From assembly GCA_035998445.1 (NCBI GenBank), contig DASYHQ010000018.1, positions 372,001 to 436,000 of the forward strand: a stretch of DNA of 64,000 bases. The letters are read 5' to 3'. This document shows positions 1 through 64,000 of this stretch, one piece after another. Positions within the stretch are counted from its first letter, which is position 1; each line of letters begins with the position of its first letter. Source of the DNA: Tepidisphaeraceae bacterium (GTDB lineage Bacteria > Planctomycetota > Phycisphaerae > Tepidisphaerales > Tepidisphaeraceae). The notes beneath the pieces were generated by a model. That model was not told the origin of the DNA. It did not search any database and was given only the letters and a program-made list of their open reading frames with translations. A program made the translations under genes and the position numbers.

Positions 1-1
1 C

Positions 2-1132
2 CTTCGGCTGCACGCCGAGCGCATGACCATGGCCGACAACGCCCCGATGGTCGCCGACTTCACCGGTAGCTTTAGCGCGTCGACCGCGTCGCGCGTGCTG
101 CTGGTGGCGATGCTGCGGACGCACCTCGACCAGGTGACGAGGACCGCCGAGGCCGCCGGCCTGTCGATCGCAGCCGTTACGTCGACCGCGCTGGCGACCG
201 CGCGATACCTGAACGCCGCCAGTGAATCGCCGCTCGTGCTGCTGAGCGACAGGGGCGCCGAACTGGTGGTGCCGCGGGACGGTGCGCCGCGCACGCTGCG
301 ACACGTCGCCTTCGCGACCCGCGGCCCGGGTGGGCTGGCGGCAGCATCGGCGGAGCTGCGCCGGGCACTGGCGATGGCCGGTGGCGCCGGTACCGGCGTT
401 ATGCTGTGGGACGGCGCCGGCCTGGCCGGGCCAGAATCGCGCGAGCTGGCCGAGCGGTTGAAGGTCGACGTGCGGTCGCAGCCGACCATCGCGTCGCTTG
501 GCGCCACGGTCGAGCAGACCGCGCTGAACGGCGCCGCCGTCGGTCGCCCGGCCGAGGCGTACCTGCCCGCGATCGCGCTCGCCGGCGCGGGGCTGGATCG
601 CTCGCGCCTGCCGGTGGACTTCGCATCCCCGCGCTTGGCGCCGGTGGTGCAGGGCCGCTTCGGGCGGCGCACGGTGTGGGCGATCGCGATCGCCGTGCTG
701 TCCATCGTCGGCCTCGCCACGCTCTACACGATGGTGCAACAGCGCGAGGCCGAGGCCGTGATGCTGAACACGCAGCTAACGACGCTCGAGGCCGACGTGA
801 AGGCCGCCAAGGCCAACATCGAGCGTGTCTCCTATGGCCGCACGTTCTTCGAGGCTCGGCCGGATGCGCTGGCATGCCTGCGCGAGGTCACGCTGGCGTT
901 CGACTATGACGAACCGATCTGGACGACCGCCTTCAACCTTCGCAGCAACGGCAAGGGACAGATCCAGGGCAAGGCCACGAATCAGCAGATCGTGCTGACG
1001 GTAACCGACCGGTTGCGCGCCAACCCGCACTTCGCCAACGTGCAGCAGGACGACCTGCGCGAGGCCGGCGGCAGCAGCGGTGGCCAGGAGGTCACCTTCA
1101 CGATCAGCTTTACCTACCTGGGGGACGAGTAA
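2..1132 (+). CDS. GspL/PilM-PilN-like secretion or pilus assembly protein (5' partial)
   Basis: The frame is open to the left edge, so the N-terminus is missing; an internal ATG lies at 23. The visible N-terminal part looks like the end of an actin-fold (PilM or GspL cytoplasmic) domain. One hydrophobic segment at about 679-735 is followed by a short coiled coil and a periplasmic ferredoxin-like domain of PilN/GspL type. Together this is a bitopic inner-membrane platform protein that links the cytoplasmic motor to the periplasmic ring. It is followed 4 bases later by a GspM/PilO-like gene and then by GspC/PilP-like and secretin genes, which is the usual gspLM or pilMNOP order. Sequence alone does not separate type II secretion from type IV pilus use. 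Family assignment is from architecture and context. Confidence 0.7.
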   Translation, partial: LRLHAERMTMADNAPMVADFTGSFSASTASRVLLVAMLRTHLDQVTRTAEAAGLSIAAVTSTALATARYLNAASESPLVLLSDRGAELVVPRDGAPRTLRHVAFATRGPGGLAAASAELRRALAMAGGAGTGVMLWDGAGLAGPESRELAERLKVDVRSQPTIASLGATVEQTALNGAAVGRPAEAYLPAIALAGAGLDRSRLPVDFASPRLAPVVQGRFGRRTVWAIAIAVLSIVGLATLYTMVQQREAEAVMLNTQLTTLEADVKAAKANIERVSYGRTFFEARPDALACLREVTLAFDYDEPIWTTAFNLRSNGKGQIQGKATNQQIVLTVTDRLRANPHFANVQQDDLREAGGSSGGQEVTFTISFTYLGDE

Positions 1133-1136
1133 CGCG

Positions 1137-1706
1137 ATGAAGCTATCGAACCGAGAAAAGTACGTCGGCATCGGCGCTGCAGTGGTGATTGGGCTGTTCG
1201 CGCTCGACAGCGTTCTGTTGTCGCCGTTGCTGGCACGTCTGAATGATGCCGACCAGCGAGTTGCGCTTGCCAATCGCGAACTGCGCGAGGCCGACCAGCT
1301 GTTCCAAAACAGCCTGCGTGCCCGCCGGAAGTGGAAGGATATGGCCGGCGACACGGTGAAGACCGACGAGTCGGCCGGGCAAAGCCAGTTGCTGAACCGC
1401 GTGGACGGGTGGGCACAGGACGCCGGCCTGCCCCTGAGCGCGCTAAAGACCGGCCGCGGCGAGGGCGAGCAGGGCTTCCAACGCATTTCGGTGCAAGCCA
1501 CCGCCGCCGGCACGATGGCGCAGGTGTCGCGATTCCTGTACTCGGTGCACACGGCCAAGGTGCCGGTGCGCGTGAGCGAGTTGCAGATCGCATCGCGCAA
1601 GGAAGGGACAGACGACCTGGCGCTGCAGGTCTCGATCTCGTCGATCTACGCCCCACCGCCTCCCCCGGCCGGCGATGCCGCGGGTGGAAGGACGGGTGCC
1701 CGATGA
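1137..1706 (+). CDS. GspM/PilO-like inner-membrane assembly protein
   Basis: The protein has 189 residues from ATG 1137, four bases after the previous stop. A short cytoplasmic start is followed by one membrane segment (about residues 9-29), a coiled coil rich in Asn, Glu and Arg, and a ferredoxin-like periplasmic domain. This is the plan of GspM and PilO, which dimerise with GspL/PilN in the inner-membrane platform. The C-terminus is Pro-rich and its TGA overlaps the ATG of the next gene (ATGA at 1703-1706), indicating translational coupling. Identification rests on topology and position, because this family has little primary sequence conservation. Confidence 0.7.
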   Translation: MKLSNREKYVGIGAAVVIGLFALDSVLLSPLLARLNDADQRVALANRELREADQLFQNSLRARRKWKDMAGDTVKTDESAGQSQLLNRVDGWAQDAGLPLSALKTGRGEGEQGFQRISVQATAAGTMAQVSRFLYSVHTAKVPVRVSELQIASRKEGTDDLALQVSISSIYAPPPPPAGDAAGGRTGAR

Positions 1707-2458
1707 GCCGATGCGCGTTGACGATGCTCTTGAGCACACTGCCCCTGCTGTCGGCCGCGTCAGCCCTGGCCCAGGACGAGCCGACAACGGATGAGGTCAC
1801 CATCTCGATACCGCTGCCGCCGTCGATCGCAGCGACCACGATTCCCGCGGCGGAGGCGGATGAAGCCGAGGCGGACGAACAATTACCGGCGACGGTCCCC
1901 GCGCCCCCGACCGCCGCGCCACCCGCCACCGCGGTGGCCCCGGCTTCGTTCGCGGGCCAGTATGGAATGCTGAGCGAGCGCAGCATCTTCCTGCGCAACC
2001 GCCCGCGCCCGCGGCCGGCCAGTGCCGTGCAACAAGTCACGTCGCGACCCGTGGCACCACCGGCGGCACCGGAGCGCGATTTCGTGCTGCGCGGCGTGGT
2101 GCTGGAGGACGTCGACCTGCGCGCGTACGTCGAGGACACCCGCGCAAGTCGCATGTTGCGCCTGTTGCCCGGCGAAGACGTAGCGCGCGGGCAGATCGTC
2201 CAGATCGAGGCCGACGCCGTCCTGTTTCAACACGACGGTGAGCAGCTTTGGATCGAGGTCGGCCAGAACTTCACCGGCACCCGCGCAACCTCGCCCCTGC
2301 CGCAACCCACGACCGAAGCAACCAACGGCAGCGGTGGCGCTACGACATCGACATCGACATCGGCGTCACCGTCGCCGCCCGGTGGAAGCGCCACCAGTAT
2401 TGAAGAACGAATGCGACTGCGCCGCCAGCAAAGCGGTGGTGGACGACCGACCCGGTAA
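1703..2458 (+). CDS. GspC/PilP-like periplasmic protein with signal peptide
   Basis: The protein has 251 residues and starts at the ATGA overlap with the GspM/PilO-like gene. A signal sequence (residues 1-23, ending ASALAQ) precedes a long Ala/Pro/Thr-rich linker. A compact beta domain at about residues 85-190 has the look of the HR domain of GspC or PilP: a self-processing-like opening (GMLSERSIFLRN), then the FVLRGVVLEDVDLRAYVED strand pair. The tail is Ser/Thr/Gly-rich and disordered. The probable role is a periplasmic bridge between the inner-membrane platform and the N0 domain of the secretin encoded next. No classical transmembrane anchor other than the signal sequence is seen. Confidence 0.6.
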   Translation: MSRCALTMLLSTLPLLSAASALAQDEPTTDEVTISIPLPPSIAATTIPAAEADEAEADEQLPATVPAPPTAAPPATAVAPASFAGQYGMLSERSIFLRNRPRPRPASAVQQVTSRPVAPPAAPERDFVLRGVVLEDVDLRAYVEDTRASRMLRLLPGEDVARGQIVQIEADAVLFQHDGEQLWIEVGQNFTGTRATSPLPQPTTEATNGSGGATTSTSTSASPSPPGGSATSIEERMRLRRQQSGGGRPTR

Positions 2459-2482
2459 CGTTTCAGGCAAGGATTTACGTAC

Positions 2483-4873
2483 ATGATCAATTCCGTCCCA
2501 CCGCAGCGCTCCCGTTCGATCCCCCGGCCGCGCGCCACCGGGCTGCTCGCCACTGCCGTCGCCACCGCGATGGCCTGCGTCTACCTGCCCGCGCCGCAAC
2601 GGGCGCACGCGCAGGTCGCGCCCGCCGCGTCGCCCACCACGCTGCCCGCGACACAGCCGACCACGCTACCGGCGACGCAGGCGAACGGTCGACCGGCGAC
2701 GACGCGCGGCATCACCGAGCAGCGCGGTGGCCTCGTGCTGAACTTCCAGGACGCGTCGATCGACGTCGTCCTCGATGAACTCTCGGCCGCCGCGGGATTC
2801 ATCGTGGTGAAGGAGGTGCGACCCGAGGGCCGCGTGACGCTCGTCAGCCGGCAACCGGTCAACCCGTCCGACGCCGTTGCGCTGCTGAACACCGTGCTGC
2901 GCAACGCCGGCTACACCGCCATTCAGCAGGAGCGCATCCTGAAGATCGTCGCGCGCGACGCCGCCAAGCGCCTGAACATCCCCGTGCGCACCGGCAACGA
3001 CCCCGCGCAGATCGCCGCGACGGACGAGCTGATCACGCAGGTCATCCCGCTGCGCTTTGCCGACGCAACGCAGTTGAAGGCCGATTTGCAACCGCTGATT
3101 AACCCCGAGGCCGACTTCGCGTCGAACGCCTCCAGCAACGCGCTGGTGATCACGGACACGTCGGCCAACGTGAAGCGCGTGGTGCAGATCGTGGCGGCGC
3201 TGGACACGTCGCTGGCCGACGCGGTCGACGTGAAGGTGGTGCAGATGAAGCACGCCACCGCCTCGACCGCCGCCACGCTGATCAACAGCATCTTCGGCAA
3301 CCTGGACGCCGCGCGGCCGCAAGGCAGCCAACCGGGTGAACAGAACCAGGGTGGTGGCGGCGACCGTCGCGACCAGTTCCGGCGCTTCATGCAGCAGCAG
3401 GCGCAGGAAAGCGCCTCGCGCTCGGGCAAGCTGACGGCCGGTTCCGACGATCGCACGAATTCGGTGGTGATCAGCGGGCCGCCCGACACGTTGGAGGTGG
3501 TCGAGCGCGTGCTGAAGGAACTGGATTCAAACCCCGCGGCCGAGGAATCGGTCTTCGTCTATCGCCTGCTGAACGCGCAGGCGGTGAACCTGGAGACGGT
3601 GCTAAACAGCCTGTTCAGCGGCAGCCCCCCGCCGCAGCGCACGATCACGAGCAACGCCGATTTGCTACGGCAGGCCCGCAGCAGCCGGACGTCGAGCGGC
3701 TTCGGTGCCGGTGGCTTCGGCGCCAACGTGAACACCGGCCAGACGCGCACGCAATCCAGCGGCTTTGGCAACGCCGGTGGCTTCGGTGGCGGCTTCGGTT
3801 CGCTGTTCGGCGGGCAAGGCCGCCTTTCCCAAGGCGCCGCGCAGACGGCTTCGGAACTGGCCGGGCGGGTCTACCTGATCGCCGACGTCGATACGAACTC
3901 GCTGATCGTGCGCACGTCGCCCGCCAACTTCGAACGCGTGAAGACCGTGCTGGAGGAGATCGACCGCCCGGTGCCGCAGGTGCTGATCAAGGTGCTGGTG
4001 GCCGAGGTGACGCACGACAACGGTCTGGACATTGGCGCGCAACTGTCTGTGCTGAACCTGCGCACCGGCGTGAACGCCGCAGGAGAGACAGTGGAGTCCG
4101 GTTCGCAGATCGGCACAAATTTCGGCATCCCCACCGATGGCGGCACCGGCCTGGTGTTGCAGATTATGGAGACGAACTTCACCGCCGCCATCCGCGCGCT
4201 GGAGACGACGGGCAAACTCGACGTGCTGTCGCGGCCGTACATTCTGGCGTCCGACAATCAGCTGGCGAGCATTACGGTGGGCCAGGAGGTGCCGCGCATC
4301 GGCACGTCGATCATCGGTGAGAACGGGCAGGTGACGAACACGGCTGAATACGAGGACGTGGGCATCCTGCTCGACGTTATCCCGCACATCAACGCCGATG
4401 GGCTGGTCATCTTGGACGTGGCCCCGGAAATTTCGTCGCTCACCGGCACCAGCGTGCAGATCTCCCCGGGCGTGACGCAACCGGTAATCGCCAAGCGGTC
4501 GGCACAGTCGCGCGTGTCGGTACGAAACGGGCAGACGATCGTGATCGGCGGATTGATGGAAGATCGCGTTACCAACACGATCAGCAAGGTGCCGATCCTG
4601 GGCGACATTCCCCTGCTCGGCGAACTGTTCAAACGGCGGCAGAAGACGAAGGCCAAGACGGAGCTGCTGATCTTCCTGACGCCGCACGTTGCGACCGATG
4701 CCAAGCAACTGCCAGCGATGTCGGCCGAGGAACTGGAGGGCACGAAGCTGGTGCCGAAGGCTGTGGCGCCGGGCATGTTCGACTATCATATGCAAGGCCT
4801 TCAGCGCGGCAGCACGACGCAGCCGACGACCGACCCTGGCGCACCGCTGTCGCCACAACCATGGACACCGTGA
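2483..4873 (+). CDS. gspD: Secretin (GspD/PilQ family) outer-membrane channel
   Basis: The protein has 796 residues, a normal GspD length. An Arg-rich start and hydrophobic stretch form a signal peptide ending near AHAQ. N0 (about residues 70-150) and three N1/N2-type ring-building repeats follow, with Gly/Gln/Ser-rich insertions near residues 280-320 and 385-445. The C-terminal secretin domain carries the family signature: VPRIGTSIIG, then SVRNGQTIVIGGLMEDR, then VPILGDIPLLGELFKRR and a final LLIFLTPHV. It forms the gated outer-membrane pore of a type II secretion or related system. The frame ends in a short Thr/Pro tail and overlaps the downstream lipoprotein gene by 13 bases. Confidence 0.93.
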   Translation: MINSVPPQRSRSIPRPRATGLLATAVATAMACVYLPAPQRAHAQVAPAASPTTLPATQPTTLPATQANGRPATTRGITEQRGGLVLNFQDASIDVVLDELSAAAGFIVVKEVRPEGRVTLVSRQPVNPSDAVALLNTVLRNAGYTAIQQERILKIVARDAAKRLNIPVRTGNDPAQIAATDELITQVIPLRFADATQLKADLQPLINPEADFASNASSNALVITDTSANVKRVVQIVAALDTSLADAVDVKVVQMKHATASTAATLINSIFGNLDAARPQGSQPGEQNQGGGGDRRDQFRRFMQQQAQESASRSGKLTAGSDDRTNSVVISGPPDTLEVVERVLKELDSNPAAEESVFVYRLLNAQAVNLETVLNSLFSGSPPPQRTITSNADLLRQARSSRTSSGFGAGGFGANVNTGQTRTQSSGFGNAGGFGGGFGSLFGGQGRLSQGAAQTASELAGRVYLIADVDTNSLIVRTSPANFERVKTVLEEIDRPVPQVLIKVLVAEVTHDNGLDIGAQLSVLNLRTGVNAAGETVESGSQIGTNFGIPTDGGTGLVLQIMETNFTAAIRALETTGKLDVLSRPYILASDNQLASITVGQEVPRIGTSIIGENGQVTNTAEYEDVGILLDVIPHINADGLVILDVAPEISSLTGTSVQISPGVTQPVIAKRSAQSRVSVRNGQTIVIGGLMEDRVTNTISKVPILGDIPLLGELFKRRQKTKAKTELLIFLTPHVATDAKQLPAMSAEELEGTKLVPKAVAPGMFDYHMQGLQRGSTTQPTTDPGAPLSPQPWTP

Positions 4874-5412
4874 TACACCGATCCTCGATCGCCAGCCGAG
4901 TTCGCACCGCAGGCGCCATCGCCTGCGGCTGGCTCGGCCGGTGCGCGGTCGTAATCTGCTTGATGCTGGCCGGCTGTGGCAGCGGTAAGCAGACGTCAAA
5001 CGCGGGGGCCGGTTCGACAACTGGTGCCAGCACGGGAGACCTGCAGGCGAGCCAGCCGATTTCCAACACCGACCCCTGTGCGATGCGCCTGCATGACATC
5101 AGCGGCGGCATCCTGCTGTACTACGTGACGCACCACACGCTGCCCGAAACACTCGCCGACCTGAAAAGCAGCCCGGGCATGGACAGCCTGCCTGACACGG
5201 TCTGCCCGGTGTCCGGCCGGCCGTTCCTGTACACGCCGAACGGCATCTTCATCCCCGAGCGTAACCTTCGCATCATTCTGGCCGACCCCGCGCCATCGCA
5301 CTCGCGGATGCGCTGGGCGATCAGCATCGTCGAACCCACCCCGAACGAACCGCTGCAGACCAAGGTGATCGCGCTGCCGGAATCGTTTTTCTTATTGCGC
5401 CCGCCAGAGTAA
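4861..5412 (+). CDS. Small lipoprotein of the secretin cluster
   Basis: The protein has 183 residues, and its start overlaps the end of the secretin gene, so the two are probably cotranslated. The N-terminus has a basic region, a hydrophobic core and a lipobox LAGC near residue 39. The mature part contains an opening helix with DISGGILLYYVTHH, then a small globular region with a PVSGRPFLYTP loop. That loop resembles the C-terminal part of major pseudopilins in planctomycetes, but there is no prepilin peptidase site. It could be a pilotin-like helper of the secretin or a pseudopilin-derived lipoprotein. Function is inferred only from position. Confidence 0.6.
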   Translation: MDTVIHRSSIASRVRTAGAIACGWLGRCAVVICLMLAGCGSGKQTSNAGAGSTTGASTGDLQASQPISNTDPCAMRLHDISGGILLYYVTHHTLPETLADLKSSPGMDSLPDTVCPVSGRPFLYTPNGIFIPERNLRIILADPAPSHSRMRWAISIVEPTPNEPLQTKVIALPESFFLLRPPE

Positions 5413-5428
5413 GGAATGCGTGTGCTCT

Positions 5429-5547
5429 GGTCCCCTCTCCCGGTACTCCGGGGGAGGGTTAGGGAGGGGGCGGAGCGACCGGAATAAATACTTAGACGAA
5501 GACCCCCTCCCCAGCCCTCCCCCGCGAGTACGCAGGAGAGGGGGCCA
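5429..5547. repeat. REP-like palindromic repeat pair (family A)
   Basis: Two imperfect inverted halves, 5429-5472 and 5501-5547, each carry a ccctctcccgg...ccgggggagg-type hairpin. The same core recurs at 6187, 14824, 23850, 31863, 34624 and 56695. The copy lies between the convergent lipoprotein gene and mutL and fills most of the gap; it may also end transcription from both sides. Confidence 0.8.
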
Positions 5548-5573
5548 GACGCGATCGGGCGAGCGGCTCAGCT

Positions 5574-7571
5574 CTAGAACCCGGTCCGCTTGAACTGCTT
5601 TTCCAAATCCTTCAACGTCAACCGCAACGTCGTCGGCCGGCCATGGGGGCAGTTGCTGGCGCGTTCGAGCAAGTCCCGGCGAGCGAGCAAGGCTTCGATC
5701 TCCGGCGCGGTCAGCGGATCGCCCGCCTTTACCGCGGCCTTGCAGGCCATCATGTCGAGCACCTCGTGCAGCAGTTCCTCGTCGTGCAGGTCCAGCAGTT
5801 CCTGTTCACCGCGCTCCAGCAGTTCGCGGACGAACGTGGTTGGCTGCAGGCGATGCAGAAAGCTGGGGAACGAGTGGATTGCGACGGCGTTCGGGCCGAA
5901 CTCGGTCACCTCGATGCCCAGCCGTTCGAGCAACGGCTTGACGTGCTCCAGCAGCGCGACCTGACTTGAACTGACGTTCACCGGCTCGGGAATCAACAGC
6001 CGTTGTGCTTCCAGTGGCCCCCGGCGCACGCGGGTGAGCAGGTCCTCGTACATGATGCGCTCGTGCAGCGCGTGCTGATCGATGATCACCAGCCCGTCCG
6101 GCGACTCGGCAACCAGATAGCTGTTGTGCAACTGCAACGCCGGCGCAGCGGATGCGAAGGCGCTGGCCGACGATGGAGCAGCGCGTCCGGTTCCCTCTCC
6201 CTCCGAGGGAGAGCCAGGGTGAGGATGCTCGGGCAACGGGTCAGCTGCGTAGCTATGCCTCACTTGCGGTGCCGCGGGAGAGAAATCGTCGGTCGGTTCC
6301 GCACGTCGCTCGGCATTCCACGTGCCACTCTGGCCCTGTCCTGCAGGAACAGGCAGTGGTGGCCCCTTGTGTTGAAGCGGCGACGAGAATGACGAAGGCA
6401 TCGGTGGCAACGGCGTCGCGGGCGGAACGGGGGCAGTCGTCTCCGGCAGCAACATCTGGGTGGCCGGTGTGTCGCGGAAGAAGGACGCCAGCTTGTGCCG
6501 CATGTCCTCGCGTACCGGCTCGGGCAGCGTTTGCGGCGATGCCGCATCGCTTCGCATCGGCACGGCCGCGGGGGTTAGGTCGCTGTCGAGCAGGCGTTCG
6601 CGCACGCCGCTGTAGACGAGGCTGTGGATTCGGCCGCCGTCCTTGAAGCGCACTTCGATCTTGGTCGGGTGAACGTTCACGTCGACGTCACCAGGTGGCA
6701 CGTCGAGCATGAGTATGGCGGCCGGATGCCGGCCGGGCTCGGTCAGGCCGCGGTAGGCCTCGCGCACGGCGTGCTGGATGAAGCGGTCCTTGATGTGCCG
6801 GCCGTTCAGGTACAGATACTGGTACTTGGCCGTCGGCCGGGCCAGTTCGGGCAGGCCGACGATGCCCCTTATGTGCAGTTCGGCGTCGCGCGCATCCACC
6901 GCGATGCGCAGCGGGCGAAAGTCGGCGGGCCAGGCCGACAGCATGCGCTCCTCGGCGGTCGTCACCGGCAGGTCCATCGACGTGCGGCCGTTGTGCGTCA
7001 GCTTGAATGCGACGTGCGGGTGCGGCAACGCGATGCGCTGGAGGATATCGGAGATGTTGCCGATCTCGGTGGGCGCCCCCTTGATGAACTTCCGCCGCGC
7101 CGGCGTGTTGAAGAAGAGGTTACGGACCTCGACGGTCGTGCCCACGTTCCCCGCCGCCGCCTGCGGGTCGGAGATGGCGCCACCGCGGTTGTGGATTTCG
7201 TACGCCGCGTCGGATTCCGGCACGCGCGACAGCACGCGCGCCTGCGACACCGCCCCTATGCTCGCCAGGGCCTCACCGCGAAATCCCATGGTGGCGATGG
7301 CAAACAGATCATCGTCATCCCGAATCTTGCTGGTGGCGTGCTGGGCGAACGCCAGCAACAGTTCTTCAGGTGGAATGCCCCCACCGTTGTCGATCACGCG
7401 GATCGTCGCGCGGCCACCGTCCTCGGCTTCAACCAGAATGGAGGTCGCGCCGGCGTCGATCGCGTTCTCGACCAGTTCCTTCACAACCGCCGCGGGGCGC
7501 TCGATCACCTCCCCAGCGGCGATGCGGTTGACGAGGTGCGGATTTAACTGCTGGATCGAGCGACGCGACAT
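5574..7571 (-). CDS. mutL: DNA mismatch repair protein MutL with endonuclease motif
   Basis: The protein has 665 residues from the ATG at 7571 (MSRRSIQQLN); an upstream in-frame ATG at 7607 would add 12 unconserved residues. The GHKL ATPase domain shows ELVENAIDAGA (residues 33-42), DNGGG (61-65) and GFRGEAL (96-102). A poorly conserved Pro-rich linker (about 345-470) joins the C-terminal dimerisation domain. That domain has DQHALHERIMYE, which fits the metal-binding DQHA-X2-E-X4-E endonuclease motif, and CPHGRP near the end. This predicts a nicking MutL of the methyl-independent mismatch repair type. The linker includes residues encoded by a REP-like repeat at 6187-6224. The gene is divergent from the neighbouring peptidase gene. 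Confidence 0.96.
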   Translation of the reverse strand: MSRRSIQQLNPHLVNRIAAGEVIERPAAVVKELVENAIDAGATSILVEAEDGGRATIRVIDNGGGIPPEELLLAFAQHATSKIRDDDDLFAIATMGFRGEALASIGAVSQARVLSRVPESDAAYEIHNRGGAISDPQAAAGNVGTTVEVRNLFFNTPARRKFIKGAPTEIGNISDILQRIALPHPHVAFKLTHNGRTSMDLPVTTAEERMLSAWPADFRPLRIAVDARDAELHIRGIVGLPELARPTAKYQYLYLNGRHIKDRFIQHAVREAYRGLTEPGRHPAAILMLDVPPGDVDVNVHPTKIEVRFKDGGRIHSLVYSGVRERLLDSDLTPAAVPMRSDAASPQTLPEPVREDMRHKLASFFRDTPATQMLLPETTAPVPPATPLPPMPSSFSSPLQHKGPPLPVPAGQGQSGTWNAERRAEPTDDFSPAAPQVRHSYAADPLPEHPHPGSPSEGEGTGRAAPSSASAFASAAPALQLHNSYLVAESPDGLVIIDQHALHERIMYEDLLTRVRRGPLEAQRLLIPEPVNVSSSQVALLEHVKPLLERLGIEVTEFGPNAVAIHSFPSFLHRLQPTTFVRELLERGEQELLDLHDEELLHEVLDMMACKAAVKAGDPLTAPEIEALLARRDLLERASNCPHGRPTTLRLTLKDLEKQFKRTGF
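6187..6224. repeat. REP-like repeat core inside mutL linker
   Basis: This 38-base stretch carries the family A hairpin (ccctctccc-tccga-gggagag) and the flanking bases seen in intergenic copies (ccgg before, gtgagg after). It is read in frame as about residues 450-462 of MutL (PHPGSPSEGEGTG). Confidence 0.7.
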
Positions 7572-7652
7572 ACCCACGAGTATAGGATGATGCGTGCCGG
7601 CGACCAATTCGTCGGTGACGTTCGCAGTGGCACTTCAGGGGCGAGTGGCGTT

Positions 7653-8501
7653 ATGGCGGACTTGGTCTGGGCAGTCATCGTGGTTGGGATCGCCACCGCG
7701 GCTACCTTTATCGCGGCACAGCGCATCACCCGGCGGTTCAGCCGATCGAGCCTGTTGACCGTCCTGCTGTTGGTGTCGGCCGGGCTGGCGCTCTACCTGC
7801 AGCATGGAATGGACAAGCCGTGGGTCGCACGGCTCATCCCGCTCAGCAACGCGATCATCCTCGGAAACTTCTCGCCGTTGATCGCCGCGGTGCTCGCGGG
7901 CACGGCGTGCAACGCGATCTCCGGGGCGTGGTGGCGCAAACTGCTCATCCCCGGGTCGATGGTCCTGCTGGCATGCTGGGCGGCGTGGCAGCCGCTTAGC
8001 GCAGTTCAACCGATCGACGGCGCTCGGCTGGTCAAGGGCATCTGGCGGCAGACCGACCAAGCCTCCTGCGCGCCATCGGCAGCGGCCACGTTCCTGAACG
8101 CACAGGGCATCGCCGCGACGCAAGATGAGATGGCCAGGCTCTGCCGTACGACCGATCAAGGCACCGCCACGCTCGGCCTGTATCGCGGGCTGGTGCTGAA
8201 GACCGCCGGCACGCCTTGGAAGGTGCAGGTGGTGACCGCCGACACGATCGCGGCGCTTCGCGATGAGGCGACCTCGCCGATCATCATCAACACTCAGTTG
8301 AGGACGATCGCGGACGTCGACCCCCTCTACGTCACCGACTGGGGTTGGGCCCCCGGCGTGCGCCATACCGTGGTGCTGCTTGAGTTCATCGGCAACCGCA
8401 ATCTGGTCGTCGCCGACCCCGCCGTGGGCCGCGAGCGGTGGGACTTGGATAACTTGCGCGTGCTATGGCACGGCGAGGGGTTTCAGTTGGTGCCAAGGTA
8501 G
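7653..8501 (+). CDS. Membrane protein with C39-like cysteine peptidase domain
   Basis: The protein has 282 residues from ATG 7653; an ATG at 7587 is in frame but would leave only 15 bases to divergent mutL. Three or four membrane segments occupy about residues 3-115. A papain-like peptidase domain of the C39-like type follows: Q133 and C139 (QTDQASCAPSAAATFL), H238 (VRHTVVL) and D255 (VVADPAVG) match the oxyanion Gln and Cys-His-Asp triad. C39 domains usually cleave double-glycine leaders in ABC exporters, but no ABC domain is present here and no substrate gene is adjacent. It may process an exported peptide or pseudopilin-like substrate. Activity is predicted from the intact triad. Confidence 0.75.
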   Translation: MADLVWAVIVVGIATAATFIAAQRITRRFSRSSLLTVLLLVSAGLALYLQHGMDKPWVARLIPLSNAIILGNFSPLIAAVLAGTACNAISGAWWRKLLIPGSMVLLACWAAWQPLSAVQPIDGARLVKGIWRQTDQASCAPSAAATFLNAQGIAATQDEMARLCRTTDQGTATLGLYRGLVLKTAGTPWKVQVVTADTIAALRDEATSPIIINTQLRTIADVDPLYVTDWGWAPGVRHTVVLLEFIGNRNLVVADPAVGRERWDLDNLRVLWHGEGFQLVPR

Positions 8502-8519
8502 GCAGTATTCAATTGGCCG

Positions 8520-8744
8520 TCACGCCGCGAAATCGAACACTGGCGTCTCGATCGTCCGGGATGGCTTTTTGCCTTCTCGGACGATCTGGTGAATGCGCTC
8601 AACGGTGGTCGGTGAAAACAGCTGTTCTCCGGTAGCGACGTTGACGCGTGCCGGAACCTGTTCAATGACGTACAGCTTCCCGTCCAACTCGACGGTGTAG
8701 TTCACGCGCTGCTCGACCAGCACTTCATCGTTCGCTGCACTCAT
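8520..8744 (-). CDS. YgiT/MqsA-like antitoxin lacking the zinc finger
   Basis: The protein has 74 residues and resembles the C-terminal half of YgiT-type antitoxins: a beta strand ending in VPARVNVATGEQLFSP, then TVERIHQIVREGKKPSRTIETPVFDF. The CxxC...CxxC zinc finger that normally precedes this part is absent. The ATG overlaps the stop of the upstream DUF4258 gene (ATGA at 8741-8744), which is the toxin-first order usual for this pair. GC content is lower than in the flanking genes. Likely role: binding and neutralising the neighbouring protein and autoregulating the pair, although no helix-turn-helix is evident. Confidence 0.65.
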   Translation of the reverse strand: MSAANDEVLVEQRVNYTVELDGKLYVIEQVPARVNVATGEQLFSPTTVERIHQIVREGKKPSRTIETPVFDFAA

Positions 8745-9046
8745 GCTTTCCTCACTCGGTGGTCAATCCACTGCTGGGGATCCGGCTCGTAAACCGTAAT
8801 GATCTTAATCAGTGGCCGCGTTGGATAGCTGCATAAAATGCGGAGCGGCCGTTTCGCCTGAGTATACCCCAGAATGAGGCAAGTCGGGCCGTACTTATCC
8901 TGCGGATAATCTTCGATGAGTTCCGCAATGGCGATCGCCTCGAGCATTTCGGCGATCGTTATCCCTCGCTTCAGCGATTGATCCACCGCGTGCCGAGACA
9001 GCTCAAACAGGTCGACCGCAATTTTGGCCCGGATCTCCTGAATCAT
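8741..9046 (-). CDS. DUF4258 domain toxin-like protein
   Basis: The protein has 101 residues and fits the DUF4258 family (RelE/BrnT-like small toxins) in order: a helix RHAVDQSLKRGITIAEMLEAI, the IEDYPQDKYGPTCLILGY segment, the RPLRILCSYPTRP strand and the terminal YEPDPQQWIDHRVRK. Its ATG overlaps the TGA of the upstream M29 aminopeptidase gene (ATGA at 9043-9046), so the aminopeptidase, toxin and antitoxin genes may be translated as one unit. GC content is visibly lower than the aminopeptidase, which suggests later insertion at its 3' end. RNase activity is inferred from family relationships only. Confidence 0.72.
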   Translation of the reverse strand: MIQEIRAKIAVDLFELSRHAVDQSLKRGITIAEMLEAIAIAELIEDYPQDKYGPTCLILGYTQAKRPLRILCSYPTRPLIKIITVYEPDPQQWIDHRVRKA

Positions 9047-10173
9047 GCCCCCAGCCGATCCGGGTTCAGCCCCGTCAGTTCATCGATCACGAACAGCCCA
9101 TCCTTGCGGATCAGTTTGCCGTCGAACCAGATTTCGCCACCGCCGTACTCGGGGCGTTGGATGCAGACCATGTCCCAGTGGATCTGGCTCTTGTTGCCGT
9201 TGCCGGCCTGCTCGTAGGCCTGGCCGGGGGTGAAGTGGAAGCTGCCGGCGATCTTCTCGTCGAACAGGATGTCCTTCATGGGCTTGAGGATGTGCGGGTT
9301 GAAGGCCAGGCTCCACTCGCCGATGTAGCGGGCGCCGTCGTCGCTGTCGAGAATCTCGTTCAGTTTGGATGTCGTGGCCGATGAATCGGCTACGCCGTTG
9401 ACGATCTTTCCGTTTTTCAGTTCCAGCTTCACGTGGTTGAAGACGGTGCCGCGGTAGAGGGTTTCGCAGTTGAAGGCGATCGTGCCGTTGACGCTGTCGC
9501 GCACCGGGCAGGTGAAGCATTCGCCGTCGGGAATGTTCGATTCACCGCTGCAGCCGACGGCGCCGATACCCTTGATGCTGAAGCGCAAATCGGTGCCGGG
9601 GCCCTTAATGTGCACCTGATCGGTGCGCGACATCAGCTCCTGCAGCGGCTGCATCGCCTTGGCCATGGCGGCGTAGTCGACGCCGGCGCAGACGCGGAAG
9701 TAGAAGTCCTCGAACGCCTCGGTGCTCAGGCCGGCGGCCTGTGCCATGCTGGAGGTCGGCCAGCGCAGCACGACCCACTTGGTCTTCGGCACGCGAATGT
9801 CCTGGTGCACCGGCGTCCACCAGTGCCGCTCGTACAGTTCCATGCGCTCGCGCGGCACGTCCGACAGCTCGGAAATGTTGTGGCTGCCGCGCACGCCGAT
9901 GTAGGCGTCCATCGCGCTCATGCGGGCGGCCTCCACCTCGCCGAGCAACTTCATCTGCGCCTCGGTCGCGGTGCCGAGCAGCGCCCGCATGACCTGCTGG
10001 TGATACGTGCTGACCAGCGGCACCGCCCCGGCCGCCGCGACGCGCTTGACCAGTTCCACGGTGAAGTCGGTCGGAATGTCGAACGCCTCAATCAGCACCT
10101 TCTGGCCCGGTTCCAGCCGGCAGGAATGGCGGACGAGGACGTCGGCAAGTTCAGCAAATCGTGGGTCTTTCAT
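9043..10173 (-). CDS. Aminopeptidase, M29 family
   Basis: The protein has 376 residues from the ATG at 10173 (MKDPRFAELADVLV), which matches the usual start of AmpS/AmpT/PepS enzymes; the longer frame to 10491 covers repeat DNA and is rejected. The family layout is complete. The N-terminal domain has LEPGQKVLIEAFD. The metal site region has CSGESNIPDGECFTCPVRDSVNG, then YIGEWSLAFNP and the NKSQIHWDMV motif with the His-x-Asp ligands near the C-terminus. It is a cytoplasmic metal-dependent exopeptidase of broad specificity used in peptide turnover. The stop overlaps the start of the DUF4258 gene. Confidence 0.92.
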   Translation of the reverse strand: MKDPRFAELADVLVRHSCRLEPGQKVLIEAFDIPTDFTVELVKRVAAAGAVPLVSTYHQQVMRALLGTATEAQMKLLGEVEAARMSAMDAYIGVRGSHNISELSDVPRERMELYERHWWTPVHQDIRVPKTKWVVLRWPTSSMAQAAGLSTEAFEDFYFRVCAGVDYAAMAKAMQPLQELMSRTDQVHIKGPGTDLRFSIKGIGAVGCSGESNIPDGECFTCPVRDSVNGTIAFNCETLYRGTVFNHVKLELKNGKIVNGVADSSATTSKLNEILDSDDGARYIGEWSLAFNPHILKPMKDILFDEKIAGSFHFTPGQAYEQAGNGNKSQIHWDMVCIQRPEYGGGEIWFDGKLIRKDGLFVIDELTGLNPDRLGA

Positions 10174-10582
10174 GGCGGCGATTAGGAATGGAAAGCGGCG
10201 CGGAGTCAACTTGGTCGGCCACCCCGGATTCCGCGAAACGATCGAACCGCAAGTGGTGGCCGCTTGCGGTTCGTCGGTGCATTGATTCGGGAGTGGGTGC
10301 TTTAAGGCTAGCGGACGAAATCTCCGCGCGATGCGTTGCCTGTCATCCCGATGGGAGCCTTGGCGACCTGAGGGATCTCGTATGACCCGCCGGGTGCCAC
10401 GGGTCAGCGTACTCGCAGACCTGTGTCTTCTCGATGGCGAAAACACAGGTCTCGGAGCACCGCGACCTGTGGCCCCAAGGGACGAGTGCATGAAGCATAT
10501 TAGTGCCCAGGAATGCCTGTCCTACAGAAGATGCAAGCGAACGGTCGGATCGCGGGGGCGGGGCCAGTGGCCTTGGTCTGCC
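10174..10582. repeat. Intergenic repeat mosaic (families D, G, E fragments)
   Basis: No gene is seen. A half-copy of family D lies at 10341-10380 (core tcccgatgggagcc...cctgagggatct). A fragment of family G lies at about 10390-10411 (gggtgccacggg). A 10-bp inverted repeat, agacctgtgt (10417-10426) with acacaggtct (10443-10452), follows. A family E half lies at 10507-10533 (aggaatgcctgtcctacag). The first 160 bases are unremarkable. Confidence 0.65.
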
Positions 10583-11272
10583 CTACCGCATCACCCAGTT
10601 CTCCGCGTTCTCGTTGACGGCGTCTTCGCCGGGGTAGACTTCGTCGCCGCGGATCAGGTAGTTCAGTTGGAGGGTCTTGCGGAGGATGACCGGGTTGCCG
10701 TCGGGCGTCTTCACGTCCGTGCCGCTGGCGTCCTTCAGGAAGGTGTACTCGCCGCTCAGGCCACCCACGAAGATGCTGAACGTGCCCATCTCCGGCGACA
10801 CCTCTTCCCAGATCGCCACACCGTCGCGAGCTTGGTCGGGCCCAAGGCGGAGCGCCCCACCGATGTTGTACTGCGACTCCAGGAAGCCGTTGCGCTCGCG
10901 ATCCTTAATCGTGCCGAAGACCTGCGGCGGCACCTTGCTGTCGCTTCGGAACACGCGGCCATCTTTAGCCAGCAGTTCCAGCACGGGCAGGAAGGTGTGT
11001 TCGTCGTTCGTGTTGTTCGTGACCGTGTACGTGAGGTACCAGTAGGCCTTGGGCTTGTCGTTGCCGATGTCGACGACGATGCGCTGCGGCGTGCCGTGCT
11101 CGAACTTCAGCTCCCACGCCTTCGGGTACGGGCTGGGCACCGGGAAATCGCCGCGCCGCTCCTCTTTCTGCTGGGCCGACGCAAAGGGCGTCCCGGCGAG
11201 CATGGCAATGGCGAGCGCGCCGGCGACGAGAAAGCGGGAAGCGGAACGAGTACGGGTGGTGCGTTGGGTCAT
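10583..11272 (-). CDS. Secreted protein of unknown function
   Basis: The protein has 229 residues from ATG 11272 (MTQRTTRTRS). A signal peptide with a twin-basic start, a hydrophobic core at about residues 13-30 and a cleavage site near FASAQ indicates export. The mature part is a beta-rich domain: a strand block around KAYWYLTYTVTNNT, then RVFRSDSKVPPQVFGTIKDRER, and a region with FSIFVGGLSGEYTFLKDASG. This fits planctomycete periplasmic proteins that describe conserved but uncharacterised domains. No catalytic motif is visible. It is divergent from the GNAT gene starting at 11361, with an 88-base gap that must hold both promoters. Confidence 0.65.
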   Translation of the reverse strand: MTQRTTRTRSASRFLVAGALAIAMLAGTPFASAQQKEERRGDFPVPSPYPKAWELKFEHGTPQRIVVDIGNDKPKAYWYLTYTVTNNTNDEHTFLPVLELLAKDGRVFRSDSKVPPQVFGTIKDRERNGFLESQYNIGGALRLGPDQARDGVAIWEEVSPEMGTFSIFVGGLSGEYTFLKDASGTDVKTPDGNPVILRKTLQLNYLIRGDEVYPGEDAVNENAENWVMR

Positions 11273-11360
11273 CGGGTGCGTCTCCGCGGGTGAAATCGTT
11301 CGCGAGCGAATTTGGGTCTGGACCGCCGCTGTAGACGGTGTATTGTGTTTGTGCGTGGGG

Positions 11361-12368
11361 ATGCTGTCAAATTTCTTTCGCCCCATCACACCCGCCACTT
11401 CCGTTGACGGTCCGCTGTTGTGTCGCGCTGCGCAACGCGGCGAGTTCAACGACGCGATCAAGTTGATCCTGTCGACCAATAATAGACCCGCGAGCGACGC
11501 ACAAGTTGTGGATTTTCTGCGTTATGCCGTCCATCGCGACATCAACCTCAACGACCTCTGGCTCGCGCTGCGCGATGGCCGATTGGTGTGGGCGGCGCTG
11601 CCCGTGGTGAACCCCGGCCGCACGATGCTGCTGTTGATGCCCGACGAGCCCCCCACCACCGATTCCCCTGCCGCCGTGGCGCTGTTAAACGCAGTCTGCG
11701 ATCACTTCGGTGGCCGCGGCATTACGCTTGCCCAAGCCTTGCTTGAACCGGGCGCGACCGTTGCCGACCTGCTTGCCACGCAAGCGGGCTTTCTGCCGCT
11801 GGCCGAGTTGATCTACCTGCAGGCCGACATCCGCCGCGTGCCCACCGCGGCGCAGGTGGGCATCCATTGGCGGACCTACTCGTCCGCCGCGCACGACCTG
11901 TTCGCCCGCACGATCCTGCAGACCTACGCCGACAGCCTCGACTGCCCCGCCCTCAACGGTTTGCGCGATATTGAAGACATCATCGTCGGCCACAAGGGTC
12001 CCGGCGCCTTCCGGCCCGATCTGTGGTTGCTCGCGACCGACGACACTGGCACCCCGCTCGGCGTGCTTCTGCTGGCGCAAATTGCCGACGGCGACACGCT
12101 GGAACTCGTCTACTTGGGCGTCGTTCCCGCCGCCCGCGGGCGCGGCATCGCGCAGGCGATGATGCGGGAAGCGATGGCGATCGGTCGCTCGCTGCAGGCC
12201 ACGCGCCTCACCCTCGCGGTCGATTCGCGCAATACGCCGGCGCTTCGCCTCTACTACGGTCACGGCCTGCAGCGCTTCGCCTCGAAGGTTGCCCTGATCC
12301 GCGATCTGCGCCGGCCGGCCTCCGTCACCGCCCCCGCGCTCTCTACGCCGCTGGCGGAACCGGTGTAG
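11361..12368 (+). CDS. GNAT family N-acetyltransferase
   Basis: The protein has 335 residues from ATG 11361, preceded by a gtgggg stretch. The N-terminal half (about 1-160) is an unassigned region that may be a degenerate second GNAT fold. The C-terminal half carries the acetyl-CoA site: LELVYLGVVPAARGRGIAQAMMREAMAIG, matching motif A (V-x-P-x-x-R-G-x-G-x-A), followed by LAVDSRNTPALRLYYGHGL typical of motif B. The two-domain layout recalls MshD-like acetyltransferases, but the substrate cannot be predicted. It ends just before a REPIN-like repeat. Confidence 0.8.
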   Translation: MLSNFFRPITPATSVDGPLLCRAAQRGEFNDAIKLILSTNNRPASDAQVVDFLRYAVHRDINLNDLWLALRDGRLVWAALPVVNPGRTMLLLMPDEPPTTDSPAAVALLNAVCDHFGGRGITLAQALLEPGATVADLLATQAGFLPLAELIYLQADIRRVPTAAQVGIHWRTYSSAAHDLFARTILQTYADSLDCPALNGLRDIEDIIVGHKGPGAFRPDLWLLATDDTGTPLGVLLLAQIADGDTLELVYLGVVPAARGRGIAQAMMREAMAIGRSLQATRLTLAVDSRNTPALRLYYGHGLQRFASKVALIRDLRRPASVTAPALSTPLAEPV

Positions 12369-12392
12369 CGAACGAGGACATGCAGGTCTTCA

Positions 12393-12531
12393 CCGTGGCA
12401 TGGGCGTCTCGCCCATGCGTGTGGATTGGAATAGAAGCCGCAATTTGCGGCAGAACAGTTCGACCGCGCAACGACCGTCAATCTAATCGCTCTTCCTCAC
12501 CACACGCATGGGCGAGACGCCCATGCCACGG
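12393..12531. repeat. REPIN-like element, family C, perfect 32-bp arms
   Basis: Positions 12393-12424 and 12500-12531 are exact reverse complements (core catgggcgtctcgcccatg), separated by 75 bases. Each arm is itself palindromic. Related copies lie at 26130-26267, 50474-50614 and 60614-60761. Confidence 0.9.
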
Positions 12532-13257
12532 CCAATGCCCGCCATCCGGGTGGTCTTCGCAATGCTTCGCGCCTCCTTCGTGCCTTCGCGTCTTCGCGTC
12601 TCTTACGCACGCTTGTCAGTCGCGCAGGAGCACGACATCCCTTGGAAACCATCCCGATCCCGCCCCCATCCCACCGCCCGTGGGTCCGCATAAATCCGAT
12701 CACTCATCCACCGGTCATGCACAAGTCCGGTAAGAATGTGCACCAGACGTTGATAAAAGAATTTCATCGTTCGCCGCCTGTGGTGCCACCGTGAGTTGGG
12801 TCGTTGTGAACGGAAAATCCAATAAAGACGGCCTTGCCAGCACAGCCGGTGCGACTTAGAGTTCGCCCGTCAGGTTCAGGGATGAAGAGAACGGCATGAG
12901 GATCGTGCTAAGGACCCGTTGGGGAACAATGGGGTCAGGCACGCGACCGATACGTCCGGGCAAGACGTGCTCATCGCCGCTCTCCACCACGTCGTAGGAT
13001 GCGACTCACGGATGAACAACTTATAGGCAGGACGCCTCGTTACCGCCTCGTTTGAGAAATGCCACTGTGGCATGACGCAAGTCATATCACGGTGAACGGC
13101 GGAATGGAGGACCAATCGCGCTGCGCCACGTCCCGGGAGGGAACGCGGTCATGCACGATGGTCTGGCTGTCGCAATCGTCTTGGGAAACGGGCGCCATTT
13201 TGTGGCCCGTGGACGGTTCCGACTCAAGCGTCGCAAGACTGCTTAGAAGGAGCATTC
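12532..13257. other. Long upstream region of dnaA, no gene seen
   Basis: This 726-base stretch begins with a family F fragment (12561-12611, gcgcctccttcgtgccttcgcg-type). The rest has short ORFs on both strands without recognisable protein features. No TTATCCACA-type DnaA boxes were found, so an origin cannot be claimed here. A small palindrome, gccactgtggc, lies near 13061-13071. A clear ribosome binding site, agaaggag, sits at 13246-13253 directly before the dnaA start. Confidence 0.5.
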
Positions 13258-14814
13258 GTGAGCTGCATCGGTGCCCAGGATTTGCAGCTGGCGCGGTTGG
13301 CTGATGCCATCGCACAGCGCGTCGGACCGCAACGTTTTCATGTCTGGTTCAACAATTCGACCCGCTTGGACCTGAAGCAGGACGGCCTGGAGATCGCCGT
13401 CCCCAACGACTTCATCTCGGACTGGATCGGCACCCACTTCAACCGCCCGATTCAGGAAGCCGCCCACGAGGTGCTCGGCGGTCCGCTGCCCGTGCGATTC
13501 TGCGTGGTGCCCGAACTGTTCGAGGTGGAGGCCGCGCTGAAGAACGCCGGCGTCGACACGAAGGCCGCGCCGGTCATCGCCAAGGCGCGCATCGGTGAAA
13601 GCACGACCGCGATCATCGCCAACGAGGTCCGCCGCGCCGCTCAGTCCGTCACCGCGCTGCCGGTCATGCGCACGATCCCGCAGTCTTCGACGCAACATGG
13701 TGGCTCGTCCACCGAGATGTCAGGCCTGTCGTCGGCCAACTCGCCCTACTCGGCCCGCCCGCGCCTGCGTCACGATATCGAGACGTACGTCGTCGGCCCG
13801 AGCAACCAGCTCGCCTACAATGCCGCGTTGTACGTCGCCGAGTTCCCCGGCGCCCAGTACAACCCCCTGTTCATCCACGGCGCCTGCGGCCTGGGCAAGA
13901 CCCACCTGCTGCAGGGCCTGTGCAAGAAGTTCATCGAGCACCACCCCACCAAGCGCTGGATGTATTTGACGGGTGAAGAGTTCACCAACGAGTTCCTGCT
14001 CGCGCTGCGCAGCAACAAGCTGGACACGTTCCGCCGGAAGATGCGCGACCTGGATCTGCTGGTGATCGACGACGTGCACTTCCTGGGTGGCAAGAAGGCG
14101 ACGCAGGAGGAGTTCCTGCACACGTTCAACGCGATTGAAGCAATGGGCCGCCAGGTCGTGCTGGCCAGCGACGAGCACCCGAAGATGATCGAGGAGTTCG
14201 GCGAGTCGCTGATCAACCGCTTCGTCAGCGGCATGGTCGTCCGCGTCGACGCCCCCAACTACGCCACCCGCTGTGAGATCCTGCGTTCGCTGTCGCTACG
14301 AAGCCGGTTGGACTTGAGCGAAGAGGTGATCAGCTGGGTCGCCCGCCGGGTGACGCAGAACGTGCGCGAAATTGAGGGCGCGGTCATCCGCATCGCCGCC
14401 CACGTGAAGATCAGCGGCCAGCCCGCGACGGTCGAACTGGCCCAGGCCGCCTTGGGCGACTTGGATCGCCAGCTCGTGCAACCGGTGAAGCCCGAGAACG
14501 TGCTCGCCAGCGTCTGCGAGTACTTCGGCTTGGAACAGAAGGACCTCATGTCCGGCCGCCGCCAGCGCACGATCAGCCTCGCCCGCAGCGTCGCGATGTT
14601 CCTAATCCGCAAGATGGCGAAACTGAGCTTCCCCGAGATCGGCACGCGGATGGGCAAGCGCAACCACAGCACCGTCATCAGCGCCTGCCGTCGCATCGAA
14701 CGGGCCGTGGCCAAGAATGAAACCTTGGTCTGGACGAGCTCGGTTGGTGACCGGGAAGAGGAAGCCTCGGAACTGCTGCAACGCCTGGAAGAGCAGAGCC
14801 GGGCGAAGGGGTAA
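13258..14814 (+). CDS. dnaA: Chromosomal replication initiator protein DnaA
   Basis: The protein has 518 residues from GTG 13258, chosen because agaaggag lies 4-6 bases upstream. Domain I (residues 1-90) contains the FHVWFNNST and WIGTHF segments. Domain II is a variable linker of about 80 residues. The AAA+ domain III has Walker A GACGLGKT (208-215) and Walker B LLVIDDVHF (267-275). Domain IV binds DnaA boxes and shows RRQRTISLARSVAMFLIRK and the MGKRNHSTVISACRRIE signature. It opens the replication origin in an ATP-dependent way. Neighbours are not dnaN/recF/gyrB but dnaG and rpoD, so the usual origin-proximal cluster is broken up. Confidence 0.97.
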   Translation: MSCIGAQDLQLARLADAIAQRVGPQRFHVWFNNSTRLDLKQDGLEIAVPNDFISDWIGTHFNRPIQEAAHEVLGGPLPVRFCVVPELFEVEAALKNAGVDTKAAPVIAKARIGESTTAIIANEVRRAAQSVTALPVMRTIPQSSTQHGGSSTEMSGLSSANSPYSARPRLRHDIETYVVGPSNQLAYNAALYVAEFPGAQYNPLFIHGACGLGKTHLLQGLCKKFIEHHPTKRWMYLTGEEFTNEFLLALRSNKLDTFRRKMRDLDLLVIDDVHFLGGKKATQEEFLHTFNAIEAMGRQVVLASDEHPKMIEEFGESLINRFVSGMVVRVDAPNYATRCEILRSLSLRSRLDLSEEVISWVARRVTQNVREIEGAVIRIAAHVKISGQPATVELAQAALGDLDRQLVQPVKPENVLASVCEYFGLEQKDLMSGRRQRTISLARSVAMFLIRKMAKLSFPEIGTRMGKRNHSTVISACRRIERAVAKNETLVWTSSVGDREEEASELLQRLEEQSRAKG

Positions 14815-14823
14815 GGTTTGAGT

Positions 14824-14946
14824 CCGGTCCCTCTCCCATGGCCCCATGGGAGAGGTTGGGTGAGGGTAATTTTGAACGGCTGACGATTCTGCCCGTTCGA
14901 AATCACCCTCACCTATCCTCTCCCGGCATACCGGGAGAGGGACCGG
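14824..14946. repeat. REP-like inverted pair, family A, after dnaA
   Basis: Two hairpins, 14824-14854 and 14915-14946, face each other, each flanked by the gggtgaggg / ccctcacc extension of the family. The arms between them also match (cgaa-atcaccctcacc versus gggtgagggtaatttt). The rest of the gap to dnaG (14947-15238) holds no recognisable gene. Confidence 0.85.
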
Positions 14947-15238
14947 AGGAACTCATCTACCACGTTCTTAGCTTGGCCACGACCAACCGCCCCAGTCCCC
15001 GTGTTCGTCTCACACGGCAAGCCGATGCATTTCAACGTATCAACTGACCCGGCTGTGACTTATATCCCGCCAGCTGCAGTTCCCGCGCCGCAAAAAATCA
15101 CAGGACGCGGGTCATTTCATGTTGTATGTTACGGGGGCTTGACAACGTGCCGACCGGATGCCCATGCGACACCGAAAGGGTGGGCGGCCACAACCGTAGG
15201 CTCGGTAATTACTTGTGAACGGGCGATGTCACCGTTCG

Positions 15239-15267
15239 TTGACCCTGTTGGGAAATGCGGCTATATT
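15239..15267 (+). promoter_or_regulatory. Candidate sigma-70 promoter for dnaG
   Basis: TTGACC (15239-15244) and TATATT (15262-15267) are separated by exactly 17 bases. A start near 15274 would give a 5' leader of about 40 bases before the gaggtg ribosome binding site of dnaG. Each hexamer matches the consensus at five of six bases. Confidence 0.5.
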
Positions 15268-15314
15268 TGCTTAGCCTGCGCAGTCCTTTTGATTCGGAAA
15301 AGCCGAGGTGACGC

Positions 15315-17216
15315 TTGAGTATGCCAGCGTCACAACGAGGACATTCGGGACCAAACCCTGGCCAAGGGGGCGACTTTAAGGCCGCGGTGATAGGGGCCAC
15401 GGATATCGTGGAGGTCATTGGTAAGACGGTCGCCCTGAAAAAGCGTGGCCGAAAGTACCTTGGCCTCTGCCCGTTCCACAACGAAAAGACGCCGTCCTTT
15501 AACGTCGACTCCGAGCGGCAATACTTTCATTGCTTCGGGTGCAAGGCCGGTGGGAACGTGATCGACTTCGTGATGAAGCGCGACGCGTTACCGTTCGTCG
15601 ACGCGATGAAACAACTCGGTGAACTGGCCGGGCTGGAGATGCCGAAGTATGGCGTCTCGAAGGAAAAGGCTGGTGAACGCCAGCAACTGTTGGACGCCAA
15701 CGCGGCCGCAGTGATGTTCTTTGAAAATCAGCTCGCTCATGCCGAACTCGGTCGGCCCGCCCGCGACTACCTCGCGAAGCGCGGCATCAACGACGAGTCG
15801 GTCAAGCGCTTCCGCATCGGCGCCGCGATTCCCAGTTGGGACGCGCTGCTGAAGTCGCCCGCGATGCGCAAGTTCCCACCCGGAGTGCTTGCGACCGCAG
15901 GGTTGGCCAAGCCGCGCACGAACGGCGAGGGTCACTACGACACGTTCCGCAATCGGTTGATGTTTCCGATTCGCGATGAGAACGGTCGGACGATTGCATT
16001 CGGTGGTCGAGTGATGCCGGGTTCGGACGACCCCGCCAAGTACCTGAACAGCCCGGAGACGCCGCTGTTCAGTAAGAGCCGCTCGGTCTTCGGGTTGGAT
16101 CTGGCCCGCCAGCGAATCGTCGAGACGGGGATGGTCGCCGTCGTCGAAGGGTACACCGATGTGATCATGGCGCACCAGTTCGGGGTGACCAACGTCGTCT
16201 CAATCCTGGGCACCGCGATGACCGAGCAGCACGTGACACTGCTCCGACGGTTCGCATCGAAAATCGTGTTGCTGTTCGACGCCGACGCCGCCGGTGACAT
16301 GGCCGTCAACCGCGCCGTCAGCCTGTTTCTCACGCAACCGATCGACATCTCGATCGCCGCGATGCCGGCAGATGTCGACCCTGACGAGTTTTTGCTGGAA
16401 CATGGGGCCGAGGCGTTCGAGAAGGTGCTGGCGAACGCTCAGGACGCCCTGACGTTTAAGTGGAAGTTGCTGTCGAAGCAGTTCAACGACACCGGTGACC
16501 TCACCGTCCGCCAAAACGCCGTCGGGCAATATCTGGAGGAACTGGCGGCCGCCCGTGGATCGGGCCCGGTTGACGCGATGCGCTGGGGCATGGCGTTGCA
16601 GCGTGTGAGCCGGATGACAGATATCTCGGTTGAGGACCTCAACCGACAGTTCAAACCGGCCCGGCCGCAGTTCAATCGCCAACCGGTGCGGAACGCTCCG
16701 CCACGGTTCGAGTCGGACGGTCAAAGCCCGGCCGAATCGGACTCCGAGCCGGTCTATAAGGCCCCGGCCGGTCCTAAGACCGCCCGCGACCGCGCCGAGC
16801 GTTGGATTCTGGGAATTCTGCTCGCACAGCCAGAACGGTGGCATACTGTTCAGCAGGACGTGCTGGTGGAGGACTTCACCGAGGTCGGCCGACGCAAGCT
16901 GGCCCAGCGGTACTGGGACCACCAGCGCGACGAGGGCGAGCCGGTGTTCAGTGAGTTTCTGGGCGAGCTGAAGGACGCCGGGTTGGTGGAGCTGACGATC
17001 GACTTGGTAGACGAGGTTGAATCGCTGACCGACATGGACGCGTTGCTGAGCGAGTCGGTCGCGCACCTGAGCGAGTCGCGCCTTCGTCAGGAAGGCCAGA
17101 AGTTGATGTCGGCGCTTCGTCGCACGAACGACGAACGCCTGCCGGAGCAGACCGAGGTCGATCTGCTCCGCCAGTTGCAGGAAAAAGCCCGTCGCCCGGA
17201 CCTGCGGCGAGGCTAG
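15315..17216 (+). CDS. dnaG: DNA primase DnaG
   Basis: The protein has 633 residues from TTG 15315, preferred because gaggtg (15304-15309) is 5 bases upstream; ATG 15321 is the alternative and removes two residues. The CHC2 zinc-binding domain has C52, H55, C73 and C76 (CPFHNEKTPSF...FHCFGCKAGG). The TOPRIM catalytic core shows VVEGYTDVI (E278) and LLFDADAAGD (D322, D324). The C-terminal DnaB-interaction region (about 490-633) is helical and poorly conserved, as in other primases. It synthesises RNA primers at the replication fork. It is upstream of rpoD, as in the macromolecular synthesis operon of many bacteria, but rpsU is not adjacent. Confidence 0.97.
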   Translation: MSMPASQRGHSGPNPGQGGDFKAAVIGATDIVEVIGKTVALKKRGRKYLGLCPFHNEKTPSFNVDSERQYFHCFGCKAGGNVIDFVMKRDALPFVDAMKQLGELAGLEMPKYGVSKEKAGERQQLLDANAAAVMFFENQLAHAELGRPARDYLAKRGINDESVKRFRIGAAIPSWDALLKSPAMRKFPPGVLATAGLAKPRTNGEGHYDTFRNRLMFPIRDENGRTIAFGGRVMPGSDDPAKYLNSPETPLFSKSRSVFGLDLARQRIVETGMVAVVEGYTDVIMAHQFGVTNVVSILGTAMTEQHVTLLRRFASKIVLLFDADAAGDMAVNRAVSLFLTQPIDISIAAMPADVDPDEFLLEHGAEAFEKVLANAQDALTFKWKLLSKQFNDTGDLTVRQNAVGQYLEELAAARGSGPVDAMRWGMALQRVSRMTDISVEDLNRQFKPARPQFNRQPVRNAPPRFESDGQSPAESDSEPVYKAPAGPKTARDRAERWILGILLAQPERWHTVQQDVLVEDFTEVGRRKLAQRYWDHQRDEGEPVFSEFLGELKDAGLVELTIDLVDEVESLTDMDALLSESVAHLSESRLRQEGQKLMSALRRTNDERLPEQTEVDLLRQLQEKARRPDLRRG

Positions 17217-17230
17217 AATTGGGCTAGTCC

Positions 17231-17312
17231 GTGGATGTTAGTCGACGGTCGTAGACCGGTCGACCTGATGCATCCGTGGTCATGATGGCCTACGGAAGAC
17301 CGACCACGGATG
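17231..17312 (+). other. Two consecutive hairpins in the dnaG-rpoD spacer
   Basis: The first hairpin pairs 17231-17240 (gtcgacggtc) with 17244-17254, leaving one bulged base. The second pairs catccgtggtc (17271-17281) with gaccacggatg (17302-17312), a perfect 11-bp stem. No T-run follows, so they look more like an RNA processing or stability element than a terminator. Confidence 0.55.
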
Positions 17313-17438
17313 GATGTACGAAAAACTAAATAGCGTTGCCCGCCCCCGTTACAGGATTCAGGAACGAACCTGAGATCTTGGCCCGGGCGAGAAAATCGAA
17401 GCTTGGCCGCGGTTGGCCGAGTGGCTCTTAGGAAGATC

Positions 17439-19184
<1,746 letters not shown>

Positions 19185-19213
19185 GTCGTCTCAATTCGTT
19201 GATTTCAAACTAC

Positions 19214-19249
19214 CAGATGGCGTGTTCACATTAGTGAGCACGCCATCTG
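19214..19249 (+). terminator. Candidate terminator after rpoD
   Basis: A perfect 11-bp stem, cagatggcgtg (19214-19224) with cacgccatctg (19239-19249), encloses a 14-base loop 29 bases after the rpoD stop. The following bases (ccatttcat) are only weakly T-rich. Confidence 0.6.
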
Positions 19250-19394
19250 CCATTTCATGCGCACGCCTGATTGCGTGATTTTTGTCAGGGTAACTGAGCA
19301 CGACTTCATCAGGAGAAATCCTGCGACCGGGTACAGGGTGATGCCTCCCCGTTGTGCCCGTGCCTCCCCTTCACTATCATTTGTCCCCTCAACC

Positions 19395-20642
19395 ATGGGC
19401 CTAATCGTACAAAAATTCGGGGGCACGAGCGTCGCGAACGCCGAGCGGATTCACAAGGCCGCCAAGCGGGCCATCGCGACGAAGGAGCGCGGGAATCAGG
19501 TGGTCGTCGTCGTCAGCGCGATGGGCGACACGACCGACGACCTGCTTGACCTCGCCAAGCAGGTCTGCTCGTTCGGTGGCTGCGAGACCAACCCGCCCAA
19601 GCGCGAGATGGACCAACTGCTCGCCACCGGTGAACAGGTCACCATCGCACTCATGGCCATGGCCATCCACGCGCAGGGGCACGAGGCCATTAGCTTCACC
19701 GGCGGGCAGATCGGGCTCGTCACCGACAACGTGTTCTCCAAGGCCCGCATTCAGTCGATCAACAAGCAGCGGATCTTCGAACAGCTAAACCACGGCAAGA
19801 TCGTCATCGTCGCCGGCTTCCAAGGCATCACCCCGGAAGGCGACTTCACCACGCTCGGCCGCGGGGGCAGCAACGCGACGCTGGTCGCGGTGGGCGCGGT
19901 GTTGCAGGCGGACGTGTGCGAGAACTTCACCGACGTCGACGGCATCTACACCGCCGACCCGCGCATCGTGAAGAACGCCCGCAAGATCGACCGCATCAGC
20001 TACGACGAGATGCTGGAACTGTCCGGCCTCGGCGCCAGCGTCCTGCAGACGCGGGCGGTGGAGTTTGCCAAGAAGTACAAGGTGCCGCTGCACGTGCGCA
20101 ACAGCCAGAACGACAACGAGGGCACCTGGATCGTCGCGGAGACACCGAACATGGAACACATCGTCGTATCCGGCGCAGCGCTCAAGAAGGACCTGATCCG
20201 CGTGACGATCAAGAGCGTCCCCGACCATCCCGGCGTGGCCGCTCAGATCTTCGGCACGATCGCGACGGCCAACATCGTCGTCGACGACATCATCCAGAAC
20301 GTGATGGACGACAACACCGCCAACATCTCCTTCACCGTAGAGCACGGCGATTTGCAGGACATCAAGCCGGTCGTCGACAAGCTCGTCGCGCAGCTCGGTG
20401 GCGCCACGCGGGCGAACTACCAGGCCGGCCTGGCGAAGGTGAGCGTGGTCGGAGTGGGCATGCGCACGCACACGGGCGTCGCCCAGCGCATGTTCGGCGC
20501 GCTGGCCGAGGCGAAGGTGAACATTCAGAACATCACGACCAGCGAGATCAAGATCAGCTGCATCATCTCGATCGAGGACGCGCCCAAGGCCCTGCAGATC
20601 GTCCACGAGGCGTTCGAGTTGGGCGCCGCCGCGAAGGTGTAG
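19395..20642 (+). CDS. lysC: Aspartate kinase
   Basis: The protein has 415 residues from ATG 19395 (MGLIVQKFGGTSV); the longer open frame to 19257 runs through the rpoD terminator region and is rejected. The KFGGTS ATP-site motif (residues 7-12), FTGGQIGLVTDN, the GRGGSNATLVAVG loop and the FTDVDGIYTADPR motif define the amino-acid kinase domain. Two C-terminal ACT domains (about 265-335 and 345-410) bind feedback inhibitors such as lysine or threonine. It phosphorylates aspartate, the first step to lysine, threonine, methionine and diaminopimelate. No lysine riboswitch or Thr/Lys-rich leader was found upstream. Confidence 0.95.
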   Translation: MGLIVQKFGGTSVANAERIHKAAKRAIATKERGNQVVVVVSAMGDTTDDLLDLAKQVCSFGGCETNPPKREMDQLLATGEQVTIALMAMAIHAQGHEAISFTGGQIGLVTDNVFSKARIQSINKQRIFEQLNHGKIVIVAGFQGITPEGDFTTLGRGGSNATLVAVGAVLQADVCENFTDVDGIYTADPRIVKNARKIDRISYDEMLELSGLGASVLQTRAVEFAKKYKVPLHVRNSQNDNEGTWIVAETPNMEHIVVSGAALKKDLIRVTIKSVPDHPGVAAQIFGTIATANIVVDDIIQNVMDDNTANISFTVEHGDLQDIKPVVDKLVAQLGGATRANYQAGLAKVSVVGVGMRTHTGVAQRMFGALAEAKVNIQNITTSEIKISCIISIEDAPKALQIVHEAFELGAAAKV

Positions 20643-20660
20643 AGCGAGGTCGGCGTTCGC

Positions 20661-21269
20661 ATGGCACGACCGACACGAGACATCTCCATCCCCGATCTGC
20701 TTCGCCGGCGCGGCCGATATCGCAAGTTTGGCTGGGGGGCGCTGATCCTCGTCTTCCTCTCGATCCTGCTCGACCGCTCGGGCACCTTCGGTTACCACGG
20801 CGACGACTGGTCCCGTTTCGACAAGCAGAGCGTCCAGGTCGTCCACGTCAGCGATGGCGACTCGATCATCATCACCGATGCCGGCAGCAACAAGCAGACG
20901 AAAGTGCGCCTGATCGGCGTCGATACTCCCGAACTTGAGGGTGACCAATACTGGGCCCAACAGGCCCACTCGTACACGCGGGGGCGGCTGGCAAATCGCA
21001 GCGTGACGCTAAAGCTCGACGGTACGCAGACCCGCGACCGTTACGACCGCCTGCTGGCCTACGTCTACGTTACCGACAGCGACAACCTGAACCTCGCGCT
21101 CGTGCGCGACGGTCAGGCCTACGCCGACCGCCGGCACGACCATTCGATGCGCGCGCAGCTCGAGTCGACCGAAGCGGAAGCGCGCAAGAAGGGCCGCGGA
21201 CTGTGGAAGGACGTCCGCGACGACCAGCAACCCCAGTGGCGGCAGGATTGGCTGAAACGTCGGCGGTGA
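20661..21269 (+). CDS. Membrane-anchored thermonuclease-family (SNase) nuclease
   Basis: The protein has 202 residues. A basic N-terminus and one membrane segment (about residues 24-41) act as an uncleaved anchor or long signal. The staphylococcal-nuclease OB fold follows: VVHVSDGDSIII, then VRLIGVDTPELEG with the catalytic Arg and Glu, and DRYDRLLAYVYV with the second catalytic Arg. The C-terminus has GRGLWKDVRDD and a basic tail. It should be a calcium-dependent nuclease outside the cytoplasm, perhaps for nucleic acid scavenging. The start lies 18 bases after the aspartokinase stop, so cotranscription is possible. Confidence 0.88.
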   Translation: MARPTRDISIPDLLRRRGRYRKFGWGALILVFLSILLDRSGTFGYHGDDWSRFDKQSVQVVHVSDGDSIIITDAGSNKQTKVRLIGVDTPELEGDQYWAQQAHSYTRGRLANRSVTLKLDGTQTRDRYDRLLAYVYVTDSDNLNLALVRDGQAYADRRHDHSMRAQLESTEAEARKKGRGLWKDVRDDQQPQWRQDWLKRRR

Positions 21270-21338
21270 TGGAACCGAATTGGCTCCGGGTGCGGTCGGA
21301 CCAGATCACTTTCGGGTGCGCCAGGACCAACAATTTCT

Positions 21339-21440
21339 CATTCCGATGGGAGGCTGGCCGACCTGAGGGATTTCGACCGACCGGGCGACTCGCGACCATT
21401 CGAGATCCCTCAGGTCGCTACCGCTCCCTTCGGGATGACA
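21339..21440. repeat. Palindromic repeat family D (copy 2)
   Basis: Halves 21339-21375 and 21401-21440 are imperfect reverse complements with cores ccgatgggagg, cctgagggat, atccctcagg and ctcccttcggga. Other copies lie at 10341 (half), 22022 and 63297. Confidence 0.8.
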
Positions 21441-21484
21441 TGCTCTCGCTTACACGCGCGATGCGTTGACAGAATCGCTAACGT

Positions 21485-21513
21485 GTGACGTGAAGCGGTG
21501 TCTGCTGTATCAT
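21485..21513 (+). promoter_or_regulatory. Candidate promoter for the DUF4870 gene
   Basis: GTGACG (21485-21490) and TATCAT (21508-21513) are 17 bases apart. The aaaggag ribosome binding site follows at 21531-21537. Confidence 0.3.
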
Positions 21514-21546
21514 CAGGGAAAATCGTAATAAAAGGAGATGAATCGA

Positions 21547-22002
21547 ATGTCGCAAGACCCGCAATCTGACCCCACGCCGAACACGACGCCCCCCACGACC
21601 ACACCGGTCGAACCGGTAAGCTATCAGACCCCCGCGACGGCCGCTGGCGATTACATGGGCCCTACGCCCGACAAGGACGCCAAGATGTGGGGCATGCTCG
21701 CTCACGTGTCGGCAATCGTAGCGTACTTGGTCGCGTTCCCGTTGCTGGGGCCGTTGATCGTCTGGTTAGTAAAGAAGAACGAGATGCCGTTCGTCGACGA
21801 CCAGGGCAAGGAGTCGTTGAACTTCCAGATCACTGTGCTGATTGCCGTCTTGGTGCTCACACCCACTTTCTGCATCTTCATTGGCTTCATCCTCGTGCCG
21901 ATCGTCCTCATCGCGGCGCTCGTGCTGACGATTATCGCCGCGATGAAGGCCAACGAGGGCATTGCGTACCGCTATCCGTTCACGCTGCGGTTGATCAAGT
22001 AG
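21547..22002 (+). CDS. DUF4870 domain membrane protein
   Basis: The protein has 151 residues from ATG 21547, nine bases after aaaggag; the in-frame ATG at 21538 would abut the ribosome binding site with no spacing. A Pro/Thr-rich cytoplasmic start is followed by the DUF4870 core: DAKMWGMLAHVSAIVAYLVAFPLLGPLIVWLVKKNEMPFVDDQGKESLNFQI. Three further hydrophobic segments follow, ending in YRYPFTLRLIK. These small membrane proteins are widespread and of unknown function. It stands alone between two family D repeats with its own likely promoter and terminator. Confidence 0.9.
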   Translation: MSQDPQSDPTPNTTPPTTTPVEPVSYQTPATAAGDYMGPTPDKDAKMWGMLAHVSAIVAYLVAFPLLGPLIVWLVKKNEMPFVDDQGKESLNFQITVLIAVLVLTPTFCIFIGFILVPIVLIAALVLTIIAAMKANEGIAYRYPFTLRLIK

Positions 22003-22021
22003 GCGACGCAGGTCGCGCGTC

Positions 22022-22123
22022 TGTCATCCCGATGGAGTTTTACCGACTGAGGGATCTCCCAGAGCCAGGCAGTTCTCGCCGTTCGAGATCCCTCAGGTCG
22101 CCCTAGGCTCCCATCGGGATGAC
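22022..22123. repeat. Palindromic repeat family D (copy 3)
   Basis: The segment begins tgtcatcccgatgg and ends ccatcgggatgaca. Inner arms actgagggatct and agatccctcagg are also inverted. Confidence 0.85.
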
Positions 22124-22156
22124 AACGGTGTCGTTGCATAGAAGGCAGGAACAAAA

Positions 22157-22188
22157 AGGGACGATCACGTTTGACCGTGATCGTCCCT
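22157..22188. terminator. Bidirectional intrinsic terminator between DUF4870 gene and xerC
   Basis: A perfect 13-bp stem, agggacgatcacg (22157-22169) with cgtgatcgtccct (22176-22188), encloses a 6-base loop. There is an A-run before it and gtttcgttt after it, so it can act on both converging transcripts. Confidence 0.85.
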
Positions 22189-22219
22189 GTTTCGTTTGAA
22201 GCGTCGACCGAACCGCGTC

Positions 22220-23299
22220 TTACCCAGCCTTAGCCGGGTAGTAAGGCTTTGAGTGCAGCCCTGGTGACGACGGGTGCGGGATGGTGGAGGCCTCGGCCCG
22301 CGGGTGGGCGGCGTCGTAGGCTTCCTTTAGCCGCTGGGTCGTCAGGTGCGTGTAGATCTGCGTCGTGCTGAGCGACTGGTGGCCCAGCAGTTCCTGAACG
22401 CTGCGCAGGTCGGCGCCGTTGTTCAGCAAATGCGTCGCAAAGCTGTGACGCAGCGTGTGCGGGCTGATGCCGGGATCGAGGCCGGCCGACACGAGGTACT
22501 TGTCCAGCTTTCGGCGGACGCTGCGCGTGCTGAGCGAGTCGCCGTGCTTGTTCAGGAAGACGCGCTCGCTGCCGTTGGCCTGGCTCTTGCCATCGACGGC
22601 CCGCATTTCGAAGTAGCGCTGCATCGCCTTGATCGCTTGGCTGCCGATCGGCGTCAGGCGTTCCTTGCGACCCTTGCCGGTCACGCGGAGCACGCCCTCC
22701 TGCAGGTCGATGTCGCTCATCGACAGCTCGACCAGTTCGCTGACGCGAATGCCTGAGCTGTAGAGCACTTCGAGCATCGCCTTGTCACGGCAAGCGAGAA
22801 TGTCGCCTTCGCCGGGCGCGTCGAGCAGCTTCTGAACCTGTTCGAGGTCCAGGCACTTGGGCAGGCGCTTTTCCTGCTTGGGGGTGCGGATCGTGCTCAG
22901 CGGATTGAGGCTGACCAGGCCGCGGCGGATCAGGAACTTGTAGAAGCTGCGCAGCGTCGCGAGCTTGCGCGCCGTCGTGCTCTTCGTGTAGTTCTGCCCG
23001 TACAGGTAGGCCAGAAACTCGCGGATCGCGAGCGGCTCGCACTTCAGCTGGCGATCGTCGATCTCCTCGCCACTGGCCACGCGGCCGAGGCTTGCGCCGG
23101 CGAGCTGACCGATCTGGCCGGTCAGGAACTGACCGAACTGGAACAGGTCGGCGCCGTAGCTCTTGATCGTGTAATCGCTGAAGTGCTTCTCGAGCTTCAG
23201 GAACTGCAGGAACTGCTGCACCAGGGGCGAGAAGGTCTTTTCGGGCGCGTTGGCCGTGTCGCCGGGAATAGAGGTTGCAAATGCGGTATCGGTGTTCAT
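22220..23299 (-). CDS. xerC: Tyrosine recombinase XerC/XerD
   Basis: The protein has 359 residues from ATG 23299 (MNTDTAFATS); the frame is open further upstream without conserved sequence. The N-terminal SAM-like core-binding domain (about 24-130) includes a roughly 20-residue insert around residues 68-90. The catalytic domain has R185 (SSGIRVSEL), K209 (TGKGRK), H281 and R284 (HTLRHSFATHLLNNGAD), H307 (LLGHQSLSTTQIYTH) and the nucleophile Y316. The residue set is complete. It most likely resolves chromosome dimers at a dif site; integron or phage context is absent. The C-terminal tail after residue 330 is longer than usual. Confidence 0.93.
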   Translation of the reverse strand: MNTDTAFATSIPGDTANAPEKTFSPLVQQFLQFLKLEKHFSDYTIKSYGADLFQFGQFLTGQIGQLAGASLGRVASGEEIDDRQLKCEPLAIREFLAYLYGQNYTKSTTARKLATLRSFYKFLIRRGLVSLNPLSTIRTPKQEKRLPKCLDLEQVQKLLDAPGEGDILACRDKAMLEVLYSSGIRVSELVELSMSDIDLQEGVLRVTGKGRKERLTPIGSQAIKAMQRYFEMRAVDGKSQANGSERVFLNKHGDSLSTRSVRRKLDKYLVSAGLDPGISPHTLRHSFATHLLNNGADLRSVQELLGHQSLSTTQIYTHLTTQRLKEAYDAAHPRAEASTIPHPSSPGLHSKPYYPAKAG

Positions 23300-23588
23300 A
23301 CGTACCGGTCGCGGTATCGAAGCGGTAACCAGAAGAGATTGCCGCACGGCCGGCGAAACCGTGAAGCCCAAGCGCGGCCGATCCTCGTCCGCACGGTCGA
23401 TCTGAATCGGGGAGATCGCCTGCGTCGTTCGACGTTTGGCCCGGTCACTCTCGTGACGAGGTTCGCGTGAACGCGCCACCGAAATCCCGACGCATCCGAC
23501 ATTCGCAAAGCGACCGAAGCCCGAGGTGCGTTTGATTGCAAGGGTCGTTACCGATCCCGCAACGTCCGCATACGAACTCCGATAAACC

Positions 23589-23807
23589 TCACGCTGCTTT
23601 CTTCGGCAAATAGGCTTTTAATTCTTTGGCCAAATGTTGGCCCAATTGGTGGGACAGGACGGCGGCGTCAAACCAGTCGAACGACAGGTCGCGGCGTTTC
23701 ACCATGTCGACGAGCGCGTCGAGCACGTGCGATTCCTCGCCGGCCTCGTACTTGAAGCAGAACTGATGCTTACCCTTCACGAGGCTCAACGTCTTCGTTG
23801 CCGACAT
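23589..23807 (-). CDS. Small conserved-type hypothetical protein
   Basis: The protein has 72 residues from ATG 23807, with ggag eight bases before the start on the minus strand. The sequence is a mixed alpha/beta mini-domain (VKGKHQFCFKYEAGEESHVLDALVDMVKR...FDWFDAAVLSHQLGQHLAKELKAYLPKKAA) with a basic tail. No known family is recognised. Codon use looks typical of the window, which supports a real gene. It is flanked by non-coding DNA on the xerC side and by a family A repeat on the other. Confidence 0.6.
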   Translation of the reverse strand: MSATKTLSLVKGKHQFCFKYEAGEESHVLDALVDMVKRRDLSFDWFDAAVLSHQLGQHLAKELKAYLPKKAA

Positions 23808-23849
23808 GAACGTAACTCCAAAGGAGGAACTCGGTACCGATGCTTGGTT

Positions 23850-23997
23850 CGGTCCCCTCGCCCGGTACTCCGGGAGAGGGTTAGGGTGAGGGTGATTTTG
23901 AGCTACGCGCGATCTGGCTCTTGCAGGCCTTGGATCGCTTGTGACTCGAAATCACCTTCACCTAGCCTCTCCCGGCGCATGCGGGAGAGGGACCGGA
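23850..23997. repeat. REP-like inverted pair, family A
   Basis: Hairpins at 23850-23881 and 23965-23997 face each other. The inner arms gggtgagggtgattttgag and ctcgaaatcaccttcacc also match, giving a long imperfect palindrome between two minus-strand genes. Confidence 0.85.
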
Positions 23998-24000
23998 AAC

Positions 24001-24720
24001 TTACTTGCCCATATCCGCTGTCGCCGGCGTTAGCCGTGGCGACTGGATCAATTGCCCGATTAACTCGTGGTAGACGAACCCGCAGTAGCGTTCCATGCTC
24101 GCCAGGTACTCTTTGTTGCCCAGCGGCCCGACCGGGTCGTTTCGACCGGCGGCGTAATAGAACAGCCGCTGGCGGACGGACCCGTTGGCGGCGTCGAACA
24201 TGCCGACGGCCTGCTCGAAGTCCGGCCGTTTCTCCAGCGATTCCAACTCGCCCGGCGTCGCCATGCGCGATAAGGCGTACGGGTCGACCGCGCTGTCGCG
24301 CTGGTACGCCCCCGGCTTGATGAACAACTGCAACGACGCGCCCAGCTTCGGCGGGTTGTACGGGTCGTAGATCGTGATCGTCGGGACCATCAAAGCCTCG
24401 ACGCCCAACAGGTCGCACACTAAGGCCGCCTGCTCGGTCGACTGCACCTTTTCCAACCCCAGGCTCAGGTAAAGCTCGGCCACCCGGTTGACCGGGACCA
24501 CCGTTACGCCTTCCACCTGCTGCAATTGCTGGTAGAGCAGATCGGCCTGCAATAGAGGGTCGACGCTCGATTGGCCGCTCAGGTTGATCGCCGGCGCCAC
24601 TGCCCAGGTCACCTTGCGGTTCGGGCCGAGCGACTGCCGCACCTCCGTGCCGTACTTCGGTGGCTTGGCGCAGCCCATCAGGCAGAGCGCCGCGATCAAG
24701 ATACAAGCGATGCTCCGCAT
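24001..24720 (-). CDS. Lipoprotein of unknown function
   Basis: The protein has 239 residues with a lipobox (LCLMGC, Cys17). The mature region has an alternating alpha/beta pattern: VTWAVAPAINLSG, then DLLYQQLQQVEGVTVVPVNRV, then LVCDLLGVEALMVPTITIYDPYNPPKLGASLQLF. This resembles the nucleotide-independent Rossmann-like fold of CsgG/LpoB-type lipoproteins, but that is an inference from pattern only. The C-terminal 60 residues include HELIGQLIQSPRL. It starts 37 bases after the end of the TolB-like gene on the same strand, so the two probably form an operon of envelope proteins. Confidence 0.7.
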   Translation of the reverse strand: MRSIACILIAALCLMGCAKPPKYGTEVRQSLGPNRKVTWAVAPAINLSGQSSVDPLLQADLLYQQLQQVEGVTVVPVNRVAELYLSLGLEKVQSTEQAALVCDLLGVEALMVPTITIYDPYNPPKLGASLQLFIKPGAYQRDSAVDPYALSRMATPGELESLEKRPDFEQAVGMFDAANGSVRQRLFYYAAGRNDPVGPLGNKEYLASMERYCGFVYHELIGQLIQSPRLTPATADMGK

Positions 24721-24757
24721 CGATCCGTCCTTACTTCATCCTTGAAGTTGGCTTCCA

Positions 24758-25951
24758 TTAATCCTTCGGCACGTCCGCGACCGCGGGCTTTTGTTGGTCC
24801 ATCAGGCCGGCGGTCATCGTTTGCCGGGCGTCGGTGCGCGAGGACCAGATGGCCTCCGTGCCGCCGCGGTTGCTGACGAAGTAGACGCGGTTGTCGGTAG
24901 CCCAGAACGGTGCCACGCTTACGCCGCTACCGTCGGTCAATCGCTGGCGGTTGGTGCCGTCGGCGTTGATCGTCCAGACGTCCTGTTGCGTCTTGCCCTT
25001 GCCCTGCGTCGGGTCGACCACGGTCGCGAACGCCAACTTCTGGCCATCGGGGCTCCAGGTCGGAGCGACGATGGCCGAGTTGGTGCTGGCGACGACCTCG
25101 GTGATCCGACGCGCCTCACCATCAATCAGGTCCAGCGTCCACAGGCTGAACCAGCGGCTGCCCCGCTGCCGCGCCCGTTGGAACGCGATGCGGTCCACGC
25201 CCTTCTCAGGCGACCACGTGGGAAACAGCCCGTAGCCGATCATCCGCTTTTCGCCCGACTCGAGGTTGGCAACCCACAGCTCCCACTGCTGGCTGCGACC
25301 TCCGATCGAACAGTAGACCAACCGGCGCCCGTCGGGGCTGAAGCTGGGTTTAATGTTCTGACCGAACCCGTTGGTGACCTGCACCACGTTTCGGCCATCG
25401 ACGTCCATCACATATACCTGCCACGACCCCGTCCGGTTCGAACAGAACGCGATTGTCTTGCCATCCGGGCTGAACGCCGGGTAGGCGTCGTCCGCGAGGC
25501 CACCGGAGATCTGCGTGACCGACTGGCCGTTGGTGCGCTGCAGGTAGAGCGACGGATGCTCGCTGTGCCGCGTGCTGGCGAAACAGAGCCACTTGCCGGT
25601 CGGGTCGACGGCGACGTCGGCGTCGAAGCCTTCGTCGGAAAACGTGTGCTGTTGAAAGCCGTTGTCACCCGCGACGTTGCGCACCGGGCCGGCGCTCGCC
25701 TGTCCGCCGAACTCACCGAAGATGTTCGTGGGCTTGGGTGCATTGGCTGACGCGGGCTCGACATCGTCGTAGATGAAGCTGGAGATCGTGACCGGCGACG
25801 CGTCCTTCGCCACCGGCGTCGGAGCGTCCGCGACGGGAGCCTTCTTCTTACCCATCATGCCGCACCCTGCGGACACCATGACCGCGGCAAACGCGGTCGC
25901 GGAGAGCAGCCGAGGCAGCAAGTTCGATTTCGTCGTCGGTCCCGTCACCAT
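24758..25951 (-). CDS. TolB-like beta-propeller lipoprotein (PD40 repeats)
   Basis: The protein has 397 residues from ATG 25951, which has ggagg seven bases upstream; ATG 25978 is rejected. A lipobox (VSAGC) follows the signal sequence. The mature protein contains at least five WD40-like PD40 repeats with the typical S-P-D-G turns: YPAFSPDGKTIAFCSNRTG, IKPSFSPDGRRLVYCS, VAPTWSPDGQKLAFATV. These make a six-bladed propeller like that of TolB. It is a likely periplasmic or outer-membrane protein-interaction scaffold, cotranscribed with the lipoprotein gene downstream. No tolQRA or pal gene is nearby, so a true Tol-system role is uncertain. Confidence 0.85.
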   Translation of the reverse strand: MVTGPTTKSNLLPRLLSATAFAAVMVSAGCGMMGKKKAPVADAPTPVAKDASPVTISSFIYDDVEPASANAPKPTNIFGEFGGQASAGPVRNVAGDNGFQQHTFSDEGFDADVAVDPTGKWLCFASTRHSEHPSLYLQRTNGQSVTQISGGLADDAYPAFSPDGKTIAFCSNRTGSWQVYVMDVDGRNVVQVTNGFGQNIKPSFSPDGRRLVYCSIGGRSQQWELWVANLESGEKRMIGYGLFPTWSPEKGVDRIAFQRARQRGSRWFSLWTLDLIDGEARRITEVVASTNSAIVAPTWSPDGQKLAFATVVDPTQGKGKTQQDVWTINADGTNRQRLTDGSGVSVAPFWATDNRVYFVSNRGGTEAIWSSRTDARQTMTAGLMDQQKPAVADVPKD

Positions 25952-26129
25952 GATCAACCTCCAGGGTCGGCCCACCAAGGGCCCACATCGGATTGATCGG
26001 TATAAACGGGCGGCTACCTAAGCCGCGTCCGCTTTGGTTGTCCACAGGTTTATCGGACGTGCGGTGGAGAAAGCTTGAATGGAGGGGAGTAGAGCGGCGC
26101 CACGACGGCCATCGACGACACGAACGGAA

Positions 26130-26267
26130 CCGTGGCATGGGCGTCTCGCCCATGCATACGGTTTGGAATAACGATAGCTTTAGTGGCAGATCACTTCGGC
26201 CAAGCGGCAGCAACAAAACGAATTCTGCGGCCCGATCAAGTGCATGGGCGAGACGCCCATGCCACGG
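26130..26267. repeat. REPIN-like element, family C (copy 2)
   Basis: Perfect 27-bp inverted arms, 26130-26156 and 26241-26267, are separated by 84 bases. The interior resembles that of the 12393 copy (ttggaata near the left arm, ggcaga further in). It ends 15 bases from the stop of the next gene. Confidence 0.9.
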
Positions 26268-26282
26268 CTGGAGCAAGCCTCA

Positions 26283-27098
26283 TCACATTGGCGACGGCGG
26301 GCCCGCGGGACCCGCGCCCGGGCCTTCGCCTGGACCGCCTGGCCCACCGGGCTGTCCCGGGGGTGGGAACAGGTCAGGGAGGCTGTCGATCACCCATTTG
26401 CCGTCCACCTGGCGGAACATCATCGTCTGGCGAAGCGGTTCTGCGACCTTGTCAAAGCGCATCAGCCCCGCCGCCACCGCGGTGCGATCACCACTGGACT
26501 CGGTGTCGAAGACGACCAGGTTGTTCGAGTCGATCCCCTGCAGACTGCCGAACCGCTCGTTATTGCGGGCGCTGTTCATCCGGCCGACGAACAGGTCGCG
26601 CGATACCTGCGACTTGAATTTCGGGCTGAGCGCGTCGTACGCCTCGTTGGCCCGACCCTCGCGCACCTGATCGCCCAGCTGGCGAATCGCCTGGTTGACC
26701 GCCTGCGTGTCGGCCCGCACCTTGCTTGATTCGCTGATCTGCTTGACCGCCACCCATCCACCGATGCCCAGCGCCAGCAACAATCCGATGATCGCCAGTG
26801 GGCGGCCCGTCTGCGTCCCGTTGCTCTCCCCGATCTGCCGAATCGCGAAGATCGCGCAGATGACAGCCGCGACCGGGATGAACAGCAGCACCGGGTTCAT
26901 CAGCGTCAGCCAGCTGCCGACGCCCAGCAACAGCGCGACGATCGACGTGCCGTTGACCGCGACGTAATCCCCACTACCGACACCGGCGGTGGTCGACATC
27001 TTGTGCAGCTTCAGTAAGCCTTCGGTGCCCGAGTCCGCGTCCCGTGCTGCCGGCGCGGTCGCGCGGTCGTCCGTGGTGTCCGACGAAGTTTGAACCAT
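26283..27098 (-). CDS. DUF4190-like membrane protein with soluble C-terminal domain
   Basis: The protein has 271 residues from ATG 27098; an in-frame TTG at 27113 would add five. After a polar start there are two or three hydrophobic segments (about residues 50-120: SIVALLLGVGSWLTL, VLLFIPVAAVICAIFAI, PLAIIGLLLALGIGGWVAV). The middle segment with IRQIGESNGTQTGRPLAIIGL is the DUF4190 signature. A soluble domain (about 130-245) looks like a DUF4878/SnoaL-type fold (ALSPKFKSQVSRDLFVGRM...VDGKWVIDSL). The C-terminus is a Gly/Pro repeat tail. The probable topology places the soluble domain outside the cytoplasm. Function unknown. Confidence 0.78.
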   Translation of the reverse strand: MVQTSSDTTDDRATAPAARDADSGTEGLLKLHKMSTTAGVGSGDYVAVNGTSIVALLLGVGSWLTLMNPVLLFIPVAAVICAIFAIRQIGESNGTQTGRPLAIIGLLLALGIGGWVAVKQISESSKVRADTQAVNQAIRQLGDQVREGRANEAYDALSPKFKSQVSRDLFVGRMNSARNNERFGSLQGIDSNNLVVFDTESSGDRTAVAAGLMRFDKVAEPLRQTMMFRQVDGKWVIDSLPDLFPPPGQPGGPGGPGEGPGAGPAGPPSPM

Positions 27099-27224
27099 TC
27101 GATTCCCGCTCAAGTTTTATTGGAACCCTGTCCGATTTGTTCTCTGCGACCGGCGCGGTGCGCCGGCCCTGTCATCTACAGCGTCACTGGACCAATTTGT
27201 TGCAGTCCGGAGGGTAAATCTGCC

Positions 27225-27410
27225 ATGACCAAACGTCAACTGATCGACGACATCCGCCGTTATAACACCACTGCCGAACCGCAGTTCCTGCTCCAGTTCG
27301 ACGAACAGGCGCTCCAGCAGTACCTCACCCACCTGGAGGGCGCCCAGCGCAAGCACCTGCGCATCGTCGGCTGGTCGAAGAAGCAACCGAAGCTGCGGCT
27401 GGTGTCGTAG
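27225..27410 (+). CDS. Small basic hypothetical protein
   Basis: The protein has 61 residues from ATG 27225, with ggaggg ten bases upstream; the longer frame from 27090 is rejected for that reason. The sequence is helical and charged: TKRQLIDDIRRYNTTAEPQFLLQFDEQALQQYLTHLEGAQRKHLRIVGW, ending in a basic segment. No family is recognised. It is divergent from the DUF4190-like gene and followed by a strong terminator, so it is a self-contained transcription unit. Confidence 0.65.
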   Translation: MTKRQLIDDIRRYNTTAEPQFLLQFDEQALQQYLTHLEGAQRKHLRIVGWSKKQPKLRLVS

Positions 27411-27443
27411 CTTCGCTCACCCTGTCCGTCGTCCGTCGCAAAA

Positions 27444-27500
27444 AAGAGGCGATACGTTCCGAGAAGCGCAACCCGCGCACCACGGAACGTATCGCCTCTT
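27444..27500. terminator. Strong hairpin, probable bidirectional terminator
   Basis: A perfect 18-bp stem, 27444-27461 with 27483-27500, lies between the converging small genes. An A-run precedes it and gctattt follows. Fragments of the tccgtcgtccgt repeat (family K) flank it at 27421-27438 and 27508-27533. Confidence 0.8.
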
Positions 27501-27537
27501 GCTATTTCACAACGGACGGCTGACAACGGACCTGCGC

Positions 27538-27741
27538 TTAGCGCACGTTCCAGATGGTCAGCCGGCTCGCGGGGCGCAGCAACAGAATGCTGTCCCAATC
27601 GTCGCTGGCCTGCTTGATCTCGTAGTCCCAGTTGCGGGCGATCATCGCGTTGCGCTCGGCCGCGGTGTAGGCCGGCGTGGCGCAGCCCGTGGAAAGACCC
27701 GTGAGACCCGCCGCCAGTACCAACAGTGCAAGACGCTTCAT
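27538..27741 (-). CDS. Small lipoprotein
   Basis: The protein has 67 residues. The signal sequence MKRLALLVLAAGLTGLSTGC ends in a lipobox, giving a mature peptide of only 48 residues rich in aromatic and basic positions (AERNAMIARNWDYEIKQASDDWDSILLLRPASRLTIW). Its ATG overlaps the stop of the upstream YkgJ-type gene (27738-27741), so the pair is translationally coupled. Function unknown. Confidence 0.75.
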   Translation of the reverse strand: MKRLALLVLAAGLTGLSTGCATPAYTAAERNAMIARNWDYEIKQASDDWDSILLLRPASRLTIWNVR

Positions 27742-28295
27742 GAATCCGCCTCGGTAGGTGTGTTACCCTCTGATGCCAAACGTGCTGGTAACGAATGTAA
27801 CGTCTGTGACGCGCGGCTGTCAAAGGAACTTCCCCCTTCCGCCAACGCCGATAACCCCAGTTCCCCCAACGCCGCCCGCCATTCCACGTAGCGGTACGGC
27901 ACGCCCAGCCGCTCGTGCTCTGCCTTCAGCCGGTTGTGGAAGGTCTCGTACTGATCGTTCTGCCATTGGCTGGCCGTCGGATCGCAGAAGAAAATGCGGC
28001 AGCCGAACGGTCGCACCGTGTGCACGCTGCACAGCCCCTTCACCTGATACGGGCACCCCGTGCCATCCCACGGCGTAGGCCCGGACCGATCCAGCGACGC
28101 CACGAACGCCGCCAGCTCAATCGTGGTGACGTACAACCGATGCCCGTACGCCTCGAACCGGCAGCACTTCCCACTGGCCGAGCAGATCGGTTTGCGGGCG
28201 TCGATCTCGCCCTGCAGGTCCGCGTACACCTGCCCGACCACCGCCCCCACTTCGGGGCGACGCGAGGCTGTCGAAACAATTTCCGCCAGTTCCAT
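27738..28295 (-). CDS. YkgJ family cysteine-cluster protein
   Basis: The protein has 185 residues. The cysteine pattern ICSASGKCCRF, then GCPYQVKGLCSVHTVRPFGCRIFFCDP, fits the YkgJ/UPF0153 family, which is thought to bind zinc or an iron-sulfur cluster. No transmembrane segment is visible. The last 40 residues after the WRAALGELG segment are low in conservation. The gene overlaps the downstream small lipoprotein gene by four bases and is divergent from pyruvate carboxylase, with a 104-base spacer. Substrate and reaction are not known for this family. Confidence 0.85.
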   Translation of the reverse strand: MELAEIVSTASRRPEVGAVVGQVYADLQGEIDARKPICSASGKCCRFEAYGHRLYVTTIELAAFVASLDRSGPTPWDGTGCPYQVKGLCSVHTVRPFGCRIFFCDPTASQWQNDQYETFHNRLKAEHERLGVPYRYVEWRAALGELGLSALAEGGSSFDSRASQTLHSLPARLASEGNTPTEADS

Positions 28296-28399
28296 CCGTC
28301 TACTTTACCCCGTTCGATTGCAAACCGAAGCCACTTGCTCAAAATAGCCCGGCCATTTGGGTAGGTTTTTCATTCAACCACGATTCGGACAATACATTC

Positions 28400-31300
28400 A
28401 TGCGCAAACTGCTGGTCGCTAACCGCAGCGAAATCGCGATTCGCGTCTTCCGTGCCGCCACTGAGCTGGGCCTTGAGACGGTGGCCGTCTACACGTACGA
28501 GGACCGCTTTGCCCTGCATCGCTTCAAGAGCGACGAGAGCTATCTGATCGGTCCCGCCGAGGGTGGCTCGCCGGTGAAGGGCTACCTCGACGTGGAGGCG
28601 ATCATTGCCGTCGCCAAGGCGCACGGCGTGGACGCGATTCACCCCGGGTACGGTTTCCTGTCCGAAAACGCCCACCTCGCCCGGGCCTGCCGCGACAACG
28701 GTATCACGTTCGTCGGCCCCCGCGCCGAGATGCTCGAAACCTTCGGTGACAAGACCGCGGCCAAGAAGCTGGCGGTGCAGACGAAGGTACCGACCGTCCC
28801 CGGCACGGAAGATGCCCTTTCCGACCCTGCCGAGGTGAAGGCGGCCGCCAAGAAGATCGGCTTCCCGCTCATCATCAAGGCCAGCTTTGGCGGTGGTGGC
28901 CGCGGCATGCGCGTCGTGAAGAACGCCGACGAGCTGCTGCCGCGCCTGGAAGAGGCCCAGCGAGAAGCCGGAGCCGCCTTCGGTCGGGCCGAGGTCTTCC
29001 TCGAACGCTACATCGGCCGGGCCAAGCACATCGAGGTGCAGATCCTCGGTGACACGCACGGCAACCTCGTTCACCTGTGGGAGCGCGACTGCTCCGTCCA
29101 ACGCCGTCACCAGAAGGTCGTCGAGATCGCCCCAAGCGTCGATCTACCGCTGAAGCTACGCGTCGACATCTGCGAGGCCGCCAAGCGCCTGACGAAGGCC
29201 GCCAACTACGTGAACGCCGGCACGGTGGAATTCCTGGTCGACATGGACACGCAGGCGTTCTACTTCATCGAAGTGAACCCGCGCGTTCAGGTCGAGCACA
29301 CCGTGACGGAAGTCGTCACCGGCATCGACATCGTCAAGAGCCAGATCCTGATCGCGCAAGGCTACAAGCTGCACGAAGACCCGATCAACATCCCGCAGCA
29401 GGACAAGGTCGCCACGCGCGGCTACGCCGTGCAGGCCCGCATCACCACCGAAGATCCGACCAACAACTTCATCCCCGATTACGGCCGGCTCACCACCTAC
29501 CGCAGCGCCGCGGGCTTTGGCGTGCGGTTGGACGGCGGCAGCGCCTTCAGTGGCGCGGTCATCACGCCCTACTTCGACTCGCTGCTCGTGAAGGTGACGG
29601 CCAGCGGCAGCACGTTTAAGGAATCGGTCGCTCGGCTGGACCGCGCGCTGCGCGAGTTCCGCATAAGGGGCATCAAGACGAACATCCCGTTCCTCGAAAA
29701 CCTCATTCAGCACAAGAGCTTCGTCAACGGCGACGCCACGACGACGTTCATCGACACCACGCCCGAGCTGTTCAAGATCGCCCCCCGCCGCGACCGCGCG
29801 ACGAAGATCCTGAGCTACCTGGGCGACGTGATCATCAACGGCCGCCCGGAGGTGAAGGGCAAGGTCGACAAAAAGCGCGAGCTGCCCGAACCGTTCATCC
29901 CGAAGTTTGACACGACCGCCGCCCCACCGCCCGGCCTGCGCAACAAGTTGTTGGAACTGGGGCCCGAAGAGTTCGCCAAGTACATCCGCAAGCAGAAGAA
30001 GCTGCTGTTCACCGATACCACGATGCGTGACGCGCATCAGTCGCTGCTGGCGACGCGCGTGCGCACGTTCGACCTGCTGAAGATCGCCGACGCGGTGGCG
30101 CACCTCACGCCGAATTTGTTCAGCCTGGAAATGTGGGGCGGCGCCACGTTCGACACGTCGATGCGCTTTCTGCAGGAAGACCCGTGGGACCGCCTGGATC
30201 AGCTGCGCGCCCGCATCCCGAACATCCCGTTCCAGATGCTCTTCCGCGGCAGCAGCGCGCTGGGGTACAGCAACTATCCCGACAACGTCGTGCGGCAGCT
30301 GGTGATCGAGAGCGCCGCCCACGGCATGGACATCTTCCGCATCTTCGACTCGCTCAACTGGACCGAGAACATGAAGGTGGCGATCGAGACGGTGCGCAAC
30401 AAGACCGACTCGGTCTGCGAGGCGGCCGTCTGCTACACGGGTGACATCCTCGACCCGCGGCGCACGAAGTACGCCTTGAACTACTACGTGAAGATGGCCA
30501 AGGAACTGGTGCGGATGGGCACGCACATCCTCGCCATCAAGGACATGGCCGGCCTGTGCAAGCCGTACGCCGCCTACGCGCTGGTGAAAGCGCTGCGCGA
30601 CGAGATCGACGTGCCGATCCACTTCCACACGCACGACACCAGCGGCATTAACGCCGGCAGCATCCTGCGTGCCGCCGACGCCGGTGTCGACATCGCCGAC
30701 GCCGCTTTGGCCAGCATGAGCGGCATGACGAGCCAACCCAACCTGAACAGCCTGGTGGCGGCGCTACGGCACACGCCGCGCGACAGTGGGCTGGACCTGG
30801 ACGCGTTAAACGGTTTGTCGAACTACTGGTCGGACGTGCGCGAGGCCTACTACCCGTTCGAAGAGGGCATGAAGGCCGGCACCGCCGAGGTGTACCAGCA
30901 CGAAATGCCGGGCGGCCAGTACACCAATCTGCGCCAGCAGGCCAAGAGCCTGCACCTGGGCGACCGCTGGCCGGAAATCGCGCAGGCCTACGCCACCGTG
31001 AACGAAATGCTCGGCGACATCGTGAAGGTGACGCCCAGCAGCAAGGTGGTCGGCGATTTGGCGCTGTTCATGGTCACCAACAACCTGACCGCCATGGACA
31101 TCCTGGCGCCCAAGGGCAAGCTGAACTTCCCCAAGAGCGTCGTCGAGATGCTTCAGGGCAACCTCGGTCAGCCGCCTGGTGGCTGGCCGAAGGTGTTGCA
31201 GAAGATCATCCTCGACAGCGCCGGTGAAAAGCCCTACACCCACCGCCCCGGCAGCAAGCTGCCGAAGGTGGAGTTCGACGAGGTGAAGAAGGAACTAACC

Positions 31301-31855
31301 GGCAAGATCGCCCGCGAGCCGAGCGATACCGACGTGATGTCCTACCTGATGTATCCGCAGGTCTACCTGGACTACGACAAGCACCTGAAGACCTACGACA
31401 ACACGAGCGTCATCCCCACGCCCGCCTACTGGTATGGTCTGCAGGCGGGTGAGGAAATCAGCGTGGAGATCGAACCCGGCAAGACGCTGCTCGTGAAGTA
31501 CCTCACCACCGGTGACCCCCGCGAGGACGGCACGCGCACGGTCTTTTTCGAGCTGAACGGCCAACCCCGCGAGGTGGCCGTGCCCGACCGGTCGCTCGAG
31601 GGTAAGCTCAATAAGAATCCCAAGGCCGACGCGGACGACCCCGACCAGATCGGCGCGCCGATGCCCGGCAAGGTATCGAGCGTGGCCGTGAAGAAGGGCC
31701 AGGCCGTCAAGAGCGGCGAGCGTCTGCTCAGCATCGAAGCGATGAAGATGGAGACCGCCGTCTACGCCCCCCGCGATGCCACGGTCGCCGACGTCGCCGT
31801 AAAGGCCGGCACGATCGTGAGCGCGGGCGATCTGCTGGTGTTGCTGGAAGGGTAA
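28400..31855 (+). CDS. pyc: Pyruvate carboxylase
   Basis: The protein has 1151 residues, full length for the single-chain alpha4 type. The biotin carboxylase domain (about 1-455) has KLLVANRSEIAIRVFRA, the ATP-grasp loop FGGGGRGMRVV and FIEVNPRVQVEHTVTE. The carboxyltransferase domain (about 535-810) has FTDTTMRDAHQSLLATRVRT, FSLEMWGGATFD and HFHTHDTSG with metal-binding His. A PYC_OADA-type domain and the C-terminal biotin carrier domain follow, with EAMKMET and the biotinylated Lys at residue 1116. It makes oxaloacetate from pyruvate and bicarbonate with ATP for the TCA cycle and gluconeogenesis. The biotin ligase gene lies 257 bases downstream. Confidence 0.97.
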   Translation: MRKLLVANRSEIAIRVFRAATELGLETVAVYTYEDRFALHRFKSDESYLIGPAEGGSPVKGYLDVEAIIAVAKAHGVDAIHPGYGFLSENAHLARACRDNGITFVGPRAEMLETFGDKTAAKKLAVQTKVPTVPGTEDALSDPAEVKAAAKKIGFPLIIKASFGGGGRGMRVVKNADELLPRLEEAQREAGAAFGRAEVFLERYIGRAKHIEVQILGDTHGNLVHLWERDCSVQRRHQKVVEIAPSVDLPLKLRVDICEAAKRLTKAANYVNAGTVEFLVDMDTQAFYFIEVNPRVQVEHTVTEVVTGIDIVKSQILIAQGYKLHEDPINIPQQDKVATRGYAVQARITTEDPTNNFIPDYGRLTTYRSAAGFGVRLDGGSAFSGAVITPYFDSLLVKVTASGSTFKESVARLDRALREFRIRGIKTNIPFLENLIQHKSFVNGDATTTFIDTTPELFKIAPRRDRATKILSYLGDVIINGRPEVKGKVDKKRELPEPFIPKFDTTAAPPPGLRNKLLELGPEEFAKYIRKQKKLLFTDTTMRDAHQSLLATRVRTFDLLKIADAVAHLTPNLFSLEMWGGATFDTSMRFLQEDPWDRLDQLRARIPNIPFQMLFRGSSALGYSNYPDNVVRQLVIESAAHGMDIFRIFDSLNWTENMKVAIETVRNKTDSVCEAAVCYTGDILDPRRTKYALNYYVKMAKELVRMGTHILAIKDMAGLCKPYAAYALVKALRDEIDVPIHFHTHDTSGINAGSILRAADAGVDIADAALASMSGMTSQPNLNSLVAALRHTPRDSGLDLDALNGLSNYWSDVREAYYPFEEGMKAGTAEVYQHEMPGGQYTNLRQQAKSLHLGDRWPEIAQAYATVNEMLGDIVKVTPSSKVVGDLALFMVTNNLTAMDILAPKGKLNFPKSVVEMLQGNLGQPPGGWPKVLQKIILDSAGEKPYTHRPGSKLPKVEFDEVKKELTGKIAREPSDTDVMSYLMYPQVYLDYDKHLKTYDNTSVIPTPAYWYGLQAGEEISVEIEPGKTLLVKYLTTGDPREDGTRTVFFELNGQPREVAVPDRSLEGKLNKNPKADADDPDQIGAPMPGKVSSVAVKKGQAVKSGERLLSIEAMKMETAVYAPRDATVADVAVKAGTIVSAGDLLVLLEG

Positions 31856-31862
31856 ATCTGCT

Positions 31863-32081
31863 CCGGCCCCTCTCCCGCATGCGCGGGGGAGGCTGGGTGG
31901 GGGTCGAAGGGAATGACCAATGACCAAATCCGAATGACCAATTAGACCCCAATAACCAAGCACCAATGATCCTGCTGTTGGTCATTGGTGCTTGGTCATT
32001 CATTGGTCATTCGGGTTTGGTCATTGGTCATTTGACCTCCCCCTCACCTTACCTCTCCCAGCGTACCGGGAGAGGGACCGG
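31863..32081. repeat. Nested palindromes: family B inside family A
   Basis: The outer family A halves are at 31863-31907 and 32040-32081. Between them an inner inverted repeat of family B (31914-32036) is built from the words tgaccaatgaccaaa and ggtcattggtc, several times in each arm. The whole spacer between pyc and the biotin ligase gene is this composite. Confidence 0.85.
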
Positions 32082-32112
32082 ATCATCAGCCGACGTCGCC
32101 GCCATCGTTCCC

Positions 32113-32886
32113 ATGCCCCCTGCGTTCCACCTCCAATCCCTGCGCCCCGCGATCCGGCCGTTCCGGCTCTACTGGTTCTCGCGCCTGCGCAGCACGAACG
32201 ACCACGCGATCGCGTTACGCCATCGTGGTGACCTGTTCGCCCCCGCAATCGTGCTGACGAGCCACCAGACCGCCGGCCGCGGGCGTGGGAGCCATACGTG
32301 GTGGTCGGGTGATGGGTCGCTCACCGTCACCTTCGCGATCCCGATCGAGGAAGGGGTCGCGGCGCACCAGTTGCCGCTAGTAGCAGGTGTGGCGGTGCGC
32401 GAGGCAGTATCGGAAATCGTGGGCAGCGACGACCTCGTCCGGCTGAAATGGCCCAACGACCTGCTGGCCGACGGCCGCAAGCTTGCGGGCTTGCTCTGCG
32501 AACGGTCGCACAAGGTCGATTTGATCGGCTTGGGCCTGAACGTGAACGTATCGCGCTCGCAGGTCCCCCGACCGCTGCGCGATCGGGTGACGTCGCTCTC
32601 GCAACTGACCCACCGGCCGCTTTCGATGAACGACGTGCTGGCGACGATCGCGCGCCACCTGCACGCCTCGCTCGCCTTCCGCCGCGAGCAATCGTTCGCC
32701 GCCCTGCTTCGCCGCTACGACGCCCACCACGCCCTGCTGCACCGCCGCGTGAAAATCACCGCCGTCGCCGAGCCGGCCATCATCGGTTTGTGCGAAGGAC
32801 TGGATTCCATGGGCCGCCTGCTCGTTCGCGACGGCACCCAGGTGCACCGCATCATCGCCGGCCATGTCGAAGCGATCGGCGAGTGA
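32113..32886 (+). CDS. birA: Biotin--[acetyl-CoA-carboxylase] ligase (BirA catalytic type)
   Basis: The protein has 257 residues from ATG 32113. There is no N-terminal helix-turn-helix domain, so it is a class I enzyme without repressor function. The catalytic domain has STND, the biotinyl-AMP loop GRGRGSHTWWS (residues 55-65), LKWPNDLL with catalytic K112, KLAGLLCE and GLGLNVN. The C-terminal SH3-like cap covers about residues 210-257. It attaches biotin to acceptor lysines; the obvious target is the carrier domain of the pyruvate carboxylase encoded just upstream. Confidence 0.94.
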   Translation: MPPAFHLQSLRPAIRPFRLYWFSRLRSTNDHAIALRHRGDLFAPAIVLTSHQTAGRGRGSHTWWSGDGSLTVTFAIPIEEGVAAHQLPLVAGVAVREAVSEIVGSDDLVRLKWPNDLLADGRKLAGLLCERSHKVDLIGLGLNVNVSRSQVPRPLRDRVTSLSQLTHRPLSMNDVLATIARHLHASLAFRREQSFAALLRRYDAHHALLHRRVKITAVAEPAIIGLCEGLDSMGRLLVRDGTQVHRIIAGHVEAIGE

Positions 32887-33238
32887 TCTCGATCCATCTT
32901 CTGATGCACAGGCATTCCTGCCCGTCTCTCTTCCTCTCCCCCCGTACTCTCCGAAGGAAATCCGAGTTCCGATGCCAGAGCGCTGACCAAGCATCAACTC
33001 CCGATCCGAAGACGATTTCTTGTCTCTGTGTCTTCCTTGTGTTCTCCGTGCCCTCTGTGGTTCAGCCTCTTCTTCCCGGCCCGTCGCAGCGGGCTACGAG
33101 CTAGCGGACCTATCGATTTTCCAATGCGGCCCGACTCTTGCCCTGCCATGAGAGGATTTCACTGGTAGCATCCTCCCCGCGCACCTATGATATACGCCCG
33201 CCACAGCCTGACGATCGGCGGAGAGACGGACACCGAAG
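32887..33238. other. Intergenic region with family E and F repeat fragments
   Basis: No gene is seen. A family E half (caggcattcctgcccgtctct) lies at about 32909-32931. A family F stretch, a run of ctctgtg/ttctccg/ctctgtggttc words, lies at 33018-33075. The 100 bases before the SppA-like start hold no clear promoter. Confidence 0.55.
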
Positions 33239-34444
33239 ATGACTCCACAACCCCCGCCAGGACAAGGTCCGATTGACCCGCGTGGCGCGTTCTCGCCACC
33301 GCCACCGCCACCCGGGCAGGCGTCGATGCAACAGGGACCACCCGCTTCCCCACCGGGCGGCTTCATGCCACCGCAGGCGCCTCCGCCGCAGTACTTTGGC
33401 CAACCGGGCATGATGTTGCCACCGATGGGCCCGCCACCGAAGGCCAAGCGCGGGTGGTCGTGGGGGCAGGTGATCGTGACGTCGGTCGCGACGATCATCT
33501 TCCTGGGGTCGCTCGGGTTAAACTTGCTGCTGCTGGTGGCGGTCGGCATGCAGGGAGGCAACGAGAAGGTCCGCCAAGAGGTCGTGCTGGAAGGGGCGCA
33601 GGCGGAGAAGATCGGTGTGATCGGCGTGCGCGGCGTGATCACGGCGGCGTCGTTCAACAAGTTCGACCGGCTGCTGCGCGAGGTTGAGAAGGACAAGTCA
33701 CTCAAGGCGCTCGTCATCGACATCGACACGCCAGGTGGCGCGGTCACCGCGTCGGACCAGATCTACCAGCGCATCCTCCGCTTCAAGAGCGACATGGAAG
33801 CGGCCGGCCGGTCGGTGCCGGTCGTCGCCAGCATTGGCAGCATCGGCACCAGCGGCGGGTACTACGTGGCCTGCGCCACCGATCATATCTTCGCCGAGCG
33901 CACGGCGCTCACGGGCAACATCGGCGTGCTGCTGCCGCGATTCAACGTGCACAAGCTGGCCGAGAAGTACGGGATCGAGGAGACGACGATCGTCTCCAAC
34001 GGCGCGCCGTTCAAGAACGCCGGCTCGATGTTCACGCCCGAGCGGCCCGCGGAAACGGCGTACATACAGAAGATCGCCGACGACGCGTTCACCGCGTTCA
34101 AAGACGTGGTACGGCAGGCCCGGCAGACGAAGCTGAAGGCGCCGCTGACCGAGGTCGCCGATGGCCGGGCGTTCTTCGCGCCCGACGCGGTGACGGTCGG
34201 CCTGATCGACGCCACCGGCACCGCCGCCGACGCCTATGCCTACGCCGCGGCGCAGGCGCAGCTGTCAAAGCCGCACGTCGTGCGGTACGACGATCCACCG
34301 TCGCTGCTGGGCGCGCTGTCGGGTGAGGGTGAAGCGATGGGCGGCACGTCGATCCAGTTCGACGGCAAGGCCGTGCGCGTCAACGCCGGCGAGATCACCG
34401 ACCTGCTGACGCCGCGGTTGATGTACCTGTGGCGCGGCGACTAA
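33239..34444 (+). CDS. sppA: SppA-like S49 serine peptidase with Pro-rich N-terminus
   Basis: The protein has 401 residues. A cytoplasmic 70-residue Pro/Gly/Gln-rich tail precedes one membrane segment (about 78-104). The S49 domain follows: VIGVRGVIT, LVIDIDTPGGAVTASDQIY, the nucleophile S205 in SIGTSGGYYVACATD, and TGNIGVLLP. The general base is probably K259 in GAPFKNAGSMFTPERP. This is the single-domain bacillus-type SppA layout, a membrane-bound enzyme that degrades leftover signal peptides. The long Pro-rich tail is not part of the usual family and may bind partners in the cytoplasm. Confidence 0.9.
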   Translation: MTPQPPPGQGPIDPRGAFSPPPPPPGQASMQQGPPASPPGGFMPPQAPPPQYFGQPGMMLPPMGPPPKAKRGWSWGQVIVTSVATIIFLGSLGLNLLLLVAVGMQGGNEKVRQEVVLEGAQAEKIGVIGVRGVITAASFNKFDRLLREVEKDKSLKALVIDIDTPGGAVTASDQIYQRILRFKSDMEAAGRSVPVVASIGSIGTSGGYYVACATDHIFAERTALTGNIGVLLPRFNVHKLAEKYGIEETTIVSNGAPFKNAGSMFTPERPAETAYIQKIADDAFTAFKDVVRQARQTKLKAPLTEVADGRAFFAPDAVTVGLIDATGTAADAYAYAAAQAQLSKPHVVRYDDPPSLLGALSGEGEAMGGTSIQFDGKAVRVNAGEITDLLTPRLMYLWRGD

Positions 34445-34623
34445 CGATGGCCGCTTTCCCCAAGGGCCCACCAGGCAGGGGCGGGCCCACCGTGCCCGCT
34501 CTCTTCGCCCGGCGAATGATGGAGGGCCGACACAGGCGGCCTGCCCCTGCGGATTGCTGAATCGAATTGTCAGGCAAAACCTTGAAGCGGATGATGTCGA
34601 CCTGCTGGCGACGCGGGCAGTTT

Positions 34624-34671
34624 GAAATCACCCTCACCTAACCTCTCCCGTAGCATGCGGGAGAGGGACCA
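34624..34671. repeat. Single family A REP-like hairpin
   Basis: A half copy, aatcaccctcacc followed by ctctcccgtagcatgcgggagaggg. It lies in the 284-base gap between the SppA-like and DUF4159 genes, which otherwise shows only a short gcccctgc/gcaggggc dyad. Confidence 0.75.
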
Positions 34672-34728
34672 GAGCAGAGGCGGCCGTTGTAATTTCCAGG
34701 AACGAACGAGCGAGCGAGCGGAGAGACG

Positions 34729-37029
34729 ATGACGAGATTTGCAGCGAGATTGGCCGTAATCATCCTAACGCTGGGCATGGCGACGCCCAGCTTTGCCGCG
34801 ACACCGGAACAGGTGGACAAGGCGCTGGAGAAGGCCAAGGCGTTCCTCTATTCGAAGCAAAAGCCCGACGGCACGTGGGAGGATGCGCCGCAGCGCGATC
34901 CCAAGGGTGGCCACCACGACGTGACGGGCTGGCAGTTCGGCGGGCTGACCGCGGTCGCGACCTATGCGCTCCTGGCTGGCGGCGAAAGTCCGCAGGAGCC
35001 CAAGCTGCAAAAGGCCATAGCGTTCCTGAAGAACACGGAGATGCTTGGCTTTTACGCGGTGGGCTTTCGAGCCCAGGTCTGGCACCTGCTGCCGCAGACG
35101 CCCGACGTGAAGGCGGCCATCAAGCGCGACGCGCGGACGCTGATGCTCGGCATCAACAAGTCCGGCAAAGCGCAGGCGATGTACAACTATTACCTCAATC
35201 AATATAAGAAGCCGCAGGACGCGCGCGTCGATCACAGCGTGAGCCAGCTGGCCGTGCTGGGCATGTGGTCGCTTGAGCAGACGGGCCTGGAAGTGCCGCT
35301 CGACTACTGGCGCGGCGTGGACGCGGCGTGGAAGAACCACCAGCTGCCCGGCGGCGCATGGGGCTATGATTACAAGTCGAACAACGCCGAGTGGGACGAG
35401 CCGCGCCACACGATGGCCGCCGCCGGCGTTGCGACGCTCTTCATCACGCAGGATTACCTGCGCGCCTCGAGCGGCCTCGGTTGCACCGGCAACGTGTCGA
35501 ACGAACACATCGACCTCGGCTTGAAGTGGGTCACCGAGAACTTCAAGGACATCACCAGCGGCAAGGCGAAGAACTCGTACTACGCGCTGTACGGCGTCGA
35601 GCGCATCGGCGTTGCCAGTGGGTTGAAGTACTTCGGCGACGTCGACTGGTACACCGCTGGCGCCGAACGCTTGGTGAAGAGCCAGAGCGGCGCCGGCTCG
35701 TGGACCGATTACGGTGGTGACATTCCCGGCACGTCGTACGGCATCGTGTTCCTGGCGCGCGGCCGGGCGCCGGTCGTCATGAACAAGCTGGAGTATGCCC
35801 ACGTCGGTGGCGACCCCAAGAAGGGTGGCTGGAACCAGCGCCCACGCGACGTCGCCAACGTCGTCCGCTGGATCGGAAAGCAGGCCGAGCGCGACCTGAA
35901 CTGGCAGATCGTCAACTTGCAGCGACCGGCCGAGGAACTGAGCGACGCGCCGATCCTCTACATCGCCGGCAGCGAACCGCCGGACTTCAGCGCCGAGCAC
36001 AAGGCCAAGCTCAAGACCTACATCGATAACGGCGGCATGATCGTCGCCAATGCCGACTGCGGTGGCCTGGCCTTCGCCACCTCCATCCGCAAGCTTGCCG
36101 CCGAGCTGTTCCCCCTCCAGGAATTCCGTGAGCTGCCGGCCGAGCACGTCATCTACACCAACGCGCAGTTCCAACGCAGCAAGTGGCGCACGAAGCCCAG
36201 CATCATGGGCATGAGCAACGGCGTGCGCGAGGTGATGCTGCTGATCCCGCAGGCCGACCCCGCCAAGCAGTGGCAGACGCAGTCGGACAAGGGCAAGGAA
36301 GAACTGTTCCAGCTGATGGCCAACATCTTCCTGTACGCGGTGGACAAACAGGGCCTTCAGGTGAAGGGGCTGACGCACCTTGTGAAGCCGAAGCCCGACG
36401 TGAAGGCCGACCGTACGATCAAGCTGGCCCGGCTGGAATATTCCGGCAACTGGAATCCCGAGCCGGGCGGTTGGCGCCGTCTGGCCAACGTGCTGCTGAA
36501 CGATAAGAAGACCACCTTGACGGTGGAAAACGTAAAGCTGGGCAGCGGCAACCTGAAGACCTACAAGCTGGCGCACCTGACCGGCACCACCAAGTTCACG
36601 CTGGACGAAGCGGCCAAGAACGAGATCAAGGCGTTCGTGGCCGGCGGTGGCACGCTGATCGTCGACTCGGCCGGTGGGCAGGGTGAGTTCGCGGCCAGCG
36701 CCGAAAGCGAGTTGCGCGAGATGTTCCCCGCCGAGGCCAGCGGCCTCGATACACCGCTGCCGGCCGAGCATGCGATCTACTCGATCCCGGATGCGAAGAT
36801 CACGGCCGTCGGGTATCGCCCGTACGCCCGGACGCGCATCACCGGTGAGATGCGCGCCGGCCGCTTGCGCGGCATGACGATCGGTGGCCGCACCGCCGTC
36901 ATCTACAGCCCAGAGGATCTGAGCGCTGGGCTGGTCGGACAACAGGTCGACGGCATCATCGGTTACGACCCAGAGACGTCGACCGCGATGATGCGCAACA
37001 TCATCCTCCACGCAAACGCGGCCAAGTGA
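34729..37029 (+). CDS. Secreted terpenoid-cyclase-fold protein with two DUF4159-type domains
   Basis: The protein has 766 residues from ATG 34729. A signal peptide (ending PSFAATP) is followed by an alpha/alpha-barrel of prenyltransferase/squalene-oxidase type (about 28-370), with repeat units like AIAFLKNTEMLGFYAVGFRA and VSQLAVLGMWSLEQTG. The DUF4159 domain (about 395-545) has APILYIAGSEPPDFS, LKTYIDNGGMIVANADCGG and LMANIFLYAVDKQG. A second, more diverged copy (about 550-765) has IKAFVAGGGTLIVDSAGGQGEF. No cyclase DxDD motif is seen, so the barrel is likely a binding scaffold. Such proteins are common in planctomycetes and uncharacterised. The next gene starts two bases after the stop. Confidence 0.85.
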   Translation: MTRFAARLAVIILTLGMATPSFAATPEQVDKALEKAKAFLYSKQKPDGTWEDAPQRDPKGGHHDVTGWQFGGLTAVATYALLAGGESPQEPKLQKAIAFLKNTEMLGFYAVGFRAQVWHLLPQTPDVKAAIKRDARTLMLGINKSGKAQAMYNYYLNQYKKPQDARVDHSVSQLAVLGMWSLEQTGLEVPLDYWRGVDAAWKNHQLPGGAWGYDYKSNNAEWDEPRHTMAAAGVATLFITQDYLRASSGLGCTGNVSNEHIDLGLKWVTENFKDITSGKAKNSYYALYGVERIGVASGLKYFGDVDWYTAGAERLVKSQSGAGSWTDYGGDIPGTSYGIVFLARGRAPVVMNKLEYAHVGGDPKKGGWNQRPRDVANVVRWIGKQAERDLNWQIVNLQRPAEELSDAPILYIAGSEPPDFSAEHKAKLKTYIDNGGMIVANADCGGLAFATSIRKLAAELFPLQEFRELPAEHVIYTNAQFQRSKWRTKPSIMGMSNGVREVMLLIPQADPAKQWQTQSDKGKEELFQLMANIFLYAVDKQGLQVKGLTHLVKPKPDVKADRTIKLARLEYSGNWNPEPGGWRRLANVLLNDKKTTLTVENVKLGSGNLKTYKLAHLTGTTKFTLDEAAKNEIKAFVAGGGTLIVDSAGGQGEFAASAESELREMFPAEASGLDTPLPAEHAIYSIPDAKITAVGYRPYARTRITGEMRAGRLRGMTIGGRTAVIYSPEDLSAGLVGQQVDGIIGYDPETSTAMMRNIILHANAAK

Positions 37030-37030
37030 C

Positions 37031-38833
37031 GTGGAGCAACAGCTGACCGGTAAACTCCCACTGGCCGATGCGCGCGACGACCAAGAGGACGGCGGCGCCG
37101 CATCGGCCGGTTCACTGAAGGCCTTCCTGACCGCGGCGCTGCTGGCGCTGGGGTTCTTCCTTGCGACGGCGCCCACGCTATCGATGCAAGGCTTTGCCGG
37201 TGGCAGCGAGGCGCTGAACGTCGAGACCGTGCTCGAAATGCGGCGCGGCGGGCCGTGGCTCATCCCCACGCTGCGCGGCGCGCCGCGCACCATCAAACCC
37301 CCGCTAACCGCCTGGACGACTGCCGCCTTCGTGCCCCCCAGCACCGTCGCGGCACTCAGCACGCCCGATCCCGCCGCGCGCGAGGCCGCCTATCGACGGC
37401 TGGCATGGAAGGTGCGCTGGCCGACGCTGGCGCTGTCGTGCATCACGATCGCGTTGATCTTCGAGATGGGCCGTTTGCTCGGCGGCTACCGCATCGGCCT
37501 GACCGCGGGACTGGTGGCGGGCAGCACGATCATGTTCATGCGCTTCGGCCGCGTGGCGACGACCGACGTTCAACTGTCGCTCTGGGTCGCGGCGGCCGAC
37601 GTGCTGCTGCTGCACGCCATCTTGCGCGGCCGCTGGTGGACTGGCTGCGTGGGCGGCGGGATTGCCCTGGGCTTGGCCGTCATGAGCAAGGGACCCGTCG
37701 CGCTCGTGCAGTCGATCATGCCCGTGCTGGCAGCGCTGGCTTGGCTGATGTGGCGACGCGATCGAACGGAACGGCCGATCCGTCCGGAGTATCAAGCAAA
37801 ACGCAGCACCATCGCAATCGCGGTGACCTGCGGCACGCTGCTCATGGTCTTCATCGCGGCGGCGTGGTTCCTCTGGGTGTGGTGGATCACGCCGGGCATC
37901 GTGGAGGCGTGGGTGCGCGAGGTGACGCGCGAGGGCGCAACAAACCTCGAGCCCGACCCGTGGCACAACTACCTGTCGTCGCTGCCGTGGATGTTCCCGT
38001 GGCTGATCTTCTTCGTCGTCGGCCTGATCATGACGACCCAAGCCGCGTGGCGCGGCGACCGCCGGCAGACGTTGGCGCTGTCGCTGTTGATCGTGCCGAT
38101 CGTCGTCATGAGCTTGTTTCAGGACAAGCCCACGCGCTACCTGCAACCCATGCTCGCGCCCGCGGCCGTCGTGACGGCGATCGCGCTGGCGGGTCAGTGG
38201 CGGGCGTGGCGCGATCAGCCGCACATCGACCGCGTCCTGAGCAGGATTCACTATGCCGCGATAGCCATCGCGATCGTCGCACTGGCCGCCGGTGGGGCTT
38301 TCGGATTGCTTGAGACGACTGCCGGCCAGCCGTGGTACCGCCCTAAGATCGCGCTGCCGATTGCGATGGTGGGGCTTGAGGTTCTGGCGCTGGTCATGTG
38401 GCAGGCTCGGCGCCGGCCGTGGGTGATGGTCGGCGGCACGGTCGCGATCATGCTGGCGATGCAGCCGATGTTTCTGAAGGGATACGTCAACAGCGTCAAC
38501 GGCCGTTCGCTCGCCACCGAGGTCGCCGACCACATTCTGTCCACGGAGCCCGACGCCGAAGCAGTCGTCTTCTCACCCGGCTTTCGGCGGTCGCCACCGA
38601 TCGAGATGTTCATCTACATGAACCGAGTGCTGCCGGTCGTCGGCACGCTCGCCGACGTGCCCGCGAGCGACCGCGACGTCTACGCGATCAACGTCGCCTC
38701 CAGCAGCGATACAGACGTCATTATCCCCCCGCCGTGGCACCTGGACCGCGAGTGGCGCTGGGGCGACGGCCGACCGTGGCGGACGTACGTGCGACCCGCG
38801 ACCGAGCCCGCGACGTTGCCCGCGGCGCCGTGA
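37031..38833 (+). CDS. Glycosyltransferase family 39 / ArnT-like membrane protein
   Basis: The protein has 600 residues from GTG 37031, immediately after the DUF4159 gene stop, so the two are coupled. A short cytoplasmic start leads to a first membrane helix and the periplasmic loop with SEALNVETVLEMRRGGPWLIPTLRG and KPPLTAW, which is typical of PMT/ArnT enzymes (in the usual motif an acidic residue binds the lipid-phosphate sugar). About 10-12 hydrophobic segments follow, with MSKGPVALVQ and the loop DPWHNYLSSLPWMFPW. It transfers a sugar from a polyprenyl-phosphate donor to an acceptor on the outer face of the membrane. The acceptor is unknown. Confidence 0.85.
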   Translation: MEQQLTGKLPLADARDDQEDGGAASAGSLKAFLTAALLALGFFLATAPTLSMQGFAGGSEALNVETVLEMRRGGPWLIPTLRGAPRTIKPPLTAWTTAAFVPPSTVAALSTPDPAAREAAYRRLAWKVRWPTLALSCITIALIFEMGRLLGGYRIGLTAGLVAGSTIMFMRFGRVATTDVQLSLWVAAADVLLLHAILRGRWWTGCVGGGIALGLAVMSKGPVALVQSIMPVLAALAWLMWRRDRTERPIRPEYQAKRSTIAIAVTCGTLLMVFIAAAWFLWVWWITPGIVEAWVREVTREGATNLEPDPWHNYLSSLPWMFPWLIFFVVGLIMTTQAAWRGDRRQTLALSLLIVPIVVMSLFQDKPTRYLQPMLAPAAVVTAIALAGQWRAWRDQPHIDRVLSRIHYAAIAIAIVALAAGGAFGLLETTAGQPWYRPKIALPIAMVGLEVLALVMWQARRRPWVMVGGTVAIMLAMQPMFLKGYVNSVNGRSLATEVADHILSTEPDAEAVVFSPGFRRSPPIEMFIYMNRVLPVVGTLADVPASDRDVYAINVASSSDTDVIIPPPWHLDREWRWGDGRPWRTYVRPATEPATLPAAP

Positions 38834-38853
38834 CCGAGTTGACTCAGCTTTTC

Positions 38854-38923
38854 CGTTTAGCCGCGGGCTTGCCCGCGAGTCCGTTGATGGTCAATCGAAC
38901 GCGGGCAAGCCCGCGGCTAAACG
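38854..38923. repeat. Palindromic repeat family I
   Basis: Perfect 24-bp arms, 38854-38877 and 38900-38923 (core tagccgcgggcttgcccgcg), are separated by 22 bases. It lies between converging genes and could serve as a bidirectional terminator. Confidence 0.9.
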
Positions 38924-38952
38924 GGATGGCAATGGAGGGGAAAGGCGCTGTC

Positions 38953-40002
38953 TCACGCGTCGCTCGACTCGCTCGCCGGCACCTTCACGTCGGCGCTCTT
39001 GCCAGTTTGGGCGCTCTTGTAAATTGCCTCGATGATGTTCATCAGCATGACGCCGGTCGCGGCGCCGGTGACGGGCTGCGCGTTGCCGGAGATGCACTCG
39101 CGGAAGTGGCGCAGCAGCGCGGCGTGGCCGGTCGTCTTCGGCAGTTTGAGCGTGGTCTCCTTCGGCTCGCCGCGTTCGAACCCGCGATACAACAGCGGCC
39201 CGCGCGGCGTGTAGATCTCCAACGCGCCAGCGTCGCCCAGCACGCGGCAGACGGTGCCGTTTTGCGATGGGGGCTGGTTCAGCGCCCACGATGAAACCAG
39301 TTCAAGGCTTTGCCCCCCTTCAAATCGCACCAGCGCGATCGCGGCCTCTTCGACCGATCCGCCCAAATCGCCGAGGCGGCCGTGGGTGACGCAGTAGACG
39401 CTTTGCGGCGTCGGCTCGCCGAGCATCGACCACGCGAGGTCCAGCAGGGGCAGGCCGAGGTCGATCATCGAGCCACCGCCGGACTTTTCGGGGTCGGTGT
39501 ACCAACCGGTGCCCTGCGGCACGCCGCGCGTGCGCGTCCAGACGGCGCGGGCATGATAAGGCGTGCCGGCGTAGCCCTTGTCCATCGCCTGCCTGGCCGC
39601 CTGTTCGGCCCCACCGAACCGCCGCTGCAGCGCGTACAGCAACACCTTATCGTACCGCGCAGCAGCGGCGGCCAGTTGCTTGGCGCCGCGCACGAGCGGC
39701 GCAGGTGGGGGTTCGATGATGACGTGCTTGCCCGACTTCATCGCCGCGATCGCCACCGGCACATGCTGGTCGGTCGGCAGGCAGATGCTGATGGCGTCCA
39801 GCGACCGGTCGGCGATCAACGCCTGCACGTCGTCCACCGCCCGCACGCCCGCGCCCGCAGCGGCCGCCAGCTTATCCCGCCGCTCGGGGATGAGGTCCGC
39901 GACCGCGGTAATCTTGAACCCACCAGCCCCACGGTACCCATCCACGTGCCGCAACCCCGGCCATCCACCGCCCGCAATGCCAACCTTCAGTGTGCCCGCC
40001 AT
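38953..40002 (-). CDS. Gfo/Idh/MocA-fold protein with missing catalytic residues
   Basis: The protein has 349 residues. The Rossmann opening VGIAGGGWPGLRHVDGY, SICLPTDQHVPVAIAAMKSGKHVIIE and the C-terminal alpha/beta domain are all typical of this oxidoreductase family. However, the EKP motif reads EPP (residues 97-99), so the catalytic Lys is Pro98. The GxHxxD motif reads GLPLLD (183-188), so the catalytic His is Pro185. Asp188 is kept. The gene is intact, with good codon use. It is probably a dinucleotide-binding protein without normal dehydrogenase chemistry, or one using other residues. Substrate unknown. Confidence 0.85.
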   Translation of the reverse strand: MAGTLKVGIAGGGWPGLRHVDGYRGAGGFKITAVADLIPERRDKLAAAAGAGVRAVDDVQALIADRSLDAISICLPTDQHVPVAIAAMKSGKHVIIEPPPAPLVRGAKQLAAAAARYDKVLLYALQRRFGGAEQAARQAMDKGYAGTPYHARAVWTRTRGVPQGTGWYTDPEKSGGGSMIDLGLPLLDLAWSMLGEPTPQSVYCVTHGRLGDLGGSVEEAAIALVRFEGGQSLELVSSWALNQPPSQNGTVCRVLGDAGALEIYTPRGPLLYRGFERGEPKETTLKLPKTTGHAALLRHFRECISGNAQPVTGAATGVMLMNIIEAIYKSAQTGKSADVKVPASESSDA

Positions 40003-40065
40003 CGTCGTCTGCCTCCATGTTCAGGTCGCTCGTTATACGGGCCGTGGCCGGTTGAGAGAAGCGGG

Positions 40066-40165
40066 GTTGGTCCGTTGTCAGTGGTCCGTCGTCCGTTGTT
40101 GAAGACGGGTACAACCTGGGTTCGGCTCGACTGACAAGGGACGACGAACCGCTGACCACCGACGG
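40066..40165. repeat. Imperfect inverted repeat family K
   Basis: The left half, about 40070-40102 (ccgttgtcagtggtccgtcg...), faces the right half, about 40131-40165 (tgacaagggacgacgaaccgctgaccaccg). Similar words flank the terminator at 27421-27533. Confidence 0.6.
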
Positions 40166-40211
40166 AATGATTCACATGGCACGCGTGCGACACCGTGCGT
40201 ATACTTCACGC

Positions 40212-40982
40212 ATGGCGTTGTCGCGCGAGCAGTTTTCGGAACAGGTGCTGAAGCACGTCGCGGTAAAGTTCCCGCTGGTGAAGATCGCGCGCGGGCCGCA
40301 GCCGTTCTCGATGAAGGTGAACGGCCACGTGGCGTCGCTGGAGAACATCTACCGCATCAGCCAGATGCGCCCCGACGAGACGAACCACCAGATCGACCGC
40401 TGGGTCGTCGAATTGCTGCGTGCCGGCGAGGGCACGCCCGACCAGAGCGGCGCGCTGGAGGACCTGAAGGACCGCATCCTGCCGATGGTGCTGCCCGAGG
40501 CCGTGTCGAACAGCGCCACGATTAACCAGCCCGTGGTGAACGGCCTGAACGTGGCCTACGCGATCGACAACGACCGTACGATCGCCTACATCCCCAAGTC
40601 GCACTTCGAGACGTGGAACATCACGCTCGACGATCTGCACCAGATCGCGCTGAATAACCTGCTGGCCAAGAGCGAGTCGCTGGAAGCGCAGGTGGCACAG
40701 GACGAGGATGGAAATGTCAGCCTGATCCTGTTCCAGAAGCTCGACGGCTACGACGCCTCACGACTGCTGCTGCCCACGCTGCACGAGAAGCTTGCGGGCT
40801 TTCTCGGCAGCCCCTTCGTCGCCGGCGTGCCGAACCGCGACATCCTGCTCTGCTTCCGCAACGAGCCGCAGACGGTGGCCAACATGAAGAAGCAGATCGC
40901 CGACGATTACCGCAGCATGCCACACCAGGTGACGGATTTGCTGTTTCTGGTAACGCCGGACGGCATCGCTCCGATGGAATAG
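40212..40982 (+). CDS. DUF1444 family protein
   Basis: The protein has 256 residues from ATG 40212 (MALSREQFSEQVLKHVAVKFP). It matches DUF1444 proteins in order: FSMKVNGHVASLENIYRI, VAYAIDNDRTIAYIPKSHFETWNITLDDLHQIALNNL, and the C-terminal VAGVPNRDILLCFRNEPQTVANMKKQIADDYRSMPHQVTDLLFLV. It is a soluble cytoplasmic protein; the family has no assigned biochemical function. An upstream in-frame ATG at 40167 overlaps repeat sequence and is not favoured. Confidence 0.88.
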   Translation: MALSREQFSEQVLKHVAVKFPLVKIARGPQPFSMKVNGHVASLENIYRISQMRPDETNHQIDRWVVELLRAGEGTPDQSGALEDLKDRILPMVLPEAVSNSATINQPVVNGLNVAYAIDNDRTIAYIPKSHFETWNITLDDLHQIALNNLLAKSESLEAQVAQDEDGNVSLILFQKLDGYDASRLLLPTLHEKLAGFLGSPFVAGVPNRDILLCFRNEPQTVANMKKQIADDYRSMPHQVTDLLFLVTPDGIAPME

Positions 40983-41626
40983 GCCGCTAACCGCATTCGA
41001 CAAACCATCACGCGCAGTCTTCTGTAGGACAGGCATTCCTGCCTGTCTCTCCTCCCGTCTTATCTACTGCCATATTTTTCGTCTGCAATGCAGAACGGGG
41101 AGCCGCGAAGGCACGAAAGCGCGAAGGAGGACACATAGAAAAGCCCGTCGATGTTGCGCCGGAACGACGCAATTCGCGCAACGCGAGCGTGCAGGGTAGA
41201 GGCGTGCTCTTTGACAACCTAAGTGCTGGCGAATCGACGACTAGAGCAGGGCGCACCTTGCCGTAGCGTTTGGGTGCCACGGTTTGGTACTCCAAGCCGT
41301 GTAGGCTGCGTCGACCCTACCGCACGGCTTGGAGTACCAAACCGTGGCACCCAGAAGACAAGCCGCAACAGGAACAGGTCCGTTGCTCTAGCGGAAGGAA
41401 TCTACATCCGTTCTGAATCGGTCGATGGTGCAGAATGGTGCAGAATGGTGCACGGGTTGACGCAGGCGTTTATCCAAACCGCCGCACCGATCTGATTTGG
41501 ATGCGCTTCGTGTCCCGCTTTGCGCCTTCGTGCCTTTGTGGCTCCCGCAGGCGGCGGCGGAATAGGCAGAAGAGAGACAGGCGGCAATGCCTGTCCTAGA
41601 AAAGTTGAAGAGCTGGCCGCGGAGGA
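40983..41626. repeat. Intergenic nest of inverted repeats (families E, F, G)
   Basis: No gene is seen. A family E half at 41019-41050 faces its mate at 41572-41603. Inside these, family F pieces at 41102-41133 and 41511-41551 (gcgaaggcacgaaagcgcg and cgccttcgtgcctttgtgg) face each other. In the centre a perfect 31-bp family G inverted repeat spans 41271-41301 and 41323-41353. A short tandem repeat of gcagaatggt, three units, lies at 41424-41452. The whole gap is thus a concentric set of palindromes. Confidence 0.85.
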
Positions 41627-42889
41627 TCAGGGGCCGATGTACACGTCTGGCGCCGGGGCGGGCGCTGGGGTCGGGGCAGCCGATGGAGATGGAGCCGTGG
41701 TGTTGGCGGCGCCAGGGTCACCGTGGGCTTCCTTCCACGCCGACAGCCAGACCGTCTGCGTGCGGCGGACGGCCCAGGCCTGCTGGTGCGCCTTCAGTTC
41801 CAGCACGCTCATCTCGCGGCCGTTCACCTGGCCACGGTGGTTGTAGAACTTCATCATGTCGATCCGGCCATCGTCCTGCGGTGATTCCGGTTGGGCATCC
41901 TTGTCCCACGCGGCCACGGCGGCCTCGCCGATCAGTGGTACGCTGTCGTAGCTGATCAGGCTCGTCTGCACCGATGCTTCCCACGGGTCGGTCGACGTCG
42001 CCAGGTCCCTGGCCTCCTTCAACGCCGCCTCGAACAGAAGCCAGTAGGCGGCCCGCAGCTCGGGGTAGTCGTTCATGTCGTCGTCGACCGGCTTGTACTC
42101 GACCATCGCGTGTACGTCGGGCGCGCGCGTGCCCTGCGGGAAGAACGCGCGGCTCTTGTAGTCCCACGTGCTGTGGTGCGGCTGGGTGTTGTCCTGCACG
42201 TAATGGGCGGCGTAACCGGCCCACTTCACCGCGTGCTCGTCGCGCGGGAACTGGCCGGGCTTGTCGGTCAGGCGGTTTTCCTTGAACGCCTTCACCAACT
42301 GTTCGTAGCTGTGGGCCACGCGATACGGCAGCGCCCCCGCCTCGGCGAGCCGTGGGTCGGCGGGGTCGCGCTTGATGTCCTCAAGCTTCGGCTTGCGATC
42401 GGGGCCGGGCAGGTTGGTCGCCCGGGCGCGTTCCTTGTTCTCATCAACCGCCCCATCACCGTCGGCCAACAGTTCCTTACCGGTTGCCTTGGGTTTCGTG
42501 TTGCTGGTCTTCACCGGCGGGTTGGGGCCGAAGTACTCGACGTCCAGGTAATGCATCAACCGCTCGGACACGTTGACCGGTGGGATCTTCTTGTTCGACT
42601 TGTCGATCAGCGCTTCGAGGTCGGGCACGACCGCCCAGAACGGCAACCCTTCGACGCCGTGCGGAAAGATGCCCATGCGCTTGGTCATCAGGTACTCACG
42701 CTCGGCCTCCAGGTCGAGCGGGCCGGGCGACACCTGCCGGAGCCAGTCCTTCATCGCCGGCGGTGTGTTCTCGTCGGCCAGCAGGTCGCCCGCAGCGATG
42801 CGGGTCAGCTGAACGTGTTCCTTGGTGCTCCACGCGTTGGCGAGCGAGGGGAGACACAGACCGATGCAGGCAAGGACGAGACGGCGCAT
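41627..42889 (-). CDS. Secreted S1/P1 nuclease / phospholipase C-fold protein
   Basis: The protein has 420 residues. Signal peptide cleavage after LANA would expose Trp20, the N-terminal Trp that binds zinc in P1 nuclease and bacterial phospholipase C. KEHVQLTRIA supplies a first His. The key motif AGYAAHYVQDNTQPHHSTWDYKSR (H...D...HH) matches the zinc cluster segment H-x3-D-x3-QP-H. Inserts include a charged stretch near residues 125-165 and a Pro/Ala-rich C-terminal tail. It probably hydrolyses phosphodiesters outside the cytoplasm; nucleic acid and phospholipid substrates are both possible. Confidence 0.75.
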   Translation of the reverse strand: MRRLVLACIGLCLPSLANAWSTKEHVQLTRIAAGDLLADENTPPAMKDWLRQVSPGPLDLEAEREYLMTKRMGIFPHGVEGLPFWAVVPDLEALIDKSNKKIPPVNVSERLMHYLDVEYFGPNPPVKTSNTKPKATGKELLADGDGAVDENKERARATNLPGPDRKPKLEDIKRDPADPRLAEAGALPYRVAHSYEQLVKAFKENRLTDKPGQFPRDEHAVKWAGYAAHYVQDNTQPHHSTWDYKSRAFFPQGTRAPDVHAMVEYKPVDDDMNDYPELRAAYWLLFEAALKEARDLATSTDPWEASVQTSLISYDSVPLIGEAAVAAWDKDAQPESPQDDGRIDMMKFYNHRGQVNGREMSVLELKAHQQAWAVRRTQTVWLSAWKEAHGDPGAANTTAPSPSAAPTPAPAPAPDVYIGP

Positions 42890-42986
42890 GAGAACTCCAA
42901 GGTGACGAACCGGAACGGATAGTACGGCAACGCCCCCTCAGCCACCAAACGAATCAGGGAAACCAGATGCCACCGCCCACCTCGTG

Positions 42987-43040
42987 CTTTTCTCACGCGT
43001 CCTCAGCGTCTTGCCTCTGCGCGTCCGCGTTGAACTGCCT
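42987..43040. repeat. Family F repeat fragment upstream of motA
   Basis: A short run of ctcacgcgtcc/cagcgtcttgcctctgcgcg words like those at 12561, 33018, 41511 and 59973. The rest of the 290-base gap holds no gene; AGGAG (43169-43173) is the ribosome binding site of motA. Confidence 0.5.
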
Positions 43041-43179
43041 CTCGACTCGCGACAAGTTACCCCAAGTTCCAATAATCCTGCACCGTTTCGCTTCCAAATG
43101 CCGAAAACACCCGTAGCGATCTCCGGTTGACCCCGGAGACGCATCGATCGATGCGCGAAACAGCGTATAGGAGCGTGGC

Positions 43180-43959
43180 GTGGATCTGGCAACAATCCTT
43201 GGTTATCTGATCGCGTGGGGCATGCTGTTGTACGGCATGCACCACGCGACGCACGGTCACATGGGCGCGTTCTTCGTGCCGGCCGAGATCATGCTGGTCG
43301 GTGGCTGCGCGTTGGGGGCGACGCTCGCCTCGATGCCGTTGCACTCGGTGATGGGCGCGTTGTCGGCGACGAAGAAGATGCTCTTCGCCAAGCACGCGCA
43401 CGTCGACCACCTGATCAAGGAGATGGTCACCTACGCCGAGACCGCCCGCCGCGACGGTGTGCTGGCCTTGGAATCGGTCGCCCGCGAGGCGCCGGACCCC
43501 TTCCTCCGCCGTGGGCTGCAGTTGACGATCGACGGTACCGACCCAGAGATCATCGAGCGCATCATGCGCATCGAGGTCGAGTCGATGCTGGAACGCCACA
43601 AGCACGGCAAGCACTTCTGGGCTTCCATGGCCAAGTTCGGCCCCGGTTGCGGCTTGGTCGCCTGCCTATGCGCCCAGGTCGGCATGTTCATGAACCTCGA
43701 CGGTGACGCCGGCGTGATCGGTAAAGCCTTGGCCGGTGCCCTCACCGGAACCCTGTACGGCGCCCTCCTGCAAAACGTCGTCGCCGGCCCGATCGCCGAA
43801 AAGCTCGGCTTGCGCAGCAAGGAAGAGGCATTTACGAAAGAGATCATCCTGCAGGGCGTACTTGCGATTCAGGCCGGCAACAACCCGCGCGTCGTCGAAA
43901 TGCAGCTGCTGAGCTTCCTCAGCCCCAAACAGCAGAACGCGGTTCCGAAGGCAGCGTAG
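43180..43959 (+). CDS. motA: Flagellar motor stator protein MotA
   Basis: The protein has 259 residues from GTG 43180, six bases after AGGAG. Four membrane segments lie at about residues 2-20, 30-52, 145-168 and 178-200. The cytoplasmic loop has AKHAHVDHLIKEMVTYAETARRDGVLALESVA and DPFLRRGLQLTIDGTD, the region that contacts the rotor FliG in this family. The last two helices contain FGPGCGLVACLCAQVGMF and LAGALTGTLYGALLQNVVAGPIAEKL, the typical MotA signature. It forms the proton or sodium channel with MotB, encoded 88 bases downstream. No other flagellar gene is in the window. Confidence 0.92.
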   Translation: MDLATILGYLIAWGMLLYGMHHATHGHMGAFFVPAEIMLVGGCALGATLASMPLHSVMGALSATKKMLFAKHAHVDHLIKEMVTYAETARRDGVLALESVAREAPDPFLRRGLQLTIDGTDPEIIERIMRIEVESMLERHKHGKHFWASMAKFGPGCGLVACLCAQVGMFMNLDGDAGVIGKALAGALTGTLYGALLQNVVAGPIAEKLGLRSKEEAFTKEIILQGVLAIQAGNNPRVVEMQLLSFLSPKQQNAVPKAA

Positions 43960-43969
43960 TACAGGAAGG

Positions 43970-44035
43970 CCTGAGGTCTGAGGTCTGAAGTCTGAAGGAG
44001 AACTTTCCTTCAGACCTCAGACCTCAGCCTTCAGA
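43970..44035. repeat. Inverted repeat of gaggtct words between motA and motB (family J)
   Basis: The left arm ctgaggtctgaggtctgaag and the right arm cttcagacctcagacctcag are imperfect mirror copies around a 7-base loop near 44001-44007. The right arm ends about 12 bases before the motB start, so folding could affect motB translation. Confidence 0.8.
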
Positions 44036-44047
44036 CTTTGAACGAAC

Positions 44048-44860
44048 ATGGCTAAGAAGTGCGGCAAGTGCGACCCTCACGAGATCTGCGAAGAGTGCCC
44101 CGAGTGGATCTTCACGTTGGCGGACCTCATCATGTGCATGATGGGGTTGTTCGTGCTGCTGTGGGTGTTGAAGCCCTCGCCGAGCCCGAACGCCGGCGTG
44201 CCGAACGATGACGAATGGATCAAGGTAGCCGCCGCGGTCCGTGAGTCGTTTGGCTACGAGCCAGACCCGGCCAAGACCGACGATCGCGTGAACACCTACC
44301 TGCTGCTGAAAAAGCTGCACATGATGAACCCGGACCAGGGGCCCGGCAAAGGGGGCCAGACGCAGCTGAAGCGTGACGGCGCGGTTGGGACCGATCCGGA
44401 GGTGACCACGATCCGTCCGGGCCAGCAGGCGCTGGTGGGTGGTCGGTTGACGTTCGCGGAAGGTTCGGCCGCGTTGTCGCCGGAGACGATCGCGCAGGTT
44501 CGCCAGATCGCCGCGCTCATTCGCGGGCATCGGAACATCGTGCTGGTGAAGGGTCACGCGTCGCTGGATGATCATCCCGACACCGCCACCGCTGAAGAGC
44601 GGATGGACTTGTCATTGCGGCGAGCCCAGGCGGTCGCGGACGTGTTGATGGGTGAGGGCGTGTCGCCGGACATTCTGCGGGTGCAGGGTTGCTCGACCTT
44701 CGAGCCGGTCATCCAGCGTGCCTACACCGCCACCAGCCAGATCGTGAACCGCCGGGTCGAAGTCGAAGCAACCGCGACGTTGGTCAGCGAACGTCAGGCG
44801 AGCTCGAACACGAGCTTAAGGCCAACCGCGCCCGCCGCCGCGCCCTTGGGTGCCCACTAG
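44048..44860 (+). CDS. motB: MotB-like stator protein with Cys-rich N-terminus
   Basis: The protein has 270 residues. The N-terminus has four cysteines (C5, C8, C14, C17: KKCGKCDPHEICEECPEW), then the single membrane helix with the proton-accepting D26 (FTLADLIMCMMGLFVLLWVL). A periplasmic linker is followed by an OmpA-like peptidoglycan-binding domain (about 125-250: GGRLTFAEGSAALSPETIAQVRQIA, VLVKGHASLDD, LSLRRAQAVADVLMGEGV, NRRVEVEA). It anchors the stator to the cell wall. The CxxC-x5-CxxC pair could bind a metal near the cytoplasmic membrane face; this is not in E. coli MotB. Confidence 0.92.
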   Translation: MAKKCGKCDPHEICEECPEWIFTLADLIMCMMGLFVLLWVLKPSPSPNAGVPNDDEWIKVAAAVRESFGYEPDPAKTDDRVNTYLLLKKLHMMNPDQGPGKGGQTQLKRDGAVGTDPEVTTIRPGQQALVGGRLTFAEGSAALSPETIAQVRQIAALIRGHRNIVLVKGHASLDDHPDTATAEERMDLSLRRAQAVADVLMGEGVSPDILRVQGCSTFEPVIQRAYTATSQIVNRRVEVEATATLVSERQASSNTSLRPTAPAAAPLGAH

Positions 44861-45586
44861 ATTTTGATCGGCAACGCCGTCGGCACGCCGTCCCGGTCGC
44901 TTGAGCGTCAACGGGTCTTAGAGAGAATCGCACACACTTTCGCGCATCAGCTACGCACTTGACAGCGTCCCCACCTCTTCGAAGCCTCATCTAAGGCATT
45001 CCGGCAATCCGATGCGAACGAAGCGCCCACCCATCGCTAAACTTGCCTAACATCTATGCGACACTCTGTCGATGAACATCGATCCCTCGGCGTCCATCTG
45101 ACGCGGTTGTGGCGTCGAGGCGAATCGCCTCGGCAACTGCCCAAAAATCACTAAAGTAAATATTCGCTGATTTTTCTCCGGCTTAAGCTGCCTAAGCGAG
45201 CCAGAGCGTACATTCTGCCCGAATGCGGCATCCACTTTGCTCTTGAAAGTCATCGCCCGAAGTGCGGCTAGACCAGTTGGGTACCAAGAGGAACGGATGA
45301 AGCAAAAACACAAAAACCATCAGGGGAACGGTGCGCGTCGTGGGGTGATGAATGCTCTTTCTGCCCTGTCGGCTAAGCCGGCACAGGGAGAGCAACATGA
45401 CACGCGCAGCACACCGTCGTTCACCGTCTCGCCTCGTTTCATCGATAGCCGCCTGAAGCAGTTCTGCACTCGTTAGCATTCCGCTGACGATTCGGGACAC
45501 CACCGGTTCTTCAACCGGGCTGATTTGAGTCAACACGGTCAATTTTTTGCCAAGCCATCGGCTTTGGCCAGGGAGAGCGTACGCGC
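44861..45586. other. Long intergenic region without confident gene
   Basis: A hairpin, cgaggcg-aat-cgcctcg, lies at 45116-45132. It is followed by an unusually AT-rich inverted repeat, aaaaatca (45143-45150) with tgattttt (45168-45175). A 59-residue basic ORF (45297-45476, start preceded by gaggaa) is possible but unlike any family I know; an antisense ORF (45192-45542) is less convincing. A small ccggtt/aaccgg hairpin is near 45513. None of the repeat families found elsewhere is present here. Confidence 0.5.
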
Positions 45587-48313
45587 ATGACTTCGAAAGC
45601 GGCCGACCACAACGGAACCATCACTGCGACCCAAGCCCCGTCACTCATCACGGCCGACAAACTGCCCTTCAAGCAGTTCGTCTGGGGCGCGGGCATCGAG
45701 TGCTCGTTCCTGCCCCACCTGAACGTCGATCAGTTCGATTGGACGCAGCACAACCGATTCTGGCGCGACGACTTCAAGCGTGCCAAGGAAGAGCTGGGCA
45801 TCACCCACCTGCGCTACGCCCTGCCGTGGCACAAGCTGGAGACGTCGCCCGGCAAGTTCGACTGGGCAATGGCCGACGAGCGCATCGAGGCGCTCGACAA
45901 GCTGGGCATCAATCTGATGCTCGACGTCATGCACTTTGGCACACCGCTGTGGCTGAAGCAGGCCGTGGGCGACCCCGAGTTTCCAGAAGCGCTTGAGCGC
46001 TTCACCACTGCGATTGTCGGCCGCTACAGCAGCACCGTAAAGACCTGGTGCCCGTTCAACGAGCCGCTCGTCAGCGCGCTGTTCAGCGGCGACTTCGGCT
46101 TCTGGCCGCCCCACCAGCGCAAGTGGCGCGGGTACATGCCCGTGCTGTCGCGCATCGTGCAGGGCGTGGCCCGCGGCATTCGCGCCATTCGCAACACGGC
46201 GCCCGAGTCGATCGTGCTGCTGTGCGATGCGGTCGAAACGTACAAGACCCGCGTGAAGTCGCTGGAGACGGAAGTCGCCCGCCGCAACATGCGCCGCTTC
46301 CTGGTGATGGACCTGCTCACCGGCCGGGTCGATAAGCACCACCCGATGTTCTCGTGGCTCAACAGCTACGGCATGAACGAGCTGGACCTCGAATGGTTCC
46401 GCTCGAACCCGCAGCAACCCGACGTCTTCGGCCTCGATTATTACCCGCACAGCGATTGGCAGCTCGATCACGGCCCGCTCGGCAAGGTGCGCCAGCGTCG
46501 CGCCGATAACCCGACCGGTCTGTACAAGGTCGCCAACGCCTACTGGCAGCGTTACGGCATCCCGCTGATGCTGACCGAGACCAGCATCGAAGGGCAGCCG
46601 ATCAATCGCGAGATTTGGCTCGAGACGAACATCGACCACATCCGCCGGTTGCGCGAGGACGGCGTGCCGATGCTGGGCCTGGTCTGGTGGCCCATGATTG
46701 ACCAGGTCGACTGGGACGGCGCCCTCACGCACCGCGTGGGCAAGATCCACGAGGTGGGCCTGTTCAACATCAAGAAGACCGCCGACGGCACGATGAACCG
46801 CGTCGCCAGCCCGCTGGTGGCGATGTTCAAGGAGTTCGCGACCAGTGGCGACGAGAAGATTGCTAAGCTGGGTGAGATCAACTACCCCTCGCCGGAGGCC
46901 GACGACGAGCAGCTGCCCCCGATCGGTGAGTGGATTCAACCGACGATGGCCGTGACCGCCGAGGCCCCCACCACGCCCGCCAAGAGCGGTGGCAGCGCGA
47001 TCGCCGACCCCGTCCCTGGCGCCGCCGCCGAGCCGGCCGCCGCCAAGGCTGCGGTCATGTCGCAGACGAGCGGGCTGGAGATTCCGGAAGTTGATGCCGG
47101 CAAGCAGACCGATCGCTACGGCATCGTCGTCTTCTGCCACTTGCGCTGGGGCTTCGTCTGGCAGCGCCCGCAGCAGTTTCTATCGCGCTTCGCCAAGAAG
47201 CATCCGATCCTGTTCATTGAAGAACCCTTCTTCGATCGACCGGAAGGCGCCGAGCCGGATTTGCAGTTCCACCGCGTGATGCCGAACGTCACCGTCTTCT
47301 GCCCGCACGTTTCTCCGTCGCTGGCGAAGAACCCCAAGTTGCCGGCGATGCTTCGTGAATGGGCCAAGGAAGCGATCGAGGTAATGAACGAGAACGGCGA
47401 CTTCGAGCGCCCCGTCCTCTGGTACTACAGCCCGATGGACAGCGCCTGGTCGCTGGGCCACTTCGAGAACCGCGGCGTGGTCTACGACTGCATGGACGAG
47501 CTCTCGCAGTTCAGCGGCGCCCCGAAGCAGCTCGTGAACAACGAGGCCCGCCTGATCGAGCACGCCGACGTCGTCTTCACCGGTGGCTACGAGATGGGCG
47601 CCAACAAGAAGCGTCTGCACGACAACGTGCACATCTTCGGCTGCGGCGTGGAGTTCAGCCACTTCAACAAGGCCCAGGACCCCGAGACCGTCATCCCGGC
47701 CGACATCGACTTCATGAACCGCCCCATCCTGGGCTGGTTCGGCGTGGTCGACGAGCGCGTCGATTACGCGATGGTCGGTGAGATGGCCCGCATGCGTCCC
47801 GACTGGTCGTTCGCGATGGTCGGACCCGTGGTGAAGGTCGACCCGAACCTGCTGCCGCACTTCCCCAACCTGTTCTGGCTGGGCGGGCGCGATTACCAGC
47901 AGCTGCCCAACTACTGCGCGGCGTTCGACGTGAACATGATGTGCTTCGCCAACAACGCCGCCACGCAGTACATCAACCCGACCAAGGGCCTGGAGTACAT
48001 GGCGACCGGCAAGCCGATCATCAGCACGCCGGTGAAGGACGTCGTGCGGCAGTGGAGCGACACGGTCTACATCGCCAAGACCGCCGAGGAGTTCGTCGCC
48101 GCTGCCACCAAGGCGATGGAGCAACCCGACCGCGAGCGTCTCGATCGCGGCTTGGCACTGGCCAAGCAAAGCAGTTGGGAAGTGACCGTCGCCGAGATGC
48201 AGCGGCTGATCAAAGAGGCGATCACCAAGAAGGAGCGCCGCTCGAACCGCAACATCCAACCGCTGACGGAGATGGAGCTCGAGTACCAATATCAACACAC
48301 GCAGGGCTCGTAG
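45587..48313 (+). CDS. Fusion of GH1-like glycosidase and GT4-like glycosyltransferase
   Basis: The protein has 908 residues. The N-terminal domain (about 28-430) is a clan GH-A TIM barrel: LRYALPWHKLETSPGKFDW, acid/base E159 in WCPFNEPLV, FGLDYYPHSDW, nucleophile E331 in LMLTETSIEGQ and GLVWWPMIDQVDWDGAL. This order is that of family 1 beta-glycosidases. An Ala/Pro linker (about 440-508) leads to a C-terminal domain (510-880) with GT-B features: FCHLRWGFVWQRPQQFLSRFA, VVFTGGYEMGANKKRLHDNVHIFGCGVEFSHF, and GLEYMATGKPIISTPVKDVVRQW, the nucleotide-sugar binding end. There is no signal peptide, so it acts in the cytoplasm. The UDP-galactopyranose mutase gene follows after 105 bases. The joint pathway is probably galactofuranose-containing glycan synthesis. 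Confidence 0.85.
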   Translation: MTSKAADHNGTITATQAPSLITADKLPFKQFVWGAGIECSFLPHLNVDQFDWTQHNRFWRDDFKRAKEELGITHLRYALPWHKLETSPGKFDWAMADERIEALDKLGINLMLDVMHFGTPLWLKQAVGDPEFPEALERFTTAIVGRYSSTVKTWCPFNEPLVSALFSGDFGFWPPHQRKWRGYMPVLSRIVQGVARGIRAIRNTAPESIVLLCDAVETYKTRVKSLETEVARRNMRRFLVMDLLTGRVDKHHPMFSWLNSYGMNELDLEWFRSNPQQPDVFGLDYYPHSDWQLDHGPLGKVRQRRADNPTGLYKVANAYWQRYGIPLMLTETSIEGQPINREIWLETNIDHIRRLREDGVPMLGLVWWPMIDQVDWDGALTHRVGKIHEVGLFNIKKTADGTMNRVASPLVAMFKEFATSGDEKIAKLGEINYPSPEADDEQLPPIGEWIQPTMAVTAEAPTTPAKSGGSAIADPVPGAAAEPAAAKAAVMSQTSGLEIPEVDAGKQTDRYGIVVFCHLRWGFVWQRPQQFLSRFAKKHPILFIEEPFFDRPEGAEPDLQFHRVMPNVTVFCPHVSPSLAKNPKLPAMLREWAKEAIEVMNENGDFERPVLWYYSPMDSAWSLGHFENRGVVYDCMDELSQFSGAPKQLVNNEARLIEHADVVFTGGYEMGANKKRLHDNVHIFGCGVEFSHFNKAQDPETVIPADIDFMNRPILGWFGVVDERVDYAMVGEMARMRPDWSFAMVGPVVKVDPNLLPHFPNLFWLGGRDYQQLPNYCAAFDVNMMCFANNAATQYINPTKGLEYMATGKPIISTPVKDVVRQWSDTVYIAKTAEEFVAAATKAMEQPDRERLDRGLALAKQSSWEVTVAEMQRLIKEAITKKERRSNRNIQPLTEMELEYQYQHTQGS

Positions 48314-48321
48314 GCCGGAAT

Positions 48322-48396
48322 CTGTAGGGGCGACACTTGTGTCGCCCTCCCCGGTCTGCACGAACGAACGAGGGCGAGACAAGTCTCGCCCCTACG
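48322..48396. repeat. Palindromic repeat family H
   Basis: Arms 48322-48347 (tgtaggggcgacacttgtg...) and 48371-48396 (agggcgagacaagtctcgcc...) are imperfect inverted copies filling the spacer between the fusion gene and the mutase gene. Confidence 0.85.
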
Positions 48397-48418
48397 AAAT
48401 CAACAAAGGAAGACCCCA

Positions 48419-50125
48419 ATGGAAGAGAAGAAGAACGAAAAGAAGATCGTCATCATCGGCTGCGGCCCCACCGGCCTCGGCGCGGGCTATCGCCTGAAGG
48501 AACTGGGGTACAAAAACTTCCAGATGTACGACCGCCTGCCCTACATCGGTGGCCTGTCCGCCAGCTTCAAAGACGAAGCCGGCTTCACCTGGGACATCGG
48601 TGGCCACGTGATGTTCAGCCATTACAAGTACTACGACCAGTGCTTCGAAACGCTGATGGGCAACGACTTCCAGATGAACAACCGCGAGTGCTGGGTTCGC
48701 ATGTTCGAGAACTGGGTCCCGTATCCGTTCCAGAACAACATCCGCTACCTGCCCAAGCAGCAGCAGTTCGAGTGCCTGTCGGGCCTGATCGAAGCCCAGA
48801 CGAAGCGCGACCACAAGGCCGCCACGAACTTCAAGGAGTTCATCGACGCCGTCTTCGGCGACGGCATCTCCAAGCACTTTATGACGCCCTACAACTTCAA
48901 GGTCTGGGCGCACCCCGCCGAGATGATGAACAAGGAATGGATCGGCGAACGCGTCGCCGTCCTCGACATCAACCGCGCGCTGAAGAACGTCGTCCTCGGC
49001 GGCGACGACTTCGGTTGGGGACCCAACAACCAGTTCAAGTTCCCGCTCTTTGGCGGCACGGGCGAGTTCTACAAGCGCTTCGGCAAGCCGCTCGAAGGGC
49101 ACGTGAACCTGAACAAGACCATCGACTTCATCAACATGAAGAAGAAGGAGATCCGGTTCAAGGACGGCGAGATCGTGAAGTACGACATCCTCATCTCGTC
49201 GATGCCCGTGAACAAACTCTGCAACGACGTCATCAACGGCGAGATGCCCCGCGAGATCAAGAAGGCCGCCGCCGGCCTGAAGAAGAGCGGCGGGTACATG
49301 GTCGGCATCGGCATCAAGCAGCCCTGCCCCAGCACCAAGTCGTGGATGTACTTCCCCGAGGACAACTGCCCGTTCTACCGCGTCACGTACCTGTCGAACT
49401 ACAGCCCGTTCATGACCCCCGACAAGGACACCCACTACAGCCTGCTCTGCGAGACCAGCTACAGCGAGCACAAGCCCGTGAACAAGGACACGATCGTGGA
49501 GGAGACGATCACCGGCCTCGTCAACGCCGGCATGATCACCGATGAAGACCGCAAGGACATCATCAGCAAGTGGGTCTACCACGCCGAATACAGCTATCCC
49601 ACGCCGTCGGTAGAGCGCGACGAGATTTTGCAGCAGGTCATCCCGTACCTGGAGACGCAGGACATCTACTCGCGCGGCCGTTTCGGCATGTGGAAGTACG
49701 AAGTGTCGAACACCGACCACAGCCTGATGCAGGGCGTGGAAGTCGTAAACCGCCTGGTTCTGGGCGAAGCTGAAAGCACGATCGGCATTAAGTACGAAAG
49801 CACCGACGACGGCCGCAACGCCGCCCGTCACGAGCGCAGCGTTCACGCTGGCTCCGGCGACCCGAAGAAGGCCGCCGAACGCGCCGCCGCTGGCAGCGTC
49901 CTCACTTCAGTGAGCACGTCCACCGCCGGCCCGAAGACCAATCCCGACTCCGTCATCCCCAGCACCAAGCCGGGCCAGACGGTCGTCAGCAAGGTCGCAA
50001 CGGTCGTGAGCGCGATCGAGAACGCGGTCACGAAGGTCACCAACAAGAACAACCCCGGCGACAAGGACGAAGTTCACGTCTCCGAGGAAGAACTCGGCGT
50101 CACCACCCCAAGGAGCCCCAAGTAA
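48419..50125 (+). CDS. glf: Eukaryotic-type UDP-galactopyranose mutase
   Basis: The protein has 568 residues. The FAD-binding opening VIIGCGPTGLGAGYRL (11-26) is followed by DIGGHVMFSHYKYYD (59-73), NWVPYPFQNNIRYLPK, PYNFKVWAHP, WIGERVA with R178, GGTGEFYKRF, YFPEDNCPFYR with R321, and SRGRFGMWKYEVSNTDHSLMQGVE (418-441). These blocks follow the fungal and kinetoplastid mutases, not the shorter E. coli or mycobacterial Glf; the two Arg match the substrate pyrophosphate ligands known for the Aspergillus enzyme. It interconverts UDP-galactopyranose and UDP-galactofuranose using reduced FAD. Residues after about 465 form a disordered Ala/Ser/Lys/Thr tail not needed for the fold. Confidence 0.9.
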   Translation: MEEKKNEKKIVIIGCGPTGLGAGYRLKELGYKNFQMYDRLPYIGGLSASFKDEAGFTWDIGGHVMFSHYKYYDQCFETLMGNDFQMNNRECWVRMFENWVPYPFQNNIRYLPKQQQFECLSGLIEAQTKRDHKAATNFKEFIDAVFGDGISKHFMTPYNFKVWAHPAEMMNKEWIGERVAVLDINRALKNVVLGGDDFGWGPNNQFKFPLFGGTGEFYKRFGKPLEGHVNLNKTIDFINMKKKEIRFKDGEIVKYDILISSMPVNKLCNDVINGEMPREIKKAAAGLKKSGGYMVGIGIKQPCPSTKSWMYFPEDNCPFYRVTYLSNYSPFMTPDKDTHYSLLCETSYSEHKPVNKDTIVEETITGLVNAGMITDEDRKDIISKWVYHAEYSYPTPSVERDEILQQVIPYLETQDIYSRGRFGMWKYEVSNTDHSLMQGVEVVNRLVLGEAESTIGIKYESTDDGRNAARHERSVHAGSGDPKKAAERAAAGSVLTSVSTSTAGPKTNPDSVIPSTKPGQTVVSKVATVVSAIENAVTKVTNKNNPGDKDEVHVSEEELGVTTPRSPK

Positions 50126-50214
50126 TGAAAACGCAACCCAACGCCCCTCGGAAACACCCCGGCCAACGCGTGCGCTCCGATCGTAAGACCAAGACGCACC
50201 CGGACCGCCAGTAA
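50125..50214 (+). CDS. Possible 29-residue basic microprotein
   Basis: ATG 50125 shares its A with the TAA stop of the mutase gene (TAATG) and has aaggag nine bases upstream. The 29 codons give a strongly basic peptide rich in Arg, Lys, Pro and His with no hydrophobic segment. The overlap and ribosome binding site support translation by reinitiation. No homologue is known to me, and so short a frame may be chance. Confidence 0.35.
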   Translation: MKTQPNAPRKHPGQRVRSDRKTKTHPDRQ

Positions 50215-50473
50215 CCGACCGCCGTCGGCCCGTACGCCCGATCCAACTCCATCCGCGTGCCAGCGGCTTCGCTTTGCGACCATCAATAAGCGAAGCCGCC
50301 GGCGGTTGGGGACGGTTTGGCCAAGGTTCCGACGTCGCACGACGATCCCGTCCTCAAACTTCTCTTCCGCGCGACGCGGGTGGTGGATTATCCACTGCCC
50401 GCGTCGCCTTTATTTGCCACCTCGCACTTGCTCCGCGAGGCTGAACTCAATCAAGCGATGGCGCTCGCCATTC

Positions 50474-50614
50474 CCGTGGCATGGGCGTCTCGCCCATGCT
50501 CGACATGAGGTCGTAAGACTCAGTTCGCTTCAGAGCGGCTTGAACGACGCGGCAACCAGCAAATCAAAGCTCCCATTCCAGTTCACACGCATGGGCGAGA
50601 CGCCCATGCCACGG
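50474..50614. repeat. REPIN-like element, family C (copy 3)
   Basis: Perfect 26-bp arms, 50474-50499 and 50589-50614, are separated by 89 bases. The rest of the 50215-50710 gap contains a short gcttcgctt...aagcgaagc dyad (about 50267-50297) and no convincing gene. Confidence 0.9.
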
Positions 50615-50710
50615 TCGGATCGGACGCGGCGATGATTCGGCGCCCAACTCGAACTCATTCCGCCTACCGCTGAGCCCGTTGCGGCGCGGAAGTTGCTTCG
50701 CTTACCCGCA

Positions 50711-51523
50711 ATGACTCGTGCACATCTCGACAGCCCTACAGCAGTTTCCCAACACACCTCGCGTTGGTTCCTCCCGGCCCTCCTAGGTCAGGCAGCGACG
50801 GACTTCCTCACATCGTCGCGCGCCCTACCGCCGGGCACCTGGCGACGATGGGCGGTGCGCCTCGCGATCGGCTGGATCGCCTGCATGCTTATTACCGCCG
50901 GCGTCACGCTCGTCGCGCAGCGATGGGAACGAACCTGGCTGGGCGATTGGGATGATCGAACGCTCGCCACCATCGAGCGCGGGCCGATGTCGTTCAGCAA
51001 CGCCATCCTGTTCGAGTCGCCCGGCAATCTGATCTACGTCATCCCCCTGCTCCTCTGCGTCGTGATCGTCGCAGCGCGATATCGCCAGCCGGTGTTCGCG
51101 GTGACGATCGTCGTCTCGTGGCTGCTCGCCCGCACGCTGGTCTACTGGGGCTGGCACTTGTGGGACCGCCCGCGGCCGCAAGTCATCGCGGGCGGCGTCG
51201 CGGCGCCGCCGTTGCACTCGTTTCCGTCGGGGCACATGGTCTTGTCGCTGTCGGTCTACGGGCTGTTGGTGTGGGCGTGGTGCCGGGCCTCGGGCAGTTG
51301 GGTGGAACGCGTGATCGCGATCCTGGTTGGCATCGCCTGGTGTGCCGTGCTGGGATATGCCCGCGTCCGACTCGGCACGCACTGGCCGAGCGATGTCATC
51401 GGCGGCGCGATCATCGGCCTGCCTTGGGTCGCGGTCATGGTGTGGGCCCTACGTGCCGTCGACAACCCCCCCCCCTGCCCGCCCTGCGCGACGGTGTCGT
51501 CACCCGCTGATGCCGTGACGTAA
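50711..51523 (+). CDS. PAP2 family membrane phosphatase
   Basis: The protein has 270 residues from ATG 50711. About six membrane segments surround the three phosphatase motifs: a first motif around WDRPRPQV (KxxxxxxRP type, with the Lys position not obvious), HSFPSGHMV (PSGH) and ARVRLGTHWPSDVIGG (SRxxxxxHxxxD type, with Ala in place of Ser). It most likely dephosphorylates undecaprenyl pyrophosphate or another lipid phosphate at the outer membrane face. It follows the mutase region and may recycle the polyprenyl carrier used in glycan export. The C-terminal tail is Pro/Ala-rich. Confidence 0.85.
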   Translation: MTRAHLDSPTAVSQHTSRWFLPALLGQAATDFLTSSRALPPGTWRRWAVRLAIGWIACMLITAGVTLVAQRWERTWLGDWDDRTLATIERGPMSFSNAILFESPGNLIYVIPLLLCVVIVAARYRQPVFAVTIVVSWLLARTLVYWGWHLWDRPRPQVIAGGVAAPPLHSFPSGHMVLSLSVYGLLVWAWCRASGSWVERVIAILVGIAWCAVLGYARVRLGTHWPSDVIGGAIIGLPWVAVMVWALRAVDNPPPCPPCATVSSPADAVT

Positions 51524-51548
51524 ATCGCCCGTCCCCGTACGTCGGCTC

Positions 51549-52091
51549 ATGCCGTACCCTCGCGCGATGCAAAAGAAGGTTCTGGCACTAGGCGGGCTCG
51601 GGTTGGCGTTTGTGCTGTTGGGCGGCACATGGGTGGGGTTGCTGCGCCTCCTGCCCGATGGGTTGCCGTACCGCATCGCGATCTTCGTCATCGGTCTGAT
51701 GGTCGTGGCGGTCTACATCGCGCTGCTGGTCCTGCACGTGCGCAGGATCCTCGGCGACCGGGGCAGCCTCGCGTTTCAACTGACCTGCGTGCTCGGCGAG
51801 ATGGTGCTTCTGTTGGCAGCGTTCGCCTCCATTCACCAACGGCTGGGCATCCTCGACAACACCGGCGCAAGCACCACGGTCGTCCACGACTTCTGGCGCA
51901 GCTTCTACTTCTCGTTCATCACGTTCACCTCGGTCGGCTTCGGCGACTTCTACCCCGTCGCTGCCGGTCGAGCGCTGGCCGCATTGCAGGGCTTCACCGG
52001 TTACCTCGTGCTGGGCATCCTCGCCTCCACCGCCGCCTCATTGCTCTCGCCGCACTCGCCCGAGGGTCCGCACGACAACGAGGCCGATTAG
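51549..52091 (+). CDS. Two-transmembrane potassium-channel-like protein
   Basis: The protein has 180 residues. Four hydrophobic segments are seen (about 9-28, 37-58, 70-88 and 130-150). The pore loop TFTSVGFGDFYPVAAG is the ion-channel 2 selectivity filter with TxGFGD. This resembles KcsA/Kch-type proteins that lack an RCK or cyclic-nucleotide domain. An alternative start is ATG 51567. It ends 134 bases before the fucosidase start. Potassium selectivity is inferred from the filter. Confidence 0.82.
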   Translation: MPYPRAMQKKVLALGGLGLAFVLLGGTWVGLLRLLPDGLPYRIAIFVIGLMVVAVYIALLVLHVRRILGDRGSLAFQLTCVLGEMVLLLAAFASIHQRLGILDNTGASTTVVHDFWRSFYFSFITFTSVGFGDFYPVAAGRALAALQGFTGYLVLGILASTAASLLSPHSPEGPHDNEAD

Positions 52092-52225
52092 AAGACGTGA
52101 GCATCGCGTGTGACGCCTGTAGGCCCAACGCTAACCGCCGTCGGTCCAACGATCCGTCCCCTTGCATCGACGCGCATTTCCGGCAGGATGTGCGACCGAT
52201 CGACTACCGCAGGAGAGACCAGATC

Positions 52226-53521
52226 ATGATGCAGCCTTGGTTCACCGACGCGAAGCTTGGGATCTTCATTCATTGGGGCATTTACTCCGCCGGCGAATGG
52301 GGCGAGAGTTGGCCGTTCTTCGGCGGGCAGGTGCCGTACGACCAGTACATGGCCCAGGCCAGCACGTTCACCGCCCAGCGGTACGACCCCGAAGCCTGGG
52401 CCGAACTGTTCGCCGCCGCCGGCGCCACCTATGCCGTGCTGACGGCCAAGCATCACGACGGTTTCGCGCTCTGGCCCACGAAGCAGAACAAGCTGAACGC
52501 CGTCGAAGGCTCACCCGCGGGCCGCGATCTCATCGGCCCCTACTGCGACGCGCTGCGCCGGCGCGGGTTGAAGGTTGGCATCTACTATTCGCACCTGGAC
52601 TGGTCGCACCCCGACTAGGCCAGCGTGCTGCCGAAGGGCAAGCAGCCGCATGACCACGGCAACCGCCACGCCAACAAGTTCGCCTACCCGCAGGATGGCG
52701 AACACCCCGAGCGCTGGGAACGCTTCCTGGCCTTCCACCGCGCGCAGTTGAAGGAACTCTGCGAGACGTACAAGCCCGACCTCCTCTGGTTCGACGGCGA
52801 CTGGGAGCGCGACCCCGAACAGTGGCGTTTCGAGGAACTGCGCCAGCAACTACACACCTGGGCCCCCGGCGTCATCCTCAACAGCCGCATGGGTGGCCAC
52901 GGCGATTACGGCACGCCCGAGCAGGCCATTCCCATCACCCCGCCCAAGGGGCCGTGGGAGTTCTGCGTCACCATCAACGACTCGTGGGGTTTTCAGAAGA
53001 AGGACAAGAACTTCAAGACCGTCCGCCAGTGCGTGCGCATGCTCGCCGAGTGCGCGAGCATGGGCGGCAACCTGCTGCTGGACGTCGGCCCCAAGAGCAC
53101 CGGCTCGATCCAACGCGAACAGGTGGACGTGCTGCGCGGCCTGGGCCGCTGGGCGAACGTGCACGCCGAGTCGCTCTACGGCACCGTCGCCGGCCTGCCC
53201 CACGGGCACGTCTACGGCACCTCCACGCTCAACCGCGCCCGCGACGTGCTCTACGTGACGATCTTCGACCGCCCCAACGACGCCATCGCCGTCAAAGGCA
53301 TCCGCAACAACGTCACCCGCTGCACGATCGTCGGCGGCAACGGCGAGCCCCTCGTTCACCGCAAGCTCGGCGGCGCCCCGTGGGCCCACCTGCCCGGCGT
53401 GCTCTGGATCGACGTCCCCGAAGCCGCGCTCGACCCCGACGCCACCGTCATCAAGATCGAACTCGACGGCCCCCTCGACCTCTACACCGGCTCGGGCGAC
53501 GCCATCACGATGAACCAGTAG
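52226..53521 (+). pseudogene. GH29 alpha-L-fucosidase interrupted by an in-frame TAG
   Basis: The frame runs from ATG 52226 (AGGAG ten bases upstream) to 53521, 431 codons plus stop, with a single TAG at 52616-52618, codon 131. Both halves are in the same frame and join without gap. Upstream is WFTDAKLGIFIHWGIYSAGEW...TAKHHDGFALWPT...YYSHLDWSHPD. Downstream is ASVLPKGKQPHDH...DLLWFDGDWERD, with the nucleophile D190. In family members the HPD is normally followed by Tyr, so TAG replaces TAC or TAT by one base. The rest, including a C-terminal beta domain, is intact, so loss is very recent, or the codon is read through, or it is a sequencing error. There is no signal peptide. Confidence 0.85.
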
Positions 53522-53538
53522 TCGCCGTCGGTATGGGT

Positions 53539-54828
53539 CTAGTCCTTCACGCGGAAGCAGAGGTTCGCCGTCGCGACGCTGCGGCCATCGTCGTTGGCAA
53601 TGATCAGGCATAGCCGGTATGCGCCGGGCTTCGTCGGCATGGCGATCGCCACGCGACCGTCGTCCGTCGGGTGAAGGCCCTCGTACAGGATCGGCAGGTC
53701 GGGCTCGAAGTCGCCGCCTAGCTTGCGCTCGGCCGCCTCGTGGGTGATCGACCATTCGTACTTCACGGGGCGCTTCTCATCGACCAGCGACACGACCGCC
53801 TCGGCCGCCTCGCCCGGTTTGAACTCGTGCGACGCGCGATCCGTGAACCCGATTGCGTTGATGCGCGGCGCGCGTGTATCGGCCCACCGACCGGTCCAGG
53901 CGAAGGTCATCGCGTCGATCACGCCCGTCCGCCGGCCGTCCTTCAGGAACATGCCGTACCACGTCGCGGTCAGTTCCTGCTTGTGGTCCCAGTAGAACGC
54001 GTACGACCCCAAACACCGCTTGTCGCCCGACACCGCGGCGTGCGCTCGAATGTACTGCTGCTCCTTCTCGGTGCTGGTCGGTTCGATCGACGCGTCCCAC
54101 GCGGTGGTCGGAACCTCCCAATGGCCGTTCGGACCAAACTCGGTCAGGAAATAGGGCAAATCGAACTTCACCGCATCCAGCTGCGCCGGCAGTTGCGGCG
54201 TCCCGCCGTAGCTGTTGATGCCGACGTACTGAAAGTTCGGGCAGCGCGTGGTGACGAACTTCGCCCGCCGCTCGTCCATCCCCGCCAGGCTGATGCCCAC
54301 GGGATGGTTCGGGTCGATCGCCCGCGCCATTCCGGCCAGCACGTTCATCTCCGTCAGCGCGCGGTCGAACGCGTCCGCATCGGGCGCCGAGAACTCGACC
54401 TCGTTCCCGACCGACCAGACCAGCAACGCCGGGTCGTCCTTGTGCTGGCGGATAAATTGCTTGAAGCGCTCGCGCTGGGCCAGCACCTTCGCCTCGTCCT
54501 TGTAATCGAACCCGTGGCGCGGCTTGCCGGGGTCGAAGCTCAACATCACGGTCAACCCGCGCCGCCCCGCCTCCTTCAGCGTCCAGTCGGCGTGCGCGGG
54601 ATCGTACGCGCGGACCGAGTTGCCCCCCGCCGTCACCAGTTCGTCCAATCGCACCGCCTCGCCCCAGATGCACACGCCCTTCGCCACGTAAGGCTGCCCG
54701 CCGCGCAGCATCCGCCAGCCGCCGCCTTCATCGCGCTCGATCACCGTCGGCTCTGCCAGCGTCTTTGCAGTAAGCATCATGGTGATCAAAAAGATGAACA
54801 ACCCGGTGCGAAGCAGGTTCAGGGACAT
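53539..54828 (-). CDS. Secreted clan GH-A glycosidase (GH2/GH5-like)
   Basis: The protein has 429 residues. A signal peptide (1-25, ending KTLAEP) precedes a TIM barrel: YVAKGVCIWGEAVRLDELVTAGGNSVRAYD, LLVWSVGNEVEF with the acid/base Glu, YVGINSYGG, and FLTEFGPNGHWEVP with the nucleophile Glu. The pattern fits the catalytic domain of GH2 or GH5-related enzymes without the N-terminal sandwich domains. A C-terminal beta domain (about 315-429) resembles an Ig-like module. The substrate is not predictable. It converges with the fucosidase, 17 bases apart, so both may belong to a carbohydrate-degrading set. Confidence 0.8.
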   Translation of the reverse strand: MSLNLLRTGLFIFLITMMLTAKTLAEPTVIERDEGGGWRMLRGGQPYVAKGVCIWGEAVRLDELVTAGGNSVRAYDPAHADWTLKEAGRRGLTVMLSFDPGKPRHGFDYKDEAKVLAQRERFKQFIRQHKDDPALLVWSVGNEVEFSAPDADAFDRALTEMNVLAGMARAIDPNHPVGISLAGMDERRAKFVTTRCPNFQYVGINSYGGTPQLPAQLDAVKFDLPYFLTEFGPNGHWEVPTTAWDASIEPTSTEKEQQYIRAHAAVSGDKRCLGSYAFYWDHKQELTATWYGMFLKDGRRTGVIDAMTFAWTGRWADTRAPRINAIGFTDRASHEFKPGEAAEAVVSLVDEKRPVKYEWSITHEAAERKLGGDFEPDLPILYEGLHPTDDGRVAIAMPTKPGAYRLCLIIANDDGRSVATANLCFRVKD

Positions 54829-54984
54829 AAGGTTCCTCTGAAATCGCGATGCTCAGCGATCTAACTTCCGACGCGTAGCCGGCCGAGGACGACGAAGTCT
54901 CGCCATCACTTGCCCTCCGTGCGACACTGCCGCAAGAGGCCACCAAAGGATGGCGTACGAACCTGTGCCACCCCGCCAATGGCC

Positions 54985-55470
54985 TCACTCTTCGTAGATC
55001 GACCCGTGCGACACGCCAGCCAGGCGCAGCGTCGCCGAGAGGATGCCGCGGTGGTGGGCGGTGTGCGTGAAGACCCACTTGCGCAGGCAGTCCCCCTTGG
55101 CCATCGTGAAGATCTCGTGCTGCCCCATCCGCATCGTCCACGACTGGGCCATCGTCTCGTCGCTCACACCCTCCAGCGCCGCCAGCGACCCCGCCAAGTT
55201 CGAATCGAAGCGCGCCAGCATCGCCGCCACGTCGCCCGTCGGCGCCGCTTGCTGCTCGGCATCCACCGCCGCCAGATCCAGGCCCGGCTCGTTCACGATG
55301 CCCGGCACCCACCCGACGATCTCCACCAGATGGCTGGCGTTCCAACCGATCGTGTGCAGGCCATGACCCGGGGTGAAGTCAAGCTTGTCTGCCGGGATGC
55401 GCGCCAGCAGCCGGCGGGTCGTCTCCGCCTCGCGACTCAGTTCAGGGATCATCAGTTGAGCGATCGTCAT
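54985..55470 (-). CDS. DinB-like family protein
   Basis: The protein has 161 residues from ATG 55470. It is a four-helix bundle with the conserved metal positions: H50 region in GLHTIGWNASHLVEIVGW, and the C-terminal HTAHHRGILSATLRLAG (H-x3-H pattern). LMIPELSREAETTRRLLARIPADKLDF is the usual first helix. DinB/YfiT proteins are metal-dependent transferases acting with small thiols or have unknown substrates. The neighbours give no clue. Confidence 0.88.
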   Translation of the reverse strand: MTIAQLMIPELSREAETTRRLLARIPADKLDFTPGHGLHTIGWNASHLVEIVGWVPGIVNEPGLDLAAVDAEQQAAPTGDVAAMLARFDSNLAGSLAALEGVSDETMAQSWTMRMGQHEIFTMAKGDCLRKWVFTHTAHHRGILSATLRLAGVSHGSIYEE

Positions 55471-55596
55471 GACGAACGAAGATAGCAGCCACGCGATGGC
55501 TGGCAAGCCGCGTTCAGATGGGGGTCAATCCTGCCGCACGATCCGTGTGATGAATGGACCGCGGGCATCACCCGCCCTGCTTCACTTCGCGATCGC

Positions 55597-56256
55597 TCAC
55601 GCCGCCCGGTTGACTTGCATCGTCGCGGGGTGGCCCTTGGGCACGCCGAGGTAGACGAGGTGCTGGGCCTCGTCGCCCGTGCGGGTCGAGCGGACGGCCT
55701 GCACGACGTACGTCACCTGCGCCGTGCCCGGGGGCAGCGTCAGGTCGACGAAAGACTTCTTGCCGACCACGCCCACGAACGCCATCCCGCCGCCATCAAG
55801 GCTGCGGCTGACCTTGTACATCGTCCCCTCGGCACCGTGCGGATGGTCGCACTGCCAGCGCAGCAACAGCGCGCCGTTGTTCCGCAGCTCCGTCGTAAAC
55901 GTATGCGGCGTGCCCGGCGCGCCAACCGGCGACCCGGCCGACTGCTGTGGCAGGTGCGCCAGCGACAGTACCGCCGGATCGGACCGACCCGCCTTGGCGC
56001 GAACCTTGGCAATCAGCGCCGCCCCCTGCTCCGCCATCGCCCGCATCGCCCCCTCGCACTTGCTCGTCGCGGCACGCGCCGCGGCCTGCGCCTGCGCCTG
56101 CTCGCTCTGGGCCGCCTTCGCGGCCTCCACGCGCGCCGCCAGCTGCTCGACCTCCTCGGTCGTCAGCCCGATCTCCGCCGCCCGCTCCAGCCAGACCGTG
56201 GCGTGTGTCTGAAAGTACGCCAACTGCGAGCTCTTGTCTTTCGGCACCACACGCAT
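55597..56256 (-). CDS. Coiled-coil plus fibronectin III-like protein
   Basis: The protein has 219 residues from ATG 56256. An N-terminal helical part (about 10-95) has LTTEEVEQLAARVEAAKAAQSEQAQAQAAARAA, which is coiled-coil-like. The C-terminal part (about 115-210) has a fibronectin III-like strand pattern: ALLLRWQCDHPHGAEGTMYKVSRSLDGG, FVDLTLPPGTAQVTYVVQAVRS. No signal peptide is seen. The reading frame stays open upstream to 56559 through a 21-base tandem repeat, but that extension is compositionally odd and probably not translated. Confidence 0.65.
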   Translation of the reverse strand: MRVVPKDKSSQLAYFQTHATVWLERAAEIGLTTEEVEQLAARVEAAKAAQSEQAQAQAAARAATSKCEGAMRAMAEQGAALIAKVRAKAGRSDPAVLSLAHLPQQSAGSPVGAPGTPHTFTTELRNNGALLLRWQCDHPHGAEGTMYKVSRSLDGGGMAFVGVVGKKSFVDLTLPPGTAQVTYVVQAVRSTRTGDEAQHLVYLGVPKGHPATMQVNRAA

Positions 56257-56439
56257 GACGGTCACTCCATTGCCTTCTCGCCCACGCGCCTGTCGCGTGG
56301 CCCTCCTGCCATCGACCCGATCCGCCTGTTGCTGAAGAAACTTCCGCCCCTCATCCCGCGTCCGAGAATTGTCAGGGTGTCGCCCCCACCAACGCCCCCG
56401 CCCCCGCAACCCTACCCCTTGCCGCCACCCACCAGACCC

Positions 56440-56570
56440 CGGCCGCCGTCCCCCCGGCCCCTGTCCGAAACCCTCGGCCCTGTGTCCGAACGATTCGGGC
56501 ACCGGCCCGAACGCCTCGGACACGGGCCCGGACCGTCCGGACACCGGCCGCCCCCACACCGGCCCCGGCC
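56440..56570. repeat. Degenerate 21-base tandem repeat
   Basis: At least four units of about 21 bases (minus strand: cggtccgggcccgtgtccgag, then gcgttcgggccggtgcccgaa and so on) occur here. On the minus strand they would encode heptads like xFGPVPE in frame with the next gene. Confidence 0.6.
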
Positions 56571-56694
56571 CCCAACGCCGCTCAAGGGGCCCACCTCATC
56601 CCGAACGGTCAACGTTCCATCTCCCCTGCGACCCACCCGCGCCACCACAGTTCATCCGCGCCGCGACACATGACCAACTCCCCGCCGCCCCTCT

Positions 56695-56810
56695 TACCCC
56701 CTCTCCCGCGTACCCGCGGGGGAGGGCTGGGGTGGGGGCTCTTCGATTGTGCAGTTGATCCCCCGCCCCCTCCCTAACCCTCCCCCGGCGCAGGCGGGAG
56801 AGGGGACCAG
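56695..56810. repeat. REP-like inverted pair, family A
   Basis: Hairpins ccctctcccgcg...cgcgggggaggg (56697-56727) and ccctcccccgg...cgggagagggg (56778-56807) face each other. Confidence 0.85.
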
Positions 56811-56820
56811 TCTGAGTGTG

Positions 56821-56900
56821 CCGGGTGCCACGGGCGGTACGCCGCCCGTGCTGTGTGGCATGAAGCAAAACACGGGTGGAGTACCACCCGTGGCACCCGG
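56821..56900. repeat. Palindromic repeat family G (copy 2)
   Basis: The left arm 56821-56850 (ccgggtgccacgggcggtac...) and the right arm 56871-56900 (...gtaccacccgtggcacccgg) are imperfect inverted copies 20 bases apart. They share the outer gggtgccac with the copy at 41271. The remaining bases to 56949 hold no feature. Confidence 0.85.
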
Positions 56901-56949
56901 CGGAAAAGAATGGTGGGGATGAACCCCACCCTACGAAACTGCATGGCCT

Positions 56950-57576
56950 TTAGATCACTGGACCCCACTGACCCGGCAACACGTCGACGCCTCGGCGACC
57001 ATTGAGTTTGAAGGCATGATCAACGTGGGGAAAGTAATCTTCAATCCACGGCGTGAAACCCTCCAACTTGCTTTTGCCCCAATATCGATTCGTTCGAGCG
57101 GCCACGTCGACTCGTTGCGCGCGGGCAAACTCTTTCTTCAGAGCGAGAAACGTCGGAGTCAGTTCGCCGATTTCCAACGCCTCACATACAGCTAGCGTGA
57201 AAACGTAACGATCATCGGCGCTGCGCACCAATTGCAGATAGACATCTTCGGCCAACCCATCGCGTCCGCATTGTGGCCGGCTGGGCAAACTTAACGCGAG
57301 ATTCGAAAACTCCGGGCTCGCCACCGCGAACGCTGCACCACCTGGCAGCGCCTTGGCGACGTCACGGTCCGAGCCAGTCATCCTCCCGAATCTTACTTCT
57401 TTCTGCGCATCGAAGATGGAAACGCTGAACTGCGGCTTGCCCCTTGCGGAAACCTTAAGAATTGGCCGGACCAGCGACGAGAGCCGCATGAAGAAAAGAG
57501 CATGCCAAGGCGGTTGCGCTCCAGAACTGCCGGCGATCAGCAACACGTCGTATCGTCGATGAGCATATCCAACCAT
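56950..57576 (-). CDS. Hypothetical protein of low GC content downstream of thrS
   Basis: The protein has 208 residues from ATG 57576, with agga five bases upstream and 16 bases after the thrS stop. Base composition is clearly lower in GC than the neighbours and codon use differs, which suggests recent acquisition. The sequence is a mixed fold with FSVSIFDAQKEVRFGRMTGSDRDV, VYLQLVRSADDRYVFTLAVCEALEIGELTPTFLALKKEFARAQRVDVAARTNRYWGKSKLEGFTPWIEDYFPHVDHAFKLN. No family is recognised; the final helix-rich part looks like a small nucleic-acid or protein-binding domain but this is only an impression. Confidence 0.55.
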   Translation of the reverse strand: MVGYAHRRYDVLLIAGSSGAQPPWHALFFMRLSSLVRPILKVSARGKPQFSVSIFDAQKEVRFGRMTGSDRDVAKALPGGAAFAVASPEFSNLALSLPSRPQCGRDGLAEDVYLQLVRSADDRYVFTLAVCEALEIGELTPTFLALKKEFARAQRVDVAARTNRYWGKSKLEGFTPWIEDYFPHVDHAFKLNGRRGVDVLPGQWGPVI

Positions 57577-57591
57577 GATTCCTACCGGTTG

Positions 57592-59610
57592 TTACTGCGC
57601 CACCGCCCGCTGGGCGGCCTCGTCCTTCGCCAGCTTCACGAAGTCCGCGATCGGCATCGCGCCCTTGTCGTCGCCCTTTCGGGTGCGGACGGCGACGGTG
57701 TTGGTGGTGGTTTCCTTGTCGCCGATGATGAGCATGTAGGGGACCTTCGCCATCGTGGCGGTGCGGATCTTGGAGCCGATCTTGTCGCTGGCGAGGTTGG
57801 ATTCGACGCGCAGGCCGGCGAGCTTCAGGTCGTCGGTGACCTTCTGGGCGTAGTCGTTGAACTTCTCGCTGATGCTTAACACGGCCACCTGCACCGGGGC
57901 GAGCCAGAGGGGGAAGGCGCCGGCGAAGTGTTCGGTGAGGACGCCGATGAAGCGTTCCATGGAGCCGAAGGGGGCGCGGTGGATCATGACGGGGACGTGC
58001 TTGGCGTTGTCGGCGCCGATGTAGGAGAGGTCGAAGCGTTGCGGCAGTTGGTAGTCGACCTGCACGGTGCCGAGCTGCCATTCGCGGCCGATGACGTCCT
58101 TGATGACGAAGTCGATCTTCGGGCCGTAGAACGCGGCCTCGCCGGGCTCCTTCGTGAACGGCACGCCGAGCGATTCGGCGGCGGCGATGCAGGCGGCTTC
58201 GGCGCGGTCCCACTGGCCGGCGTCGCCGACGTACTTGGCGCTGTCGGGGTCGCGCAGGCCGACGCGCACGCGGTAGTCGTTCATGCCGAGAGTGCCGAGG
58301 ACGATCTTCACCAGTTCGAGGCAGCCCTGCACTTCGGCGGCCACCTGGTCTTCGGTGACGAAGAGGTGGGCGTCGTCCTGGGTGAAGCCGCGCACGCGGG
58401 TCATGCCGCCGAGTTCGCCGGACTTTTCCCAGCGATAGACGGTGCCGAACTCGGCCAGGCGCACGGGTAGATCGCGATAGCTGCGCTGTTCGCTGGAGAA
58501 GATCTTGATGTGCATGGGGCAGTTCATCGGCTTGAGCAGGTAGCCGTCGATGTCGCCCTTCTCCATGCGGTTGGAGAGTTCGCCGCAGCCGCAGTTTTCC
58601 TTGGCGAGCATGTCGTAGAACTCGCGGTCGATGATCGGCGGGAACTGCGAATCGCGGTAGTACGGGAAGTGGCCGCTGGTCTTGTACAGTTCCAACCGGC
58701 CGATGTGCGGGGTGAAGACCTGGCTGTAGCCTTGGCGGCGAAGGTGTTCGCTGATGAAGTTCTGCAGTTCCTGGCGGACGACGGCGCCCTTGGGCTTCCA
58801 GAGGATCAGGCCCTGGCCGACGGTTTCATCGATGGTGTACAGGCCCAAGGCGGGGCCGAGCACGCGGTGGTCGCGCTTCTTGGCTTCTTCGAGCACGCGC
58901 AGATGTTCGTCGAGCTGCTTCTTGTCGAAGAAGGCGGTGCCGTAGATGCGGGTGAGCTGTTCGCGGTCGCTGTCGCCGCGCCAGTAAGCGCCGGCGACGC
59001 TCATCAGTTTGAACGACTTAATGCGGCCGGTGGACGGAAGGTGCGGCCCGCGACAGAGGTCGGTGAAGTCGCCCTGGCGGTAGATGCTGACGCTGGTCTC
59101 GCCGGCGCAGGCGAGTTCGTCGACGATCTCGTCCTTGAAGCGCTGCCCCTCGGCGTGCAGCAAGGTCTTGGCGGCGTCGGGGGTCACTTCCTCGCGGCTG
59201 AACTTCTCGTCGGCGGTGATGATCTTCTGCATCTCGGCCTCGATCTTCGGCAGATCGTCGGCGGAAATGCTGACGCCCTGCGGGAACTCGAAGTCGTAGA
59301 AGAAGCCGCTCTCGATGACCGGGCCGATCGTGTACTGCAGCTTGGCGCCGTACAGGTGGCGCAGGGCTTCAGCCAATACGTGGGCGGTGCTGTGACGCAT
59401 GACGAAGAGGCCGTCGGCATCGCGCTCGGTGATGATGGCGACCTTGGGGTTGCCCGTGAGCGGGTGCGAGAGGTCGACGAGCTTGCCGTCCACCTTGCCC
59501 ACGATGGCGGCTTGGGCGAGGCGCTTGCCGATGGATACGGCCAGCTGGTAGACGGTGGAGCCGTCGGGGAGTTCTTTGACTGAGCCGTCGGGAAGTTCGA
59601 TCTGGGCCAT
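57592..59610 (-). CDS. thrS: Threonine--tRNA ligase
   Basis: The protein has 672 residues from ATG 59610 (MAQIELPDGS). The TGS domain (1-60) is followed by the editing domain with HSTAHVLAEAL (H73, H77) and later CRGPHLPSTG. The class II catalytic core has motif 1, motif 2 (YRWEKSGELGGMTRVRGFTQDDAHLF) and motif 3 (HRAPFGSMERFIGVLTEHFAG). The zinc-binding Cys is in LKPMNCPMHI and zinc-binding His in DDAHLF and VPVMIHRAPFG. The anticodon-binding domain ends the protein. It charges tRNA-Thr and removes mischarged Ser. A Thr-rich leader and attenuator-like terminator precede it at 59740-59861. Confidence 0.97.
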   Translation of the reverse strand: MAQIELPDGSVKELPDGSTVYQLAVSIGKRLAQAAIVGKVDGKLVDLSHPLTGNPKVAIITERDADGLFVMRHSTAHVLAEALRHLYGAKLQYTIGPVIESGFFYDFEFPQGVSISADDLPKIEAEMQKIITADEKFSREEVTPDAAKTLLHAEGQRFKDEIVDELACAGETSVSIYRQGDFTDLCRGPHLPSTGRIKSFKLMSVAGAYWRGDSDREQLTRIYGTAFFDKKQLDEHLRVLEEAKKRDHRVLGPALGLYTIDETVGQGLILWKPKGAVVRQELQNFISEHLRRQGYSQVFTPHIGRLELYKTSGHFPYYRDSQFPPIIDREFYDMLAKENCGCGELSNRMEKGDIDGYLLKPMNCPMHIKIFSSEQRSYRDLPVRLAEFGTVYRWEKSGELGGMTRVRGFTQDDAHLFVTEDQVAAEVQGCLELVKIVLGTLGMNDYRVRVGLRDPDSAKYVGDAGQWDRAEAACIAAAESLGVPFTKEPGEAAFYGPKIDFVIKDVIGREWQLGTVQVDYQLPQRFDLSYIGADNAKHVPVMIHRAPFGSMERFIGVLTEHFAGAFPLWLAPVQVAVLSISEKFNDYAQKVTDDLKLAGLRVESNLASDKIGSKIRTATMAKVPYMLIIGDKETTTNTVAVRTRKGDDKGAMPIADFVKLAKDEAAQRAVAQ

Positions 59611-59739
59611 GTTCGGTGCCTCGTTGGGTCGGTCGTCGTACGGGTTCGGGCTTTCCAGGAAGACGGGCTCACTGAAGTGAGACCGCCGCGGGAAGGCCGG
59701 GGTCGGGTGCGTCGTCGTCACTCGAGCGACAAACGAAAA

Positions 59740-59761
59740 CCGCCCGGCTGAAACCGGGCGG
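59740..59761 (-). terminator. Intrinsic terminator in the thrS leader (attenuator)
   Basis: On the minus strand an 8-bp GC stem (ccgcccgg / ccgggcgg, 59754-59761 with 59740-59747) encloses a six-base loop and is followed by ttttcgttt. It lies about 130 bases before the thrS start and 34 bases after the leader ORF stop. Confidence 0.8.
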
Positions 59762-59806
59762 GCGTTGGCATCGAGAATGCATTCCACGACGCGATTCAAC
59801 GCCCGG
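59754..59806 (-). promoter_or_regulatory. Predicted antiterminator pairing in the thrS leader
   Basis: The end of the leader ORF (minus strand ccgggcg, 59800-59806) is complementary to the 5' arm of the terminator (cgcccgg, 59754-59760). It is in fact a copy of the terminator 3' arm. A partly overlapping alternative pairs cgggcgttg near the leader stop with caacgcccg (59759-59767). Pairing would prevent the terminator. A ribosome stalled on the Thr codons leaves 59800-59806 free, while one at the stop codon covers it. Confidence 0.65.
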
Positions 59807-59861
59807 CGAAGCCGCTGCGCGTGGTCGTGGTCGTCGTGAAACGCGAGTTTCGCACGTCCAC
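59796..59861 (-). CDS. Threonine-rich leader peptide of thrS (predicted)
   Basis: From GTG 59861 the frame has 21 codons and ends at TGA 59796-59798; GTG 59855 would give 19. The centre is six consecutive Thr codons at 59837-59820 (acg acg acc acg acc acg), read F-TTTTTT-RSGFAGR. The frame is not a known protein and is too short to be one. Its position upstream of thrS, the run of codons for the cognate amino acid and the downstream terminator make a regulatory leader the best reading. No ribosome binding site is visible; initiation may be leaderless or at a poor site. Confidence 0.65.
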   Translation of the reverse strand: MDVRNSRFTTTTTTRSGFAGR

Positions 59862-59862
59862 G

Positions 59863-59891
59863 ATGATAATGGCGAGGGTGGGGAGAATCAA
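59863..59891 (-). promoter_or_regulatory. Candidate promoter for the thrS leader
   Basis: On the minus strand TTGATT (59886-59891) and TATCAT (59863-59868) are 17 bases apart. A start near 59857 would place GTG 59855 almost at the 5' end, consistent with a leaderless leader peptide. Confidence 0.4.
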
Positions 59892-59933
59892 ACCGGCGGG
59901 ATGGCGACAGGGGAGAATCCAAGCCCCAATGCC

Positions 59934-60148
59934 AAACAAAGCACCAATGACCAAATCCCAATCAGAGAATGGTCCTCTGTGTCTGCCTCTGTGTCTGCCT
60001 CTGTGCCCTCTGTGTCCTCTGTGGTTCAACTCTTCTTCGCGCCAACTTCGCGACTCCTTCGCGCTCTTCGCGTCTAACGCTTCTGCGTTGAATACGGGGG
60101 GAGATCGGGCGGAGAGACAGGCAGGAATGTCCGTCCTACAGAAGGCAC
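59934..60148. repeat. Repeat cluster: families B, F and E in a row
   Basis: A half of family B (caccaatgaccaaatccca) lies at 59949-59970. A family F run with three tctgcctctgtg-like words spans 59973-60073. A family E half (gagagacaggcaggaatg...) spans 60112-60148. The same F-then-E order occurs at 41505-41605. Confidence 0.75.
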
Positions 60149-60170
60149 ACACGGCGTCGGCGGGTGGCAG

Positions 60171-60383
60171 TCACTTGGCGTTGTACGGCTCGTCCTCGGT
60201 CGGCAGCAACGCAGTGACGGCGGTGAAGAGCAGCATGATCGCGAACAGGGCACACATCAGCGTCGGCATGATGCTGTAGTTCGACTCGTTGTGCGTCGCG
60301 CCCCGCCAGATCACCAGGACCGCCACCACCATGATCGCCAGCGCCTGAAGAAGCTTAACCGTCCTCGATATCCCATTCTGCAT
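60171..60383 (-). CDS. Small two-helix membrane protein
   Basis: The protein has 70 residues with two hydrophobic helices (about 9-27 and 37-60: TVKLLQALAIMVVAVLVIW and TLMCALFAIMLLFTAVTALL). It has a short charged tail DEPYNAK. No family is recognised. The small size and good hydrophobic pattern make it a plausible real gene. Confidence 0.55.
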   Translation of the reverse strand: MQNGISRTVKLLQALAIMVVAVLVIWRGATHNESNYSIMPTLMCALFAIMLLFTAVTALLPTEDEPYNAK

Positions 60384-60613
60384 TGCGTCTTCCCTGATGT
60401 TGCTGCCAGAGGCGGCGGCGGCGCTTGCCTACAAATCAGCCGCGCCACCGACGATCGCTCAACGTTTGCCCACATTGGCGGCCGAAACCCATTCAACTGG
60501 CCCTTAGCTAACGAACGATGTGCCGCGCGTGGGGAATGTGAGAATTCGCGAGGCGAAGGGGTTAGTGCCCGCCCCACTGTCGTAGTAGTTTGCGGGCGTC
60601 GCGCGCGTCCGCT

Positions 60614-60761
60614 CTTCACGTAGCATGGGCGTTCCGCCCATGACTGCGAACAGAACGAGCATCGGGATTCATAGCTTGCAGCGCCGTCGAAGCCGTTGGG
60701 CCACAAAACAACTCTTCCGGCCTCACAGCGGTCATGGGCGAGACGCCCATGCTACGTGAAG
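60614..60761. repeat. REPIN-like element, family C (copy 4)
   Basis: 31-base arms, 60614-60644 and 60731-60761, are inverted with two mismatches and separated by 86 bases. The preceding part of the gap (60384-60613) has no recognisable feature. Confidence 0.85.
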
Positions 60762-60830
60762 ACGGCCAATGGACATTTTCCCGATTCTTTGGTTGTGTTC
60801 GCTGCGGGAATTCGCTTACACCTACGGGAC

Positions 60831-62219
60831 ATGTCAGACACCACTTCCGCTCCCAATGCCGGTTCTTCCGAGTCCGAACACAACACGCTGGTCCGCGCAA
60901 TCGGGCCGGTCACGCTGATCATCTATGGCGTCGGCAGCATGCTGGGGGCGGGCATTTACGGATTGATCGGTGAGGCGGCGGGCCGAATGGGCAGCGCGAT
61001 CTGGTTGGCGTTCCTGTGCGCCATGGTCGCGGCGCTGCTCACGGGTCTAAGCTATGCCAACCTCGGCTCACGCTACCCACGGGCCGCCGGGGCGGCGTAT
61101 GCGACGCACCGGGCGTATCGCCTGCCACTGCTGACGTACGTCGTCGGGCTGGCGATCGTCGCTTCAGGTTTGACCAGCATGGCGACGGGGTCGCGCGTGA
61201 TCGGCGAGCAGATCATGCTCGCGGTGTCGGCGGTCGATCCGAAGGTGTCCGGCTGGCCCATCGTCATCGCGGCGGTCTACCTCGTGCTGCTGTCGGGGCT
61301 CGTCTTTCGCGGCATTAAAGAGAGCATGTGGTTCAACATCGTCTGCACCGCCGTCGAGGCGGGTGGCCTGCTGCTGGTGATCGCGGTGGGCATGAAGTAT
61401 TGGGGATCGGTGAATTACCTGCAGGGGCCGGTGGCGGCCGACGGGTCGATCTCGCCGCTCACGATCGCGCTGGTGCTGCAGGGGGGCGTGCTGACGTTCT
61501 TCTCGTTCATCGGCTTCGAAGACATCCTGAACGTGGCCGAGGAATGTAAGACGCCGACGACGACCATTCCCATCGGACTGGTGGGCGCGATGCTGATCTC
61601 GACCGCGATCTACATGGCGGTGGCAATCACGGCGGTCAGCGTGCTGCCACCGGCGGAACTGGCGACGAAGAACCTGCGCGGCGTGATCGCGGTGGCGGCG
61701 CCGTGGTTCCCGCCGGCGCTATTTACGGTCATCACCTGCTTCGCCGTCGCCAACACGGCGCTGCTGAACTACGTGATGGCCAGCCGGTTGATCTACGGCA
61801 TGAGCCGACAGGGCTTGATGCCGACCGCGATGGGCCGGGTGCACCGCACGCGCCGCACGCCGCACGTGGCGATCTTCACCCTGCTGGGGATCATCCTGAT
61901 TCTGATGCTCAGCGGCCAAGTGGGCCGGTTGGCCGACGCCACGGTGCTGCTGTTGTTGACGGTCTTCACGATCGTGAACGTGGCTCTGGTGATTTTGAAG
62001 TTCCGTCCCGCCGAGCCGCGCGGGCGGTTCGAGGTGCCGTTCGTCATTCCCCTGCTGGGCGCCGGCGTCTGCGCGACGCTGCTGATCACCCGCGTCGCCG
62101 CCCGGGGTAAGGATGGCTACTTCGACTGGGCCGCCCCGCTCACCGCCGGCGTACTGATCGCGGGCATCGTGACGCTGTACTTCGTCCTGCATCCGAAAAA
62201 AGTTGTGATGGACGATTGA
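60831..62219 (+). CDS. APC family amino acid permease
   Basis: The protein has 462 residues from ATG 60831. Twelve hydrophobic segments are expected from the family; the first carries the substrate-binding unwound helix IIYGVGSMLGAGIYGLIGEA. Helix 6 has FFSFIGFEDILNVAEECKTPTTTIPIG, with the F-x-G-F-[ED] motif of APC transporters. RLIYGMSRQGLMPTAMGRVHRTRRTPHVAI is the conserved cytoplasmic loop. It takes up amino acids or related cations with proton coupling. The substrate cannot be assigned. The tRNA-Ala gene follows on the other strand. Confidence 0.92.
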   Translation: MSDTTSAPNAGSSESEHNTLVRAIGPVTLIIYGVGSMLGAGIYGLIGEAAGRMGSAIWLAFLCAMVAALLTGLSYANLGSRYPRAAGAAYATHRAYRLPLLTYVVGLAIVASGLTSMATGSRVIGEQIMLAVSAVDPKVSGWPIVIAAVYLVLLSGLVFRGIKESMWFNIVCTAVEAGGLLLVIAVGMKYWGSVNYLQGPVAADGSISPLTIALVLQGGVLTFFSFIGFEDILNVAEECKTPTTTIPIGLVGAMLISTAIYMAVAITAVSVLPPAELATKNLRGVIAVAAPWFPPALFTVITCFAVANTALLNYVMASRLIYGMSRQGLMPTAMGRVHRTRRTPHVAIFTLLGIILILMLSGQVGRLADATVLLLLTVFTIVNVALVILKFRPAEPRGRFEVPFVIPLLGAGVCATLLITRVAARGKDGYFDWAAPLTAGVLIAGIVTLYFVLHPKKVVMDD

Positions 62220-62239
62220 GAACGGCAGGCGGGTCGGAA

Positions 62240-62312
62240 TGGAGCCAACGAGGATCGAACTCGTAACCTCCTGCTTGCAAAGCAGGCGCTCTCCCAATTG
62301 AGCTATGGCCCC
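62240..62312 (-). tRNA. tRNA-Ala (anticodon UGC)
   Basis: On the minus strand this 73-base gene has a full cloverleaf: 7-bp acceptor stem ggggcca/tggctcc, a D arm gctcaattgggagagc, the anticodon arm cctgctttgcaagcagg with anticodon TGC, and the T arm with ttcgatcc. The acceptor contains the G3:U70 pair that marks tRNA-Ala, and the discriminator is A. The 3' CCA is not encoded. It is isolated from other tRNAs. Confidence 0.97.
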
Positions 62313-62571
62313 GCGCGATTGCGGATAGGCAGTATATGAACGTTCGCCGTCTGGCACAAATGGGCAGAACGATCGGCACGTATCACCGCGGGCGTAACTG
62401 CCTTAAGCTGCAACCTGTCCACTCGCTTTCAGAATCTCCGCGATGATCTAAGTTCCTCGTGGATCAGCACCTGAACACTTACCAAACTTTTCTACCGATT
62501 TTCCTTGCGACACCCGACCGTGGCGCGGTAAACAGAAGCGCGAACGAACTCGACAATAAAGGGAGGCCAGG

Positions 62572-63108
62572 ATGACCGTGCAGACCAATATCGAAACGCC
62601 ACTGGGAACGATGCGGGCCATCGCGGATGACGAGCGGCTGCTGTTGCTGGATTTCATCGATCGCAACAAACCCACCGACCCCGCGGCGCGGTTTGATACC
62701 GCTGCGGCGAAGCTGGCGACGCAGTTCACGCAGGTGGCGGCTGCGGATCATCCGATTCTCGCCGAGGCCGCCCGCCAGCTCAGTGAATACTTCGCGGGCG
62801 AGCGGACTGATTTTTCCATCCCGCTGGCCCCTCAGGGCACCGTGTTCGAACAGCAGGCATGGAACTACCTGCAGTCCATTCCCTACGGCCAAACCCGCTC
62901 CTACGGCCAACAGGCGATCGGGCTGAACGCCCCGAAGTCCAGCCGGGCTGTCGGGCGCGCCAATGGGCGAAACGGCATCGCGATCGTCATTCCCTGTCAC
63001 CGTGTGATCGGCGCCAGTGGCAGCCTCACCGGCTACGGCGGTGGCCTCGATCGCAAACGCTGGCTGCTTCAACACGAACAGCGGGCGACCGTGACGAGCG
63101 TTCGCTGA
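62572..63108 (+). CDS. ogt: Methylated-DNA--protein-cysteine methyltransferase
   Basis: The protein has 178 residues, with ggagg upstream of the ATG. An N-terminal ferredoxin-like domain (1-80) is followed by the active-site domain: FEQQAWNYLQSIPYGQTRSYGQQA, SSRAVGRANGRNGIAIVIPCHRVIGASGSLTGYGGGL with acceptor Cys142, and KRWLLQHE. It removes alkyl groups from O6-alkylguanine in a suicide reaction. The Ada regulatory domain is absent, so Ogt type is preferred. Confidence 0.95.
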   Translation: MTVQTNIETPLGTMRAIADDERLLLLDFIDRNKPTDPAARFDTAAAKLATQFTQVAAADHPILAEAARQLSEYFAGERTDFSIPLAPQGTVFEQQAWNYLQSIPYGQTRSYGQQAIGLNAPKSSRAVGRANGRNGIAIVIPCHRVIGASGSLTGYGGGLDRKRWLLQHEQRATVTSVR

Positions 63109-63296
63109 AAGTGTCGTTCGCGCGGAGTGGCAGGTGCGCTTGCCTAACGGTAGGAAGTGCGTTTTACGACGAAGGTTGAGCCGCAGGACGAAAAGGTGAG
63201 TACGCCATTGATGTTTGCGCGGCTCGCGTGTCGCGATACCGAGCTGTAGACACTGTCTGACGGATCATCCTCGGGTGCCCGGCCGTGGTAGTTGAA

Positions 63297-63396
63297 ATCC
63301 CGATGGGAGCCTTGGCGACCTGAGGGATCTCGAATGACGAGCGATTTACGCCAGTGGGAGATCCCTCAGGTCGCTTAAGCTCCCATCGGGATGACA
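63297..63396. repeat. Palindromic repeat family D (copy 4)
   Basis: The segment begins atcccgatgggagcc and ends gctcccatcgggat, with inner arms cctgagggatctcg and gagatccctcagg. The gap 63109-63462 contains nothing else recognisable. Confidence 0.85.
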
Positions 63397-63462
63397 GACT
63401 CTTTCGTAGACGCTATGAGACGCTCTATCCGTAGAGCACGTAGAGCAGTGCCTAGCGTGCGT

Positions 63463-64000
63463 TTAACCGCGAGCGCAGACCACGCCCCGCCCGGCCCCTT
63501 TTGCTTCGTAAAGGACCCGGTCTGTCGAGTCCAGAAGTTCATCGATCGTTGTTGAGGGGGTCCAGCACTTCAGACCGATGCTCACCGTCACGCTGAGCGC
63601 CAATTGTTTGTGTTGTACCGGCGTCACCGCCAACGTGTCGGCGAATTTCGTTGCCCAGGCCTTGGCAGCGTCCAGTGACGTGTGCGACAAAATCACGAGG
63701 AACTCATCGCCGCCAATGCGGCAGCTGACGTCCGTGGCCCGTGTGGATCGACGCAGCACCTGTGCGAGGTGCTTCAACACGTAATCGCCGGTCGCATGCC
63801 CGTGAACGTCGTTGAATTCTTTGAAGTGATCGACGTCGATCAACGCGCAGGTCAGCGGGTGTCCGTGACGCCTCGCGAGCCCGATGCAACTCTCCAACTG
63901 CTCCATCGCTGCCCGGCGGTTCGTCAGGCCAGTCAGGTCGTCTCGAGATGCCAGTTGGACAAGCAGCTCGTTGGCACCGCGAAGTTCCCCGGCGAGTTGA
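63463..64000 (-). CDS. GGDEF domain diguanylate cyclase (5' partial)
   Basis: The frame is open to the right edge, so the N-terminal sensory part is missing. The visible 178 residues start inside the helix ELRGANELLVQLASRDDLTGLTNRR, the usual link into the cyclase domain. DVDHFKEFND provides the metal and GTP site. The active loop is GGDEF (in CRIGGDEFLVIL). An inhibitory site RxxD (RATD) lies five residues before it, so product feedback is likely. It makes cyclic di-GMP. Input domain unknown. Confidence 0.93.
   Translation of the reverse strand, partial: QLAGELRGANELLVQLASRDDLTGLTNRRAAMEQLESCIGLARRHGHPLTCALIDVDHFKEFNDVHGHATGDYVLKHLAQVLRRSTRATDVSCRIGGDEFLVILSHTSLDAAKAWATKFADTLAVTPVQHKQLALSVTVSIGLKCWTPSTTIDELLDSTDRVLYEAKGAGRGVVCARG

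Follow-up and report, generated by a model that had tools for sequence, protein, structure and literature searches.

A putative threonine leader-peptide attenuator ahead of the threonyl-tRNA synthetase gene in Phycisphaerae

Introduction

How might a planctomycete match the synthesis of its threonyl-tRNA synthetase to the charging of tRNA-Thr? The control of thrS is established for the T-box of Firmicutes and for the translational autorepression exerted by ThrRS in E. coli. The window analysed here (the whole stretch of 64,000 nucleotides, part of contig C18 of a 5.84 Mb genome) carries thrS on its minus strand, and an earlier note had proposed that the gene is governed by ribosome-mediated attenuation through a short threonine-rich leader peptide, following the logic of trp, his and pheM. 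Taking together the elements seen in the sequence, the fact that other genera conserve them, the statistical excess of threonine runs and the predicted folding of the RNA, we consider it highly likely that the thrS leader is a ribosome-mediated transcription attenuator; the arrangement of threonine leader and terminator is real and conserved and, on these computational grounds, very probably functional.

Results and Discussion

Organization of the thrS leader

The gene itself (57592-59610, minus strand, start ATG at 59610) was recognized by the TIGR00418 profile (E 5e-201) as the single copy above the family cut-off in a search of the genome, and its product contains the Pfam domains TGS, tRNA_SAD, tRNA-synt_2b and HGTP_anticodon. 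Following the minus strand towards thrS, one meets in order a promoter, a leader ORF with a run of Thr codons, the heptamer CCGGGCG, the leader stop, a terminator and the gene. The promoter was predicted by consensus scan from a -35 hexamer TTGATT (59886-59891) and a -10 hexamer TATCAT (59863-59868) with a spacer of 17, placing the transcription start at about 59856. The leader ORF (59796-59855; GTG start, 19 codons, MRNSRFTTTTTTRSGFAGR, stop TGA at 59798-59796) includes the putative sensor, six consecutive Thr codons ACG ACG ACC ACG ACC ACG (59820-59837), and ends on CCGGGCG (region 2, 59800-59806), the candidate antiterminator strand, which repeats the terminator 3' arm and is supported by the z-score of arm pairing and by folding. 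The terminator is made up of a 5' arm CCGCCCGG (region 3, 59754-59761; consensus scan, folding and direct reading), the loop TTTCAG and a 3' arm CCGGGCGG (region 4, 59740-59747), forming a hairpin of -18.5 kcal/mol, followed by the U tract TTTTCGTTTG (59730-59739; consensus scan and direct reading). Both the six Thr codons and the copied heptamer, with the terminator at 59740-59761, had been placed by the earlier note exactly where direct reading finds them. Between 59600 and 60000 the consensus scan returned a sole sigma-70-like promoter, that of the leader (0.0 expected from shuffles), and a sole terminator, that of the thrS leader (0.3 expected); by the same scan no promoter lies between the terminator and thrS. 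Further upstream, beyond the leader promoter, the window contains a short tandem repeat of GGCAGACACAGA (59961-60010) and an amino-acid permease gene (PF13520; 60696-62219, plus strand) transcribed away from thrS.

The leader had first been given as 19-21 codons. Its ORF and the stop at 59796 stand, and the promoter narrows the length: the 19-codon version from GTG 59855 appears likelier than the 21-codon version from GTG 59861, since the predicted transcription start at about 59856 falls one base before GTG 59855. Like those of most relatives, the window leader is thus probably translated from a leaderless mRNA. Most loci of the window type in families f1, f4 and f18, and also L181 (f21), have a -10-like hexamer (TATACT, TATAGT, TATATT, TATCAT and similar) whose end lies 5-10 nt ahead of the leader start; the background rate at start-like codons of the same regions is 7.5% at 4/6 matches and 3.5% at 5/6, a contrast somewhat inflated because the start codon was chosen partly by its -10 score.

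These parts suggest the following sequence of events. Transcription would start at about 59856, so that the nascent RNA would begin with the leader GTG and a ribosome could therefore load at once. When charged Thr-tRNA is scarce the ribosome would stall on the Thr run with its leading edge upstream of 59806, leaving region 2 free to pair with the emerging 5' arm of the terminator, and RNA polymerase would read into thrS. When tRNA-Thr is charged the ribosome would reach the stop at 59798-59796 and cover region 2, the terminator at 59761-59740 would form and thrS would stay untranscribed. Since stalling would free transcription of thrS, more synthetase would be made as charging of tRNA-Thr falls.

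Predicted folding of the leader RNA

If the ribosome is taken to cover about 12 nt beyond its A-site codon, region 2 of the window stays uncovered whichever of the six Thr codons the ribosome stalls on, and is hidden by a ribosome at the stop. The competition between the two pairings was then evaluated over 33 loci of families f1, f4, f15, f18 and f21 with a strong terminator (hairpin stronger than -12 kcal/mol, against -18.5 in the window) 26-48 nt past the leader stop, RNA being folded from the edge of the ribosome with the transcript ending either in the terminator loop or after the complete 3' arm. Pairing of region 2 with the terminator 5' arm is stronger than in dinucleotide shuffles (mean z -1.19 over the 33 loci; window z -3.0, p 0.01), the stretch exposed by stalling pairs better with its own arm than with those of other loci (p 0.005), the 5' arm is paired upstream with probability 0.75 when the ribosome sits on the first Thr codon versus 0.39 at the stop for transcripts ending in the loop (p 8e-7), and the probability of the terminator once the 3' arm is complete is 0.69 in the stalled state versus 0.96 at the stop (p 2e-6), all of these p-values being optimistic because many loci are related, L065 and L125 nearly identical among them. 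While the transcript ends in the loop, the state without a ribosome does not differ from the stalled state over all loci, which gives no clear sign of a 1:2 hairpin favouring termination without translation; in the window locus without a ribosome the terminator is favoured (0.98).

Folding thus supports the proposed switch in the predicted direction across the 33 loci, and the stalling logic of the earlier note is upheld in its geometry; what does not carry over in full is the outcome in the window itself, where the modelled terminator remains slightly favoured even in the stalled state. When only half of the 3' arm has been transcribed, the 5' arm is paired with region 2 at 0.45-0.62 in the stalled states and at 0 with the ribosome at the stop. 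With the full 3' arm out, the terminator takes 0.75-0.84 of the stalled ensemble versus 1.0 at the stop, and the most stable antiterminator fold trails the terminator fold by 1.6-2.1 kcal/mol for early stalls (1.6 at the first Thr codon) and by 7.7 kcal/mol for a stall on the sixth. The window antiterminator alone is therefore, in these predictions, only nearly as stable as the terminator, and antitermination would have to be kinetic, depending on the order of co-transcriptional folding.

The weakness of the stalled-state antiterminator at equilibrium in the window is also what could be expected of a more general coupling, built from the same parts, in which any translating ribosome sets the level of read-through and the leader senses translation rate or ribosome supply. 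Such a device would give no reason for a Thr run to be conserved in many genera while its codons vary freely, nor for this run to occur only before thrS among the genes tested, and we consider it improbable.

Threonine runs ahead of thrS

Across both strands of the complete 5.8 Mb genome, sequences of the type (ACN)6 give 24 overlapping matches, which fall at well over ten distinct sites, and some short repeats occur in the region upstream of the leader. It might therefore be asked whether the Thr run is no more than a low-complexity (ACN)n repeat, with the terminator belonging to an upstream transcription unit and no regulation of thrS involved. Given 24 such matches genome-wide, we estimate that one would fall by luck in the roughly 300 bases ahead of thrS, and on its strand, with a probability on the order of 1 in 1000 at most. 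The proposal of the earlier note would have been refuted had related genomes shown no Thr-rich ORF with a terminator ahead of thrS; this check was run and did not refute it. Among 119 thrS upstream regions, nearly all from Phycisphaerae, whose short ORFs were scored for Thr per 8 codons, at least five Thr were found on the sense strand of 38 loci (shuffles: mean 0.3, maximum 2), at least six in 25 and at least seven in 16 (shuffles 0 at both thresholds), with no antisense case at any of the three; 33 loci have the strong terminator described above. Amino acids other than Thr showed no similar excess in short ORFs of the same 119 regions. The runs of the relatives comprise 5 to 12 Thr, are accompanied by strong terminators and are conserved across genera, as illustrated by the leaders MNAKRFTTTTTTTTHCVGR (L017), MRQLLAAIMTTTTTTRARRVR (L028), MMLVTTTTTTTTTTTTRPPAIG (L177), MHRPTTTTTTTTATRHRG (L155) and MINNTTTTTTTITPGTTSG (L187 and L123, Phycisphaerales bacterium UBA7800).

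Codon use points in the same direction. In 23 runs examined ACG was used 65 times, ACC 63, ACT 15 and ACA 13, and none of the 23 was a repeat of a single codon, all having mixed codons. This mixing of all four codons means that the amino acid is kept rather than a DNA repeat, so that selection appears to act on the former. Runs that lie in frame within a short ORF, exclusively on the sense strand and at a constant position with respect to promoter and terminator in many genera are not what repeat DNA would leave behind, and that origin seems to us very improbable. Hardly more credible, even with the precedents of E. coli and Firmicutes, is a thrS controlled through a tRNA-Thr-like operator bound by ThrRS or through a T-box, with an incidental leader ORF: the thrS leader matched neither a T-box nor any other relevant Rfam family even at a permissive E-value, the scan of the region giving just two unrelated matches at chance level (E 0.17 and 0.96), and what is conserved is found at a terminator some 130 nt ahead of the thrS start codon and not at its ribosome-binding site.

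Distribution among relatives

Leader ORFs with a Thr run precede thrS in many genera of the Phycisphaerae. Counted by family at a threshold of at least 4 Thr in 8 codons (the f-number labels are anonymous), a Thr leader is present in 11 of 22 loci of the home family f1, in 12/26 of f4, in 9/13 of f10, in 4/11 of f18, to which L065 and L125 (Planctomycetes bacterium syqfu) are added, in both loci of f23 and the one of f24, in one of the four loci of f15 and in 1/20 of f21; none was seen among the few loci of f5, f7, f8, f14, f19 and f20. Presence within the class is thus patchy, as the figures for f1, f4 and f21 show. The terminator of f23, with a loop of 10, escaped the simple terminator finder and was seen on reading the sequences. 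Two loci of f1 are weak or incomplete cases, namely L009 (MQTSRTTIMVP, three Thr) and L026, the latter without a clear terminator.

Beyond the class, none of 37 loci from other planctomycete classes has a Thr leader before thrS, and no Thr leader with terminator was found in the Verrucomicrobiota outgroup, where the Thr-containing ORFs of L127, L129 and L137, which are without a terminator, were set aside.

A second architecture

Families f10 and f24 have no short terminator after the leader. Their U-tract 3' arm, mostly 30-100 nt before thrS, pairs with a distant 5' arm that adjoins or includes the leader start codon, and the Thr ORF is embedded in the 5' strand of a single long terminator hairpin of about 110-150 nt, which the simple terminator finder missed and reading of the sequences revealed (L192, L194-L199, L202, L203, L229, L346-L348, L350, L354, L357 and L358). 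The arms are, for instance, accggtacacgacag followed directly by ATG and ctgtcgtgtgccggtTTTC in L202, aacgactccgaATG and catttggagtcgttTTTT in L203, and ggccgtttcgcgaagccATG and atggctccgcgagacggcT in L354. When the 5' arm was located without reference to the leader, it ended between -8 and +10 nt of the leader ATG in 17 of 18 f10/f24 loci. The arms covary strongly: those of the same locus pair at a mean of -23.1 kcal/mol versus -13.0 when swapped between loci, none of 20000 permutations being as good. In predicted ensembles the long hairpin dominates (mean 0.98). The leaders are very short (MTRTTTTA, MFTTTTTTRC, MNTTTTTTTTC), and a ribosome stalled on them would itself hold the terminator open, no competing RNA hairpin being needed.

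It is therefore tempting to see one sensor that would be coupled to a terminator in two ways. We think it reasonably likely that the Phycisphaerae have a class-specific leader-peptide switch of thrS in two architectures: in the window a classical three-strand attenuator on an mRNA that is leaderless, and in f10 and f24 a single long hairpin with the ribosome as antiterminator. If true, the single-hairpin variant would be a minimal form of the switch, and its design deserves a study of its own. One of these loci, L195, has an inverted repeat directly before thrS (693-776 in the orientation of thrS); it is near-perfect, has arms of about 34 bp (GCATCCGACACTGAGTTTCTGAGATACTGAGAAG...) and resembles a small mobile or repeat element.

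Comparison with known attenuators

In the attenuators of the enterobacterial trp, his, thr, ilv and leu operons, a leader ORF rich in regulatory codons precedes a terminator, and a stalled ribosome frees a competing strand at the leader end. The thrS locus shares the regulatory-codon leader, the terminator and the competing strand in that position; it differs in its target, a tRNA synthetase gene, in its phylum, in having a leader with which the mRNA probably begins and in showing no clear 1:2 hairpin. Closer in its target is pheM-pheST of E. coli, where leader-peptide attenuation lets a tRNA synthetase gene sense its own tRNA: the thrS leader likewise precedes the synthetase gene for the sensed tRNA, with Thr in place of Phe, and we found no Phe leaders upstream of pheS in 14 Phycisphaerae genomes. 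The Thr_leader family of Rfam (thrABC) also combines a Thr-rich leader peptide with a terminator, as does the thrS locus, which nevertheless differs in its target and gives no Rfam match; no comparable Thr leader was found upstream of thrC in Phycisphaerae, where an ORF in L331 is only chance-like. On its testable features (leader, terminator and mutually exclusive strand), the window arrangement appears to belong with the ribosome-mediated leader-peptide attenuators, in keeping with the trp/his/pheM logic that the earlier note had applied to thrS.

Leader peptides ahead of tRNA synthetase genes have a precedent in Streptomyces, for which attenuators of the classical type have been predicted upstream of trpS and leuS (PMC1262725), and in S. 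lividans a leader thrL (MKRVRPFLETTPGFVPAR) was placed before the same gene as here (PMC8079986), in a species where several leader peptides are leaderless (PMC8079986). Unlike the leaders of Phycisphaerae, with their 5 to 12 Thr, strong terminators and occurrence in many genera, thrL contains just two Thr and lacks a clear terminator (PMC8079986), and it stands as a weak prior claim of a threonine leader of thrS. In a survey of 2010, the known leader peptides were confined to Proteobacteria and Actinobacteria, apart from the His case that the survey itself added from Firmicutes (PMC2965389). The statement of the earlier note that leader-peptide attenuation of thrS had not been described in planctomycetes agrees with the open-access literature, in which we found no report of a Thr-run leader before a planctomycete thrS, although comparative-genomics work on attenuation may list more thrS cases; taken for thrS at large, it has to be tempered by the S. 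lividans claim (PMC8079986).

What we describe is very probably a known kind of switch at a gene and in a phylum for which the open-access literature yielded no clear precedent. It would add the Planctomycetota to the phyla with amino-acid-specific leader-peptide attenuation, for which descriptions come mainly from Proteobacteria, Actinobacteria and some Firmicutes, and would give thrS a third route of tRNA sensing besides the T-box and ThrRS autorepression. It would also imply close coupling of transcription and translation in planctomycetes, where such coupling is debated owing to their elaborate cell plan, and the thrS leader offers a simple reporter of it.

Elsewhere in the same genome, a branched-chain leader-like ORF, MTTATALSERNLALTLPVVVR, lies before ilvB (L306:1176-1241; C18 near 569300), and after it comes a 13-bp hairpin that lacks a U tract. 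Leader-like ORFs rich in V or L likewise precede ilvB in L322, L323, L325, L362, L369, L370, L372 and L374.
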